Part shown: positions 1-64,000 of the stretch, piece by piece
Layout: every line of letters starts with the position of its first letter
How positions within the stretch are numbered: position 1 is the first letter of the stretch
Source: Gautieria morchelliformis
Taxonomy: Eukaryota > Basidiomycota > Agaricomycetes > Gomphales > Gomphaceae
Reading direction: 5' to 3'
NCBI GenBank assembly: GCA_015179125.1
Contig: WHVA01000380.1
Location: 49,974-113,973, forward strand
Length of the DNA stretch: 64,000 nt
Program-made: the position numbers and the translations under genes
Notes under the pieces: generated by a model
What the model was told of the DNA's origin: nothing
The model's input: only the letters and a program-made list of their open reading frames with translations
The model's database searches: none

Positions 1-245
1 CCATGTCCTGCCGGAAGGTCGCTTCAGCGACCGGATCGGCGACCGGTGAGGGGCCAAGTGTAACAGCTAGTTCCTGGTCTAGCTGTGCGCGAGCGGCGGT
101 CAATGCTTCTTCGGCCGTGAGTGCCGCCTTGTGGCGGTCCCGAAGGGCCACCAGCCGCAGTCTCTCCTGCCCTATTTGGGCAGGTGCACTAAATGTCATC
201 CCAGATAGTTTGCGCTGAATGAACTGCTCGATCCGGGGTGCGCTG

Positions 246-741
246 TGTTGGGTGCATTTATGCCCCTGCACCAAAATCAAGCATAATATATCCAATTTGT
301 TGTGTGGTTTCTCAATTTCTTCTCATATTGTTCTTGTATCATGCATCCATTTCTCTGGTTATTTTCGAAATTTTCCACTCACACCCTATCTCTCCATTTC
401 ATCTTGTTATTCTTACTTTCACAAGCGGCTGCACCCAGCGGAGTCTGAAACGACTTCGACGCGCGAGCTCTTGGGCGCTAAAGGGCCGGGTAGTAGTACA
501 TGCGCAGTGAAACAGATTTCCCCCTCTCTCAGTGACAACTAAATTCACTGAGAGAGGCAAGTAAATTAGTCTAGTGTTCTTTCGATTTATTGACCTAGAA
601 ATCCTCTGTAGTGAATTAATTTCTAGGTAGTGTATAATATATTTATAGTGACAACTAAATTCACTGAGAGTGAATTAATTTCTAGTCTATTCTTTTGAGC
701 AACAAGTCCATACCTACTGCCTATAATTCCTGTCCTCTACA
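246..741 (+). repeat. Solo copia LTR, subfamily 1b
   Basis: The 496-bp unit starts TGTTGGGTGCAT and ends CCTCTACA. Flanks CGCTG (241-245) and CACTG (742-746) look like a 5-bp target duplication with one mismatch. It carries the family hairpin CCTCTCTCAGTGA / TCACTGAGAGAGG (inverted here) and a half copy about 100 bp away. It is closely related to the copies at 40894-41391 and 50586-51083. No internal region is attached, so it is a solo LTR left by LTR-LTR recombination. Confidence 0.85.
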
Positions 742-1242
742 CACTGTCTGCCATATCTGGCGAGCCAGCGGGCAACCTCATCCAGCGGGATGTCCCGGTG
801 CGACCGCCCTCGGATGGGGAACATCCCCGTGATCGATGCCCTTAGGGTATCGCCGACGGCATACCAGACCTCGTTGGCTGGAACGAGGTCCTTACATTGG
901 CCAGTGACGTGCAATAGTTCGTATATCCGCGTCCTGAGGGGAGAAGGAGGCTTGGGGTTCTTGGGCGCAAGCATCCTCAGCCACATCCATACATCCACGT
1001 CGTGGATGTTTAGGCTGCGATCTGGCTCGTCGCGGATGGCCGATGGAATGCCTTCAGGGTTGCGTAGCCAACCCTGGAGCACAACTTGAATGTCATCGGT
1101 GGTTCCTTCACTGATGAGGAAGTAGCTTGCTCTATGGCTACTGGCTCGGGCCTCCTCCCGGGCTCGTCTCATCGCGGTCACCATCCCGCATGTGTGAGAG
1201 CCTGTTGGCATCTCCCTGGCCTCCTTTAGGAGGTACTGAAAC

Positions 1243-1729
1243 TGTTGGGTGCATATATGCTCCTGCACCAAAATCAAGCATAATATATTCGATTTACTGT
1301 ATGGTGTTTCAATCTCTTCTCAGATTGTTCTTGTACCATGCATTCACTTCTCTGTTTATTTTCAAAATTTTCTAGTCACTCCCTACCTCTCCATTTCATT
1401 TTGTTATTCCTATTTTCACAAGCGGCTGCACCCAGCGGAGTTTGAAATGACTTGACGCGCGAGCCCTTGGGCGCTAAAGGGCCGGGTGCAGGTATATGCG
1501 TTCTGAGACAGGATTGTACTCCTCTCTCAGTGACAATAAATTCACTGAGAGAGGCGAGTAGTATTCTTTGTATTTTCATAACATGTTGACTGAAAATCAT
1601 GTAGTACATTTGATTCTAGGTATTGTATCAATATAACAGTGACAATAAATTCACTGAGAGAGTACATTTGATTATAGCTTTCTAAGAACTCTACCGAACC
1701 TTCCCTGCCATAGCCCCGAGTTGCTAACA
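1243..1729 (+). repeat. Solo copia LTR, subfamily 1a, TSD GAAAC
   Basis: The 487-bp unit starts TGTTGGGTGCATATATGC and ends TTGCTAACA. A perfect GAAAC duplication lies at 1238-1242 and 1730-1734. It is nearly identical to the LTRs of the full-length copia element at 24686-29926, in the opposite orientation. It interrupts the unknown minus-strand gene. Confidence 0.92.
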
Positions 1730-2907
1730 GAAACCTCTCTCTGTGGTTTCGCAGAGGTTGAACCATTCGGCTTGCAGCGGCATCCTTTTCCTGAGGGGCC
1801 GCGGCAAGCGGCCCGTCACGGCGAACGGAGGGTCCCCGAGGGGCATGAGCTCCCCTTCCCCTGGGAGAGGGTTGGGAACTGTCCCTGCCGGTGGGGGCAC
1901 TGACACCGATGGCGCAGGCCTCAGGACCATTCGTTGGGCCCTTTCTTGCTCGGCCGCGAGGTACTCGTTCTGAGCCGTGGCCAGCGCCAGTCCCAGCGCC
2001 GGGTCGTTTGTCCTACAACCCGGTGACTGTGCTAGGTACTCATTGGTGACACGCTTGCGCAGGTCACCAATGGGGTCGTATGTCACGATGGCACGTCTTT
2101 TCTTTGAGACGTGCCGTGGGTGGTCCGGATCGTAGTGCTCGAGATCCGGATTGTCCGAGTAGAAGCCCTTGGGGATGTCGACTGACGACCCTGGTGGCTC
2201 GCTGGGGCCTGCGAATGACGGGCTGGGTGGGCTGGTGATCCGCACCTTGAGGCCTGGCGCGGGTTGACCCGGGTTGGGGTTAGGGGTGGCAATTCGATCC
2301 GCCAACCCAGTTTTAGCACACGATGGCAATGGGGCCGTCACCTGAGACGATGAGCCAGCCACTGGTCGTGGGGCGGGTTCTGCTCACTTTGTTTTCACGA
2401 GCTTGCGCTGCAGGTCCTGGACCAGTTTGCCCAGGTCCCATGTTTTGCCACGCTCGGCCTTGAGCGCGTTGTCGAGGGCCCTGATATCATCCTTCAGGGC
2501 ACCAATCTCATCCCTCAGGTCGGCATTGTCAACTGCACCTTCCTGACTGAGTGGCGTTCGACTTTGTCAACCCACGTCGGCCACACTGTGTATATGGCGG
2601 TGCCGACATCCTTTTCTTCCAGCTGGATGCGGTTGGCGTCAGTGGCGGTTTTTAGGTGTGCTGCGAACCACACACAGTTGTCGCACCCGTCGGGATGGAC
2701 AATGGCCAGGCCATTCCTCCATCCCAATATTGTCCAGTGCTCCTCCGTTGTGGTTGGAGCACTGAGGATTGCTGTGGCCCCTTGCTTGGGGGCCGCGGGC
2801 GGCGTTGCGGACGTTGAGTGATCGACGTCCATTCCGTCTTTGCCTGTCATCACCTTTGAGAGAAGATGATGGGGGTGATGGTGGTTGCTTCTCAAGAAGC
2901 GATGCAC

Positions 2908-3242
2908 CTCGGAAAGATCCGGGGCGAAAATTTAAGCAACGCTGTTGGCAGGGCCCAGCGTCTCACGTGATCTGCACGTGACCTATGCGACCTGGTGTCT
3001 TTTAGGCAGGTCGCGCGGTTTATTCACGCTGTCACGACCGGTTTATTTCTCCTACCACGCTACCTCTATGTTCCCCCTCGTCACTCCCTAGCATCTTCGC
3101 CAGAGTTCGCCGCACCTACCGACCACTTCCCCTCTACGTCCACTCTACCCGCTGTTCGCCCCATTCTCCGAACCACTATTCGCTGCTCGCAAATTTCGTC
3201 AGCAGGCACACCATCGAATATGATTGATACCATTCACCCGGC
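2908..3242. other. Upstream region of the unknown gene
   Basis: This stretch has no supported coding frame. It lies 5' of the minus-strand unknown gene and would hold its promoter. I see no clear TATA box close to the first Met. Confidence 0.3.
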
Positions 3243-4061
3243 ATGATGGTTCATCATTAACCCCATCATCTTCTTAATCCAACCCCATTGGGTGTTCGTA
3301 TGGCCAAGGTGTGATTGCAGGACGTCTCTTCCATAGGCCGTGCGGGATCAACCCAGTAAACGAAGAGCCCATGCAGGGTAGCGTGTATGCGGCTCCCAAG
3401 ACATGGTTTTGTCCATAAATCCCTTCGCTCCCTTTATTCTCCATCATTTCATGTTCGCATTCTCCCCCACTCTATTGTATGTTTATTCCTACCTAGTATC
3501 ATGACCGCGCACCCCTATCCAACCCTGACTCACAACGGCCGCTTTCCTATTCGCTGATACCTTACGAGCATTCGATATAAGTAGTTTACATTCACATGTA
3601 TATTCCCCAGTTCAATTATCATACGTCGTTCATCATGTGCAGCTTTGACCTCGCCATGGTCATCATCTTAAGCCCTCTCTTGGAGATTCCCATCTTCGAC
3701 TAGCAAAGGACTTAGGCATCACTGGTGAGTTCTCATACTTAATCTTTGTTACCTTAGCCTTCGAACCATTTTCTGGGCTGTTGGCGAAGGGCTCCGAAGG
3801 AGCACCTTCGCCAGCGAAGGGATTGTCGAGACTTAGACAGCCCTTCCGTGAGACCTTGCACGTTACCTCGTCAAGAGTCACGGGCTATTTCGTTCGTTAC
3901 GACTGTAGATAGGGTGAGCCCCGTTTAGGCAAACCCTCTTACCTTGTGAACATCCATTGGTTCACCTATTCACCGAACGGCATACTTATTCGCACAAGTT
4001 ATTCGGGCATTCGCTGTGTTCACTAATACACGATATTAACGCCTGAAAATCAATCTTGACA
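3243..4061 (-). repeat. Putative 3' LTR of a decayed gypsy element
   Basis: Read on the minus strand, TGTCAAGATTG begins directly after the chromodomain end (YLELQGV) at 4064. A candidate end in CA is at 3243, giving about 819 bp. Only one edge is well placed and no target duplication can be checked. The stretch holds no convincing coding frame. The 3663-3881 minus ORF shows no known domain. Confidence 0.35.
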
Positions 4062-4063
4062 CA

Positions 4064-5152
4064 CGCCTTGGAGCTCTAGGTAGTGATCTAGAGCTTCCAG
4101 GTCCTTGCACGCTGACATGGGCTCCCATGTCACGTCGCCCAGGGTCCATCGGACCTGAAGTTCCTGTCAGGGGACACCCTGTTTTCCATTTCCAGTTCCG
4201 ACTCCATTTCCGACTCCGCTTCCGGTTCCGATTCCATCTCCACCTCTGCTTTCGGAAATGATTCCGCTTCTGGGAGAACTTCCACCAGTTCTGTTCGCTT
4301 TTCCAGTTCCACTCCAATTTCTGACTTCCGCTCTCGGAACAGTGTCGGAGATCAGGCGACTCGCATAATAGGTGGCATCAAGGGTCGATCAAGGGTCAGG
4401 GAGGTCAGGGGGATGCAGGGTTGATGGCGAGTGCCAAGTGCTGTCCCTGGCTGCACAGCGTAGTATAATACGGGCTCGCTGACATTGGGGGTCCTTAGAC
4501 TTTTCTCTTTGGATTTCCCCTTGTCAGGTGAGAATCCCCTCTCTTGTATACTCTGTTGTTCATTTATACATACTTTGGATTTCCCCTTGTCAGTTGTGTG
4601 GTAGTGTGATCTCCACAACCAGCCAGGGTTGCCCTTACAGTTCCAGGTCCTTGGAATGTATCCATCTATGGGATAAAATTTCGTCGACGAGCCATTCCTC
4701 TTCGTCGTTCATGCCAAAGTCGTAGAACAACTTCACTTCTCGACAGGGGAATAAGTCGTCATTGTTGGCCTCGTACCATCATACGAGGCTGGTGTGGAAG
4801 ATGGGCATGACACACCTGTTCTTCAATTCATCTGGTAGCTCAAGGGTTACCGTCGAGGCCTCGTTGTGGGCCTCGATCACGCAATACGGTCCAATGTATC
4901 GCGGCACCAGTTTCCTGGTCCTTCCTTTGGACAGTGTCAGGTTCTGAGTGGATAGGTATATGCGGTCAGCGACCGCGTACGTGTCACTATCCCGGCGTTT
5001 CTTATTTGCGTGAAATGCCTGCGACACTCGGTGCTCTAGTATGGCGTCGTGCGCCAACATCAGGTTCCAGCGAGCCTGTTGTGCGAACCGGGACACTCCC
5101 TTGAATGGGGTGCCCATTGTCATGGGCATGTCTATCCTCGGCATGTACCCGT
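4064..5152 (-). pseudogene. Gypsy integrase C-terminus and chromodomain fragment
   Basis: The minus-strand frame at 5144-4779 reads as the C-terminal part of a Ty3/gypsy integrase: the region downstream of the catalytic core, with the pattern YVVADRIYLSTQNL-like, then KLVPRYIGPYCVI, then a LPDELKNRCVMPIFHTSLVR-type motif. It continues to 4645 as a chromodomain (EEWLVDEILSHRWI..KDLEL) and resumes after a solo LTR at 4164-4064 (QVRWTLGDVTWEP..LEALDHYLELQGV). RT and the integrase catalytic core are absent; the upstream side is cut by the LTR fragment at 5153. Chromodomains at this position are typical of chromovirus-type gypsy elements and are thought to steer integration to marked chromatin. 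Confidence 0.75.
4165..4639 (-). repeat. Solo LTR inside a chromodomain, TSD GTTCC
   Basis: A 475-bp TG...CA unit is flanked by GTTCC at 4160-4164 and 4640-4644. Read on the minus strand it starts TGTAAGGGCAACCCTGG, similar to the start of the gypsy LTR at 55871 (TGTAAGGACCCGG), and it has a TATAAA motif near 4556. It contains a degenerate TTCCGA/TTCCAT hexamer tract (about 4180-4320). The Glu/Ser-rich ORFs across it are by-products of that repeat. Confidence 0.8.
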
Positions 5153-5419
5153 TGTAGAGGACAGGAATTATAGGCAGTAGGTTTGGACTTGATACTCAAA
5201 AGAAGACTAGAAATCAATTCACTCTCTCAGTGAATTTGGTTGTCACTGTAAATATATTATACACTACCTAGAAATCAATTCACTACAGGATTTCTAGGTT
5301 AACAAATCGAAGAAGAATAAGACTAATTTACTTGCCTCTCTCAGTGAATTTGGTTGTCACTGAGAGAGGGGGGAAATGTGTCTCATGCGCATGTACTACT
5401 TGCCGGCGCTTTAGCGCCC
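5153..5419 (-). repeat. Partial copia LTR, subfamily 1b
   Basis: It starts TGTAGAGGACAGGAATTATAGG, as in the solo LTRs at 40894 and 50586, and carries both hairpin units (5221-5250 region and 5334-5368). It stops at the MITE at 5423. The remaining half of the LTR is not recognisable beyond the MITE, so the LTR is truncated. Confidence 0.85.
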
Positions 5420-5422
5420 GTA

Positions 5423-5821
5423 CACTGGAGGCATATAAAAATTTTCTGGTCTGAAAAACTGTTCAAAAAACTGTAAAGATATTCCAAATTTTTTCAGTGT
5501 TTTTATTGTAAAAAAAAATTACCAAAATTTTGGTTTTTTTTTAGAATTTGTTGAGCAAGAAAATTGTAAAAAGATTTAATGTTTTTGCAGGGTTTTTTAT
5601 GTCTTTTTATAAGTTTCTTGGTGAAAACACAAAGAAACCCATAAAAAAACCCTGAAAAAAACTTTGAATTTTTTTACAATTTTCTTGCTCAACAAATTCT
5701 AATAAAAACACAAAATTTTATTATAGTTTTTTTTATATAAAAAACAGTAAAAATATTTGGAAAATCTTTACAGTTTTTTCAACAGTTTTTCAGACAAGAA
5801 AACTTTTATATGCTTGCAGTG
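5423..5821. mobile_element. 399-bp fold-back MITE, CACTG ends, TSD GTA
   Basis: The left end CACTGGAGGCATATAAAA mirrors the right end TTTTATATGCTTGCAGTG. The first ~58 bases match the inverted last ~58 with few mismatches, and the pairing continues inward (GAATTTGTTGAGCAAGAAAA at ~5545 against TTTTCTTGCTCAACAAATTC at ~5680) almost to a short central loop. GTA flanks both sides (5420-5422, 5822-5824). CACTG termini with a 3-bp duplication fit the CACTA/EnSpm (CMC) superfamily. It is A/T-rich and has no ORF, so it is non-autonomous. Confidence 0.85.
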
Positions 5822-5824
5822 GTA

Positions 5825-6747
5825 GAACGTAGCGCGTTGGTGAACAGCCGCAGCGCAAAAAGGAAACTTGTCCACAACCACCCACAAAGGGTCGGTTGGA
5901 CAGAACATGAAAAGAAGTAGAAATACAGCTTTGAAAAATCATAGAATGAATGTCAGCATGGATTCAAGTCAAAATCAAAAGAAATACGAATGGTGGAATC
6001 TATTTGGCTTTTTTCATACATTTCCCATATTACGAGCAAGCCAGTACCTGACCGTCCTTATTTCGGCGTTGACGTTGGTTCATGAGGCACACCAGGCTTC
6101 TATGCACACTCATACGGCGAACTTGGGCAAGCAAACTAGATTGCGATGCCAGCGCTCTTAGCGCGACCGAGAACCGGGCCGTACTCAAGCCGGCACAAGC
6201 ATAAATACAAGTACAACAAAAGAAGTGGGAAGTGGTAGGGTGGGTGCAAAAAATCGAGAGCTCGAAGCCTTAACGGCTATCAGCGCGATGTAAGTGAGAA
6301 GGACGCGAAGAAAAGGGGAGAGTAAGAAGGGATGTATATATACTATCAGAGACAATAGAACTCCGTGGACAGTGGACTATGCGAGCTAGGACCCACGTGA
6401 CTCGTTGTCATAGACCTGAACAAGGTGTCCCTTGTCCATTGCAGGTCAGTTTCTGCACAATCCGGATGACAAGCTGTCCGTTGAGCTAGCGTTTGTTCCG
6501 TCACAGATCTACTGGAGTCTCTAAAAGACTGTCTCATGCAGCGGACACTACAATGTCAGCTTTTGTTTGGTTTCTAAAGGATTTATATTTTCTAAGCACA
6601 AGACTCGCGCAGCCGAGAGTGGGACGAATCCAAAGAAAAACAGCGATGAAAGATGGTTAACACTTCCGATTTTACTGAGCCGCAACAGACCATTGAAAGA
6701 ATGGTTAAGGCAAAAGCAGTAAAAAAGAAAAGCGAATAAGAATCCCC
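5825..6747. other. Non-coding stretch downstream of U2
   Basis: I see no coding frame I can support. The 97-residue plus-strand ORF at 5868-6161 has no recognisable motif. The 6721-6745 end, read on the minus strand, is a T-rich tract just past the U2 3' stem and may help form the RNA 3' end. Confidence 0.4.
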
Positions 6748-6980
6748 TGACGACACAAGCCGGTACTGCAATAGCAAGGTCATCATGTCCCTCAACGTGC
6801 AAGCAGAGGTCGAGGGACGAGGGCGGCAAAAATTGGCTAACCAATGATGACCGCGGTGCGGTCATTTTAGTGGTTAAACTAAAAAGAACAGATACTACAC
6901 TTGATCTAAGCCTGTACGACGGTTAGCTCTGACTTCTTCGCTTAACTTGTTACGGGTACTCACCAAAAGGCCAGAGTGGT
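6748..6980 (-). ncRNA. U2 spliceosomal snRNA gene with an internal intron
   Basis: On the minus strand, exon 1 (6980-6964, ACCACTCTGGCCTTTTG) and exon 2 (from 6911, GCTTAGATCAAGTG...) join to the conserved U2 5' sequence GGCCTTTTGGCTWAGATCAAG. The branch-point-recognition sequence GTGTAGTATC is at 6900-6891. Stem IIa is TTTTAGT/ACTAAAA (6884-6878, 6871-6865), stem IIb ATGACCGC/GCGGTCAT (6866-6848), the Sm site ATTTTTG (6833-6827), stem III GTCCCTC/GAGGGAC (6818-6812, 6793-6787), and stem-loop IV has the conserved loop TATTGCAGTACC (6773-6762). The spliced RNA would be about 181 nt, normal for U2. U2 pairs with the intron branch site and with U6 in the spliceosome. Exact 5' and 3' ends are inferred. 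All core elements are intact, so the gene is probably functional. Confidence 0.95.
6912..6963 (-). other. 52-nt mRNA-type intron within U2 snRNA
   Basis: The donor is GTGAGT (6963-6958), a branch-like GCTAAC lies at 6927-6922, and the acceptor ACAG ends at 6912, 11 nt after the likely branch A. Removing it restores an uninterrupted, conserved U2 5' region. Length and motifs match protein-gene introns elsewhere in this window (50-67 nt). It falls after U2 position ~17, between the 5' end that forms U2/U6 helix II and the segment that forms helix I. Confidence 0.9.
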
Positions 6981-7009
6981 AAGGAAAATTTGAACGGGGT
7001 CGAGGGCCC

Positions 7010-7015
7010 TATATA
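7010..7015 (-). promoter_or_regulatory. TATA box of the U2 gene
   Basis: TATATA on the minus strand lies about 35 bp upstream of the inferred U2 5' end at 6980, the expected spacing. Confidence 0.6.
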
Positions 7016-8329
7016 CTACAATTAGGCGCCAAGGGACGTGCGCACAGGCCACCAATTGAATTCCCTATATGGTAGCCTGTGCCTTTTTCCGCTATTCAAA
7101 GCAGCAGGTTGCCGAACATGCCGTAACAAAAACAGGGTTTCGGCTGGTATCATCGAAGTATGCTACCCAGGCACTAGGTTCGGCGCAAGCCTTGAAGCTC
7201 CGACTTCATCTCCAGAGGAGTGCTGCGTCGGCCACAACACCTCTCGCGTCAAGGTTTCTTTAGATTATCGTAACAGAGATGTATTCTGACAACTTGTCCT
7301 GTGTGAGTAGCTAAGAATCATTTTAATTATGTCGTGATGTATGTGCCTTCTGGGACGAGTGACAAATGGCTTGTGAGGCACGTAGTTGAAGCAGTCACTC
7401 AAAAATAATTTTAAAAAAATTATCACAATGACCTGTAGTATGTTTTAAAGTGATCTCATAAATTACTTTGCTGCTCGGTGACCGGTGGGCGCAGCACCGG
7501 GCACTTTTCCAGACGACGGTGTCGACAGTTCGTTACGTCACGTGACTTTAAGCACGCTCGCGTTTTAAATGGACATCAACGTATGCTGGGGAGATATCCT
7601 GCTGTTATCATGCAAAGATGTTCTAGAGGACAGGCTTGGGATCATATTCTCTCTCATCAGTCATCTGGGAGTCTCCTATTATTGTTTCTCTTCTCTCCTT
7701 CTTGCCCGAAGGTTTGAAACCGCGCCTGTCAATGACTCAATTTATTCGTACCACTACTATCATAGCGATCGAGCTGTCCCATTTGCTGCTAAAATTATTT
7801 AGGATATCTGGCCTACATTCCCAACTATAGATGTCCTTAAAAATCAGCGAACGGCCGTCTGTAACGCGTTGACAAGTGAGCTAGCACAATTGTGCCCACC
7901 CCCACTATTCCCAATGGGATATAAGACAGTTACTTGGTGATTAAGCATTTCTAACTAGCTAGGGAGCTCAAGAGACATATGGTCTAGTAGATTGTTATAA
8001 TCAGTGAAAGAGTGTGTGGCTGGTGGTAGAGACGGCGGGAGACGGCCCCCTAGCGCGGCATCTTGGTACAAGCCCCTTCTCCGGAAGGTGCTCGCGGAGC
8101 GTGAACTTTGAGTCGGAGATGGGGCTTGTGCCGAACCTACCCAGGCACATTCACTCCAACTCTCAGACGTGACCATGCAACGACAACGAACTCATGGCCC
8201 AACCAGATACAATGCTCCATAGCGATACCAATCATTGAATATCTGTATACGGTATGCCACATAGATCAACCCTGGAGAAACTACCCATCGTTCTACCAGT
8301 GTCATCCCCTAAATCTGAGGCCCGCGCGT
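7016..8329. other. No supported gene; one inverted repeat
   Basis: Short ORFs here (for example 7038-7289, 7569-7802) show no family features. An inverted repeat ACAAGCCCCTTCTCCG (about 8070-8085) against CGGAGATGGGGCTTGT (about 8115-8130) could form a hairpin with a ~29-nt loop. Its role is unknown. Confidence 0.35.
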
Positions 8330-9890
8330 CACGTAGTTCGGCGGGCTCTTCCCAACGAAATTCTTATACACATTTTCAATGAGCTGGACATATGACATAT
8401 GACATTGCTTGCTAGTAATGACTGTCCTACGTCCAAGCTACCTGGAGCTTTCTTATAAGTACTTGACATTTTGCAGACTTGTCGCGTTCTTCATGAAACG
8501 ATCCGAGATGCGTTGATCTTGCAGTATCGCATGGAGCTTGCTGTTGCAGGTGTGTTGAAGATGCATGAATGGATTCTCGGCGTTCAATTCCTGAACGACT
8601 TGCTCAACTCAAAACTATCGAACAAGGCTGGGCCGACCTTCAAGCTTCACTTCCGCCAGAAACACACCCTCCACTGTCCTCAGGGTCACCTATGGGAGCT
8701 TTATGGTGGTGTCCTGGCTCGCGGCATTGAAACATCGATGACGACGCGTGGACTGGCATTCATACGGCTGCCCTCGGCGGCACATGGATCTCCTGTGCAC
8801 ACCTGGGAACATGTGAATATGGGTTAACCATACGGGATTTCGCAATGGACCCTGCACAGTGACCTCGTAGTCCTGACCGCCCAAAGTAAGACTCTCGCAG
8901 TGTGCGTATTATTGATCTCTTAGCTGTGTTTGTTGCCCTATTTCTTATGTAGGCCTGCTGGACGGTTGCGCAGGTATCCGGTCCATTTGCGTGCCATGAG
9001 TAGTGGTGGAAACCATCCTAATGCCTCTGATCCCATTCTATCTTGTATCCCCGTCACCACTCCCTCAATGCTCACCATCCAGGTTATAGGCGACTTCCTC
9101 GCCTTCCTTTTTCGCTCTTTCCTAGGCGATTCCAGTGGCGAGCCTTTTATTTGGAATTGGAAGACTGGCAGACATCTCAAGCCTTCCGTTTTTCGCTGAC
9201 AGTGCTTACTATGTTATAGTCCTTAGAATCCACAGACAACGCCAGTACGAGTTTTCATTTCTCTCACCGAGACATTTTGTAGAGAGGTGCACCCTGGAGC
9301 AGCAACCTCGACTTGATGTGTACGACTTTCTCGTCGTTAGTCTTGAAGGATTGTCAAAACAGCTAATCGTCAGAAGATATCAACTGCCACATGGAGCTCA
9401 AGACGCAGAATTGTTATCTCAGGATCCTGACCCGATCCGATCCGACTCCAGAAACCTCCTCACTTCTCTCGACCACACTTGGCAGTTCTTTTCGCTCTGC
9501 GCCATCTTCCCGTCTATTAGCCTGTCAGCGTGGATTTTCGTATCTGGGAGGTGCCCCGTCAAAGTTATGTGCTCCTCGTACATCACTTCTCACTTCTCGA
9601 AGAAGTGGAGCCCACCTCGATGCTGAACGACATGTTTACGACATGTTTGTCCCCTGGGAAAACTGAGGCCCATAAAAGACCAGAATGATGCATACATTGT
9701 TTAAGATGTATAGGGGAATGTGCTACAGCGCATGTCCAAGTGGGACCCGGTCCAACGCAAAGTCGCAGAGTGATAGGAATGGATATCGCGCGGCCAGTCC
9801 CATTGAGACCCCCCAACTGCTTGTGGGTCCTCAAACTTCGAACGGCTGATGGGATAGGTTCTGTGAAAGGCTGACTGCAAATCAAGCAGA
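8330..9890 (+). pseudogene. F-box protein pseudogene
   Basis: The first exon ends with an F-box start, LPNEILIHIFNELD (8345-8391). A small repeat ATATGACATATGAC at 8389-8403 breaks the frame there. An intron follows (GTAATG at 8415 to CAG at 8476, 62 nt), then an exon with TCRVLHETIRDALILQYRMEL at 8477-8540. Later segments are IRDFAMDPAQ (8829-8858) and DLVVLTAQ, a 67-nt intron (8886-8952), HLRAMSSGGNHPNASDP, WNWKTGRHLKPS, and FADSAYYVIVLRIHRQ in a shifted frame (9196-9245). It decays into VPWEN followed by a stop at 9650-9666. F-box proteins link substrates to SCF ubiquitin ligases and form large families in Agaricomycetes. At least four frameshifts or stops make this a pseudogene. Homology past the F-box is from memory of this family's style, not a search. 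Confidence 0.7.
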
Positions 9891-10741
9891 AGCGTCATAC
9901 ATGACGAGTTTCTACCGTGAGCTAGTCTTGATCAGCTTAGTATCCCCGTGCTGGATGAAGAGACAAAGGTAATGGAAGAAATTGTCGGTAGATGTCTCTC
10001 TGCTACAATGTTTCCAAGCAAATTGGAATGCTTGGACAGACGCCAGGTGTACGTGTGTCGGCATTTAGCAGGGATTCACAGAGGGGTCAGTTGGGGAACG
10101 ACTGCGCTGTTGTGCTTCCTTCGGTAATTGTGCGATATTTACCATCGTACTCAAGTCTCTATTGCGCAAATTCGGCGTGTATTCAGGCACGGAAGTCAAG
10201 TGTGCCTTTCGGGTCGAGTCGTCAATGAGAACCGTAGTATAAGTAGACATCCGGAAGAAAGTCGAGTACGCACACTAATTAAGGTCGCACAGGAATTGAC
10301 CATGCTTCCGCAACGCGGGGATTACAGTAAGACGGATAGGAAGTGTCCCTTCAGGACAAATATAAGCAGTTTTATATGGGAATAAAGGTATGCTGTACGG
10401 AGCAAGACGGAGTAAGCAGCGGTAAGGTACCATGGATAGCCGAATTGGCAGAGATGCTGCCATAGCCTCTGTATACGAGCGTTCCTCTGCGGCAAACCGA
10501 TTTCGAGCACGCAAAATATGGGTGTGGGTGGAAAAATCGTTCAGAGGGGAACGCGCATGGGTCACACATGACCGGCCCATGTGACGGCCAGCCGCGGCCA
10601 ATGCCGGCTTAAGTGCGGTATCTTCTGACTTCAATCGTTCATCATACGATCCAGCGAGGCAGTTTGCATCAGGCTCTCCAAATTCAATGAATTGGTCAGT
10701 AATGGGATGCATGCCTTCTACGAGCACCTGATCTGACCTTA
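9891..10741. other. No supported gene
   Basis: A 150-codon minus ORF (10275-10727) shows no motif and overlaps the likely promoter of the next plus-strand gene. I do not call it. Nothing else is evident. Confidence 0.3.
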
Positions 10742-11542
10742 ATGGCTCCAGCGGCTACCAAACGGAAAGCTTTACAGGAGATCAACCTGACCCAACTCCC
10801 CACCCGCTCCACTGTGCTAAAGAAAACCTCAACTCACGAGGATTCAAGCTCGAGGACCCGTCCTCGGTTGGGCCCGCACCAACCGAAACCCTCACTACCA
10901 ACCCCAGTTCACGCAGTCGCCTGACCGAAAAAGGACTCGAGTATCGTAAGTACCATCTATCTTGAGCTATGTGAGTACTCTACCTGAAATGTGCCAGAAA
11001 TCCAGGTAGAGGCTGACAAGCAACGACTTGCACGTCAACGGGAACGTCGCCTCGCGCGCGAGGAGGAAGCCTGAGCCTTGGATGCGGAGGTCACGGCTCT
11101 TAGGGATGAAGGCCTAGGGGACGAGGAAATCGCAGAGTTCCTCAGTGACCCGAACGCCAATGATTCCGAGGACGAACCTGGGCCTCAGACCTGTAGGTGG
11201 TCCTGTGGCCCCAAATATCTACTCATTTTTTTTCCTTTCGTTAGGTCCAGGAAGGATCCAGGCGAAGGAGGTCCATCATCCACATCCCCCCCCCTTTTTT
11301 TTTTTTTTGGTTATTGCACTCACCTTTCATCTAGTTTGTGTCCAAGGCCACAATGGCGGTTGTCACAGCTGCCTCGAAGCCTTCGGTGTCCAATGCCGTT
11401 CGGCGCCAGACAGCCAGCTCACCCGTACCCCTCCAGTCTGTGACGCGTGATGCGGCCCAAACCGCATTGTCCATCTGCCTCCTCGCCAGGTCCACGTCCT
11501 GACAACGGTCACATGGACAGGACCCACGGAGAACAGGGTGGA
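10742..11542 (+). pseudogene. Unknown charged coiled-coil protein, truncated by an LTR
   Basis: I do not recognise the family. An ATG at 10742 opens MAPAATKRKALQEINLTQLP (basic, then Thr/Ser/Pro-rich). A frameshift in 10860-10945 leads into LTEKGLEY, then a probable intron from GTAAGT at 10949 to CCAG near 11000. The next exon is Arg/Glu-rich (QRLARQRERRLAREEEA, then a stop) and continues LDAEVTALRDEGLGDEEIAEFLSDPNA, an acidic helical segment. A second intron-like stretch runs from GTAGGT (~11191) to TTAG (~11244). Coding character fades after a poly-T tract (~11290) and the region ends against the LTR at 11543. The basic N-terminus and long charged helix could suit a nuclear protein; that is a guess. 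Confidence 0.4.
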
Positions 11543-12929
11543 TGTTTTGGAACCCGTTGAACTAAACGTAAAATGTGGTGTTAAACACAATTCTAAAGTT
11601 CAATCAGAGATTTGACTTTACAAGCACATGCAAGCTTTGAAACTATTTTAACGGAGAACCCAATTAAGAAATTATACTCTGGTGAACAATCAGAATCAGT
11701 ATTGGTACAGGAAGTGTAGCAATAGAGATTTAACTGAACGCGTGTAGTTCTTAGATTGTGCAATACTTTGTGAGGTCAAAGAATGTTATTAGGCATCCAA
11801 GGTCCAGATACTTTAAGGGGGAAAGCTACCTAGAGTCTTAGGACCGTGGGTCGAGTGAATTAAAGACAACAATAATCCCCAAGACGTGAAAAGATAGTTC
11901 TGCACTTGAACTCTTCCTCAGTTCAAGTATGTCACTATTCTTGTGGCTTTTCTGGTTTTCCAACTCAACAACAACGTAGGATATTAACTCACTTACCCTG
12001 AGTTAGGTTAATATCTGCAGTGCGTTGATTGATCAAGAAAGATCAATTACTCAAAAGGCTATTAACCCACTTAACTCAGAGTTAAGTTAATAATCTATTG
12101 TGTGAATTGAATAACTAATAACCAAGTCTATTAGATCACTGCTCAGAGTGGCGTCTAATGGTACAGGATTACTAATCAGTTACTCTTAGTAATGTTGCTG
12201 TTCGCAGCGCGATTAGTCAGAGCCTGCTGCAATTAAAATAGAGCACTCTTGTACTTCTCAGAGCCAATCAGAGTTGCTGCAATCTTAGACTGTAGCCAAG
12301 TCAGTGAGCCAGTACTTCGGTACAAGGCTGTGTTGAAGTCACACTTCAGTTACTCAAGGTATGAGTGGTTTGGGTGAAAGATGATTGATTGCTTCACTGC
12401 TAAAACTGCAGGCTATTTATACTGCATCTATCTAGCTTATGTAACTACTGCAGGAACCTTGTAGAGGCTTCTACTACTGTGAAGAACCTTGTGGAAGCTT
12501 AGAGAAGCTTCAGGAAAGGTTTGGAAACTATTGGAAGGCTGTGGAAGGTTCTATTGCTATATTGGGTTAAAGTCACAGCTCTGTGACAGTAAAGCTAAGA
12601 GTATGTAAGAAACTCCCGCTCATGTGATTATCATGTGACGAAGGAAAGTCATGTGACTTCAAGCTGGATATGGATGTCATGTGATTGTCAGGTGACTGTA
12701 GATAATCAGTGACTTTGAGGTCAGGTGATTGTCAGGTGACTGTGGATGATCAGGTGACTTTGAGCTGTTTTTGAGGTCATGTGATAGTCATGTGACCGTG
12801 GGGATTCTTAGCTAAACTATCAGAGATTGTTGTATCTTGTGGACCCAACGTGAGTGTAGCATAGAAATATTAATACAACCTTTCTTGAGGACATTTGAAA
12901 CTAATTAACTATGCTCGAATGGGTACACA
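11543..12929 (-). repeat. Putative 1.39-kb solo gypsy-type LTR
   Basis: Read on the minus strand it starts TGTGTACCC and ends GGGTTCCAAAACA, the same end as the long LTR family at 32014, 43003 and 51761 (GGTTCCAAAACA). It is A/T-rich and non-coding. A TATAAATA box lies near 12419-12412, about 200 bp downstream of a dense TCAKGTGA array. I find no matching 5-bp duplication, so the outer (12929) edge is less certain. Confidence 0.6.
12618..12798 (-). promoter_or_regulatory. Array of ten TCATGTGA/TCAGGTGA motifs
   Basis: Ten copies of TCAKGTGA occur within about 180 bp of the LTR's upstream part, with the TATA box further downstream. TCATGTGA contains an E-box-like CANNTG core of the kind bound by bHLH factors. 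The density is far above chance; the factor is unknown. Confidence 0.6.
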
Positions 12930-12959
12930 GTTGTGGTGGTCAGGAAGAAGAAAGGACGC

Positions 12960-13760
12960 AGCTTAGAGATAACCAGTCACATGACTGTTAGAGTGGAGCA
13001 TGGGATCGATGGCCGAGTTCCCTGCGGCCATGCCTCCTCCTCAGGGGCATCAGATATACTTATGCCATGCAGGCTCAAATGAAGCACATCCAATTCAAAG
13101 CCATACCTGAGGAAATATGGCGCTGCGCTGAGCCACCGGCGGCGTGCTGCGTAGACACGTGCCCGTTAGGAAGCCTGCATCCCGGTAGCTGAATCCCAAT
13201 GGAGGACACCCGTTATGGTGTTCTGGTAGATCATCCACTGGACACGTTCATAAGGTTTTCAAACGCGGTCCTAGATGGCCCTGTAGCAGCGAAACGTGTG
13301 CCACCGGCTTCAATCTCCAACTCCCAGACATCATTGGAGCTAGCCAACACGCATTTAGTAAGGAAACACAAAGAACATGAAACTCCAGACGGGACACGCA
13401 CTGCTAATCCTTGCCATAATTTCCTGTGTTATATCTTCAACATGACAATCCTCCAATACAGCCTAGCCCACATACCATTGTACAAAAGGCCTTGATGCTG
13501 ACTGAAACTCCCATCCTGCTGAATCCCGTCAAGCTGGAACCCACTCTGCGCCTGCACCTTGTTATGCACGCGATCATGGGCATCTGTGACAATGGATGCA
13601 TTGTCTGAAAGCAAACCAAGTGCAATGCCAATGGAGGATACGTCCAGTGCGTTGGCACCAACAAGGAAGCCAGGCTTGTCCGGCGCTGGAAGATATCGAA
13701 CGCGCGCGCAGTCATGTGTGTACAGTCTGCGCCATGTATTTCTATAAGTAGATATGCGCT
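12960..13760 (-). pseudogene. Polysaccharide lyase family 8-like pseudogene
   Basis: Minus-strand fragments in shifting frames resemble the catalytic region of PL8 lyases (hyaluronate, chondroitin AC or xanthan lyases). RAFDIF near 13705 is followed by LLSDNASIVTDAHDRVHNKV (13614-13555), IQQDGSFSQHQGLLYNG (13528-13478), WELEIEAGGTRFAA (13336-13295), and QWMIYQNTITGVLHWDS in another frame (13243-13193). PL8 enzymes are secreted and cleave uronic-acid polysaccharides by beta-elimination; the DGSFxQH..YNG block lies near the active site. Frameshifts, stops and missing ends make it non-functional. The family call rests on motif recognition only. Confidence 0.55.
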
Positions 13761-14023
13761 TGCACTCTAGCCGACCATAGACAGCAGATGTCTATGGTAG
13801 AACGGGCCCGGATATGTATCTAACATATGATACATAAGGACGTTTGAGCACGGAGGACTATGTGGACTTACACAGCCACGCGCGCGGCTACGTGGGCTAC
13901 GGTAGACCACGTGACGCGAGGTGCTGGTAGGCGCCACTACCAGAATTTCGGGTTTTTCCTGATGCAATCCAAATAGATACGTTAGAATCGGAGGAGAGGA
14001 AGGGAAGTGACTCACTTGATCCA
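13761..14023. other. Short intergenic stretch upstream of the LINE
   Basis: There is no supported gene. A perfect 9-bp hairpin CCATAGACA/TGTCTATGG lies at 13775-13797. Confidence 0.4.
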
Positions 14024-14190
14024 CTCCTCTTCGGTAGAGCGAGCTCTCTTGGACCCACACCACCACCTCAACCTACTTTCCCATGGTCTGAAGGCACGCC
14101 TCAATCCTTCAGACTCGTGTGTAGGCCCAAGACAGCTAAGCCCTTTTTCCTCTCGTACACTCGCTGCTACTTCCATCCACACTCTCACGC

Positions 14191-15618
14191 ATGCCAGCCA
14201 GTCTCAACCCTCCTGGCATCCTGCAATCGCAGGGGATGGGAACCCTAGCGCCCAACCAGGTCATCCCCCCAAGCAGAACCACTCGCTCGCCACGCCGATT
14301 CCTGATCCCGGTGACCCCGTCGCCATATTGAATACCAAGGGGATAAACGAAGGTACTAAAGCTGACATCTCAGCCCTTGCCACCGCCCTTGAATCCTTTG
14401 GAGACTTCAAACGCGGAACCACGTGGAACCTTGGCAAAGAAGGCGCCACTCAGCTGATTGCTATCACCAAACTGCTACGGGAGGCCTCCCGTTTGTACGG
14501 CGACAACAGACTCGCGACAAACAATGACTTACAGAAGGCGGTCTCCGACATCAAACAAGCTGTAACCGCTGGCCATGGGCAATCCTCCCCGGCCTCAACG
14601 GGACCTCCTACGCCGCTGCTGCAAAACGCGGTATGGGGGGAACATCAAACCCAGCGGCACTGCAAAAGCAGAAAATGACTGCTGAGCTTCAACAAAAACA
14701 TATTTTCCTCTCCATGAAAAATGTTGCGAAGGACTCGCACATCCTCAAGTGGGAGCCAGCTGTCGCCACAAGGTATTGTAGTGGAATTATAGCTAACTAT
14801 TTCGAGAGACACCCGGAGGCCTCACCACCGATGCCACTCTCACTGCGCGGCATCACCAAATCTACGGCTGGCAACATCACGCTGACCTTCAAAACGGTCA
14901 AAGATGCAAATAAGGCCCGTGCGCATGCAGACAAATGGGTCAAGGAGATTGACCCTGCGGCCACCTCACCTCAACGCTCATACGCGTGGTGGCGCACAAC
15001 GCCCCACCAGCTTCTGGTCCAAAACAGAGGATCTGAAAAGCGCCATTGAAGACCTCGAGAGCGGCAACCTGGACAACACGTCTGACGGACATCAAATTGC
15101 CAACTTGGTGTGGCTTAGCAGCGCTGAATCCCGCAACAGAACCAATCGTGGCCCTCTTTTGGTCAGCTACAGAACTAAAACAGCCGCCAATGCAGCCATA
15201 GAAAACGGACTGATTTTTGAAGGCGTTCTCTGCAGTTTAGCATCTACATCCCACGACCCCCACAGTGTTTCCGGTGCCAGGACTGGGGCCACCGGGTGAC
15301 GGGGTGTACCGGGGAGGCACACTGTGGCCGATGTGCCGGGCCCCACTCCACCAATGACCACTCATGCACGCACGAGCACCCTTGCCCTCAGGACAGAAAT
15401 GTAGCACTGATAAACCCAAATGCGCCAACTGCCAAGGCGACCACCCTAGCTGGACTCGCACCTGCCCGGCCGCAAAAGCCGCCATTGAAGCACAAACGAT
15501 GAAGGATGAGTACGCTACTGGAAAATACAGGGCTTACACCCCTTTTGCTTTCGCAGATATTGACTACACCCTGGACGCCGCTCTGCTGCCCAACCCCACT
15601 CCCCTTCCCGCCCCTTGA
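14191..15618 (+). pseudogene. LINE ORF1, zinc-knuckle nucleic-acid-binding protein
   Basis: The likely start is the ATG at 14191 (MPASLNPPGILQ), inside the duplication-defined element; the longer ORF from 14007 would begin outside it. Frameshifts occur near 14330, 14630 and 14990 and again around 15240-15300. The middle part has a helical segment (ESFGDFKRGTTWNLGKEG) and an RRM-like stretch. The C-terminal part has three zinc knuckles: CFRCQDWGHRVTGC (~15265-15305), CGRCAGPHSTNDHSC (~15322-15366) and CANCQGDHPSWTRTC (~15421-15465). ORF1 proteins of this type coat the element RNA and act as chaperones in the RNP. Its end overlaps the start of ORF2 by about 4 nt. Confidence 0.8.
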
Positions 15619-18600
15619 CCTCTCACAACCACAATTCAACTACATACCAGCCACCTCTCCCACCGGTTCTGATGCCTGAACGCCTGCCACACAAGAGCCT
15701 TCGCATAAAACAACAGAATTCCAAACACTCGAAGGACATCACCCTATCCCTCATCAACACGACAAACCCAGAGGACTGGGATCTCCTACTGATTCAAGAA
15801 CCATATATCTACCCGAGGTCACGACTCTCCCCAGCCACGCCACACTGGTACATACTGTACCCCGTGCAAGACAACGACGATAATGCTCTACCTCGTTCTA
15901 CTCTCCTTGTCTCCACTCAACTGACGTCAAACTCATTCAGACAGATCCAAATCAAATCACATACCATAACAGCGCTACCGTCGCCCACGAGGTGCTGACA
16001 TCGATATATACAACATCTACAACCCCCGGACTCTGATACGGCCCTTACACACTACAACAATGGTTTGCCACACATCCTACACCAGCCAACTCCTCCACCA
16101 TTTGGGCAGGCGACTTCAACAAACACAATCCCCTCTGGGCAGGCCCAACCAGTCGCGAGATGCCGTCTCAGCAACTCAGACCTTCTCATGCAGCTCCTTG
16201 CCGAACAACACATGGAATTGCAGCTACCGTCAGGCACCCCCACCTTTCAATCTGATAGCCACCGCACTTGGACCACCATCGACCTCGTCTTCTGCAGCTC
16301 CGACCTCACCCACAGGCTCCTCTCCTGCGACATCTCTCACAAGGACCGCATTCCATCCGCCGACCATCTCCCCATCCACACCAGCTAGACTAACGGTCGA
16401 CAGAAGACAAACCGCCCCGGGACGCAACTTCCGGCAGACCGACTGGAAGGCCTTTAGGGAGAAGCTTGCTGAAGAAATCGAGCAGCAAGGGCCCCATGCT
16501 GATACACCCCCTCGACACCGGACCAGCTCGACGAGTATGTAGAACAACTCACACACACGATCCAATCGTGCATCGACAGCTGATACCGAGGCTACGCCCC
16601 TCCCCATTCTCTAAATGTTGGTGGAACCGGGACCTTGCCCGACTGCGACATGAATATGCCAAGAGAAGTAGAGAAGAATACCGCTTGCGGTTTACCGCAG
16701 GCTGGGGACCTGCGAAGCTAGCATCGAACGGGGCAAGGAACACGTACATTGCCGTGCTGCGTAAGGCAAAGGCAGACCACTGGAAGGGATGGATCGAAAA
16801 AGCCAACGAGAAGGACGTCTGGATTGCCGGAAGATATGCGAAGAACCCCCTTTCAGATGGAGCGTGATCCCGTATCCCCACTCTGGTCAGGAGAGGGACA
16901 GACGGTGAAATCGTGTTGGAATCGCATGCAGATGCTGACAAAGCTGCGATGTTCACAGAACTGTTCTTTCCCCCCCGACCTCAAAGCCTCCCCGACCTCT
17001 CAGATGATATGACTCCACACCCGCCACCACTCAAGTTCATCATGCCGGCGCCACACCAAATCCAAAGGCGAATCAGCAGGTCTGCGCCCTTCAAAGGGCC
17101 GGGGGAAGATGGCATTCCTAACATTGTCCTGAAGGAATGTGAACGCTTGCTGACGCCACACCTGCATATTTGTCTGCAGGCAATCATAAGGCTTAGCTAC
17201 TTCCCGAAGTGCTGGCGCACTTGGAAGACGATAGTGCTGCGGCAAACCTGGCCGACCCGACTACTCCATACCCAAAGCCTACAGCCGATTGCGCTCTACA
17301 ATACAATGGGTAAGATCATCTCCGGCATGATGACTGACATCACAGTCTATCTCACGATTCGCCACAACCTTCTCCCACCACACCACTTTGGGGGCCTCCC
17401 GGGCAGGACCACCGTCAACTCGCTCCTCCACCTCACCCATCGAGTCAAGGCCGCCTGGCGTAATCACAAAGTCGTCACGATAATCTTCCTCAACATAGCG
17501 AATGCATTCCCCAACGCGGTGACAGGACACCTCCTCAAAAACATGTCGCAGCTAGGATACCCGCTAGAGATCATATCATTCTTCGAAGCCATGCTCAGAG
17601 ACAGGAAGACATCGCTAAGCTTTGATGACTTCTCTTCATCGCTTATTGATATTGACAACGGCATCGGCCAGGGAGAAACAGCCTCTATGATACTATATCT
17701 CATCTATAGCCACGGTCTGGTCGCCATTCCCCAGGGCGACAATGAAGATGGGGGCCTATGTCACGACAACTTCTTTGTTGCCATCGGAGATACCTTCGAA
17801 GAATGTGACGAAGCCCTCAATGACATGCTCAATAAGCAAACTGCGTGGTCAGCAGCCCACAACTCACGCGCTGAGTTGTCCAAATTCCAATGCTTGAGGC
17901 TCACCCGGCGAAGGAACATCATTCGGACTGACTTTGTTCACAGGCAGACTAGACACACCATCAAATGTGTGTCGGAAGCACGCCTGTTGGGGGTACAGAT
18001 TGATCAAGAACTTCGCTGGCACCAGCAGTGCAACAAGCGGTGGAAAAATCGAAAACCTCCTGCTGCAGTGAAAGACTCACCAGACCTCCTTTGGCCTACC
18101 GAGCGCATGTCCAACAGCTCTACACCTCCATGGTTTTGCCCAAATTGGAATACCCCTCCCAGTGTGGTACACGCCGCCCCACACCAACCCCAGATCGGGC
18201 CGCCGGTGGATCGTAGGGCATGCTAAGGCGCTGGAAAAGGTCAAAGATGGCTGTATACTGATCACCGGAGCCTACAGATCGACAGCGACTGACATACTTG
18301 AGCTTCATGCCATGATCCCCCAGTCCATATACGCCTAGACAACGCCTGCCACCGCAGGCCCTGCATCTGGCAACCCTACCAGAACCACACCCCCTGTTCA
18401 AAGCAGTCAGGCTCAGTGCAAAGCGACGCCACGTGCGCACCCCTCTCTGATCCACAATTCTTGGAGATACAAGTAGCCGCACACCATCGAAACGATTGGC
18501 TTACCAGATACCACCCCAACTGGGTCCTCAGTTCACTGCTAACATAGCTACAGTAAACCAGTGGCGGCGAGCAAAGTCAGGACAAGGATAGATGACGTAC

Positions 18601-19522
18601 ACATCTACTCAGATGGATCGGGCTTCAAAGGCAACATTGGTGCAGCGGCAGTCATCCCTCAGACCGGCGAAGCACTTCGCTTCAAGCTCGGAAAGGAAAC
18701 AAAGCACATGGTTTTGAAGGCGAACTAGTTGGCGTTCTCCTGGCGCTAGCACTACTGGAGAGGCATCCCAAGGCCAGAACAGCGCTGGTCACTCTCGACA
18801 ACCAGGCGGCCATCCAGGCACTACAGAACAACCATCCCCAACCGGCCCAGTACATTTTGGACGAGATCCACGCAGCCATCCGGAGACTGATACACAGGCG
18901 CCGACGGCTGCACATCCACATAGAGTGGGTGCCTGGTCATGAAGGTATTGAAGGCAATGAGCTCGCTGACATGCAGGCGAAGAGGGCCTCTGAAGGTGAC
19001 ACATCTGATACTACTGACCTCCCACAGCTCTTGAAGAAACAGCTGCCTGCGAGCATCACGGCACTAAAAGCACATCGCAAGAAGTCCACCCTACGGCGTT
19101 GGCGAAAGGCCTGGTCCTGCTCCCCCTGATTCCAAAGGCTGTCCAAAATTGACTCCACAATGCCCAACCGCAAGGTCCGCAGGATGCTCAGCGCACTGCC
19201 ACGTCGTGCCTCGAGCATCGTAGTCCAGCTACGATCAGGTCACGTATCCCTCAACTTATTCCTTAAGAAGATAAAGGCGACGGATTCAGCGCTGTACAAA
19301 CAATGTCGGCAGCCCGAAACAGTTGTGCACTTCCTTAAGTACTGCAAAAGATTTGTGGAGCAGCGCAAACGGCTCAGGAACAAAGCCGGCAAGGCAAGCC
19401 ACTCTATATCATGCCTACTAGGAGACCCAAAGATCCTCCCTGCCACTCTTCAATATGTCCAGGACACAGCTAGATTTGACAGGTATACTGATGTAGCGAC
19501 ACGCGGGGACAACCCAGACTAA
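15615..19522 (+). pseudogene. LINE ORF2: endonuclease, reverse transcriptase, RNase H
   Basis: The N-terminus is an EEP-type endonuclease: LRIKQQNSKHSKD..DWDLLLIQEPYIYP (15690-15815), GDFNKHNPLW (frame-shifted, ~16108), and WTTIDLVFCSSDLTHRL..SADHLPI near 16270-16380. RT spans about 16900-18230 (APFKGPGEDGIPNIVLKEC; GGLPGRTTVNSLLHL). Its catalytic sites look mutated: the usual LDI is LNI (~17488) and the usual YxDD region reads HDN (~17761-17769). RNase H follows (IYSDGSGFKGNIGAAAV at ~18600; HIEWVPGHEGIEGNELAD at ~18920), then a C-terminal knuckle CRQPETVVHFLKYC (~19306-19350). Numerous frameshifts and stops occur. It would nick the target and copy the element RNA there; this copy cannot. 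Confidence 0.85.
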
Positions 19523-20059
19523 GCCATCCCCCCATAACTCTGCTGAACAACGCTCACGCTGACCCAGCTCTCACAGAAACCTACCACTTAAACCTCGGCT
19601 CTCGTTTACTGCCGAACACCTTCCATGAGGGATTGGCCCTCCCGTGCCTCCCCGGCCAATTCATATACACCCCAGTCCCTCTGCTATTGCCCCGTCTCCT
19701 ACCCTGCCCTTAACCCCCTGACGTATTGCACCATATCATGTATGAGCGCCCGCAGATGCACTGGAGATTCGAGGAGATTCAACCGTCACTGGGGGACCAG
19801 TGACAGGCTCCCTCCGTGGCAAGAGGCATAGACCCAGAGATGCAACCATCTCCATATATAAAGAAAGAGCGCGGCAGGTTTAGAATCGAGTCTCCAGCCC
19901 CGCCCAGGGCCAGGTGCATCTGCGGATACGCAATTTTCACTCCCATCTCTGACTCACACACTTAGACACATTAGTTCACTCTGTCGTTAGGGATCGCTAG
20001 TACACTCGTAGATACAGTGCACCATAAGCGCCTTGCGCTTCCAGCACTATAATTGATAT

Positions 20060-20080
20060 TCTCTCTCTCTCTCTCTCTCT
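20060..20080. repeat. (TC)n microsatellite at the LINE 3' end
   Basis: About ten CT/TC units lie directly before the second target-site copy. This may be the LINE tail or slippage of a pyrimidine-rich target. Confidence 0.7.
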
Positions 20081-20093
20081 CCTCTTCGGTAGA

Positions 20094-20700
20094 ATCACAC
20101 CATCTTTCCATTCCATCGATTGCGCGGGCCGATCCTGGTGTCATTATGCAAACTCAGTATTTTGATGCAAGTCAATTTCCGGTGCCCAACTTGAAGGCGT
20201 CAGGCACTCAGGGAGCAGTCAAATGTTGACCATTGCACAGAAGCCTGAGAAAATATTCCCAGTGTATATGAGGGCCGCGCCAAAGTGCCATGGCATCGGG
20301 GTTTATGTAAATTATAAAACGTTTCCTGGCATGCCTCTATTTACGGACTCGTGGAAGGATGGCGCTGCCGAGGACAGCTTCGACCTGTCAAGGCTTGCAG
20401 GTAACCGTGACGTGTCTGTTGTATTCGGGGAAGCGAGTGCTGCAGTGTCGGCGTGGAGTCTATGATGCTGGACAGCAGGGTGGGGTGCGACGAGGGCGAG
20501 CGCAGCCCTGGTGCCAACGAGGATGGGCACGGGAGCGTGGAAGGCTGCGCGGTGCAGTTTGCGCATAGGGTGAATTGCCTGGCGCTGAAAATGACGGGGA
20601 AGGCGGCGTTCCAGGCGACTACGAAGGACTTGTTTGAGGCTCCGTGATGGAATTCGGATGACCACTTGAGGGACTTTTTTGTGCTTCATCTGATAGTCTA
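20094..20700 (+). pseudogene. Unknown gene fragment, copy 1
   Basis: The 20223-20465 frame (KIFPVYMRAAPKCH.., FTDSWKDGAAEDSFDLSR) has an inverted, diverged counterpart at 21330-21450, so it once was a real sequence unit. I do not recognise the family. The 20453-20647 frame continues in Gly/Asp/Ala-rich sequence ending in a stop. There are no domains, signal peptide or membrane segments. The paired copies suggest an inverted gene duplication, both decayed. Confidence 0.35.
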
Positions 20701-21329
20701 CTAGGTACCAGTGATTATACCCACCCCCGGCTCTGATTGCGAGTGTGATGTCGTGTATCCTCTGTATATGTAATGAGCGTGGATTTAGCCATTATGAATT
20801 ATTCCCCGATCTGCAAATTATCATTCCTTGACTCTGCATCGGTTAGCCAGTGTTCAAGTCGATTGCTCTGCCTCAAAACGGTGGGGTTCATAAAACTGAA
20901 GTGTACAGTGAGCGGAACGTCCACAATCCGAATTAACTTGAAGCTTCTGATGCGGAGCAAACATCGTCGAAACGACAATTACCAAGCAGAAGGTGAGTTT
21001 GGTTGTGTCTGATCGTTCCACGTACACATTCCATGGCCTGTAATTGTAAAAATGTTTCCGAGTAGCAAGCAGCATCCCGGTGTCACGACCGTGGGCGGGG
21101 CGGCCGGAGGATCGAGGGAATGTGGGTGTGGCTGAATTGCACGGCAGAGCTCACTGATAATCACTGGAAGTGAGCCTGGCGAATGGCGATTAGTGATGAT
21201 AAAGTATTGGGTTCCGAGAGGCTCACGCTCCGGCTCGCTGGCGGTAACACTTCGAAATAGGTGCGTTGGAATGCAACAGACACGTGCTACTTACAAACCT
21301 TCACAGGTCGAATCTGTCCTCAGCGGTGC
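20701..21329. other. Spacer between inverted gene fragments
   Basis: I see no gene here. Short ORFs lack motifs. Confidence 0.35.
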
Positions 21330-21450
21330 CATCCTTCCACATCCATAAATAGAGGCACTGCCAGGAAACGTTTGTAAACTCCGATGGCACTTTGGCACTC
21401 ATGTACACCCGGAATATTTTCTCGTGCTTCTGTGATTGCTCAAAACATGG
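21330..21450 (-). pseudogene. Unknown gene fragment, inverted copy 2
   Basis: Read on the minus strand, KIFRVYMSAKVPSEF..VSWQCLYLW..WKDGTAEDRFDL parallels copy 1 at 20250-20400 and ends in a stop near 21305. Neither copy is intact. Confidence 0.4.
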
Positions 21451-21749
21451 TTAGATATTCTTGGATAGAAGCTAGCGTTTACCCCTCGTGGGTAGGGTGT
21501 CAGGCACGCCTTATTATTGCGACTCGACAGGATCGATCCGAACTTGCTCCACGACTAGGAGGCCTTGAGCACCGGATATTGGTACACAAATATTTAATTT
21601 TCCAGGACGTGACTTAAACCGAGCCTAATGAGGTCACAATGAACCGAGCCATACCACAATCTATTCCATGTGAAGATGGGTGATTCCCCAGGATACTGGA
21701 TCAAGTGCGTCACTTCCTTTCCTTTTCCCTGTTCCTATCTTCTCTATTC

Positions 21750-21994
21750 AAATTTGTATCATTGAGAGCACAGCCATTGTATTTGAAATGCTTAACCCAT
21801 GACGCTTGTCCTGTGATCTGCGTGACGTTGATGCGTGCTTCAACGTTTTTGACACGTTGTAAACTCTATAACGCCGTTCTTAGCGTATCGGACTCAACGC
21901 AATCGTGGACTAGGCTGACTACTTGTGGAATGCTCCAAGTAGATATATAGAGGGCTTGCGTTCGTTTCCTTACCGCAACATACTCTGATCCCAG
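21750..21994 (+). promoter_or_regulatory. Promoter region of the zinc-finger gene
   Basis: TATATA at 21943-21948 lies about 50 bp before the ATG at 21995. The whole stretch recurs, diverged, at 24565-24685 plus 29927-30118, split there by the copia insertion. Confidence 0.55.
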
Positions 21995-24154
21995 ATGGCG
22001 TCGCACACCACCTACACGCACTATAGCAGTGACGAGGTCTCGGTCGCATACGCCCCCCCGTATTATGGTCCTGCAGATCACTCTCAGCAGGAAGCACCTG
22101 CCGACCCACAAGCATGGCTATTAGGGTATCACCTAGAGCAGCTTGTTGGAGGCACCTCGGTCACCCCAGATTGGACTGATAACGACGGTCAGCCCTCTCA
22201 GTATGTTTCGCCAGGTTCTGTCAGAGTGAAGAAAAGCTCACTGGCCCACACACAGAAATGCGCCGCTTCTGACGGCAAACAGGTTTGTTCCGCAGTGTCC
22301 ACCATGTGTTGCCGGTGGACCAGTGTCCGATCAACCAGGGACGCAACATGTCCCATACGACTTGTCTGGTCAGATATTCTCAGGTTATGGGTAGGGACAA
22401 GCATCCCATGGCACGTTAGACCAGTACTGACCTTTTCTCAAGCGGCCAACAGGAACGGCAGCATTGCGCACCGCCGATAGGCAACATCGACCAGGTTTAC
22501 GGCGACAGGATACTCCAGAACAGCGCAGCGGTCAGCAGTGCTCGCTCAGAGTACCTTTCCGTCCGGCAGGACATACCCTACACCGGCGCGGCTCATCACA
22601 CTGGCTCGACAAGCTCACCTGTCGGCTATTGTGTGGACGAATATACTTTCGGGTAAGCTCGTTGCCGTTATACGTGACAATAGAAAATTCATTATCTTGT
22701 TCTTAAGCCGGCAGCCGGAAGGAGATTATCACCCAATGGATCACTGTGATCCATGCCAACCTCTGAATGGCGCACCACTCTCTGGAAGTGGCTCTGGCTC
22801 AGAATATCAGCAATTTGTGAGGGAAGAATTTCCCCCCAGTGGACATACAGACCGGACATTTGCTGAGAATTCCACGGAATACTTCGGGTAGGCGCAAACC
22901 TTTTTGTATAATAACGCATATCTGACATATTTATAAGGGGTCCAGACACAGGACCAAGTTTTCTACCGCAAGCAGCCCATGCCGACATGCTTCCGAGCAT
23001 GGCGTGGAAGAGCTTGGGCCAATCTCATGCCACGTGGCTCCCAGTGGTCAGACAGGCCAGACCTTCAGCTCATATTCAGGCTTGATAGAATATCTCGGGT
23101 AGGCAAATATTTTTTTATGGATGTAATAGTACATATCTGATCTAGTTCTCAAGCGATCAAGATACTAGGGGTTTTTACCTCCCGTCGGGAAATGTGCCAT
23201 ACAGTGACAATGGTACACTACCCTATCAGGGAACGTCCTATGATAGCGGAGGGAGAAACTACACAGATGGTGGACAGAACATGTGCGTGGCTTCGCGTGT
23301 GCTCGACAGACAGAGACATACCCTGACGCATGCTACAGGCCCACCATCGAAACTGAACAAACAGATTACAACCAGGGTGCAGCGTGGACCACCACGGCCA
23401 CCCCACCGGCAGCAAATGTTACCAGTTTGGAGACGGCGGGATCGCTGGGTATGCAGCCAGATCCAGTACCTTCCTTTCCAAGCCCGCACCCCGAGCCATC
23501 AAATAGCGTCGACGGCGATGCAGAGCATACGGAGACGGCACAGCACTCACACCAGTGCCGTTTGGACAGTGGATGTGGCAAGACATGCGGCGCAGATGTT
23601 TCCATAAACCGCAAACGGCACTTCAAGTCCCACCTCAGGCGTGAGCTTAGGCGCATTAAGAATGGGTCCATGGACCTATCAAGGGCCAAGATAATCAAAT
23701 CTGAGGCTGACCTTCGCCGTGCGGAGGAGCTGGAGGTGCCGTGCCCCTACGGGTGCAAAATATATGGTGTGCCGATGACGTACGCCCGGAAGGCTAATCT
23801 TCGGCGACATCTGGAGCAGACGTGCTGGAAGCCGCTCAGCGACAAGGAGATAGATGACGTGGCCACAAAAGCCTTTTCACGCAAAGGCAAGACGTCTCGG
23901 AGAACATGAGGGTTTTCAACGAGTTGGCCCATATGGCCCTGGCGCGTCACCAGCAGCGCCTGCATGATCACGGAGGGTGTGTTTTTTTCCACCTGTTTAT
24001 ATCTGAACCATTGTCTTACTTCCTGTATCTTGTTACAGTGCGCATGCTGGATTCCTGAACATCGTCACAAACCCTTGAAAGTCGGCGTTCAATGCCGCCA
24101 AATTCGCTCGCGCTGCCCAGGCACTCGATGATGACGAGCACTTGGATAGTTAGA
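21995..24154 (+). pseudogene. Multi-exon zinc-finger protein gene, frameshifted
   Basis: The start is ATG at 21995. Exons 21995-22200, 22256-22390, 22443-22652, 22708-22887, 22938-23098 and 23154 onward are separated by 50-55-nt introns with GTA donors and CAG or AAG acceptors. All five break codons at the same phase, and exons 2 to 5 end in similar words (SGYG, DEYTFG, TEYFG, IEYLG), which suggests duplicated exons. A further intron is likely at 23977-24038, again the same phase. The C-terminal part has two zinc-finger-like motifs: C-x5-C...HFKSH (~23563-23630) and CPYGC..RKANLRRHLEQTC (~23743-23825). This suits a DNA-binding regulator with a disordered Gln/Ser/Pro-rich N-terminus. Frame changes near 23030, 23281 and 23900 and a stop near 24078 break it, unless they are assembly errors. 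Confidence 0.55.
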
Positions 24155-24564
24155 GGGCACTAGCTGCATCCTCGTTCCCATGCAGAGCGTGTATAATATA
24201 TGTAATTCTTCCATTTTCCCAATCCCAATGACTGTATTATACTCTATCTGTGTGCCTACACTGGAATCCAAAGGCTGTGCCGCCGTTCTACGCAACTATA
24301 CACGCCGTATGGGCATAGCTACACACAATATGCAGCCGGAAATGCTACTGCCCCCTACACGGCCTCTCTAGTGCCCTGTAGCGGCTGGCCTCAGCGGACT
24401 ACAAATCCCTACAGAGCTTGGTGGCATGCTACAGGGCACTACGTCGCGCTACGATGGCAGGCGGTCGGCTACGGAAGGCTACATGACAGGGGGGGTTGCT
24501 ATGACGCTAAAGGTGCTACGTGCACTACATAAAGCTAAGTAACACCCTCTTTTTTTCCTGATGT
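24155..24564. other. GCTAC/GTAGC-rich stretch, possible TIR transposon remnant
   Basis: TAGTGCCCTGTAGC at 24369-24382 is mirrored by GCTACAGGGCACTA about 45 bp later, and many further GCTAC words follow to about 24500. Subterminal GCTAC repeats and CACTA/TAGTG ends resemble CACTA-type elements, but no transposase or target duplication is visible. Confidence 0.3.
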
Positions 24565-24685
24565 GTTGAGAGCACAGCCGTTGTATTTGAAAACCAACCG
24601 CTTAACCCGGGCTTCTTTTCCTGTGATCTGTGAGGTATTGGTCCGTGTTTCTCACACGCATTTGCTGAACAGCTGTGCTTTGGAT
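24565..24685 (+). pseudogene. Second copy of the zinc-finger promoter, 5' half
   Basis: GAGAGCACAGCC.TTGTATTTGAAA and the following bases match 21760-21850. The copy is cut at 24685 by the full-length copia element and continues at 29932. Confidence 0.6.
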
Positions 24686-25172
24686 TGTTAGCAACTCGGG
24701 GCTATGGCAGGGAAGGTTTGGTAGAGTTCTTAGAAAGCTAGAATCAAATGTACTCTCTCAGTGAATTTATTGTCACTGTTATATTGATACAATACCTAGA
24801 ATCAAATGTACTACATGATTTTCAGTCAACATGTTATGAAAATACAAAGAATACTACTCGCCTCTCTCAGTGAATTTATTGTCACTGAGAGAGGAGTACA
24901 ATCCTGTCTCAGAACGCATATACCTGCACCCGGCCCTTTAGCGCCCAAGGGCTCGCGCGTCAAGTCATTTCAAACTCCGCTGGGTGCAGCCGCTTGTGAA
25001 AATAGGAATAACAAAATGAAATGGAGAGGTAGGGAGTGACTAGAAAATTTTGAAAATAAACAGAGAAGTGAATGCATGGTACAAGAACAATCTGAGAAGA
25101 GATTGAAACACCATACAGTAAATCGAATATATTATGCTTGATTTTGGTGCAGGAGCATATATGCACCCAACA
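24686..25172 (-). repeat. 3' LTR of the complete copia element
   Basis: The 487-bp unit starts (minus strand) TGTTGGGTGCATATATGC and ends GCTAACA. The hairpin CCTCTCTCAGTGA..TCACTGAGAGAGG is at 24860-24893 and a half copy near 24754-24778. It lies next to the polypurine tract GAGGGGGCA at 25173-25181. Confidence 0.95.
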
Positions 25173-25185
25173 TGCCCCCTCAAGC

Positions 25186-27864
25186 TTAATATATTCCGAT
25201 TCTCTCGTTGAGGATTCTCACTCTAGGACTAGGAAGTCCTTTAGTGAGAAGATCGGCTAGCATGTGTTCCGTTGGTAGGTACACAAGCTTAATTTCTTCA
25301 TCTTCGACTATATCTCGGATGAAATATAATCTAATGTCGAAATGCTTGGTCCTCGTGTGTTGTTGAGTGCCATAGACAATGGCAATGGCTGATTGATTGT
25401 CTGAATAAAGTTTGATGGGACAATTCAGCGGTTGGAATACTTCAGAAATAAAGTGGCGCATCCATAAGGCTTCTTTGCTCTCATGAGTCAGGGCAACGAA
25501 TTCGGCTTCAGTTGATGATAGGGCTACTATGGATTGTTTTTGACAACTCCATGATACTGTCCCTCCATCAATTTGAAAAATATAAGCCGAGTATGAGTGC
25601 CTGTGCTCTTGTGAAGCCCAATCCGCATCTGAATACCCAATGAGGCCGTCTCGATTCTTCCCAAGTGTCAATTTGTAGTCCATCGTGCCTTTTAGATATT
25701 TAAAGACACGTTTGACTGCATGCCAATGCGTTGGACCTGGGTTTTCGAGGAATTGAGAAAGTAATGACACTGCGAATGCAATGTCCGGTCGAGTGGCTAC
25801 TGCTGCCCACATCAATGATCCTATGGCTTGTCTGTATGGAATTCTTGACATCTTCTGTTTGTCTTCATCTGTGGAAGGGCATTGGTCCCTGGATAATTTG
25901 ACGGCTGGGTCAAGAGGTGTGGAAAATGTTTTGGCATCATCCAGATTGAGTTTTTTGATGATTTTCTGGATGTATGCGGCTTGTGATATTGCAATCGATT
26001 TGTTATTCCAATCTCTTTCGATTTTGAGGTTCAAAAGCCAGTGAATCTCGCCTAGATCTTTCATACTGAAGATCTGGGCAAGGTCATGCTTTACCCCATC
26101 GAGGATTGGTTGACTCTCAGCTGTGATAGTGAGGTCGTCTACTGCCGTTGCAATAATCGCATGCCCTCTCGGTCCACGTCTTCAAAATACAGCTCCATCC
26201 GAAGCTGATTTAGTGAATCCTAATTTGAGAAATTCACCACTCAGACGTTTGTACCATTCCCTTCCAGACTGTTTGAGGCCGTAAAGTGCTTTCTTCAGCA
26301 GGAGGACATCATCTTTGTCTCCGGTCTCATATCCATATGGCTGTCTCATGTAAATAGGTTCTGGCAGTGTAGCATTCAAATACGCACTGTCCACATCCAT
26401 TTGGTGAATAGGCCAGTTGTTCCTGGCAGCAATGGCACATATAATCCGTAAGGAAGTCATCCGAGCAACAGGTGCATAGGTTTCATTGTAGTCGACTCCA
26501 AAACTTTGTGTAAAGCCTTGGGCGACCATCCTCGATCTAGGTGTAATGGGTTCACCTTCTGGATTGCGTTTCCACAGGAATACCCATCTATTTCCGACAA
26601 TATTTGCCCCAGGAGGTGGTTTAACCACTTCCCATACACCTTTGTCGAGTAGCACCTTGTACTCTTTATCCATCGATGCTTTCCACATAGGATCATTTAA
26701 GGCTTCATCTGCATTGCTAGGCTCGGTCTGATTCAAATCCGGCAGCACATTATCTTTGTTTTGATCGGAGGTCAAAAGTGTATTGATGGCAAGGTTATAA
26801 TCACTGATGCCGTCAGCGACAGAGGATAAATCTTGTTCGAATAATTTGTCTTGATGGTCCTCAATGTCCTCGTAAGCTAGTGTAGTGATATCTGCACCAG
26901 CATGTCTCTTAGTTTGAGATCTTGTTACGGGACCACTTGGGGCCGGCTGCACCTGCTGCTGACGGATCCTCTCGCTTCTCCTTGTTGGAGCAGCTTCTTT
27001 AGGTCTGACATCCACAGTCTGACTGGGTTGCAGCTCTTCAAGACGTTCCTCTGGTTCATCATCATCAATTTCCTCGATCTTTGCCTCCTCGCTGACTAAG
27101 CGACTAGGCATAGGTGCTGGCGCCGAGATGGCCTGTATCATTTTTCTGGATGTAGGTAGCTGTGACTCTTCAATAGAAATGATTGGAGCTTTGCCCCCCT
27201 TCATCTCTGAGTCAAATATAACATTCCGCTCGACAGAAACCTTCTGAGAGTCAGGCCAGTAGATGCAGTGACCATGGCTCTGTCCAGAGATTCCTATCCA
27301 CCGAGCTCTTTTGGCACGGGTTGCTAGTTTGTTTCCCTCTTTGACTTTAACGTAGACTTCAATTCCCCACACGTGTATGTCCTTCAGGTTCGGTTTCTCG
27401 TGATGGATCATTTCAAAAGGGGTTTTGTCTGGCAAAGCTCTTGTGTGTGTCCGATTCCTAAGATAGTTGGCGTGCAAAATTGCATGCCCCCATAGAGTCT
27501 TAGGAAGACTTGATTCCAATAGCATGGCACGAGCTCTTTCAACTAGAGTTCGGTTTAAACGTTCAGCAACACCATTTGACTCTGGGGTGTCGTGTACGAT
27601 TAACCGATGCTTCGTGCCTTGCTTGGCTAAATGCTGTTCAAATTCCGAGCTTGTATATTCGCCCCCTCTGTCGGAAACAAGTGCTTTAATGTGCACATTC
27701 CTCTGTCGAAGCATCAAAGCCTCGTAGAGTTTATATTTTGAAAATGCTTCTGATTTGTTTGCCATCAAATAGATAACCGATTCCCTTGAGTAGTCGTCGA
27801 TGAAAGACACATAATAGGATTTCTTGTCAATTGTGGAGTGTCTCGCTGGTCCCCAGACATCAGA
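25186..27864 (-). pseudogene. Copia integrase core, RT and RNase H
   Basis: The 27810-26182 frame holds the integrase core (SFIDDYSRESVIY, SDRGGEYTSSEF, ESNGVAERLNRTL: the D, D and E sites are present) and the GKG/GVD region. RT follows (NRWVFLWKRNPEGE.., RMVAQGFTQ..GVDYNETYAPVAR, DVDSAYLNATL). A single stop after SDGAVF at 26182 interrupts it. The same frame continues with the catalytic box AVDDL (~26135) and MKDLGEIHWLLNLKIE, then RNase H (GYSDADWASQEH, ALSSTEAEF, KHFDIR) to a stop at 25186 just before the polypurine tract. One suppressible stop separates the two halves. Confidence 0.92.
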
Positions 27865-28500
27865 ATAAATTCTGTCACCGAATTTTGATGATCGGTTCTG
27901 GGTTCCTGAGGAAGTGATTTACGTGCAATCTTCGCTTGAATGCACGCATCGCAAACAACCTTGTCACCTTTTGAGCTCAATTCGATGCCTAATATCATGC
28001 CACGGTTGAGCAAATGCTGTAGGGACTTTTGTGAAATGTGCCCCATTTTTTGATGTATCTCCATGGCTGATGCGCATATATGCGCTTCGGCACTTGTGTG
28101 TTGTAAGTCAAATCGATATAAGCCATTCAGCTTCGGTGCTTGCATCAATATCCTGCCTTTACGATTGGATATTGTGCATTTCTGATCGGCTATTTGTGTG
28201 TTATAGCCTGCATCATCGCACCGGCCGATCAAGATCAGGGTAACAGCCATTTTGGGCGCATAGAACGTATCCTTCAATGTAATGTTCACAGTCTTATCTC
28301 CAACCTTGTTAGATAGCACGAGTGAGCCAGAACCGAAGGCATCAAAAGTGCCTTTGTTGGCTGCACGAATTGTGCGCGGCTGTGAGAATGGACTGTAATC
28401 CCTCAATAAATTCTTGTGAGGGGTCATATGTGCGGTCGTTCCAGTGTCGAGGATAACAACAGTGTCCAGGATAAACTACTCAAATTAGAGCAGTCGAAGT
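27765..28500 (-). pseudogene. Copia protease and integrase N-terminus
   Basis: A DTGTTAHMT-type aspartic protease motif is encoded near 28460-28430, in the frame after a one-base shift from gag. It is followed by the integrase zinc-binding region (HQKMGHISQKSL at ~28060, CDACIQAK at ~27950). The frame shifts again near 27860, before the integrase core. Confidence 0.8.
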
Positions 28501-29433
28501 TGGCGAAAGCGGCTGGACTGCCACTCTCATCCTCCTCAGAGGACACTTCTTCGGCAACATTCGCCTTGGCTTTGCCCTTCTTCTTTTTGGCTTTGGCTTT
28601 CTTCTTCTGACGTGGCCCCTGGCCTTCTTTACCACCTCCTTTAGCCCAGCAACTCTCTATAGCATGTCCAGGCTTGTGGCAATTAGTGCATGCAGGCACC
28701 TTCGGGTCTTTCCGACCCTTCTGCCCTTTCGTAGATGAACCAATAAATGCCTGCTCTTCTTGTGAAATATTAAGGGTCTTTCTCCTGTCATATTGAGCCT
28801 TTAGTACTCTGATAATATCATCAGGCACTAAGGGCATTCCACATTCTTCGAGCGACGTGGTAAGGGCATTCATAACTGCCTCATAGGAGGGTGGAAGTGA
28901 TGCAAGGATAATGTCTGTGAACTCTCCTTCAGAAATTCTGGCTCCCATCTCATTGAGACGAGCATAGAGGTCTTGGGCCTTGTCCAGTGGTCTCTCAAGT
29001 CTCCATCCTCAGGACACCTCATACTGCGAAGCTGTCTCTGTAGGTTGGTGAGGACCATCTTGGGCTTTTTGGTCATCTCATTGACCAATGCATCCCAGAC
29101 TTCTTTTGCTGTATGTCTCTTCTGTAGCATCAGAGCTAGTGACTCTGACACTGAGACGATTATTTGGGTTTTTGCCTGTCCTTCTCTGGCAAGATACTTC
29201 TCCAGCTTCTCCTCAGCCTTCTCAATCTGAGTTTCCTCAGCTTCTGTAAGAATATGGCCTGGGGGCATGACTGGAGGATCAGGAGGTCGAATGGCTCTCC
29301 CTTCTATATGCCTGAGTAGATTTTTGGACTCAAAATAACTTGTGAGAGTAGCTCGCCACAGAGGCCAATTACTTCCATCTGTTGCAAGCTTCTCCACACC
29401 CAATAGCTTCTGCGAAGTGTCTGCGGGGCCCAT
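28424..29433 (-). pseudogene. Copia gag with CCHC zinc knuckle
   Basis: The first frame begins MGPADTSQ at 29433 within the PBS and runs through WPLWRATLTSYFESK and a helical gag core to about 28975. A frameshift moves it to the 28948-28424 frame (FTDIILASLPPSYEAVMNAL). The zinc knuckle CTNCHKPGHAIESC is near 28700-28660, followed by a Lys-rich tail. Gag packages the element RNA in virus-like particles. The shift is a defect unless it is an assembly error. Confidence 0.85.
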
Positions 29434-29438
29434 AACCC
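29426..29438 (-). other. PBS complementary to the initiator-tRNA anticodon arm
   Basis: GGGTTATGGGCCC lies one base inside the 5' LTR. It is complementary to GGGCCCATAACCC, the anticodon-arm sequence of eukaryotic initiator tRNA-Met, and not to a tRNA 3' end. This matches the half-tRNA priming known for Drosophila copia. The ATG within it (29433-29431) could also be the gag start. Confidence 0.75.
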
Positions 29439-29439
29439 T

Positions 29440-29926
29440 TGTTAGCAACTAGGGCCTATGGCAGGGAAGGTTCGGTAGAGTTCTTAGAAAGCTATAATCA
29501 AATGTACTCTCTCAGTGAATTTATTGTCACTGTTATATTGATACAATACCTAGAATCAAATGTACTACATGATTTTCAGTCAACATGTTATGAAAATACA
29601 AAGAATACTACTCGCCTCTCTCAGTGAATTTATTGTCACTGAGAGAGGAGTACAATCCTGTCTCAGAACGCATATACCTGCACCCGGCCCTTTAGCGCCC
29701 AAGGGCTCGCGCGTCAAGTCATTTCAAACTCCGCTGGGTGCAGCCGCTTGTGAAAATAGGAATAACAAAATGAAATGGAGAGGTAGGGAGTGACTAGAAA
29801 ATTTTGAAAATAAACAGAGAAGTGAATGCATGGTACAAGAACAATCTGAGAAGAGATTGAAACACCATACAGTAAATCGAATATATTATGCTTGATTTTG
29901 GTGCAGGAGCATATATGCACCCAACA
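29440..29926 (-). repeat. 5' LTR of the complete copia element
   Basis: It is 487 bp, the same length and edges as the 3' LTR. Transcription would start within it and run toward lower coordinates. Confidence 0.95.
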
Positions 29927-29931
29927 TGGAT

Positions 29932-30118
29932 GCCATCTGGTATCAATGTTTTGACACGTTGTAGACTCTATAATGCTGTTCTCAGGGTATCAGACTCAAC
30001 GCAATCGTGCATTAGGTTAACTATTCGTGGAATGACCCAAGTAGATATATGAAGGACATGCGTTCATTTCCCTGTCGCAACATACTCTGATTATAGATGG
30101 TGTCCCATACTGTCGGAG
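29932..30118 (+). pseudogene. Second zinc-finger copy: promoter 3' half and first codons
   Basis: TTTGACACGTTGTAGACTC.. to ATGGTGTCCCATAC (ATG at ~30097) parallels 21851-22010 at roughly 80% by eye, including the TATATA box and the CGCAACATACTCTGAT leader. The match ends soon after the ATG. Confidence 0.7.
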
Positions 30119-30240
30119 CTAGTGTCGGTACTTAGTAGGTCTCGTGGCTCCACAGATGGATATATCTAATATCCTTATAAAGAACTGTAAGTATATCAAT
30201 TTGTCATAACAAGTCTTTTTAAGATCTCCTTTTTCTGCAA

Positions 30241-33200
30241 CCTTTTTTATGGCATTATCTGTTGATGGCCACTTCGACCATCGGGCACTTGTGTGCCCAG
30301 TCCTTGTGGTCATCTCTGACGACCGTCCGTAGGATCTGTCCAATCGAGTGGTTGGCCCCATCCGTTTGTGGATGGAATGCGGTCGCCATGAGGAGTTTAG
30401 TCCCCATGAGCTGCTGAAGTTCATGCCAGAAGATTGACGTGAACTTTGAGTCTCGATCCAAGACGATGGAGTCGGGGACTCCATGGAGTCTGACGACTTC
30501 CTTCGCTGTGACCCTCGTCGTTGTTGGGACGAGGTGGACGTGCGAAGTTAGCCTGTCTATGATTACCATGAGGTAATCACAGCCGTCTGACTTGGGCATT
30601 GGTCCCATAAAGTCGATTCTGATCGACTGCCATGGCCTGTCTGGGATAAGCAGGCTGTGTAGCAGGCCCTTGGGCTTTTGGGTGCCAGTTTTGTTCATCT
30701 GGCACCTCACGCACAAGACGCAAAATGTCTTGATGTTGGGGCCCATGCCCTGCCACCAGTATGCTCTTCGAATATAATTCGAAGTCTTCATGTGGCCGTA
30801 GTGGCCTACGGTTCTGTGTGCGTGATCAATTATGATTTCGATCGCCTCCTTCCCCCATGAAAAACAGTCCGGGGCATGGCAATGACATCTCTCCTGAGCT
30901 GATTTTTTGTCCATATCAGCCTGTCCTTGATGCTGAACCTTGGGTGGGCATCCGGGTGCGCCAAGATCTTCGAGAACATGGCGTCTTCGTGGTATGCGTG
31001 GCGCAGGACCTTCGGCAGGTCCATGTCGCCTTTGACGCTCACGCACAGAGGCGTACCGTCATTGCCTGCGGTGATGGCGCGGACATCGTCGTCGGTTTCC
31101 GGTGCGACATCCCCCTTTGGGTCCCGCTTGGGACCTCCGTGCAGGGTGGCGGCCTCTGCCGTCCATGTCTCCGTCTTCTCCATGAGGCGGGTAGACCGTC
31201 TCATGGCTGCTGCCCGCACTTCGATGTATCGATCCGTGGGCAGTAGCTCACCATCCAGATTGAGGCGTTCGTCTGCATTGACGAACACGTGTTCTGGATG
31301 TCGATTGTCGCTCGTGTTGCTCTCGTAGTATCGAGAGAGACAGTCCACGACTTTGTTTTCGACACCGTTGACATGTACGGTGTTGAAGTTGAAATGGGAG
31401 AGGAACTCCCACCATCTGACCTGTCGGTCAGATAGGTTTTTCTAGGTCTCAAAATATTCGAGACCCTTGTGGTCAGTCACTAGGGTGAACTTTCTCCCTA
31501 GGAGCTTGTCCTCCCATTTCATCAGGGCCTCGAGCATGGTGATAGTCTCGTGCTCATGGGTCCTGTAGTGCTGTTGGGCCACGCTGAACTTCTTTGACAA
31601 GAAGCCCGCTGGCCGGCACGTTTTCCAGTCGGGGCCCTGGCTGTACATGGCACCGACGCCTGACTTTGAACCATCCATGATGACCCAGATAGGGTCATTG
31701 CTTTGGGGGTCTACCAGCCACAGCATGGGGGCCTTTCATGCCAGTGCCTTTATGCTTTGTAGGCACTTGTCCAGCAGCAGCATCCATTTGAATGGCCGGT
31801 TATTGCGGACGCACCCTGATAACGGGGTGGTGTATGCGCTCACATCTGGCATGTAGTGTGCCAGGTATTGTACGAGTCTGAGGAAGCGCTGGACGTCGTT
31901 GAACGTCCTGGCCTCCTCCATTCACGGATGTGTTGCATTTTGTCCGCATCCACGTGCACGCCTTGGCCGTCTATGATGTGGCCAAGGCACTCCATACGTT
32001 CTGAGTAGAGATCTGTTTTGGAACCCTTCAAGACTTAATATTTGTACCTTGGTTGCAATCCGCGTAAGAACTAGTCCAAGTTAATATGGATGGAAGGCAA
32101 TACGTTTCTTAGCAGCACTGAACAATAAACTAAAAGACTGTAGGTTCAAGGACACTATCGGGGTCCAAGTGTATTCCAAAATATAAAGGAATGTACTTAG
32201 CAGGCAAGTTTATAAATGGACTGCCCTGATAATCTACCAGCGCACTGCAATAAAACGAGGGACGAGTTTTGTGAACAAAGCGACTTGTGAAAGTCTCTAA
32301 TCAGGAAAATCAACTGACTAGATCGTCTCGGGTATTGGAGTGCGAATGGCAAGACTTTCAATTGACAGACTCACTCTGTAGAATTACACCCGGAGGATTA
32401 GTCCAAGTGGCTAAGCAGTAAAGTAACTACTTAACAAGGAATTAGACACTAAAGTAAGTGAATAACCCTAGCTGGGATTAGCAGCTTAGTAAGATGCAAG
32501 TCACACGAGGTCACGTGTAGGATAGAAGATGGGTAGATTGGCTGATGAAAGGCAGGCAAAAAGGGCCTCCATTTATATCGTATTGTACAGGCGCTTCACT
32601 AAGCGGTAGGACCTTCTATCTATTAATGGAATGGGGGAATGAGTCACGAAGAAGCTTTCGGAATGTGTGGGAAGGTTCTGTCTGACTCATAATGACTCAC
32701 AGTGACTGGAAATGACTCCTACTGGTGACTCCACTAGGTTTTCCACCAATCAGGGCTTGATTTGTCAGGAATGAGTCATTAATTGGGCCCATGTGATTCA
32801 TGACAGCTTGGGTGAGTCATGTGCATGTGACTCACCAAGGTGTGCATGAGTCAGTTGAGTCATTGAGGCTGTACAAGCAAATGACTAGGCTTTTCAAACT
32901 CAGAGGCTGAGTCTGAAGGAGCCACCTGACTGGATTTGTGGGTGACCGCGGGTGCACAAGCCGCGAGTGACGCGAGCGTCCGGTCGGATTTTGAAATCGG
33001 AAGTCCGAAACAGAGTTGTGGAGACGTGTGTATCCACAACTCTGCTGCACAGAAATAAGTGTGTTTGAGTGAAGAAGCCTTGGAAAAATAGGTAAAATTC
33101 ATAGATAATTAGAGGGATGTTTGAATAGGCCTTATGAGGATAGTAAACATTTTTATGATGGCGACAATTGGTTGGTTTAAAGGCCTTTGATGCAGACTAC

Positions 33201-33566
33201 AAATTTACAGTAAAGAGACATTTGAAGGCTGGTTGAACAGCTTGATCCGAGACCATATAGTATGCTGGTTGAACAGCAGTTCCCATACAAGATCAACCTT
33301 CTTCTTACTCAAGAAGAGGTGATTCTTGCGTAGTCTGTCGAAGACTATGCCGAGGTGTTCTTTGTGCTCCTTAATAGAGTGTGAGAAGATAAATATATCG
33401 TCCATATATACGTGGACGAAGCGACCTATGCCATTGCAGAAGATTGCAGTCATCAGACGTTGGAACATCGATGGCGCCTTGCAATCTCCCATCTGAATAA
33501 CTTGACTTCGGAACATGCCAAGTATCGTTGCGAACACCGTCTTTGCAACATCTTCAGGACGAATCC
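30241..33566 (-). pseudogene. Gypsy element 1: RT, RNase H and integrase
   Basis: Minus-strand order: RT (33566-33290; IRPEDVAKTVFATILGM, then VYMDDIFIF with an intact YMDD near 33400), the insertion of a solo LTR (33289-32014), RT tail and connection (32008-31736; ERMECLGHIIDGQGVH), RNase H (31726-31442; VIMDGSKSGVGA, TDHKGLEYF), a linker to 30850, and integrase (30830-30241) with its HHCC zinc domain, core residues (IDFMGP, LDRDSKF) and a missing E-site word (TDGANHS in place of TDGATERAN). It lacks 5' RT, protease and gag, and the integrase C-terminus. Frame breaks occur at 31443, 31740 and elsewhere. The same family as elements 2 and 3. Confidence 0.85.
32014..33289 (-). repeat. Solo long LTR (1276 bp), TSD AGATC
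   Basis: It starts TGTATGGGAACTGCTGTTC and ends GGTTCCAAAACA on the minus strand, with AGATC at 32009-32013 and 33290-33294. A duplicated CTGTTCAACCAGC lies near its start. A cluster of TGACTCA/TGAGTCA sites at 32638-32860 precedes a TATAAATGG box near 32575. No coding frame belongs to it. Confidence 0.93.
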
Positions 33567-33919
33567 TGTAAATAACCTATGTATCTACATGTACAATAGT
33601 TATTACATAATCCCAGTGGGCCCCTTAGGGACCCACTGTATAGTTTATGCATGGGAACCGGCCAGCGGTTCCCATCGCATCTTACTCTTACCTGTCACTA
33701 CGTAGCATTCAGAATACCACTCATTGGTCAAGTTCTGCAGTGCCCTTGTGATACAAGGTCCTAAGATCGACATCCTTTACACCTTTTTGAACTATCCTGC
33801 GGTTGATCGCCACGCGACCAACCAATAGTGGATTCAAAGCAATCTTGAAAAAGATCGCTGCGTCGACGACTAAACATCGTTGAGACCCTCCAGTAGACCC
33901 TCTACTGTCGGCTGCGAGC
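33567..33919 (+). other. 5' LTR/leader of gypsy element 2
   Basis: TGTAAATAACC at 33567 corresponds to the minus-strand TGTAAATACAC at 45023 of element 3, and both lead to the gag start with matching blocks (ACACCTTTTTGAACT, CTTGAAAAAGATCGC). The LTR end and PBS are not resolved. Confidence 0.55.
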
Positions 33920-36035
33920 ATGATGATTCCACGCAGTCGAAGACAGACACGAGCGACGAGCTCAAGGTCCACGCCCCAGGCGCAGCCCAGCGACACAACG
34001 GCTGACGCTACCCTGGACCAAGAGTCCAGGACGATAGAAGATGGAGAGATGGTAGATCTCACCGCCCTCGTCCCCCCAGTAGAGGACGAGGAAAAGAAGA
34101 GACGATGCCGGGCAATGCGCTGCCCCCCCATTCCTCTCTGCCCAGAGACGAAGGAAAGGGCAGAGAAGTCTCGCCATCGTCAGACGGTAGAGCAACAACG
34201 TCGAGGCGGGCACAAAGCCATGACTCGAACCGACGCTCACGAAGTAGAGCGACGACAATCATCCCTGAAGGGGGACGACGGCAAAAAAGATGAGCCCCAG
34301 ATGATGGTCAGGGCTCGGAATACTCAATCTCCAGTCGCAAGAGCTCGAGGGCTCATGCCAAGGCCCTGAACAAACAGGTGCAGGCTGCACTGCACCGAAG
34401 CACGCTGACGCGCCACAAGCACGATCAGCTGGCATCGCAGCTTGACAACGCCACCGCTGCCCTAATAGCAATCGGCAAGGAACTCCACCAGGCGGAGGAG
34501 GTCAGGCTGCAAGACACAGCCACACTGGAGGATGTCCAGAAAGCCCTCCGCCCACGTGGGGAATGCGACACAAGTCATCCGAGCTCGCGACAGTCCACAG
34601 CCAACAAACGCGGTCACGACATGGAAGACCCGTGCCGAAAGGAATGGGACAAGCAGCAAATGCTGCTGCCAGCCGTCCCGGTCGAACCGGATGTAAGGTT
34701 CAGGAACGAGCCTCAAGAGCAACTGGCTGCCCCAATGGACAGCCGTAAGACGATCCAACAGATCGTTAGGGATCAGGTCGCCTCAGAGCCTGACCCTGAA
34801 ACCACGACCGAGAGCTTAGAGCTCGAAGTCGCACACTGGCAGCGTAAAGAAGCTGCAGCCGCGCACCGCCACATGTGGGCACTCGAGCTACTAGCGAAGA
34901 ATGCTGAAGAAACAGTGGCCCACAGCCACACCGCTCAGCTGCCCGACGAGCAGCTCACGCGAGCTGTACAGGATGCACGGCAGGCGCGCGCAGCCTACAA
35001 CAGCAGGCTGCGGATCCGCAACGTGGGACTGACCGGGGACACCAGGCACAAAACGCCCCCGGAACCGAGAGCACAAAATGCTCCCGATCCCGAGCCCGGG
35101 GCCCGTCAGGGCATACAACAGCCTGCCCCGCGCGGCCGCACGAGCGATCCATGGCCCCAACGGAAGGCCAGGGAATCCCTGACCAGGCCGACGTCGTACC
35201 AATGGAGCCATATGACGGTATCACATGGATGATCCGCGTGGCATTAGCAGACGCCGCGGACACAGACCCGGAGAAGTCTGTGTTAGCGAAAGCCGGCATG
35301 AAATTGGCTCACCCCGAGCCATATGCCAGGGGATCTGACCTCGAAGAGTTTGAAATCTTCATGGCAGCCATCCTACGATGGCTGAAAATGAATTGCCTCC
35401 TAGGGCCAACCAGCATAAACATGCAGGTCGGCTACATGGGCACTTGCCTCACCGGCGAAGCCCAGGAGTGGTTCCTTCAAAACGTAGAACGCTTCGATCG
35501 TCAGGTCCGCAGCTGGATGCTGGAAACTGTGATGCAAGGCCTTCAAAAAAGGTTCCTGCACACACTGACGTACCATCACGCATCAAATAAATTTGACGCG
35601 GTTATGCAGGGCATGAAAATTGTTCAGGAAATGCTGAACGAGCTCACGAAATACGTGGCACATATGATACAGCCGCCAGACGATTACATGTTCCAGAGAC
35701 GGTTCGTGTCGGCGCTGCATGAAACGCTGCGCAACGAAGTCCTCAAAAAGGGCTATAATGCCGAGAGCAGCTCAATAGAGCAACTCTTCGAGATGGCCCG
35801 GATGATCGAGGAGGCATCCCGATAGAACATGGGGATGCGCTGTGCAGAAAGTGCAGCAGCAACGGCAAGCGCTGCCTGGCTCACAGGGAGCAAGCCGTTG
35901 ACACAAACAGGCCTGACCAGGCCCAGCCTGTTCTCAAGAAGTGGAACAGGACAACGGCTACCGCCCCCACGCCCGGCGCAAGCTGGACGCCCACCTGAAG
36001 CTAAACAGCCTCAAGTGTCAGGGTCGTCCCCATGA
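33920..36035 (+). pseudogene. Gypsy element 2 gag
   Basis: Three frames in succession: 33920-34369 (MIPRSRRQTRATSSRSTPQAQPS.., basic), 34378-35232 (long coiled-coil; HKHDQLASQLDNATAAL..EDVQKAL, then an Ala/Glu/Gln-rich part), and 35151-36035 (capsid-like retrotransposon gag domain; FEIFMAAILRWLKMNCLLGP, GEAQEWFLQNVE, RRFVSALHETLRNEVLKKGYNA). A stop at 35823 precedes NMGMRCAES. A long coiled coil ahead of the capsid is shared with element 3. Gag forms the particle shell. Confidence 0.8.
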
Positions 36036-36056
36036 CCTACCCCACCAACGAAAGCG

Positions 36057-36959
36057 TTGGGCCGGCCTAACGATCAGCCCAGCGGCAGCCAAAGCAGCAC
36101 CACATGCTTTGAATGCGGCCAACCTGGCCACAAGAGGGTGGAATGCCCCCGGCTTAAGTCCAGTATCAGGACAGCGGCCGCGAGGCATGAAGAGGAGACC
36201 GAAGATCCGGAGACGGATCTTGGTCAAAATTCTCTCCATCAAATTGATGAAGAGGGGGAGGGTGATCCCCAACCCAATGACACTCCGGACAACGGAGATG
36301 TGCCCGCTGAAGAGTGGGACCCCGAGCCATCCCAATACTATGAATGGGACGAGGAGGTGGAAAACACCACCTACAGGTCCAGCGCGATAAGATTCGTGCC
36401 GGAGGACGAAACCGCCACGAAAGTCATGGCAGCACGCACGTCGGTCACGCCAGACAAGGCGGCTGAGCCGGTGTATCACCACCGAAGCAAACACAGGACG
36501 CGGCCAACGTGCCCGCGCAGTGAGAACCGTACCCTATTGGGGTACTGGGAAATAAACGGCATAAAAGCCCACTGCCTGCTAGATAGCGGCAGCGAAGGGG
36601 TACTGCTATCCCCCGAATTCACGCGAGCTACAGGGATGAAGACATTCTCCCTGGAGCAGCCAATCGCGCTGCAGCTAGCCTGCATAGGCAGCCATTCCAC
36701 GATCAACTATGGAACAAACACGACCATCAAATTTGGTCATGAGACATACATCGAATATTACGATGCTATCTTAGGGACACCGTTTCTAAGGAGATTCGGC
36801 ATAAACCTGGACTTCTTGAGCCGAGGGACGATCTGCAAGGGGAACGAAGTGATCCTCACAGGCAAGGTCTCGTTTGACGATGACAGATCGACGAACGAGG
36901 ACAAGGGGCCACGGGTGAGCAGGATCACCCGGGCACCGAAGCCTAACCTGGCTCATTGA
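36057..36959 (+). pseudogene. Gypsy element 2: CCHC knuckle and aspartic protease
   Basis: A zinc knuckle CFECGQPGHKRVEC (~36105-36146) is followed by an acidic linker, then a retropepsin-like domain: CLLDSGSEGVLLSPEF (~36574-36620) with the catalytic Asp, and AILGTPFLRRFGINLDF near 36766. It ends at a stop at 36957. The frame differs from upstream gag; a small deletion near 36040 is likely. The protease would process the polyprotein. Confidence 0.85.
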
Positions 36960-37089
36960 AGCCAGGAGGACAAGTTGCGGGACGACTTGTCCTCGAACTC
37001 ACCCTACAACCGTAGGGAGAGGTGCTCTCACCTAACGGTGAAAGCGATGGGAAGAGGAAGCAGTTCCATGCGCCGCGGGACCTAATAGA

Positions 37090-37577
37090 TGTTAGCAACT
37101 AGGGGCTATGGCAGGGAAGGTTCGGTAGAGTTCTTAGAAAGCTAGAATCAAATATACTCTCTCAGTGAATTTATTGTCACTGTTATATTAATACAATACC
37201 TAGAATCAAATATACTACATGATTTTCAGTCAACATGCTATGTAAATATGAAGAATACTACTCGCCTCTCTCAGTGAATTTATTGTCACTGAGAGAGGAG
37301 TACAATCCTGTCTCAGAACGCATATACCTGCACCCGGCCCTTTAGCGCCCAAGGGCTCGCGCGTCGAAGTCATTTCAAACTCCGCTGGGTGCAGCCGCCT
37401 GTGAAAATACAAATAACAAAGTAGAATGGAGAGATAGGGAGTGACTGGAAATTTTCGAAAATAATCAGAGAAATAGATGCATGGTACAAGAACAATATGA
37501 GAAAGAATTGGAACACCATACAGTAAATCGAACATATTATGCTTGATTTTGGTGCAGGAGCATAAATGCACCCAACA
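37090..37577 (-). repeat. Solo copia LTR, subfamily 1a, TSD ATAGA
   Basis: The 488-bp unit has edges identical to the complete copia LTRs. ATAGA lies at 37085-37089 and 37578-37582. It splits gypsy element 2 between protease and RT. Confidence 0.95.
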
Positions 37578-40036
37578 ATAGACGCCCACAGCGCCTAATG
37601 GCTTCTAAGCCAACCACCACCACCATCCTCATGGATGATGACCTTCCTCACCTCCGCGAGGAATAGATGGAACGAATCACTGACTTAGTCAGTGGAATTC
37701 CATTAGAACTCCCGCCACTATGGGAGATCAACCATGAGATCAACCTCATTTATCCCAACAAGCACATGCGGTATCGACTACCGAAATGCCCCGAACACTT
37801 CCGAGAGGAACTGTCAGCTAAGATAGAATGATACACCACTGCAAAGTGGTGGATTCTGGCAGTCACGCAGCAGGCCGTGCCCATGCTGTGTGTGCCAAAG
37901 AAGAACGGTACATTGCGAACCGTCTTCGATCTGCGCCAGCAGAACGAGAACATGGTGAAGGACGTCACTCCCTTCCCGGATCAGGATATCATCTACAGCG
38001 ACATGGCTCGCTGTCAGTATTGAACAAAACTCGATATGTCAGAAGCATACGAGCAGACATCTGGATCACGTAGCAAAGACTGCCTTTGCCACGATCCTTG
38101 GCACCTTCAGGAGCCAGGTGATACAGATGGGGGACTGTAATGCCCCATCAACATTCCAATGGCTGATGATAGCCATTTTCCACGACTGCATAGGTCGCTT
38201 CGTCCATGTATACATGGTCGACATCTTCATATTCTCGCTCTCAATACAAGAGCATGAAGAGCACCTCTACATCGTCTTTGACAGACTGAGGAAGAATCAC
38301 CTTTTTCTGATCAAGAAAAAGGTGGACCTCTATTCCATCCGAATGGAGTGTCTCGGCCATATCATCGATGGCCAAGGGGTACATGCTGACGAGGACAAGA
38401 GGCAACGCATCCGCGAGTGGCGTAGGCCACGGATGCTCAACGACGTCCAGTGTTTCCTCGGGCTGGTACAGTATCTGGCACACTACATGCCAGATGTTAG
38501 CGCATATACCACCCCACTATTGGGCTGTGCGCATAATAACCGTCCATTCAAATGGACTCCACTACTAGACAAATGCTGGCAAAGCATTAAGGCGTTGGCC
38601 TGTAAGGCCCCAATCCTGCGTCCAGTAGACACAAGGTGCCCAGAGCTGATCTGGGTGATCACCGACGGGTCAAAAGTCGGCGTCGGTGCGGTCTACGGCC
38701 AAGGTCCTGACTGGAAAACCTGTCGACCTGCCGGCTTCTTGTCAAAGAAGTTCAGTGTTGCTCAGCAACACTACCGGACTCACGAGCACGAGACGATCGC
38801 GGTGCTCGAGGCTCTCATGAAATGGGAGGACAAACTGCTGGGGCGAAGGTTCACCCTCCTCACAGACCACAAAGGGCTCGAGTACTTCAAGACCCAGAAG
38901 AGCCTATCTGACTGCCAGGTCAGATGGTGGGAGTTTCTATCCCGGTTCAATTTCAACACCGTTCATGTTGATGGTGTAGAGAACAAGGTAGCGGACTGCC
39001 TGTCGCGCTACTACGAGAACGACATGAGTGATGACAATCACCCGGACCACGTCTTCGTGAACGCAGATGTGTGTTTAGACCCGGACGGTGAGTTATTGCC
39101 CACCGACCGGTATATCGAGCTGCGAACAGCGGCAACAAGACACTCTAAACGCCTCGCTGAGAAGACAGAGGCAAGAGTAACGGAATCCGCCGCATTAAAC
39201 GAGGGCTCACCAGAGCCCGCGAACGTCACCGCATCATGCAACGACAACGATGATGACATCAGAGTCATCGTCGCAGGAAATGATGGCGCGCCCCTGCACC
39301 GGGTCGTCGAGCAAGGCGTAAACCTGTCTAAGGTCCTACGAGATGCATACCAGAGGGATGCCATGTTCACAAAGATCATGGCGCACCTGGACCCGCACCC
39401 GAGATTTGGGATCCGGGACGGGCTGATCTGGACTAAGAACCAGCTCAAAAGAGACGTCATTGCCGTCCCCCACTCTATTCTTCAAGGGGGAAGGAAGCTG
39501 ATCGAAATCATCATCGATCGGGCACATCAGATAGTCGGCCACTACGGCCCTCTGAAGACTTCGAACTACGTTCGAAGAGCATATTGGTGGCTGGGCATGA
39601 GCCCAGACATAGAAGCGTTCTGCACATTGTGCGCAAGGTGTCAGATGACGAAAACCGGACCACAACGGCCCAAAGGCCTACTACACAGCCTACCCATTCC
39701 GGATAGGCTGTGGCAGTCGATTGGCATCGACTTCATGGGGCCCCTGCCCAAATCCAATGACTGTGACTACCTGATGGTAGTAGTCATCGACCAACTAACG
39801 TCGCTCGTACACCTTGTACCAACCACGACGAGCGTGTCAGCCAAGGGAGTAGCCTGGCTGTTTCTGAAGGAGGTCGTTCGACTCCACGGAGTTCCTGACT
39901 CCATCGTCTCGGATAGAGACTCGAAGTTCACGTCGATCTTCTGGCATGAACTACAGCGACTCATGGGGACTAAGCTCCTCATGTCAACTGCCTTCCATCC
40001 CCAAACGGATGGAGCCACCGAGCGTGCCAACCGCCG
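37578..40036 (+). pseudogene. Gypsy element 2: RT, RNase H and integrase
   Basis: RT begins in broken frames (LYPNKHMRYRLPK, then CVPKKNGTLRTVFDLRQQNEN at ~37890) with stops at 37651, 37831 and 38023. From 38118 the frame is open for over 600 codons: QMGDCNAPSTFQ, the catalytic box VYMVDIFIF at 38208-38230 (YMDD has become YMVD), connection, RNase H (VITDGSKVGVGA, LTDHKGLEYF), linker, integrase HHCC (HQIVGHYG..CTLCARC), core D (IDFMGP), D (SDRDSKF) and E (TDGATERANR). It stops abruptly at the LTR fragment at 40037; the C-terminus is lost. Confidence 0.9.
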
Positions 40037-40304
40037 TGCCGGAACTTCGTATATGCGAGTGAAACAAGCCCATGCGCAGCCTCCCCTCCTCAGTGTTGAC
40101 TATCACTGAGGAGGTGAGTTTAATAGTGTACTTTCATAGTATGAAACTGAAAAAACATGTAGAACATTAAATAGGTAGCATTCCTTTATATTACGAGTGT
40201 TGACTATCACTGAGGAGAACATTAAATAGTTTACTAATCTCCTGCAAGTCCCATCGTTCATATCTGGCATATAACTTCCTACTTGCCCAAACCGAGTTTC
40301 TACA
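40037..40304 (+). repeat. Truncated copia-type LTR at a rearrangement point
   Basis: It contains the hairpin CCTCCTCAGTG/CACTGAGGAGG (~40084-40115) and a half copy near 40197-40220, the same layout as the copia LTRs but a distinct sequence family. The right edge TTTCTACA (40304) looks genuine. The left part is missing. It joins plus-strand gypsy element 2 to minus-strand gypsy element 3, with no target duplication. Confidence 0.65.
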
Positions 40305-40893
40305 GAGGGGGGTGGTCAGGATCCGTGTCCGGATCCTCGTCGTCGCTGTGTCTTGCGGCTGCTGTCTGTAAGCCGGACTTGAGCCATGGACACTCTGCTT
40401 TCCTGTGCCCTGGTTGGCCACATTCAAAGCATGTGATGCTGCTTGGAGCGTTGCCGGGTCGATCTGGTGGTCGACCTGCTGGTTTCGGAGGGAAGTTTGG
40501 CTTCGACGAGTTTCCTGATGCCTGAGGCTGTTTAGCCTCAGGAGGCCGTCCCACCGGGGCCGGACGGGGCGGCAATGGATGTTGGGACGTCCCGCTCCTC
40601 TGGAAGGGGGCAGGCCTGCTCGGGCCTGGCTGTGACACCGGTTTGCTTTGCGCAAACCATGATGCTGTGGCTGTTGCAGCCACGCTCTCTGCCTGACGCA
40701 TCCCCATGTTGTAGCGGGAAGCTTCCTTGATCATGTGGGCCGCTTCGAAGAGCTGCTCGATGGAGCTGCTTTCTGCATTGTAGCCCTTCTTGAGGACCTC
40801 ATTGTGCAGTGTCTTGCGCAATGCAGATACGAACCGTCTCCGGAACATATAGTCGTCGGGCAGCTGTATCATGTGAGCTGTGTATTTTGTGAG

Positions 40894-41391
40894 TGTAGTA
40901 GACAGGAATTATAGGCAGTAGGTATGGACTTGTTGCTCGAAGGAATAGACTAGAAATTAATTCACTCTCTCAGTGAATTTAGTTGTCACTGTAAATATAT
41001 CATACACTACCTAGAAATTAATTCACTACAGAGGATTTCTAGGTCAATAAATCGAAAGAACACTAGACTAATTTACTTGCCTCTCTCAGTGAATTTAGTT
41101 GTCACTGAGAGAGGGGGAAATCTGTCTCACTGTGCATGTACTACTACCCGGCCCTTTAGCGCCCAAGAGCTCGCGCGTCGAAGTCATTTCAGACTCCGCT
41201 GGGTGCAGCCGCTTGTGAAAGTAGAAATAACAAAATGAAATGGAGAGGTAGGGAGTGACTGGAAAACTTCGAAAATAATCAAAGAAATGGATGCATGGTA
41301 CAAGAACAATGTGAGAAGAGATTGAAACAGCATACAACAAATTGAATATATTATGCTTGATTTTGGTGCAGGAGCATAAATGCACCCAACA
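40894..41391 (-). repeat. Solo copia LTR, subfamily 1b, TSD GTGAG
   Basis: The 498-bp unit begins (plus reading) TGTAGTAGACAGGAATT and ends CACCCAACA. GTGAG lies at 40889-40893 and 41392-41396. It is inserted in gag of gypsy element 3. The hairpin is at 41081-41114. Confidence 0.95.
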
Positions 41392-43002
41392 GTGAGATGG
41401 TTCAGCATTTGTGCCCTGCATGACCGCGTCGAATTTGTTCGACGCATGGTGGTATGTCAGGAACCGCTTCTGCAGGCCCTGCATCACCTTCTCTAAGGTC
41501 CAATCGTGGACCTGGCGGTCGAAACGTTCGACATTTCGAAGAAACCACTCTTGGGCCTCACCGGTGAGGTGAGTGCCCACGTATCCGACCTGCATATCAA
41601 TGCTGGTCAGTCCCAACAGGCAGTTCATCTTGAGCCATCTCAAGATTGCCACGACGAAGACCTCGAACTCTTTGAGGTCTGACCCTCCCGCGTATGGCTT
41701 GGGATGGGCCAGCTTTATGCCGGCCTTTGCCAGCGCAGACTTTTCAGGGTCTGTGTCTATGGCATCGGCCATCACGATGCGTATCATCCATGTGATACCG
41801 TCGTATGGCTCTTGCGCGCTTTCTGGCTGGTCCGGTATGCCCTGCCTGGCCCTTGGTTGGGGCCATGGATCGGTCGCGCGGCTGTGACGTTGCATGGGCC
41901 ATGTCCGTGTAGGCTCTTATTGGGACCGGGGCCGGCTCTGGTCCGGGTGCCTCAGGTGTGTGGGTCTCTGGTGGGGGCGCGTGATGCGTGTCACCCGTCA
42001 GCCCGGCGTTGTGCAGGCACAGCCTGCTATTGTAGGCTGCACGCGCTTGTCGTGCATCCTGTATGGTGGGTGTGAGCAGTTCGTCAGGCTGCCGGTCAGT
42101 GTGGCCTTGTGCCACGGCAGCTGCAGCGTTCTGCGCTAACAGCTCGAGAGCCCGTGTGTGGCGATGCGCCGCACTGGCTTCCTTCCTTTGCCAGTGCGCG
42201 GCCTCGAGCTCCAGGCTCTCCGTCGTGGTCTCAGAGTCAGGTTCTGAGACAACTTGTTCCCTGACAATCTGTTGGATCGTCTTGCGGCTGCTTGTTGGCG
42301 CAGCCAGCTCCACGTGCGGTTCACTTCTGAATCGTACGTCTTGTTCGACAGGGGCGGCCGGCAGCGGCATGCGTCGTCAGTCCTGCTCCTGTCGTCGTGG
42401 TTCGTCGGGGGGGCGAGCTTGTTTGCTCGCCGCAGCACGGGGCGCGCTTCTGACGGATGCTATGGGCTCTTCGTGTGAATGAAGGGCTTTTTGCACGTCT
42501 TCTAGTGATGCAGCGTCTCGTTGTCGGATCTCCTCCATTTGGTGGAGTTCCTTACCAAGCTGCATGAGGGACGTTGCAATATCATTGAGACGTGACAAGA
42601 TGTTCTCATGCTTGTGGCCTGTGAGCATGTTTCTGTGCAGTGCGTCTTGTACTTGCTTGGCCAACGCGCCCACCGTCTCGTTGTCGATGCTGTGCTTCCT
42701 CGAGCTTTTGCGGCTCGAGCTCAAGTATTCTGAGGCTTGCCTGTCATCGTCGGGTGCTCGTCTTTTGGGTTCTTGTTTCCCTTCGGGGGTGACGGTTGTT
42801 GCTCGACTCCGTGAGCGGTGGGCTGAGTTCCTGCTTCAAGATCATATCGAAGCCTGCCCGACTCTTGAGGCTCTGCCGTCAGACGACGGTGAGACGTCTC
42901 TACCCTTGCCCTTGTCTCGGGGCCAGGGGGAGCAGGGTGGGGATGCCGGATGATGGTCTATCGGTGTCCCCTCTTCGGCCACGCTGGGTGACACGTGGTC
43001 GG

Positions 43003-44488
43003 TGTATGGGATCTAGCTTTGCTGGGCAAACAGAATATTTTCGATGTATTTTCGAAATAGTGACCTTAAAATATAGCATACTGGTATTGCTATCATTGGG
43101 GATGAACTATTTAAACTTCCTCTAATTTCCTACCATTTTTTCGCCATTTTTAACGAAGTCTTTGGCTCAAAACACTTCTATTCTGTTGCAGCAGAGTTAT
43201 GAATCCACATGTATCCACAACTCTGCTTATTCAAACTCCGACGCGTGCGAGCCTGAACTTGAGCCTGTGGACACTTACGCACCCACAAACTCTGGCCAAC
43301 CTACCAGTTCGGACTCAGCACTCTGGAAATAGCAATTTATTCCCAAGCCTCCACAACACAGTTTGTGCAATACAAACTCAGCCCAACCTATGCTACCATA
43401 GCAACAAGGCTATGCTAGGCTGTGCTGTGCCATGACTACACTCCTAAATAGAATTAGGGTCATGACTCACTGCCAAGCTGGAGTATTATTGGTCCAAAGT
43501 CTTGTGACTAGGGAAATGACTCCTGCATGACTCAGAGCCTGGCTCGGCACGTGACTGATGCTCGGACTCTGGTGTATCATTGGCTGAGGGGCCTCTTACC
43601 AATGAAAGGCTGTGTTGAGCTAATCCTCTTTAAGAATAAGGGTGTATCTTATTCTTAGACGTGACTCATGCCTGACTCACTACCCCATTTCTGCATGACT
43701 CACCCCCTAATCGTGGGCTGCGATTGGTCAACACGAGTTCTGACTCATTACCCTTTTTCACTCTGACTCACTACCCCATTTCTGTGTGACTCAGTGCATG
43801 ACTCACACCCTATTCGTGGACTGCAATTGGCCAACACATGCTCTGACTCACTACCCTTTTTCTCAATGACTCACTACCCTATTTCTTCGTGACTCATTCT
43901 AGTCTATTAATGGATAGTAGATACAATATAAAAGGAGGCCTTACTGCCCACCTTTCATCAGCCAATACATCATCATCTACTATCCACGTACCTCGTGTGA
44001 CTTGCCAAGCTTGCACAGCTTACTAAGCTGCTAACCCCAGCTAGGGTTATTACACTTACTTAGTGTATTAATTCTCAGTTAAGTAGTTGCGTTTCTACTT
44101 AGCCACCTGGACTAACACTCCAGGTGAAATTCTGCAGAGTGAGTCTGACAATCGATTTCCTTGTCAATTAGCTCTCCAATACCTGAGACGAGCTGATCAG
44201 TGACTTTCCTGTTCAGTGACTTTCACAAGTCACTTCTTAAACCCTAGTGGCTCATTTATTGCAGTGCATTGACGTTAATCGGGTCAGTCCACTTACAAAC
44301 TCTCCTGTGAAGCCATTCCTATCTTTTTGGAATACTTGGACCCCGATAGTCGTCCTCGAACCTACAGACTAATAGTTTGTTATTCATTACGACAGTAGTG
44401 TTTAATATTCTTGCAGTTTCGTATATGACACGTTCTGATAGACCAAAGTGTTAGCTCTGACACCAAAGTCTTGAAAGGTTCCAAAACA
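43003..44488 (+). repeat. Solo long LTR (1486 bp), TSD GTCGG
   Basis: It starts TGTATGGGATCTAGC and ends GGTTCCAAAACA, with GTCGG at 42998-43002 and 44489-44493. A diverged member of the family at 32014 and 51761, inserted in gag of gypsy element 3. Confidence 0.93.
43462..43898 (+). promoter_or_regulatory. Array of about twelve TGACTCA sites
   Basis: At least twelve TGACTCA words occur in ~440 bp of this LTR, followed by TATAAAAGG near 43928. TGACTCA is the classical binding site of Gcn4/AP-1-type bZIP factors. Eight or more sites are kept in each of the two other copies at the same place. Confidence 0.7.
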
Positions 44489-45023
44489 GTCGGGTCCTTG
44501 CTCGTCCTCGATTGGGGGGATGAGCGCGGAGAGATCTACGATCTCTCCGTCTTCTGGCATCCTGGACTCTTGATCCAGGGTAGCGTCAGCCGTTGTGTCG
44601 CTAGGCTGCGCCTGGGGAGTTGTCCGCGAGCTAGAGGCTCGCGTTCTTCTTTGACTGCATGGAATCATCACACTCACAGTCGACAGTCGGGGGGCCTACT
44701 GGATGATGTTCAACGATAAACAGCCGTTGACATCGCGATCTTTTTCAAGATCGCACGGATTTCCACAATTCAGTTGTTTGCTTGGTGAACAACTGCAGGG
44801 AGTTCAAAAAGGTGTAAGATTGTGAATCTTATGGCCTTGTGTCACAAGGGCAAGTGGAACTCGACCAATGTGTGGAAATTCCGTGTGCTATGTAGTGACA
44901 GTTGTAAGGTAAGATCTGGGGAACCGCCGCGCGGTTCCCACGCAAGAACTATACAGTGATTATTTAAGCAATCCAGTAGTGCGCATTGTCTTAAGGGCAA
45001 TGCAGGTAAATAGTGTATTTACA

Positions 45024-45249
45024 CCTTTGATCCTTAGCTAGTTTCTAAGTCTTCGCCTCTTAAGCCAAACATTGCCTCTTATTCATTTACCTCAGAAGTT
45101 GGGACTCGTACGTAGGGTCGGCGCAGCACATAAGCTGAAGCCAAGTCCCACTCAGACCTCCCTATCAGAACCTCGCCCCGTAACCTCGGACCTTACCTCA
45201 GGTTTCGCCCCCGAGCTCGGTCAACCTTATGAAGGATCACATTGTAACA
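45024..45249 (+). repeat. 3' part of a gypsy LTR (family of 55871)
   Basis: CTTTGATCCTTAGCTAGTTT... to ..GAAGGATCAC.TTGTAACA matches 56164-56380 closely. The 5' half is replaced by gypsy element 3 at 45023. The right edge abuts the copia integrase at 45250. Confidence 0.8.
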
Positions 45250-47652
45250 GAGAATCAAGAAGCTGCAGACTGACCATGGAGGTGAATATCTCTCCCAGGA
45301 GTTTACAGGCCACATAAAGTCAAAAGGGATGGTAAGGAGTCTTACCGTACACGACACGCTGGAGGAGAACGGCATGTCAGAGTGAGCGATTGAACAGGAC
45401 GCTACTGGAGCATGCATGGGCAATGCACCTCACAGTAGGCCTGCCAAAGTTCCTCTGGACTGAATCAATCCAGCACATGGTGTGGCTAAAGAACCACTCG
45501 TCGATCCATGCGCGCCATGGCAAGACCCCATATGAGCTCATTCATGGCACCAAGCCAGATCTGAGTGACTTACCTGAATGGGGTACCAGGGTTTTTGTCT
45601 TGAAAGAAGACAGTGGCAAGCTGGAGGCTAAAGCCAACAAGGGGAGATGGGTGGGATACAGCAACGAAAGTAAAGGGCACAGGGTTTACTGGCCCGGGAA
45701 ACATCACGTCACTGTCGAACATAATATTACGTTTGACACCCCTGTCATAGTCACGCCCGCCAATGCGCCAACTGAGGGGGAGTCCACCACCAGCAGCCAG
45801 GGCATTGGCAGCGCCCCACAGCTGCAGCATGTGGACCCAGCAAAGGTTGACCCCCTAGAGGGACTTGAGGCTCTGGACCCCCCAGCAGACCCACCACAAG
45901 GCAGAGGCCAACGTGCACAGAAACCGTCAGCGTACATGTAGGGAATCATGGATGGCACAGGTAGCAGCATGGGACACACGAACACACCTGTGTACCCACA
46001 AGGACTACCCATACCCACAAACATGTCGGCCCTGGTCACCCTCATCAAACTAGAGGAGGGCAACACCCCTGAGGCTGAGGGAGAGTCAAGCCGCGCCTTC
46101 GAATACTCGATGGCGGCAGCGGTGAACGACACAGGACTCAACCCCATGAGTCTCAACAACGCACACTCCCACAATGATTGGCCGCACTGGGACGCTTCCA
46201 TCAAATGGGAGCTGGATCAGCAGGCAAGGCTGAGGACATGGGATCTTGTGGAACCCCCGGACAGCGTAAACATCATTGGCAGCAAACTCATATTCCATTA
46301 TAAACACAATGCAGATGGTAAGGTGATAAACCACAATACCAGGCTTGTTGCACAAGGGTTCACACAGGCAGAAGGTATAGATTACACAGAAACCTTCTCC
46401 CCCACTGCCAAACTCTCTGCCATACGCATAATCGTGGCAATCACAGTCAGAAATGACTGGGAACTCAAACAGACTGATATAGACAGCACATACCCTAACA
46501 CGCTGATCACAGAGACGTTCTACATGTGCCAGCCAAAGGGGTATGAAGCTCCTGGCAAGGAGCACTATGTCTGTCATCTCAACCACATGATCTACAGACT
46601 GAAGCAGTCTGGGAGGGAATGGTACGAGATGCTGAGCGGCATCATGTACTGGTTTGGATTCATGTGTTGCGAAGTCAAGCATGTGGTATTCCATAGGTAC
46701 GCTGGACAGGACGTCCTCATCATCGCAGTAGATGTTGACAACTTGACCATGGCTGGCAATTCAAAGGAAGTGATCTGGCAGTTCAAGGATGAGCTGCGCA
46801 CCATCCTTAAGATAAAGGACATAGGGGATTTACACTGGTTACTGGGGATAGAGGTGAAACGGGATTGCACACTACGCACAATTTCATTCTCTCAGCATGC
46901 ATACGTACAAAACATACTCAAGAGGTTCAATCTACAGGATGCGAACCCACTCAGCACCCCGCTTGATCCCCACCACAGATTATCCTTGTCCCAGTCCCCC
47001 TCCACCCCTCGCCAGTACAACAACATGCACAATGTACCTTATAGAGAGGCCATTGGGTCACTCATGTAGGTGGTCTTGGGCATGCATCCTGACATCTTGT
47101 TCGCCGTGGCGTTCCTGGAACAATTTATGCAGAACCCAGGAAGACCGCACTGGGAGGCAGTGAAACATGTCTTCTGCTACCTGAAGGGTGGGTACAATGA
47201 ACATGTGCCTCGTCATTGGTGGTTCAGAGGGCAGCCTGGAGGCCTTCTCGGATGCGGACTGGGTGTCTCAAGAGCACCGCCAGTCCATCTCCGGGTATGT
47301 GTTCACCATAGACAGTGGAGCTGTCTCCTGGAGCTCTAAGAAGCAACCAATTGTTGCACTATCTATGATGGAGGCTGAATTTTTTTATTTTTTATTTTAT
47401 TTTTTTTCATCCAATTTTACGTCTTTTGGTGAAACACCCTATGTAAGACAGTAAGTACAGCTCCTATCTTATATCTACTCCTTCTCGCCTTTCGTTCTCT
47501 ATCTCTACTTGTGCTCTTTGGGCGAGGCCCCGAGCTTGTCCATGCCTATGTGGGTGGGGTGTGTGTGGCTTTGCGCCTGGTGACTCTCAACCTTTTACCC
47601 ATTCGTCTCCTTCTTCGGCCCTCCTCTCATTGCATAGTAGTTTACCTCTCCT

Positions 47653-50541
47653 TCAGGCATGATACAGACCATCTGGTGTTGCAGCACTCCAGGTGTGCCG
47701 GTCAAGAAGGGATTGACAAGCCCTGCAAAGCTTGCAGTCAGTCGCTGCGTGGGATCCATTGCAGAGGGCGCATTTCGGTGTAACATGTGGACACATTGAC
47801 TCCTGGCATGTATTCTGGTCAGGGCACTTGCAGTCGAATGTAGCATGTGGGCCCGCGCATATTCCACATTTCGTGGTGGCTTTGCATGATCGAGCAAAGT
47901 GGCCTATGCCATAGCAGTTGAAGCATTGTGGGGGATGCGGTATGAAACATGTGGTCGAGTGAAGGTGTCCTTGGTATGCGATGTGTTGTTGGATACAGTT
48001 GTTGGATGCATGATGATCAGTTAGATATAGGACAAGGGATGAGTGTGCCTTCTGACGTACCTGTGGAGAGTGGGAGACAAATTCAGCACGTTGTGTTGGA
48101 GTATGGCGAGCGCTAGAAGCTACTAGAAGATTAGTAAGCTTAGTCACAGGATATTTAAGTCAAGTCACCGTAGTTAGATTCCTTACACATTTGACAGAGA
48201 CATCATCAACAGGGCTGTAGTGATTCTCAATGGGGTTGAGACTGTTGGTAATGTTCCATTGACTCAACTCTAGGATGAGTGGCACGACAGGAACAATATG
48301 GCTTATAGCAAAATACTCCTGTGTATTACCCCTGAACTCCAAACAGCCATTGATTCTACTGAATCTTCAGCTACAGCATGGGAAATCCTGACGAGGAAGT
48401 TCAAATCTACAGACCCTAGCAAAATCAGTATCATTCGCACAAAATATGAAAATTATCATATGACCGAAGGACAGTCTGTCTCCTCCTCCGATTGCCACCT
48501 CCTTGTGCCCCTATTCCTCCTCTTTTATTGCCGATTGCTCGACCTCCATTTCTCCAAGACAGTGCTAGCCCCCCTCCTGGTGAGAAACATCTTGCAGCTG
48601 AATGACCCTCCTCTCCACAATTATTGCAGTTGTAAAATGGTCTCTGATCATTATTTGTTGGATAGGGGGTGTTCCATGGTCTTGTGGTAGGATATGCAGA
48701 GTTATTAGGTCGTCCTGCACCCTTTGATTGTTCCACAAAAGCTGTAGCTGCTTGATTCAATATTTCCACTGCATTTAAATCCACCTCATGAGCCTCTAGC
48801 TTCTCCTCAATGACATCTATGTCTCCAGTAATCATCCTGATGGTTTGAGTGATAGGCCTCCAGGATTCAGGTACATTCCTGAGGACAGTGGCAGCATGGG
48901 TGGAATCAGCAATGATCTCACCCATTTTTGCCAATTGATTCCTGTACTCCTTCATTATATTGAGGACAAACGCGATTATTGTTAACTCTCGAGGTCCGCA
49001 CCGAAAACCTAACACAAACGCGTCATGGGTGGCTCCCGTTAACCACAGCTGAACTGCGGACAAGAGAGACCTCGAATGGAGATGGCTCGACATACAAAGA
49101 CCCGCAGGCAGTTCCGGGCATTGACCAAAGTCCCCACCTTTTCGAGGCACCACCAATCACAACTATCGCCAGTATTGCAATTGACGACAGCTGCAATAGA
49201 GACAGATGTGGAAGTACGGTGCGCAGGAAACCCCAGTGGATGCCTGAGGTAGTGGCCAACCGCAGTCTCGTTGTGAGCCAGAGGGACGGAAGGGCCCTAC
49301 TGGAGGGAACACTGAACCGGGTGATTAGCTGGATAGGCGAGGGAATGTTGGTGATGGGGTGGTGGATTGGAAGAAGAAAGTCAAGAAATTACTTTGAGGC
49401 ATATCACACAGGAGAACGACAACCGGCGACTGACTTTCCCACAAGCGCACGGACTCACACACTTTTCAGATCATTGCACCTCAACGCTGCATGAAATGGA
49501 GATTCAGATGGAACTCAGGGATTCATGGCAAGCTAGGTTTGAGGGGGTGCATTGTATATTATGAGCTTCTATGCTCGAGGGGGTGTGTTGGAGTATGGCA
49601 AGCGCTAGAAGTTACTAGAAGATTAGTAAGCTTGGTCACAGGATATTTAAGTCGAGTCACCATAGTTAGATTCCTTACGCGTTTGACAGAGCTCAGACAA
49701 ACGCGATTATTGTTAACTCTTGAGGTCCACACCGAAAACCTAACACGTTGTAGCATGGAAGGATGGGGAATAATGTGCTCATTATCATCCAGCAGCGTAG
49801 CGATGTCATCACTGTCTCAATCTAGATTAAATGTAGTGGGGATGGCGTGAACGATCACCAGGTAAGTCTTTGGGATGATATGCAGGTTCGTTGATAGCAC
49901 TGGGAGCCATTGGTGAGCTTTCTTGATTATTGTGTCATGCTCCTGCTCTGAGCCCGCTGCTAGCCATATATCGCCGCTTCGGTGCTGTCCTGCGGCTTGG
50001 ATGCGAAGTACGCTCTCCTCCTCCTGCTCTTCTTCAGGGTCTGGGTCGCAGCCTCATGGGAGCAAGGCTTTGTTAATCTCCTTCCTCAACTCTGAGTCTG
50101 GGAAATCCTTGAGGGATGGGTTCTGTCGGTCGATATGCGATAGCGTGATATGATGTTTGGTGTCGCGGTGGGGTTTGATACGTGTAACGTGTGTGAGTGA
50201 GCTGGCTATGGCTGGCACGCAAGATTGGGGGGTTCGCTAGCGGGTGCCGTAAGGCCAATGTGCATTGAGATTGCCTCCAATTTTTCACAGACAGATGAAA
50301 AATGCGAGTTAAAACAAGGAATCTCGACTTTTTCTCATGCAGATGAGATCAGATCGCGAGCGCTACGCAGTGTGTTGATAGGGATAGTGCATGTCTTTGC
50401 AGTTCTTGTTTTCGGGAGGGCTATGCTATGGATTAGTTTGTCCAGGGTGCCGAGAGTAGCTTGGATGGTGTCTGCAGGTACAGAGGGGGTAGTTTCACCA
50501 TTATCTGCGCTGGCAGGTGGTGGTCGGAGCATGGGAACCAT
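47653..50541 (-). pseudogene. LINE ORF1, zinc-knuckle protein, interrupted
   Basis: The N-terminal frame (50541-50335; MVPMLRPPPASADNGE..LDKLIHSIALPK) is followed by decayed frames to 49751. After the nested element (49745-48094) it resumes at 48093 with FVSHSPQVRQKAHSSLVLYL. Three zinc knuckles come next: CFNCYGIGHFARSC (~47928-47887), CGICAGPHATFDC and CALCNGSHAATDC (~47778-47740), then a C-terminal CRACQSLL stretch and a stop at 47653. The knuckle layout parallels ORF1 of the LINE at 14039. It would bind element RNA. Confidence 0.75.
48094..49745 (+). mobile_element. TRIM-like copia-type element with scrambled gag, TSD CGTTG
   Basis: CGTTG lies at 48089-48093 and 49746-49750. The 3' LTR is 160 bp (49586-49745; TGTTGGAGTATGGC to CCTAACA), preceded by a purine tract CTCGAGGGGGTG. 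The 5' LTR is in two parts, 48094-48202 and 48964-49014. Between them lies a ~760-bp segment with copia gag: the N-terminal half in plus orientation (48203-48486; TPELQTAIDSTESSATAWEIL) and the C-terminal half inverted (48962-48487; EYRNQLAKMGEIIADS.., CNNCGEEGHSAARC). 49015-49585 shows no known domain. There is no protease, integrase or RT. Confidence 0.75.
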
Positions 50542-50585
50542 CTCTCATTGGTATTTGGAGGCTGAATATATCACTGTAATGCATG

Positions 50586-51083
50586 TGTAGAGGACAGGAA
50601 TTATAGGCAGTAGGTATGGACTTGTTGCTCAAAAGAATAGACTAGAAATTAATTCACTCTCTCAGTGAATTTAGTTGTCACTGTAAATATATTATACACT
50701 ACCTAGAAATTAATTCACTACAGAGGATTTCTAGGTCAATAAATCGAAAGAACACTAGACTAATTTACTTGCCTCTCTCAGTGAATTTAGTTGTCACTGA
50801 GAGAGGGGGAAATCTGTTTCACTGCGCATGTACTACTACCCGGCCCTTTAGCGCCCAAGAGCTCGCGCGTCGAAGTCGTTTCAGACTCCGCTGGGTGCAG
50901 CCACTTGTGAAAGTAAGAATAACAAGATGAAATGGAGAGATAGGGAGTGAGTGGAAAATTTCGAAAATAACCAGAGAAATGGATGCATGATACAAGAACA
51001 ATATGAGAAGAAATTGAGAAACCACACAACAAATTGGATATATTATGCTTGATTTTGGTGCAGGGGCATAAATGCACCCAACA
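50586..51083 (-). repeat. Solo copia LTR, subfamily 1b, TSD GCATG
   Basis: The 498-bp unit has GCATG at 50581-50585 and 51084-51088. It splits the RNase H codons EAEYITVMH and AAKEALW of copia A. It is a close relative of the 40894 copy. Confidence 0.95.
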
Positions 51084-51207
51084 GCATGCAGCGAAGGAGG
51101 CACTGTGGATATGCGCCTTTTTGGCTGACATCGCATGCCCGCTAGAGAAACCCATTACCATCCATCTAGACAACATTTCCGCCATCTCCATCACGAAGAA
51201 TGACAAA

Positions 51208-51550
51208 TGTTGTAAACTGGTATATATTAGTTCATCTCTTTACTATGTCAGCGTTGCCTGTGTTGTGAACCGGCATTTTCCCAGGACAATCCGCTTTAGG
51301 ATACACCTATCTAGTTCCCACTCCGCTGACCCCTGACCAAGTGCCCATACCTTTGACACTCGTATATGTAGCTAGCCCAGTAGTTACAACCAATACATTG
51401 GTTTCGGCCCTTTCAGCTGCACTGCAGCTCCGTTTAGTGTTACAGCTAGAATTAGCTAACACTCAAGTTCCATCTGTTTCTGCGCTCAGTGCACCGTGTT
51501 CTGTTCCATCCTTTGTCTCTCTCCGCCTCCCTCCTCGCACTCTAACAACA
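51208..51550. repeat. 343-bp solo LTR, TSD ACAAA
   Basis: It starts TGTTGT and ends ACAACA, a perfect short inverted repeat. ACAAA lies at 51203-51207 and 51551-51555. It is inserted in the RNase H region of copia A. No other copy is in the window, so the strand and family are unknown. Confidence 0.85.
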
Positions 51551-51745
51551 ACAAATACCACCTGCAGACGAAGCACATCGACATACGCTATCATTTCATA
51601 CACCATGCCATGCGGGAAGGACTCATACACATCAACTACGTCCCAACAGATGATATGGCGGCCGACATGTTCACGAAAGCTCTTCCCTGCCATAAGGTCT
51701 CACATCTGAACACCATGGTGGGACTGCGCTATGCTTAAGGGGGAG

Positions 51746-53458
51746 TGTTGGAGGTAGTATTGTATGGGAACTGCTGTTCAACCAGCTTACTCTATGGTCT
51801 CGGATCAAGCTGTTCAACCAGCATTCAAATGTCTCTTTATTGTAAATTTGTAGTCTGCATCAAAGGCCTTTAAAAACAACCAATTATCGCCATTATAAAA
51901 ATGTCTACTGTCCTCATAAGGCCTATTCAAACATCCCTCTAATTAACTATGAATTTTACCTATTTTTCCGAGGCTGTCTTCACTCAAACACACTTATTTC
52001 TGTGCAGCAGAGTTGTGGATACACACGTCCCCACAACTCTGTTTCGGACTTCTGATTTCAAACTCCGACCAGACGCTCGCATCACTTGCGGCTTGTGCAC
52101 CTGCGGTCACCCACAAATCCAGTCAGGTGGCTCCTTCAGACTCAGCCTCTGAGTTTGAAAAGCCTAGTCATTTGCTTGTACAGCCTCAATGACTCAACTG
52201 ACTCATGCACACCTTGGTGAGTCACATGCACATGACTCACCCAAGCTGTCATGAATCATATGGGCCCAATTAATGACTCATTCCTGACAAATCAAGCCCT
52301 TATTGGTGGAAAACCTAGTGGAAAATCACCAGTAGGAGTCATTTCCAGTCACTGTGAGTCATTATGAGTCAGACAGAACCTTCCCACACATTCCGAAAGC
52401 TTCTTCGTGACTCATTCCCCCATTCCATTAATAGATAGAAGGTCCTACCGCTTAGTTAAGCGCCTGTACAATATGATATAAAAGGAGGCCCTTTTTGCCT
52501 GCCTTTCATCAGCCAATCTACCCATCTTCTATCCTACACATGAATGACCTCATGTGACTTGCATCTTACTAAGCTGCTAATCCCAGCTAGGGTTATTCAC
52601 TTACTTTAGTGTCTAATTCCTTGTTAAGTAGTTACTTTACTGCTTAGCCACTTGGACTAATCCTCCGGGTGTAATTCTACAGAGTGAGTCTGTCAATTGA
52701 AAGTCTTGCCATTCGCACTCCAATACCCGAGACGATCTAGTCAGTTGATTTTCCTGATTAGAGACTTTCACAAGTCGCTTTGTTCACAAAACTCGTCCCT
52801 CGTTTTATTACAGTGTGCTGGTAGATTATCAGGGCAGTCCATTTATAAACTCGCCTGCTAAGTACATTCCTTTATATTTTGGAATACGCTTGGACCTGGA
52901 TAGTGTCCTTGAACCTACAGTCTTTTAGTTTATTGTTCAATGCTGCTAAGAAACACATTGCCTTCCATCCGTATTAACTTGGACTAGTTCTTACGTGGAT
53001 TGCAACCAAGGTACAAATATTAAATTATTTCCAGAGTTGTGCTGCAGCATTGTTTGATATTCTTTGAGTCTCGTAAACGACATGTTCTGATAGATTGAAG
53101 TGTTAGCAATAACACCAAAGTGAAGTGTTAGCAATAACAACAAAGTCTTGAAGGGTTCCAAAACAAGTATGGATAAGCATAGAACCCAGGGCCATGGCTG
53201 GTAACCCGTGACCCGGATTCATACCTTCATAGTTGTCTCGGTCATGGTTGACCGAGTTGATATATCTACTGGACTCGTAGTTAGTGGCTCCTCAGTGAAT
53301 TATCCATTCACTGAGGTGTGCACCATTTCATGTACATCATTGCATACCGACGCTCACTCCTGTGTAGTTATCACTACATAGGTACAGTACTATATGCACA
53401 CAGTGAATTATCCATTCACTGAGTTATCACTACAAAGCTACTGTGCATAATCCTAACA
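51746..53458 (+). repeat. 3' LTR of copia A, split
   Basis: After the stop at 51738 comes a polypurine tract AAGGGGGAG, then TGTTGGAGGTAGTAT (51746-51760). The rest is at 53172-53458, ending CCTAACA, for about 302 bp in total. It has two hairpins with the core TCAGTGAATTATCCATTCACTGA (about 53292-53318 and 53401-53425). Confidence 0.85.
51761..53166 (+). repeat. Solo long LTR (1406 bp), TSD AGTAT
   Basis: TGTATGGGAACTGCTGTTC to GGTTCCAAAACA, flanked by AGTAT (51756-51760, 53167-53171). It is very similar to the inverted copy at 32014-33289. TGACTCA/TGAGTCA sites cluster at 52190-52420 and a TATAAAAGG box follows near 52482. It landed only 15 bp inside the copia A 3' LTR. Confidence 0.95.
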
Positions 53459-53710
53459 CTCTTGGACCCCGATAGTGTCCTTGAACCTATACACTCTTTT
53501 AGTTTATTGTTCAGTGCAGATAAGAAATGCATTGCCTTCTAGCTGTAATAACTTGGACTAGTTATTACACAGATTGCAACCAAGGTACAAATATTAAATT
53601 ATTTCTGGAGTTGTGCTGCTGCATTGAATTGGTATTCTACTAATTGTGTAAACAACATGTTCTGATAGACAGAGGCATTAGCAATAACACCAAAGTCTTG
53701 AAGGGTTCCA
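53459..53710 (+). repeat. 3' fragment of a further long LTR
   Basis: CTTGGACCCCGATAGTGTCC.. to ..AGTCTTGAAGGGTTCCAAAC matches the last ~250 bp of the long LTR copies. Its start is cut at the copia A LTR end, so copia A probably inserted into a long LTR. Confidence 0.8.
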
Positions 53711-53862
53711 AACCACCTATGGTGGGGGTACACTGTACTGAGGGGTGGCCTATGGTGCATGTGCACTGTCCTGAGGGGTGGTGTACAGTGCATGTGCACC
53801 ATACTGAGGGATGGGCTACAGCACATGTGCACCAAATGTGGAGGTGTAGGAATGGGTGTGTG
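53711..53862. repeat. 33-bp tandem repeat
   Basis: Three and a half degenerate units of 33 bp, each with TGCAC..CTGAGGG.TGG...GCATG. The short minus ORF with VHMHCTPPL words is a by-product. Confidence 0.75.
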
Positions 53863-54344
53863 TGTTAAGAACGTAAGTTGTACTTAAGACTCAACCCAAA
53901 GGCCAAGCCGAGGTTCAGGAACAGAGGGCTTGACTTCAACTTTGTAGGTTGCATCCACTACAGTGTTCCACCCTAATTTCAGAAAGCGGACTCGGGAACA
54001 GATTCGGCTTCAAGCCAAGGTTCAGGAAAAAAGATCAGACAGAGGAGAGGATGATATGAGGATCTAAGTCAATATCAGAACTGAGGATTTAGCATACATG
54101 ACAGGGGGTTTATATACTAATTGCAAGGAATGGAAAGAGGGCATCAATGCCCGTCTTGAGCAGATAAGAAGGATAGGGGGATGATCATCAGGAATGGAAC
54201 AGGGCTATCTAGGAAAGGAAGTCAGGGTGAATGATGAAGGGTTCCCGAGTGATATCTGAGGCCAAGGCCTCAGCTCCAGACTCAGGAATGGGTCTTAATG
54301 GTGTGAAAGTAGTGGAAAACCTTTGAAAAGGGCGGCTCGGTACA
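53863..54344 (-). repeat. Putative gypsy LTR (family of 55871)
   Basis: Read on the minus strand it starts TGTACCGAGCCGCCC and ends TTCTTAACA, with GTATATAAACCCC near 54110 matching ATATATAAACCCC in the 55871 LTR. Direct flanks do not match, so the edges are tentative. Confidence 0.5.
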
Positions 54345-54375
54345 AAGTGCCAAATGGTCAGAAAGAGATGGGCTG

Positions 54376-55560
54376 TTGCAGTTCTGGAGTAATACCTACA
54401 TCCCAAATGTGCCTGACCTCCAGTGCCATATTGTGTCTCAGCACCACAACACTCAGGTTGCCAGGCATGCCAGGAGGTGGAAGATGTTGGAACTAGGGGT
54501 GGCCACAGATATTGTGGAACATCATGGCTCAGATGCACCCAGTATTCAACATCATGAAGCTCCTCCTGGCCCCAGAAGACCCAAGTGTGGGCTGAAGGCC
54601 AGACCCCTGCCCCCACCAGAAATTGTTGACAGGGAGCAGCACTATGTGGTCAACAAGATCATTGACAGCCACCTCCTATGGGGCTGCCTCCAATTCTTGA
54701 TCAAGTGGGAAGGCTACAGGTACAAGGAGTGTAAAAGATTAAGAGCTATCATGTATAGATTCAAATAGTAATATAATTCAGACTTCAAATTGAAGTCCAA
54801 TCAAGTAAGAGGTCAATCACAGAGAAAATCAAGCATATGCAGGAAGTATGTGTTCTCAAATGATAACTATGCAATATATGCGGCACAAAATGCTCAGTAA
54901 CTGGGGGACAGGTGAGTTCTAATTGATTGGTCTTTTTCTGTGTACACTTGAGCTATTTAACTATGATGTATGAGTCTATGGCAATATATGCTCCAGATCG
55001 CAGAATAGACATGTGAGTTATAATCTGGTGAATGGCACACCGATTGCTGTGGTAGCTACTTGATCTAACAGTTTATAGTACACATATATGGAAAGGATAT
55101 CAGAAGAGAAATATGATGGTGATGAAGGGACAAACAGAAGAAAGAGAAAACCCAAGTGCAGTGGGCTAGCCACTACACAACTCCTCAGATCAGCACCTTT
55201 CAGGCTTGATCACTCATTCCAGGCTGTATAAACATCTGTGGCTTGTCCAGTGGATGGATAAGCCATGGAGGTATGCATAGATGTGAAATTGGGGATTATT
55301 GACGGTCTGCAGGTTCAAGTGGGTGTTTGCGTGTGGTTATGGGGATATATGCAGCTCAACTCAGTAGTAATGTTTTTATGACTTTGTTGGAGTCATGGGG
55401 AATAAAACAGAGTGGTGGAATATGTGTTATATTGATTTTATGACAAGGAGTACTCATGGGTCTCTGAAGATGACGTCTGTGCACCAGCCAAGGTGCAGGA
55501 ATTCTACCAGACCCACCTGGGAGCACAGGGTCAAGTCAATGGCTTTCTAGTAGATCATGT
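54376..55560 (+). pseudogene. Gypsy integrase/chromodomain remnant
   Basis: The integrase zinc-domain start (VSQHHNTQVARHARRWKMLEL, 54433-54500) is joined by a deletion to a chromodomain (PPPEIVDREQHYVVNKIIDS..LQFLIKWEGYRYKE, 54610-54730). The chromodomain resumes after a 712-bp insertion at 55443 with KEYSWVSEDDVCAPAKVQEFYQTHLGA. The full core of integrase and all of RT are missing. The element's polypurine tract and LTR start follow at 55586-55599. Confidence 0.75.
54731..55442. mobile_element. 712-bp insertion with a 9-bp TSD
   Basis: ACAAGGAGT at 54722-54730 recurs at 55443-55451, exactly where the chromodomain reading resumes. The insert has no ORF and only weakly similar ends (GTAAAAGATT and, inverted, CATAAAATCA). 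A 9-bp duplication suits Mutator-like elements; the superfamily is unproven. Confidence 0.6.
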
Positions 55561-55598
55561 CTAGTGCCTCTAGGATGCAGCACTCTGGAGGGGGGTGA

Positions 55599-55870
55599 TG
55601 TCAGTGGAACCCCCTCCTAAGTCTATTTTCAAGCTCAGCTTCATTCCTGACCCAAGGTCCAGACCTGGGCCAAGCATGTCCCAAGTGCAAAGCTGAGTCC
55701 CCAAGTCTTCAGCTTCAGCAGTAATCCCAGAGTGGTGTCAGGGATGTAGGTAGGTCGTGTGTGCCAGGTGGTGGCCGCAGAGCCTCAGACTTACATCAGG
55801 AGTGGAGCAGGCATCCCTGACTTTGATCAGGGGTGCAGGGTATATAGGTAGCACACTGGCAGTGGGGATC
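55599..55870 (+). repeat. 5' part of a gypsy 3' LTR
   Basis: TGTCAGTGGAACCCCCTCC begins directly after a polypurine tract GGAGGGGGGTGA (55587-55598) downstream of the chromodomain remnant. It is cut at 55871 by the next element's LTR. Confidence 0.6.
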
Positions 55871-56380
55871 TGTAAGGACCCGGCCAAAGGCCGGTTACTT
55901 ACTGGTACAACCTTTTTTCCAAGCCTGAGCCCTGTGATACTCATGCCTGAGTACTGTGATTCTAAGCCCGAGCCTGAGCTCATATCTGAGCTTGATCCCA
56001 TGCCCGAGTCCCCTTAGTTACCTATCCCGTTCCATCACGCATCATTAGTATATTGACCTCCCCCTGACTCCCCCGTATATGCTCACCCCTGACCATTACT
56101 CTCGCCCATATATAAACCCCTTGTATGCATTCCTACTCTTCAGTCTGAAAATCAACTATCGTACCCTTTGATCCTTAGCTAGTTTCTAAGCCTCACCTCT
56201 TTAGCCAAACCTCACCTCTTATTCGTTTGCCTCCAAAGTTGGGACTCGTATGTAGGGCCAGCGCAGCACATATGCTGAAGCCAAGTCCCACTCAGACCTC
56301 CCCATCTGAACCTTGCTCAGACCTTACCTCAGGTCTCGCTCCCGAGCTCAGTCAGCCTTATGAAGGATCATATCGTAACA
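55871..56380 (+). repeat. 5' LTR of gypsy element C
   Basis: The 510-bp unit starts TGTAAGGACCCGGCC and ends TATCGTAACA. It has a TATATAAACCCC box near 56108. It contains degenerate CCTGAG/CCCGAG hexamers. The gag region follows at once. Confidence 0.75.
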
Positions 56381-57646
56381 GTATTTTCAGACTGCTTACA
56401 CCCTACATATCCCTTTTCTTCACTATGTCCATGATGACCTTTCCCGCACCCTACGGGGTATCTCAGAACAACGACATTTCTCCGAGGCCCCCAACGATTC
56501 TCCACCGTCCCCAGGCATACCCCTCACAGACCCCGCCAAGCCCAGTAACAAAGGCAAAGGTAGGGCTAACCCCGGTGATCCAGGTGATGGCTCTGGAGGT
56601 TCTGACAATGATTGGGACCTCCCAAACCTACCACCAGAAGACCTCGGTGACCTTGAGGACAATGAGCTAATGCGTCGAGTATTCGTAAAGCTCACTAAAC
56701 CTCACGAACCCGAAGCCCCCAAGCCAAGGTCAAGGAACCAGACACTGATGATGGTACTGACCAGGCCAAGCTTTGCACCTTCTTCCTCCAATGCGTACTC
56801 AACTTCAGAGATCGCCCCTCAGCCTTCAAGACTGGGGCATCGAAGGTACAGTATGCTATCTCTTACTTGTCGGGATCAGCTTTCCAGTATTTTGAACCTG
56901 TGACCCTCGGCGAAGTCCAACCCAAGCCCGATTGGCACGAGGACTAGGACAGTTTCAAGGCCGAGCTTAAGCTCAACTTTGGCCCCTACGACAATGCCGC
57001 CCAAGCCGAGATCGACCTCGAGAAGATCGTTATGAAAGAGCACCACAAGGCCGTGCAGTTCTTTATCAACTTCTCCCGAGCTTCAACTCAGACTCAATGG
57101 AACGATGCTGCACTCTGACACTTTGCTTATAAAGGCCTGGCCAAATGAATCAAGGACAACCTACTTCACTTCCCTCGATTCCACAGCCTTGCCAAGCTTA
57201 GGAACTTCGCACTGGAATGCGACAGCCGTTATTGGGAGCATAAGGAATACGATGCTATGGCCAATGGTCGTAACTCTCAGCCTGCACGCCCCACTAATCA
57301 GTCCAGCAGCAATGCCGCTAACAACAACCAGTCTTCCAGTGGTTCTAACAACAACAAGAACCGCAACAAGACCAACAACAACAGCAAAGGCTCCAACAAC
57401 AACACCTTGGCCAACAACAGAAGCCAGCCTGACATCTCGAGCAAGCTTGGGAAAGATGGTAAACTGCTTCCCAACGAACGACAATGTCGGATCAACCAAG
57501 GCCTTTGCTTGCTCTGCAGCACCAAGGGCCACATAGTCAAGGACTGCCCAAAGAACAAGTCTACCAACGGTAGCAGTTCCAAGGGTTGGGCAACAAAGAC
57601 CTCTAACGAGGGGACTTGGGCCTCCATTATGGAGGTGAAAAAATAA
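56381..57646 (+). pseudogene. Gypsy element C gag with CCHC knuckle
   Basis: Broken frames from about 56423 (TFPAPYGVSQNND.., NDWDLPNLPPEDLGDLEDNELM) lead into a capsid-like region (FLQCVLNFRDRPSAF..VQYAISYLSGSAFQYFEP, 56788-56900; ELKLNFGPYDNAAQAEIDLEKI, 56966-57030). Stops occur at 56946, 57116 and 57146. The C-terminal frame 57257-57646 is Asn/Ser-rich and ends with the knuckle CLLCSTKGHIVKDC (~57509-57550). Chromovirus gag order is normal. Confidence 0.8.
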
Positions 57647-57695
57647 TTAGCAACCTCAGAACCACATGATCCGAGGATTGCGGTAACTCACCCGT

Positions 57696-59254
57696 GTGCT
57701 CAGACTCAGTGCCGCTTCTCATTCATTGTCCAAAGATTCTCTTAATGTAGATCTAACCTCACCTTCACTTCCCAACATCTCTTTTGTTGCATTAGTTGAC
57801 TGCGGGTCTTCTGATTGTTTTATTGAATCCAAGTTTGTCCAGAAGTACTCTATGCCTGCTTATCCTGTCTCTCCTATACCCCTGAAAATATTTGACGGTA
57901 GTACTAACACTACCATTACTCAAGCTCTAGACCTCTGTATCAGTTTTCCAACCAGCGAACAACAATGGGTTACCTTCTACATAACCTCGCTTGACTCGAG
58001 TTGCTTGGTGGTGCTTGGCCACAACTGGCTCATCCGCTACAATCCATTGATTGACTGGGTATTGGGCAGTATTACTTTCAAGACCATCAATTTGACTGCG
58101 ACTCCAGTGACCATGGCGACTTCAGCCCGTTCAGCTTCAGCTACAACCCCAACTTCGCCTACGGCATCTTCGCCCCCACCTCCGACCCTGCCTCCGAAGT
58201 TACAAGCACCGCTCGTTTCCCTCATCAATGCACCCACTTTTCTGCGCACATCCAGATTAGAAGGATCTGAAGTGTTTCAGCTTAACCTGGCTTCCCCTGA
58301 GCTCCTCGCCAGAGGAGCAACATCAGGAGAAGGCTCCCCCGAGCTTTCTGAGAACATTAAAAAACATGTTCCCGAAGTATACCACGAATTTGCAGATGTG
58401 TTCGGCAAAGCACGTGCTGACACTCTAGCTCCCCACCGATCCCACAACACCAAGATTAACCTTGAAGAAGGGACCTCGCCACCTACCGGTCCTATCTACT
58501 CCCTCTCCACTTCTGAACTCAAGGCACTCGGTGAGTTCATTGATGAGCATTTGAAAATCGGTTTCATTGGACCTTCACGCTCGCCTCATGGTGCACAGGT
58601 ATTGTTTGTCTGCAAAAAAGATGGCTCGCTTCGGTTGTGTGTCAACTTCCGAGGTTTAAACAAAATTTTGAAAAAAGATCGGTATCCATTGCCATTGATT
58701 GCTGACTTACTCGATGCTCCTAAGAATGCTTGCATCTATACAAAGATTGACCTTGGTCACGCTTACCACCTCGTACGAGTGGCTGAGGGTGACGAATGGA
58801 AAACCTCCTTCAGGACTCACTATGGGTCCTTTGAATGGTTGGTTATGCCATTTGGTCTCACTAACAGCCCTGCTGCCTTCCAGAGATTCATGAACGAGAT
58901 TTTTGCTGACCTCTTGGATGTTTGTGTATACTTGGATGACATTCTAATCTATTCTAGTGACCCCTCCAAACATGTTGAACATGTCAAGGAAGTCCTGTGA
59001 CAACTACGACTCAACAACCTCTTTGCAAAGGAGGACAAGTGCGAGTTTCATCGCAACTCAGCCAAATTCCTTGGCTACATTCTCTCTCCCAAGGGCCTCA
59101 CTATGGCGGACGATAAGGTAAAGGTCATTCAAGACTGGCCTGAACCTCGCAAAGCTCGCGACATCCAATCCTTCCTCGCTAATTTCTACCGACGTTTCAT
59201 TCACAACTACTCTGACATCACCATTCCCTCAACCCAACTTACCCGCAAGGGCAC
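57696..59254 (+). pseudogene. Gypsy element C protease and reverse transcriptase
   Basis: The protease motif is VALVDCGSSDCFIES (57783-57828), where the usual DSG/DTG is DCG. RT follows: HNTKINLEEGTSPPTGPIYSLS (58444), CKKDGSLRLCVNFRGLNKI (58612), MPFGLTNSPAAFQRFMN (58846), and an intact catalytic YLDDILIYSS (58928-58957). A single stop at 58998-59000 comes after KEVL, and RT continues in frame with LFAKEDKCEFH and FLGYILSPKGLTM to QLTRKG at 59250. There the element is cut off by an LTR fragment; RNase H and integrase are lost. Confidence 0.9.
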
Positions 59255-59292
59255 TGTTGGGTGCATTTATGCTCCTGCACCAAAATCAAGCC
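59255..59292 (+). repeat. 38-bp copia LTR fragment at an element junction
   Basis: TGTTGGGTGCATTTATGC and the next ~20 bases equal the first 38 bp of the copia family-1 LTR. It marks a junction between gypsy elements C and D, where the rest was deleted. Confidence 0.85.
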
Positions 59293-60237
59293 AAATAGAT
59301 TCCACCATTCGTGCATTCTTCAACACATGCAGCATCTACTTCGCAATTGTCGGAGACCTCTTTCCAAACGACCAGGCTCAGATTCACTGGGTGTTGTCCT
59401 TTTTCATCAGACCGCACAGCCCGTTTTGCAAACAAGGTGATCCAACACAAAGCAAAGGGCAAGGGGAACTACTTCCAGGACTGGGACGCCTTCGAGGAAA
59501 CATTTTCCGACCAGTTCTGCCCAAAAAACGAGCAGCTTACAGCCCTTACGAACCTCGAGGGGACCAGCTGGTACCAGGCCAAGGATCCGGTCGATGACTA
59601 CATTGATCGCTTCGAGGAGCTCATTGACCTTGCGGAGTATGACGATGACAAGACAATAATCATCAAATTCCGACGAGGACTTGATCCGACACTCCAGAAC
59701 CAAGTTGCACTACTTGGGGATGGAGCTCCGGATTTTGATGACCTGGAAGGGTGGTACCAAGCTGCGCAAAGGGTGTCCCAAAACAGGGAAGCAAATGAGG
59801 CCTTCATGGAGACCAACCGGAACATGACACGTAGTTCCGCCATCCTACTCCACCTGTGCCGAAACCCAGAAGTGGATTCATTCTGACACAGAAAGTATTT
59901 CCGACAGTTGCTCTGCCTGCCCCTACTAGGGACCCTAGCCCCCCTCCCTCGAAGAGTGGGCCTGCCCCAATGGATGTTGACTGCAGGCGCGGAAAAGGCA
60001 ATGGAACCATCACCTGCTTCCAATGCCGACAGCCAGGCGACTATGCCCGTGAGTGCCCCCAAGCTTTTGACATCCAGCTTATGACCACAGAGGAGAAACT
60101 TGAGCTCCTTCCAGAGTTCCTCGCACTGGCAGACATAAGCAGAGTGCCCACTGTGGAAGAAAGTTCCCAAAATGCAGAACATGGTGTGGCGGAAGGCGGA
60201 GATGTGTCAGATTTTGTGACACGCAGTGGGTGAGATG
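59293..60237 (+). pseudogene. Gypsy element D gag
   Basis: The N-terminus is missing. A capsid-like domain (VGDLFPNDQAQIHWVLSFF; FQDWDAFEETFSDQFCP; DYIDRFEELIDLAEYDDDK; IIIKFRRGLDPTLQNQVAL) spans 59300-59780 with a frameshift near 59400. After another frame change the 59856-60233 frame has PMDVD and the knuckle CFQCRQPGDYAREC (60015-60056), in which the zinc-binding His is Asp. It ends at a stop at 60231. Confidence 0.85.
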
Positions 60238-60381
60238 TGTGCCCCTGCTGCCTGTACATAACCCGTTTGCCTGTCTTGAAGTAGAGAATGAGAACCCCCC
60301 ACTCCCCTCGCTTTGCACAGACCCACTGGATAAAGTCACACAAAAACCGAATCCGACAGCCCGTCCGTCCCGCATCCGCCC

Positions 60382-61035
60382 TTGGGAGAGACGCCTCCCG
60401 AAGCGTTATGTTGTTGCTGCCACCCTGGCCCCAAGTCACTGGTAATTAAGGTGGAGATCCAGACGACAGACACGGCGGAAGTCAAATCCAGACCCACCCT
60501 TGTTGATTGTGGAGCCACTGGTCAGTTTATGGACCAAGACTATGTGGAACAGAACCGACTAACCATGCAGAAGTTGCAACATGCAATCCCAGTGTTCAAT
60601 GTGGATGGAAGCCCCAATGAGGCAGGGTCCATCACGGAGATAGTAGACACAATTCTCCACTATGATGGACACATGGAACACACTTCCTTTGCAGTCACAA
60701 GCCTGGGGAAGCAAGACATCATCCTTGGATTTACCTGGCTACAGGAGCACAACCCGGAGATCAACTGGCAGACTCGGAAGGTGCTGATGAGTCAATGCCC
60801 AGCCAAGTGTCACATGTGCCGGTCAGAAGTGCGGAAGGAGCGCCAGGAGCAGCAGAAGACCGAATGGCTCATACAGACATGTCGTTCCGGCCCCATCCAC
60901 TGCTTGCAGAAGAGGACTCAGAAGCGGAATTCGAACCAGCTCCCACTTCTGATTCTGATTCTGGTTCTGACCCCGACATCATCTGACTTTTCCCGGAAGA
61001 CACTCTGGCAGAAGGGGAGTGCTTGCTGTATGTAA
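60382..61035 (+). pseudogene. Gypsy element D protease region
   Basis: Retropepsin-like motif RPTLVDCGATGQFMD (60490-60534), again DCG rather than DSG/DTG, and IILGFTWLQEHNPEINW (60718-60768). The frame runs on to 61035, but the natural continuation (acidic Asp/Ser-rich linker at 60795-60986, then RT from 61023) is in other frames. The first Cys-rich codons from 60382 are probably not the true start. Confidence 0.8.
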
Positions 61036-62480
61036 ACCTTCCGCCAGAAGTAGAACACGTCCACGCCGCCGAAAATATTTCGCAGCGCCTCCCAGAAGCC
61101 TCCAGGAAGCATGATAAAGTGGAGGTGGAGATTCCGGAGTACCTGCGGGAGTTCGAGGACGTCTTTGCCAAGGAGTTGTTTGATGCCCTGCCTCCATGGA
61201 AGCTGTGGGGCCATGCCATTGAGTTGGAGCCTGGGTCAAAGCCTACCAACTGCAAGGTCTACCCGCTGTCACCCAGGGAGCAGGTAGAGCTCAATGCATT
61301 CCTTGCGGAAAATCTCCGTACTGGGAGGATCCACCCCTCCAAGTCGCCCATGGCATCTCCCATGTTATTCATCAAGAAGGATGGCTCACTCAGACTTGTG
61401 CAGGATTACCAGGCTTTAAATGCGATCACGATCAAGAACCGGTACCCCATTCCGCTCATTTCCGAACTGATCACACAACTCCGTGGTGTGAGGTACTTCA
61501 CTAAGCTGGATGTCTGCTGAGGTTTCAACAATGTTCGGATCCACAAGGGAGATGAGTGGAAGGCTGCATTCCGCACTAACTGAGGACTCTTTGAGCCACA
61601 GGTCATATTCTTCGGCCTCACCAACAGTCCCACCACATTCCAGATGATGATGAATGACATCTTCGGTGACATGATAGCAGAAGGGGTTGTCTGTGTCTAC
61701 CTCGATGACATCCTCATCTTCACGAAAACAATGCCGGAACATCGGGAGGTCATGCGGAGAGTGCTGGAATGGCTCCGGGAATACAACCTGTGTCTCAAGC
61801 CAGAAAAGTGCGAATTTGAGTGGACGGATAGAGTATCTTGGGGTGATCGTGTCGGAAGGAAAGGTGGAAATGGACCCAGTCAAAGTTTCCGGTGTGTTGG
61901 AATGGCCTGCGCCACGGAACAAGAAGGAAGTCCAGTCCTTCATTGGGTTTGTCAATTTCTACCAGCGGTTCATCAAGGACTTCTCTTGCCATGCCTGTGC
62001 CCTCTTTGACCTCACCAAGAAGGATGTTGGATGGCTGTGGGGGAGCCGGAACAGGCCTCCTTTGACAAACTCAAGGAGCTGATCACTTCCACCCCAGTCC
62101 TGATATACTCTTGCCCATACCAAGCTGAAGCGGATTCTTCCGATGCAGCCACCGGAGCGGTCTTGTCACAGCAGCCATCAGAAGATGGTGGCAGGTGGCA
62201 TCCGATTGCCTTCTTCTCCAAGAGCCTTACTCCGGTGGCGCAGAACTATGAGATCCACGACAAGGAAATGTTGGCAATCATCCGAGCGCTGGAGGAGTGG
62301 CGACACTTCCTCGAGGGTGCTCTGTGTCCGTTTAAGATCTGGACAGACCACAAGAACCTCGAGTACTTCCACATGTCCAAGAAGTTGAACCGATGACAAG
62401 CATGGTGGTCCCTATACCTGTCTCGGTTCGACTTCATGCTCCATCACCGCCCCAGCCGCACCCTATCCCGCCATGCAGAT
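61023..62480 (+). pseudogene. Gypsy element D reverse transcriptase and RNase H
   Basis: RT: LPPWKLWGHAIELEPGSKP (61188), MLFIKKDGSLRLVQDYQALN (61363), then a stop after LDVC (61518), GFNNVRIHKGDEWKAAFRTN and a second stop (61581), FFGLTNSPTTFQ, and an intact catalytic YLDDILIF (61699-61722). A one-base shift near 61828 leads to YLGVIVSEGKVEM and SFIGFVNFYQRFI. RNase H spans 62060-62400 (SDAATGAVLSQQ, KEMLAIIRALEEWRHFLEG, TDHKNLEYF) with a stop at 62394. Chromovirus type, many breaks. Confidence 0.9.
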
Positions 62481-63650
62481 CATGGAAGTGGAAGCAGAGA
62501 CAATGCTGACATGACATTGCTCCGCCCAAGCCTCTTTGCAATCTGTGCGCTCGAAGGAGTGACTGCAGTTGGGGCGGAGGCGGAAATGCTCCAGGACATC
62601 TGGAGACAGTACCGGAATGGAGAGAAGGAAGAATTGGTGGTGAAGGCGGTGGAAGAGCTGCGGAAAGGGCATTCACGGTCAGTACAAGCAGTGGAGTGGT
62701 CAGAACGGGATGGGTTGCTCCACTTCAGGGGCAAGGTCTATGTTCTGGATGGGGCGGACCTCCACCGCCGCATCGTGTACCCAACACCATGACACCCGGG
62801 TCGCAGGGCACACTGGCAGGTGGAAGATGCTGGAGTTAGTGGCTTGGAATTACTGGTGGCCTCAGATGTCCCACTACATTGGACAGTACATGAAGACGTG
62901 CGTGCGACCTTTGTCTCCAGACCAAAGCACAGCGACATCCGCCCATTGGAGAGCTTGTTCCACTCCAATTCCAGAATCCCACTGGGACACCATCAGTGTC
63001 GACTTCATCGTTGAACTCCCGGAGTCTCATGGCTACAATGCAATCATGAACGTCGTATGAATATCGTAGACTGGGTAAGCAAGATGTCCCACTTCATTCA
63101 GACGCACACAACGATCACGGCCCTCAGAACGGCCTGCCTGTTCCTTGTGCATGTCTGGAAGTTGCATGGGCTCCCAAAGCAAGTTGTTTCCGACCGAGAC
63201 CCGCAGTTCATCGCGGAACTGACAAGGGAGCTCTACCGTCTGCTCGGAATAAAGCTGGCTGCCACCACAGCATACCATCTGCAGGGTGACTGACAGATGG
63301 AATGGGTCAATCAGGAGCTGGAGCAATATCTCCGCCTCTTTGTCAATGAGAGGCAGGATGACCGGGATGAGCTACTTCCACTGGCGGAATTCCAATATAA
63401 CAACCATGTACACTCTGCCACACAGCAAACTCCCTTCATGCTCGACTCCAGACAACACCCGTGGATGGGCTTTGAGCCACACCAGGCCAAGTCCCAACTT
63501 GAGACAGTCAATGAGTTCTGAGACTGCATGGACTCCACCCTTTTGGAAGCCAAATCTGCCCTTGCGAAGGCCAAGGACGACATGGCAAGGTACTACAACC
63601 AACGCCGGGTTCCTGCCCTGGAGTACCAAGTCGGAGACAAGGTGTATTTA
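62481..63650 (+). pseudogene. Gypsy element D integrase
   Basis: A linker (62504-62792) precedes the zinc domain (HHDTRVAGHTGRWKMLEL..YWWPQM, from 62787), whose usual paired Cys end is damaged (TCVRPLSPD). Core: SVDFIVELP (62998-63024), VVSDRDPQFIAEL (63183-63222), then a stop at 63292, where the E-site word TDGQTE has become GD-stop-QME, and NQELEQYLRLFVN. Further stops occur at 63058 and 63519. The C-terminal part begins at [23 protein letters not shown] (63541-63605). Confidence 0.9.
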
Positions 63651-64000
63651 GACATCCGCACCACCTGCCTTCACAGAAGTTTGCCAACCGCTACCTTGGG
63701 CCCTTAACAGTGATGCGGAGAGTTGGGCGGAATGCGTACCGACTCCGACTTCTGAACTCCATGTCCCACCTCCACCCTGTCTTCAACATGGTGAAGTTGC
63801 TCCCAGCTCTGGCAGATCCAATTCCAGGCCGGAGGGCTCATCCGCCACCTCCGCTGGAAATCGTGGATGGGGAAGAGCATTATGTGGTGGACTGGATCCT
63901 TGATAGCCGGTTTGTGCGAGGACGACTTCAATTCCTGGTGAAATGGGAAGGGTATGGATACAAGGAGAATTTGTGGGTCCTGGAGCAAGATATCTCCGCT
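63651..64000 (+). pseudogene. Gypsy element D integrase tail and chromodomain, runs off window
   Basis: After a frameshift near 63648 the reading continues [36 protein letters not shown], then [40 protein letters not shown], a chromodomain with its aromatic residues. The 3' LTR must lie beyond the window. Confidence 0.88.

Follow-up and report, generated by a model that had tools for sequence, protein, structure and literature searches.

A putative spliceosomal intron at one shared site in the U2 snRNA genes of Gautieria morchelliformis, with a second interrupted snRNA, U4

How can a U2 snRNA gene supply its product when its conserved 5′ block is interrupted by a short insert bearing the signals of an mRNA-type intron, a sequence whose removal would itself depend on U2? 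The question is raised by the window analysed here, a 64-kb stretch (64,000 nucleotides) of Gautieria morchelliformis DNA whose minus strand carries one U2 gene. RF00004 is the sole Rfam family reaching its gathering score in the 64 kb, with a match at 6926-6742 on the minus strand (100 bits against a gathering cut-off of 46; E 6e-19). The first bases of the model align within the insert instead of at the true 5′ end. Exon 1 occupies 6964..6980 (ACCACTCTGGCCTTTTG), a putative U2-type intron of 52 nt occupies 6912..6963, and exon 2 occupies 6742..6911, all on the minus strand. The insert opens with the donor GTGAGT (6963-6958), contains the branch box CTAAC (6926-6922), whose likely branch A at 6923 lies 11 nt before the acceptor end, and closes with the CAG of ACAG (6914-6912). 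It divides the 5′ block into GGCCTTTTG and GCTTAGATC, and the exons, when joined, read GGCCTTTTGGCTTAGATCAAG. Re-reading of the coordinates, together with the 100-bit match, bears out the earlier note, which had described a 5′ block split by a 52-nt insert with GTGAGT, a branch-like GCTAAC and ACAG.

The downstream parts of the gene, which had been taken to be intact, are indeed present, and the RF00004 score is above its cut-off. Exon 2 starts at 6911 with GCTTAGATCAAGTGTAGTAT and runs from the GCT of the helix Ib strand to an approximate 3′ end, corresponding to the RF00004 match; it contains the branch recognition sequence GTAGTA (6898-6893, minus strand), the Sm site AATTTTTG (6834-6827, minus strand) and stems IIa, IIb, III and IV, the stems being tallied in 14 of the 20 paralogues described below. 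No tandem repeats occur at positions 5000-9000 of the window. Elsewhere in the window, open frames at 25186-47069 and 57696-59000 hold retrotransposon domains, some Ty1/copia-like (RVT_2) and others Ty3/gypsy-like (RVT_1, RNase H, integrase), such domains being matched in 8 of the 10 window frames scanned.

Sequence evidence assigns exon 1 to U2: 16 of the 18 genomic copies that have it carry it unchanged, and in copy L013 its CCACTCTGG shows a 9-bp complementarity to the last 42 nt of the genome's own U6, where helix II forms; a match of this length was reached by 25 of 20000 exon 1 shuffles. The same segment in the window's gene could form helix II with the 3′ tail of U6. The GCU of U2 pairs with the AGC triad of U6 in helix Ib, and exon 2 opens with GCU followed by UAGAUC; since exon 2 begins with this GCU, the 3′ splice site coincides with the border of the helix Ib strand. 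In the U2 precursor, the strands of helix II (exon 1) and helix Ib (exon 2) lie on either side of the intron. The earlier placement of the insert between the U6-pairing strands of helices II and I agrees with both the 9-bp match and the GCU of exon 2, GCU and GAUC of U2 being parts of U2-U6 helix I according to PMC6679479.

Upstream of exon 1, on the minus strand, the window's gene has a TATA-like box, GTATAT (7011..7016), 36 nt away, and a snRNA promoter-like element, GGCCTGTGCG (7041..7050), at -70. In 13 of 18 copies exon 1 is preceded both by a TATA-like box (-35 to -38) and, farther upstream, by GGYCYGTGCR (-64 to -74); the upstream element is missing from L024, L028, L030, L031 and L032, the last of which retains its TATA-like box. 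The spacing of the TATA-like box fits a start at exon 1, not at the insert.

The gene in the window is not a lone gene. In the own-genome assembly (122 Mb in 1113 contigs), RF00004 gave 20 matches, one of them the window's copy, and a core pattern allowing up to 3 mismatches led to the same 20 places. This search for further copies, which the earlier note had put forward as a check, thus finds 20 U2 places, 18 of them interrupted, with the insert at exactly one shared site in all 18; the remaining two, L025 and L026, lack exon 1. Searching the joined junction across the assembly with up to 3 mismatches revealed no intronless U2 among the U2 places: the single site returned, C113, has 3 mismatches and lies outside the 20 core places, and the reversed control pattern also returned one. 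As no joined junction occurs at any of the 20 places, the intronless U2 that could have overturned the original reading is absent from the assembly at this threshold; given the 1113 contigs, such a gene could still lie in unassembled sequence. The same search found no processed (spliced) U2 retrocopy in the assembly, which would have been proof of splicing. The two copies without exon 1 are 99.7% alike over 1010 bases; both retain exon 2 preceded by the 3′ portion of the intron, and where exon 1 and the 5′ portion of the insert would be they have other sequence.

Stems IIa to IV are well maintained, 98.1% of 517 pair cells being paired in 14 of the 20 copies. Six copies are outside this count: L014, which duplicates L013; L025 and L026, which lack exon 1; L030 and L031, each with an 11-nt deletion; and L032, the most diverged intron-bearing copy, whose inclusion could lower the pairing count. 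Across the same 14 copies, both partners have changed in 3 of the 37 pairs, a number that 2 of 500 shuffles also reached; the tally of additional pair types did not rise above the shuffles (208 of 500), and a control slid by +2 likewise has 3 pairs with both partners changed. The joined RNA folds better than its shuffles (z -2.9, 2 of 200 as good), a result with little bearing on the 5′ part. These comparisons lend modest support to the view that the U2 paralogues are functional. Part of the family may nonetheless be dead, since 5 of 18 copies lack the upstream element and 2 of 20 lack exon 1.

The inserts carry the signals of a spliceosomal intron throughout the family. All 18 start with GT and have G at +5 (GTGAGT in 7, GTACGT in 6, GTACGC in 4, GTATGT in 1), all 18 end with CAG, and all 18 contain a YTNAC box (CTAAC in 15; CTGAC, TTGAC and CTTAC in 1 each). 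The branch A lies 8-17 nt before the acceptor end, which in 18 of 18 copies falls within the fungal branch-to-acceptor range of 6-36 nt quoted in PMC5832005. Insert lengths are 44-56 nt. Between donor and branch, the interiors of five group representatives are 50% identical, against 47% when shuffled; the splice signals thus outlast the rest of the insert, which is the pattern expected of a spliced intron.

To compare these features with the host's own introns, a homologue-guided set of 9 introns in Prp8 of the same genome was used, each backed by all four homologues employed; the set accounts for 9 of the 12 gaps that separate 13 chained matches. Seven of the nine are 50-55 nt long, with donors including GTGAGT, GTACGT and GTAAGT, and the other two, of 104 and 109 nt, are probably mis-resolved. 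U2 insert lengths and donors fall in the range of these Prp8 introns; the acceptors of Prp8 show more variety than those of U2, all of which are CAG. Two other gene models were dropped for intron counting, an automatic one that stopped early (630 aa) and a relaxed one that over-called (28 introns). The spliceosomal reading of the insert given in the earlier note gains support from its position, signals, length class and conservation across 18 paralogues. A minor (U12-type) intron was set aside because donor and branch box are of ordinary U2 type, unlike the U12 consensus; U12 snRNA (RF00007) had no match in the genome, nor in any control genome. Compared with 184 kb of other sequence rather than with the genome, the introns gave matches of 12-14 nt only, apart from those of U4 introns to U4 loci; on this comparison a mobile-element origin of the introns is neither shown nor excluded.

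A second snRNA of this genome is also interrupted. RF00015 identified at least 11 U4 places, 9 above the family cut-off and two, L062 and L063, below it. The best-scoring of them, L038 (72.4 bits, TATA-like box at -35), is intronless and reads CATCTCTTGTGCTCGGGCATG. In L040, L041 and L042 the block is split between CATCTCTTGTG and CTCGGGCATG by inserts of 54, 59 and 60 nt of the form GTTCGT...CTGAC...CACAG, and removal of the insert restores the block of L038. L039 is interrupted too and is one base short at the donor edge, and L063 has a 56-nt insert together with lesions in exon 2. In L043, L044 and L061 exon 1 is missing its end and the insert its 3′ part; exon 1 is gone from L062, and L045 has a foreign 5′ end. 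Damage thus affects 7 of the 10 copies other than L038, in contrast to U2, and the U4 donor GTTCGT is weaker than the U2 donors. The paralogues with and without the intron define a clean junction of the same type as in U2. The CUUGUGC of joined U4 is a candidate 7-base complementary match to U6, corresponding to the strand of U4/U6 stem II, and the split falls inside it. The sequence GGTCCGTGCA lies upstream in 7 of the 11 U4 places. We know of no U4 intron described so far, and none was met in the open-licence literature searched, with queries that did not name U4; as far as could be checked, the U4 intron is new. The presence of U4 paralogues with and without the intron in one genome offers a natural before-and-after pair.

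The other spliceosomal RNAs that were found are uninterrupted. At least two U6 genes have full model length, about 10 extra bases near the 3′ end and no intron-sized insert, and at least two U5 genes are matched from the first to the last model position, likewise with no intron-sized insert. U1 was not found in the genome by RF00003 at two thresholds or by an exact 5′ 12-mer, whose 11 exact sites looked by eye like repeats or unrelated sequence; the relaxed threshold amounts to noise, since at that setting RF00003 also gave weak hits in 9 of 14 prokaryote controls. In this genome U1 may have diverged, may carry an interruption at its 5′ end or may lie in unassembled sequence. The snoRNA U3 gave no match in the genome by RF01846. 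Two U6 and two U5 genes (L034-L037) share an upstream block at -61/-62, which is CGACAGGCTCAACCAAA in two of them and matches it at 16 and 14 of 17 positions in the other two. The U2 genes and many U4 genes have a different element, GGYCYGTGCR, which suggests two promoter classes. The usual division of snRNA promoters is between Pol II and Pol III; the two classes seen here do not follow that division.

Outside this genome, a collection of bacterial and archaeal genomes yielded four U2 stretches (L009-L012), read as eukaryotic contaminants. The site is uninterrupted in the three that cover it: L009 and L012 have an unbroken GGCCTTTTGGCTAAGATCAAG, and L010, which starts 12 bases before GATCAAG, is also unbroken; L011, truncated or partial at the insert site, was not used. 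A search of viral contigs for U2 of relatives gave 0 matches. As to the host, the six best protein matches of the Prp8 query all come from Agaricomycetes and show 83-84% identity over 1547 aa, a figure that understates the identity because the query includes over-called intron sequence. In a tree of a 721-aa part of Prp8 it falls inside Agaricomycetes (100/99), the nearest sampled lineage being Sphaerobolus at 90/91, below the tool's star.

Could the interrupted copies be pseudogenes, with a working intronless U2 missing from the assembly? The fragmentation of the assembly into 1113 contigs leaves room for such a gene, and the absence of the upstream element from five copies (one of which keeps its TATA-like box) and of exon 1 from two would suit decaying sequences. 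None of the 20 copies is intronless, however, and the splice signals are retained in 18 of 18. Moreover, among all pairs of the 18 copies, mean identity is 94% over the first 150 bases of exon 2, against 64% in the insert and 58% in the 100 bases upstream of exon 1. We therefore regard a family consisting of pseudogenes as very improbable. Retention of the insert, or transcription starting within it, would give U2 a different 5′ end and make exon 1 a relic; the covariance model can run through the insert, its 5′ matches are poor, and L025 and L026 have exon 2 without exon 1. The same exon 1 is nevertheless exact in nearly all copies that have it, matches the tail of the genome's own U6 and lies where the TATA-like box is spaced for it, whereas the interior of the insert is unconserved between groups, so that this alternative has scarcely any standing.

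A further possibility, compatible with splicing as such, is that inserts were gained independently at one hot-spot site in different U2 paralogues. The differing donor types and the interiors of the five group representatives, barely above shuffled likeness, would accord with separate gains, as would the U4 intron, which makes gain a recurrent event in this genome. The groups nevertheless have one exact site and similar lengths, and saturation of neutral sequence after one gain would give an equal pattern; upstream sequences of the 18 copies have likewise diverged, to the 58% given above. On balance, repeated gain at one site seems unlikely.

The reading we prefer, at a probability of roughly 0.9, is that the U2 family genes, where complete, encode a two-exon precursor with an ordinary spliceosomal intron, spliced by spliceosomes that contain U2. 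In pre-U2, a short U2-type intron would stand between exon 1, with its helix II strand, and exon 2, which opens with the helix Ib GCU, and existing spliceosomes with mature U2 would recognise the GTGAGT, CTAAC and CAG of this intron. Removal of the intron would join the two halves into a predicted mature 5′ end of ACCACTCTGG followed by GCTTAG, and only the joined RNA could form the full pairing of the U2-U6 catalytic core. The genes themselves have the two-part anatomy, the insert at the same site and maintained splice signals, and the assembly contains no intronless copy; the splicing of the transcript, its mode of transcription, the self-dependence and a single gain of the intron before expansion of the family are what these observations suggest. 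As mature U2 would be needed to process pre-U2, every cell would have to inherit working U2 in order to make more. The earlier view that U2 is needed to splice its own precursor is thereby supported at the genome level, with no intronless U2 at up to 3 mismatches.

Our certainty falls from splicing to self-dependence in the cell and, further, to entry of the intron by reverse splicing, an idea raised in the earlier note that stays a hypothesis. We consider it possible, although somewhat doubtful, that the U2 supply of this lineage is obligately self-dependent, all U2 genes being cut at the helix Ib edge, that U4 genes have started to acquire interruptions within their U6-pairing strand, and that introns go on entering snRNA genes at points touching U6, as expected of occasional reverse splicing of excised introns into the snRNAs of working spliceosomes and copying back into DNA. 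If true, a U2 family without an intronless member would make the spliceosome dependent on its own product for a core RNA, a closed loop that is open to a dosage-feedback test. The U2 insertion at the 5′ edge of helix Ib and the U4 case would also bear on the proposal of reverse splicing near the catalytic centre.

Among known systems, the closest is the U2 snRNA gene of the basidiomycete yeast Rhodotorula hasegawae, in which Takahashi et al. reportedly described an mRNA-type intron in 1993. That case too reportedly involves a short mRNA-type intron in a basidiomycete U2, near a U6-pairing segment; its intron is said to lie just downstream of the branch-site recognition sequence, so that the site differs from that in Gautieria, which is upstream, between the strands of helices II and Ib. 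In Gautieria, moreover, the interruption affects all U2 genes that possess exon 1 (18 of 20), in an Agaricomycete. Such a host, outside the yeasts in which these introns are known, indicates that mRNA-type introns in snRNA genes are more widely spread, one of the two options, beside independent gain, that the earlier note had named.

In Schizosaccharomyces pombe, the U6 gene has an mRNA-type intron beside catalytic nucleotides, for which reverse splicing near them has been proposed as the origin, according to PMC10484740 (citing Tani and Ohshima 1989, 1991). There it is U6 that is interrupted, whereas in Gautieria at least two U6 copies are intronless and U2 and U4 are interrupted. Fungal U3 snoRNA introns resemble those described here in being GT-AG introns near the 5′ end with similar branch boxes (RCTRAC), and in the coexistence of intron-bearing and intronless paralogues; according to Canzler et al. 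2017 (PMC5832005), frequent interruption was known among small structured RNAs for U3 and U6 alone. Since U3 acts outside the spliceosome, its introns entail no self-dependence, unlike what is proposed for U2. Introns of mRNA type in snRNA genes are thus a known kind, and, as far as could be checked, the insertion site and the whole-family fixation in U2 are new.
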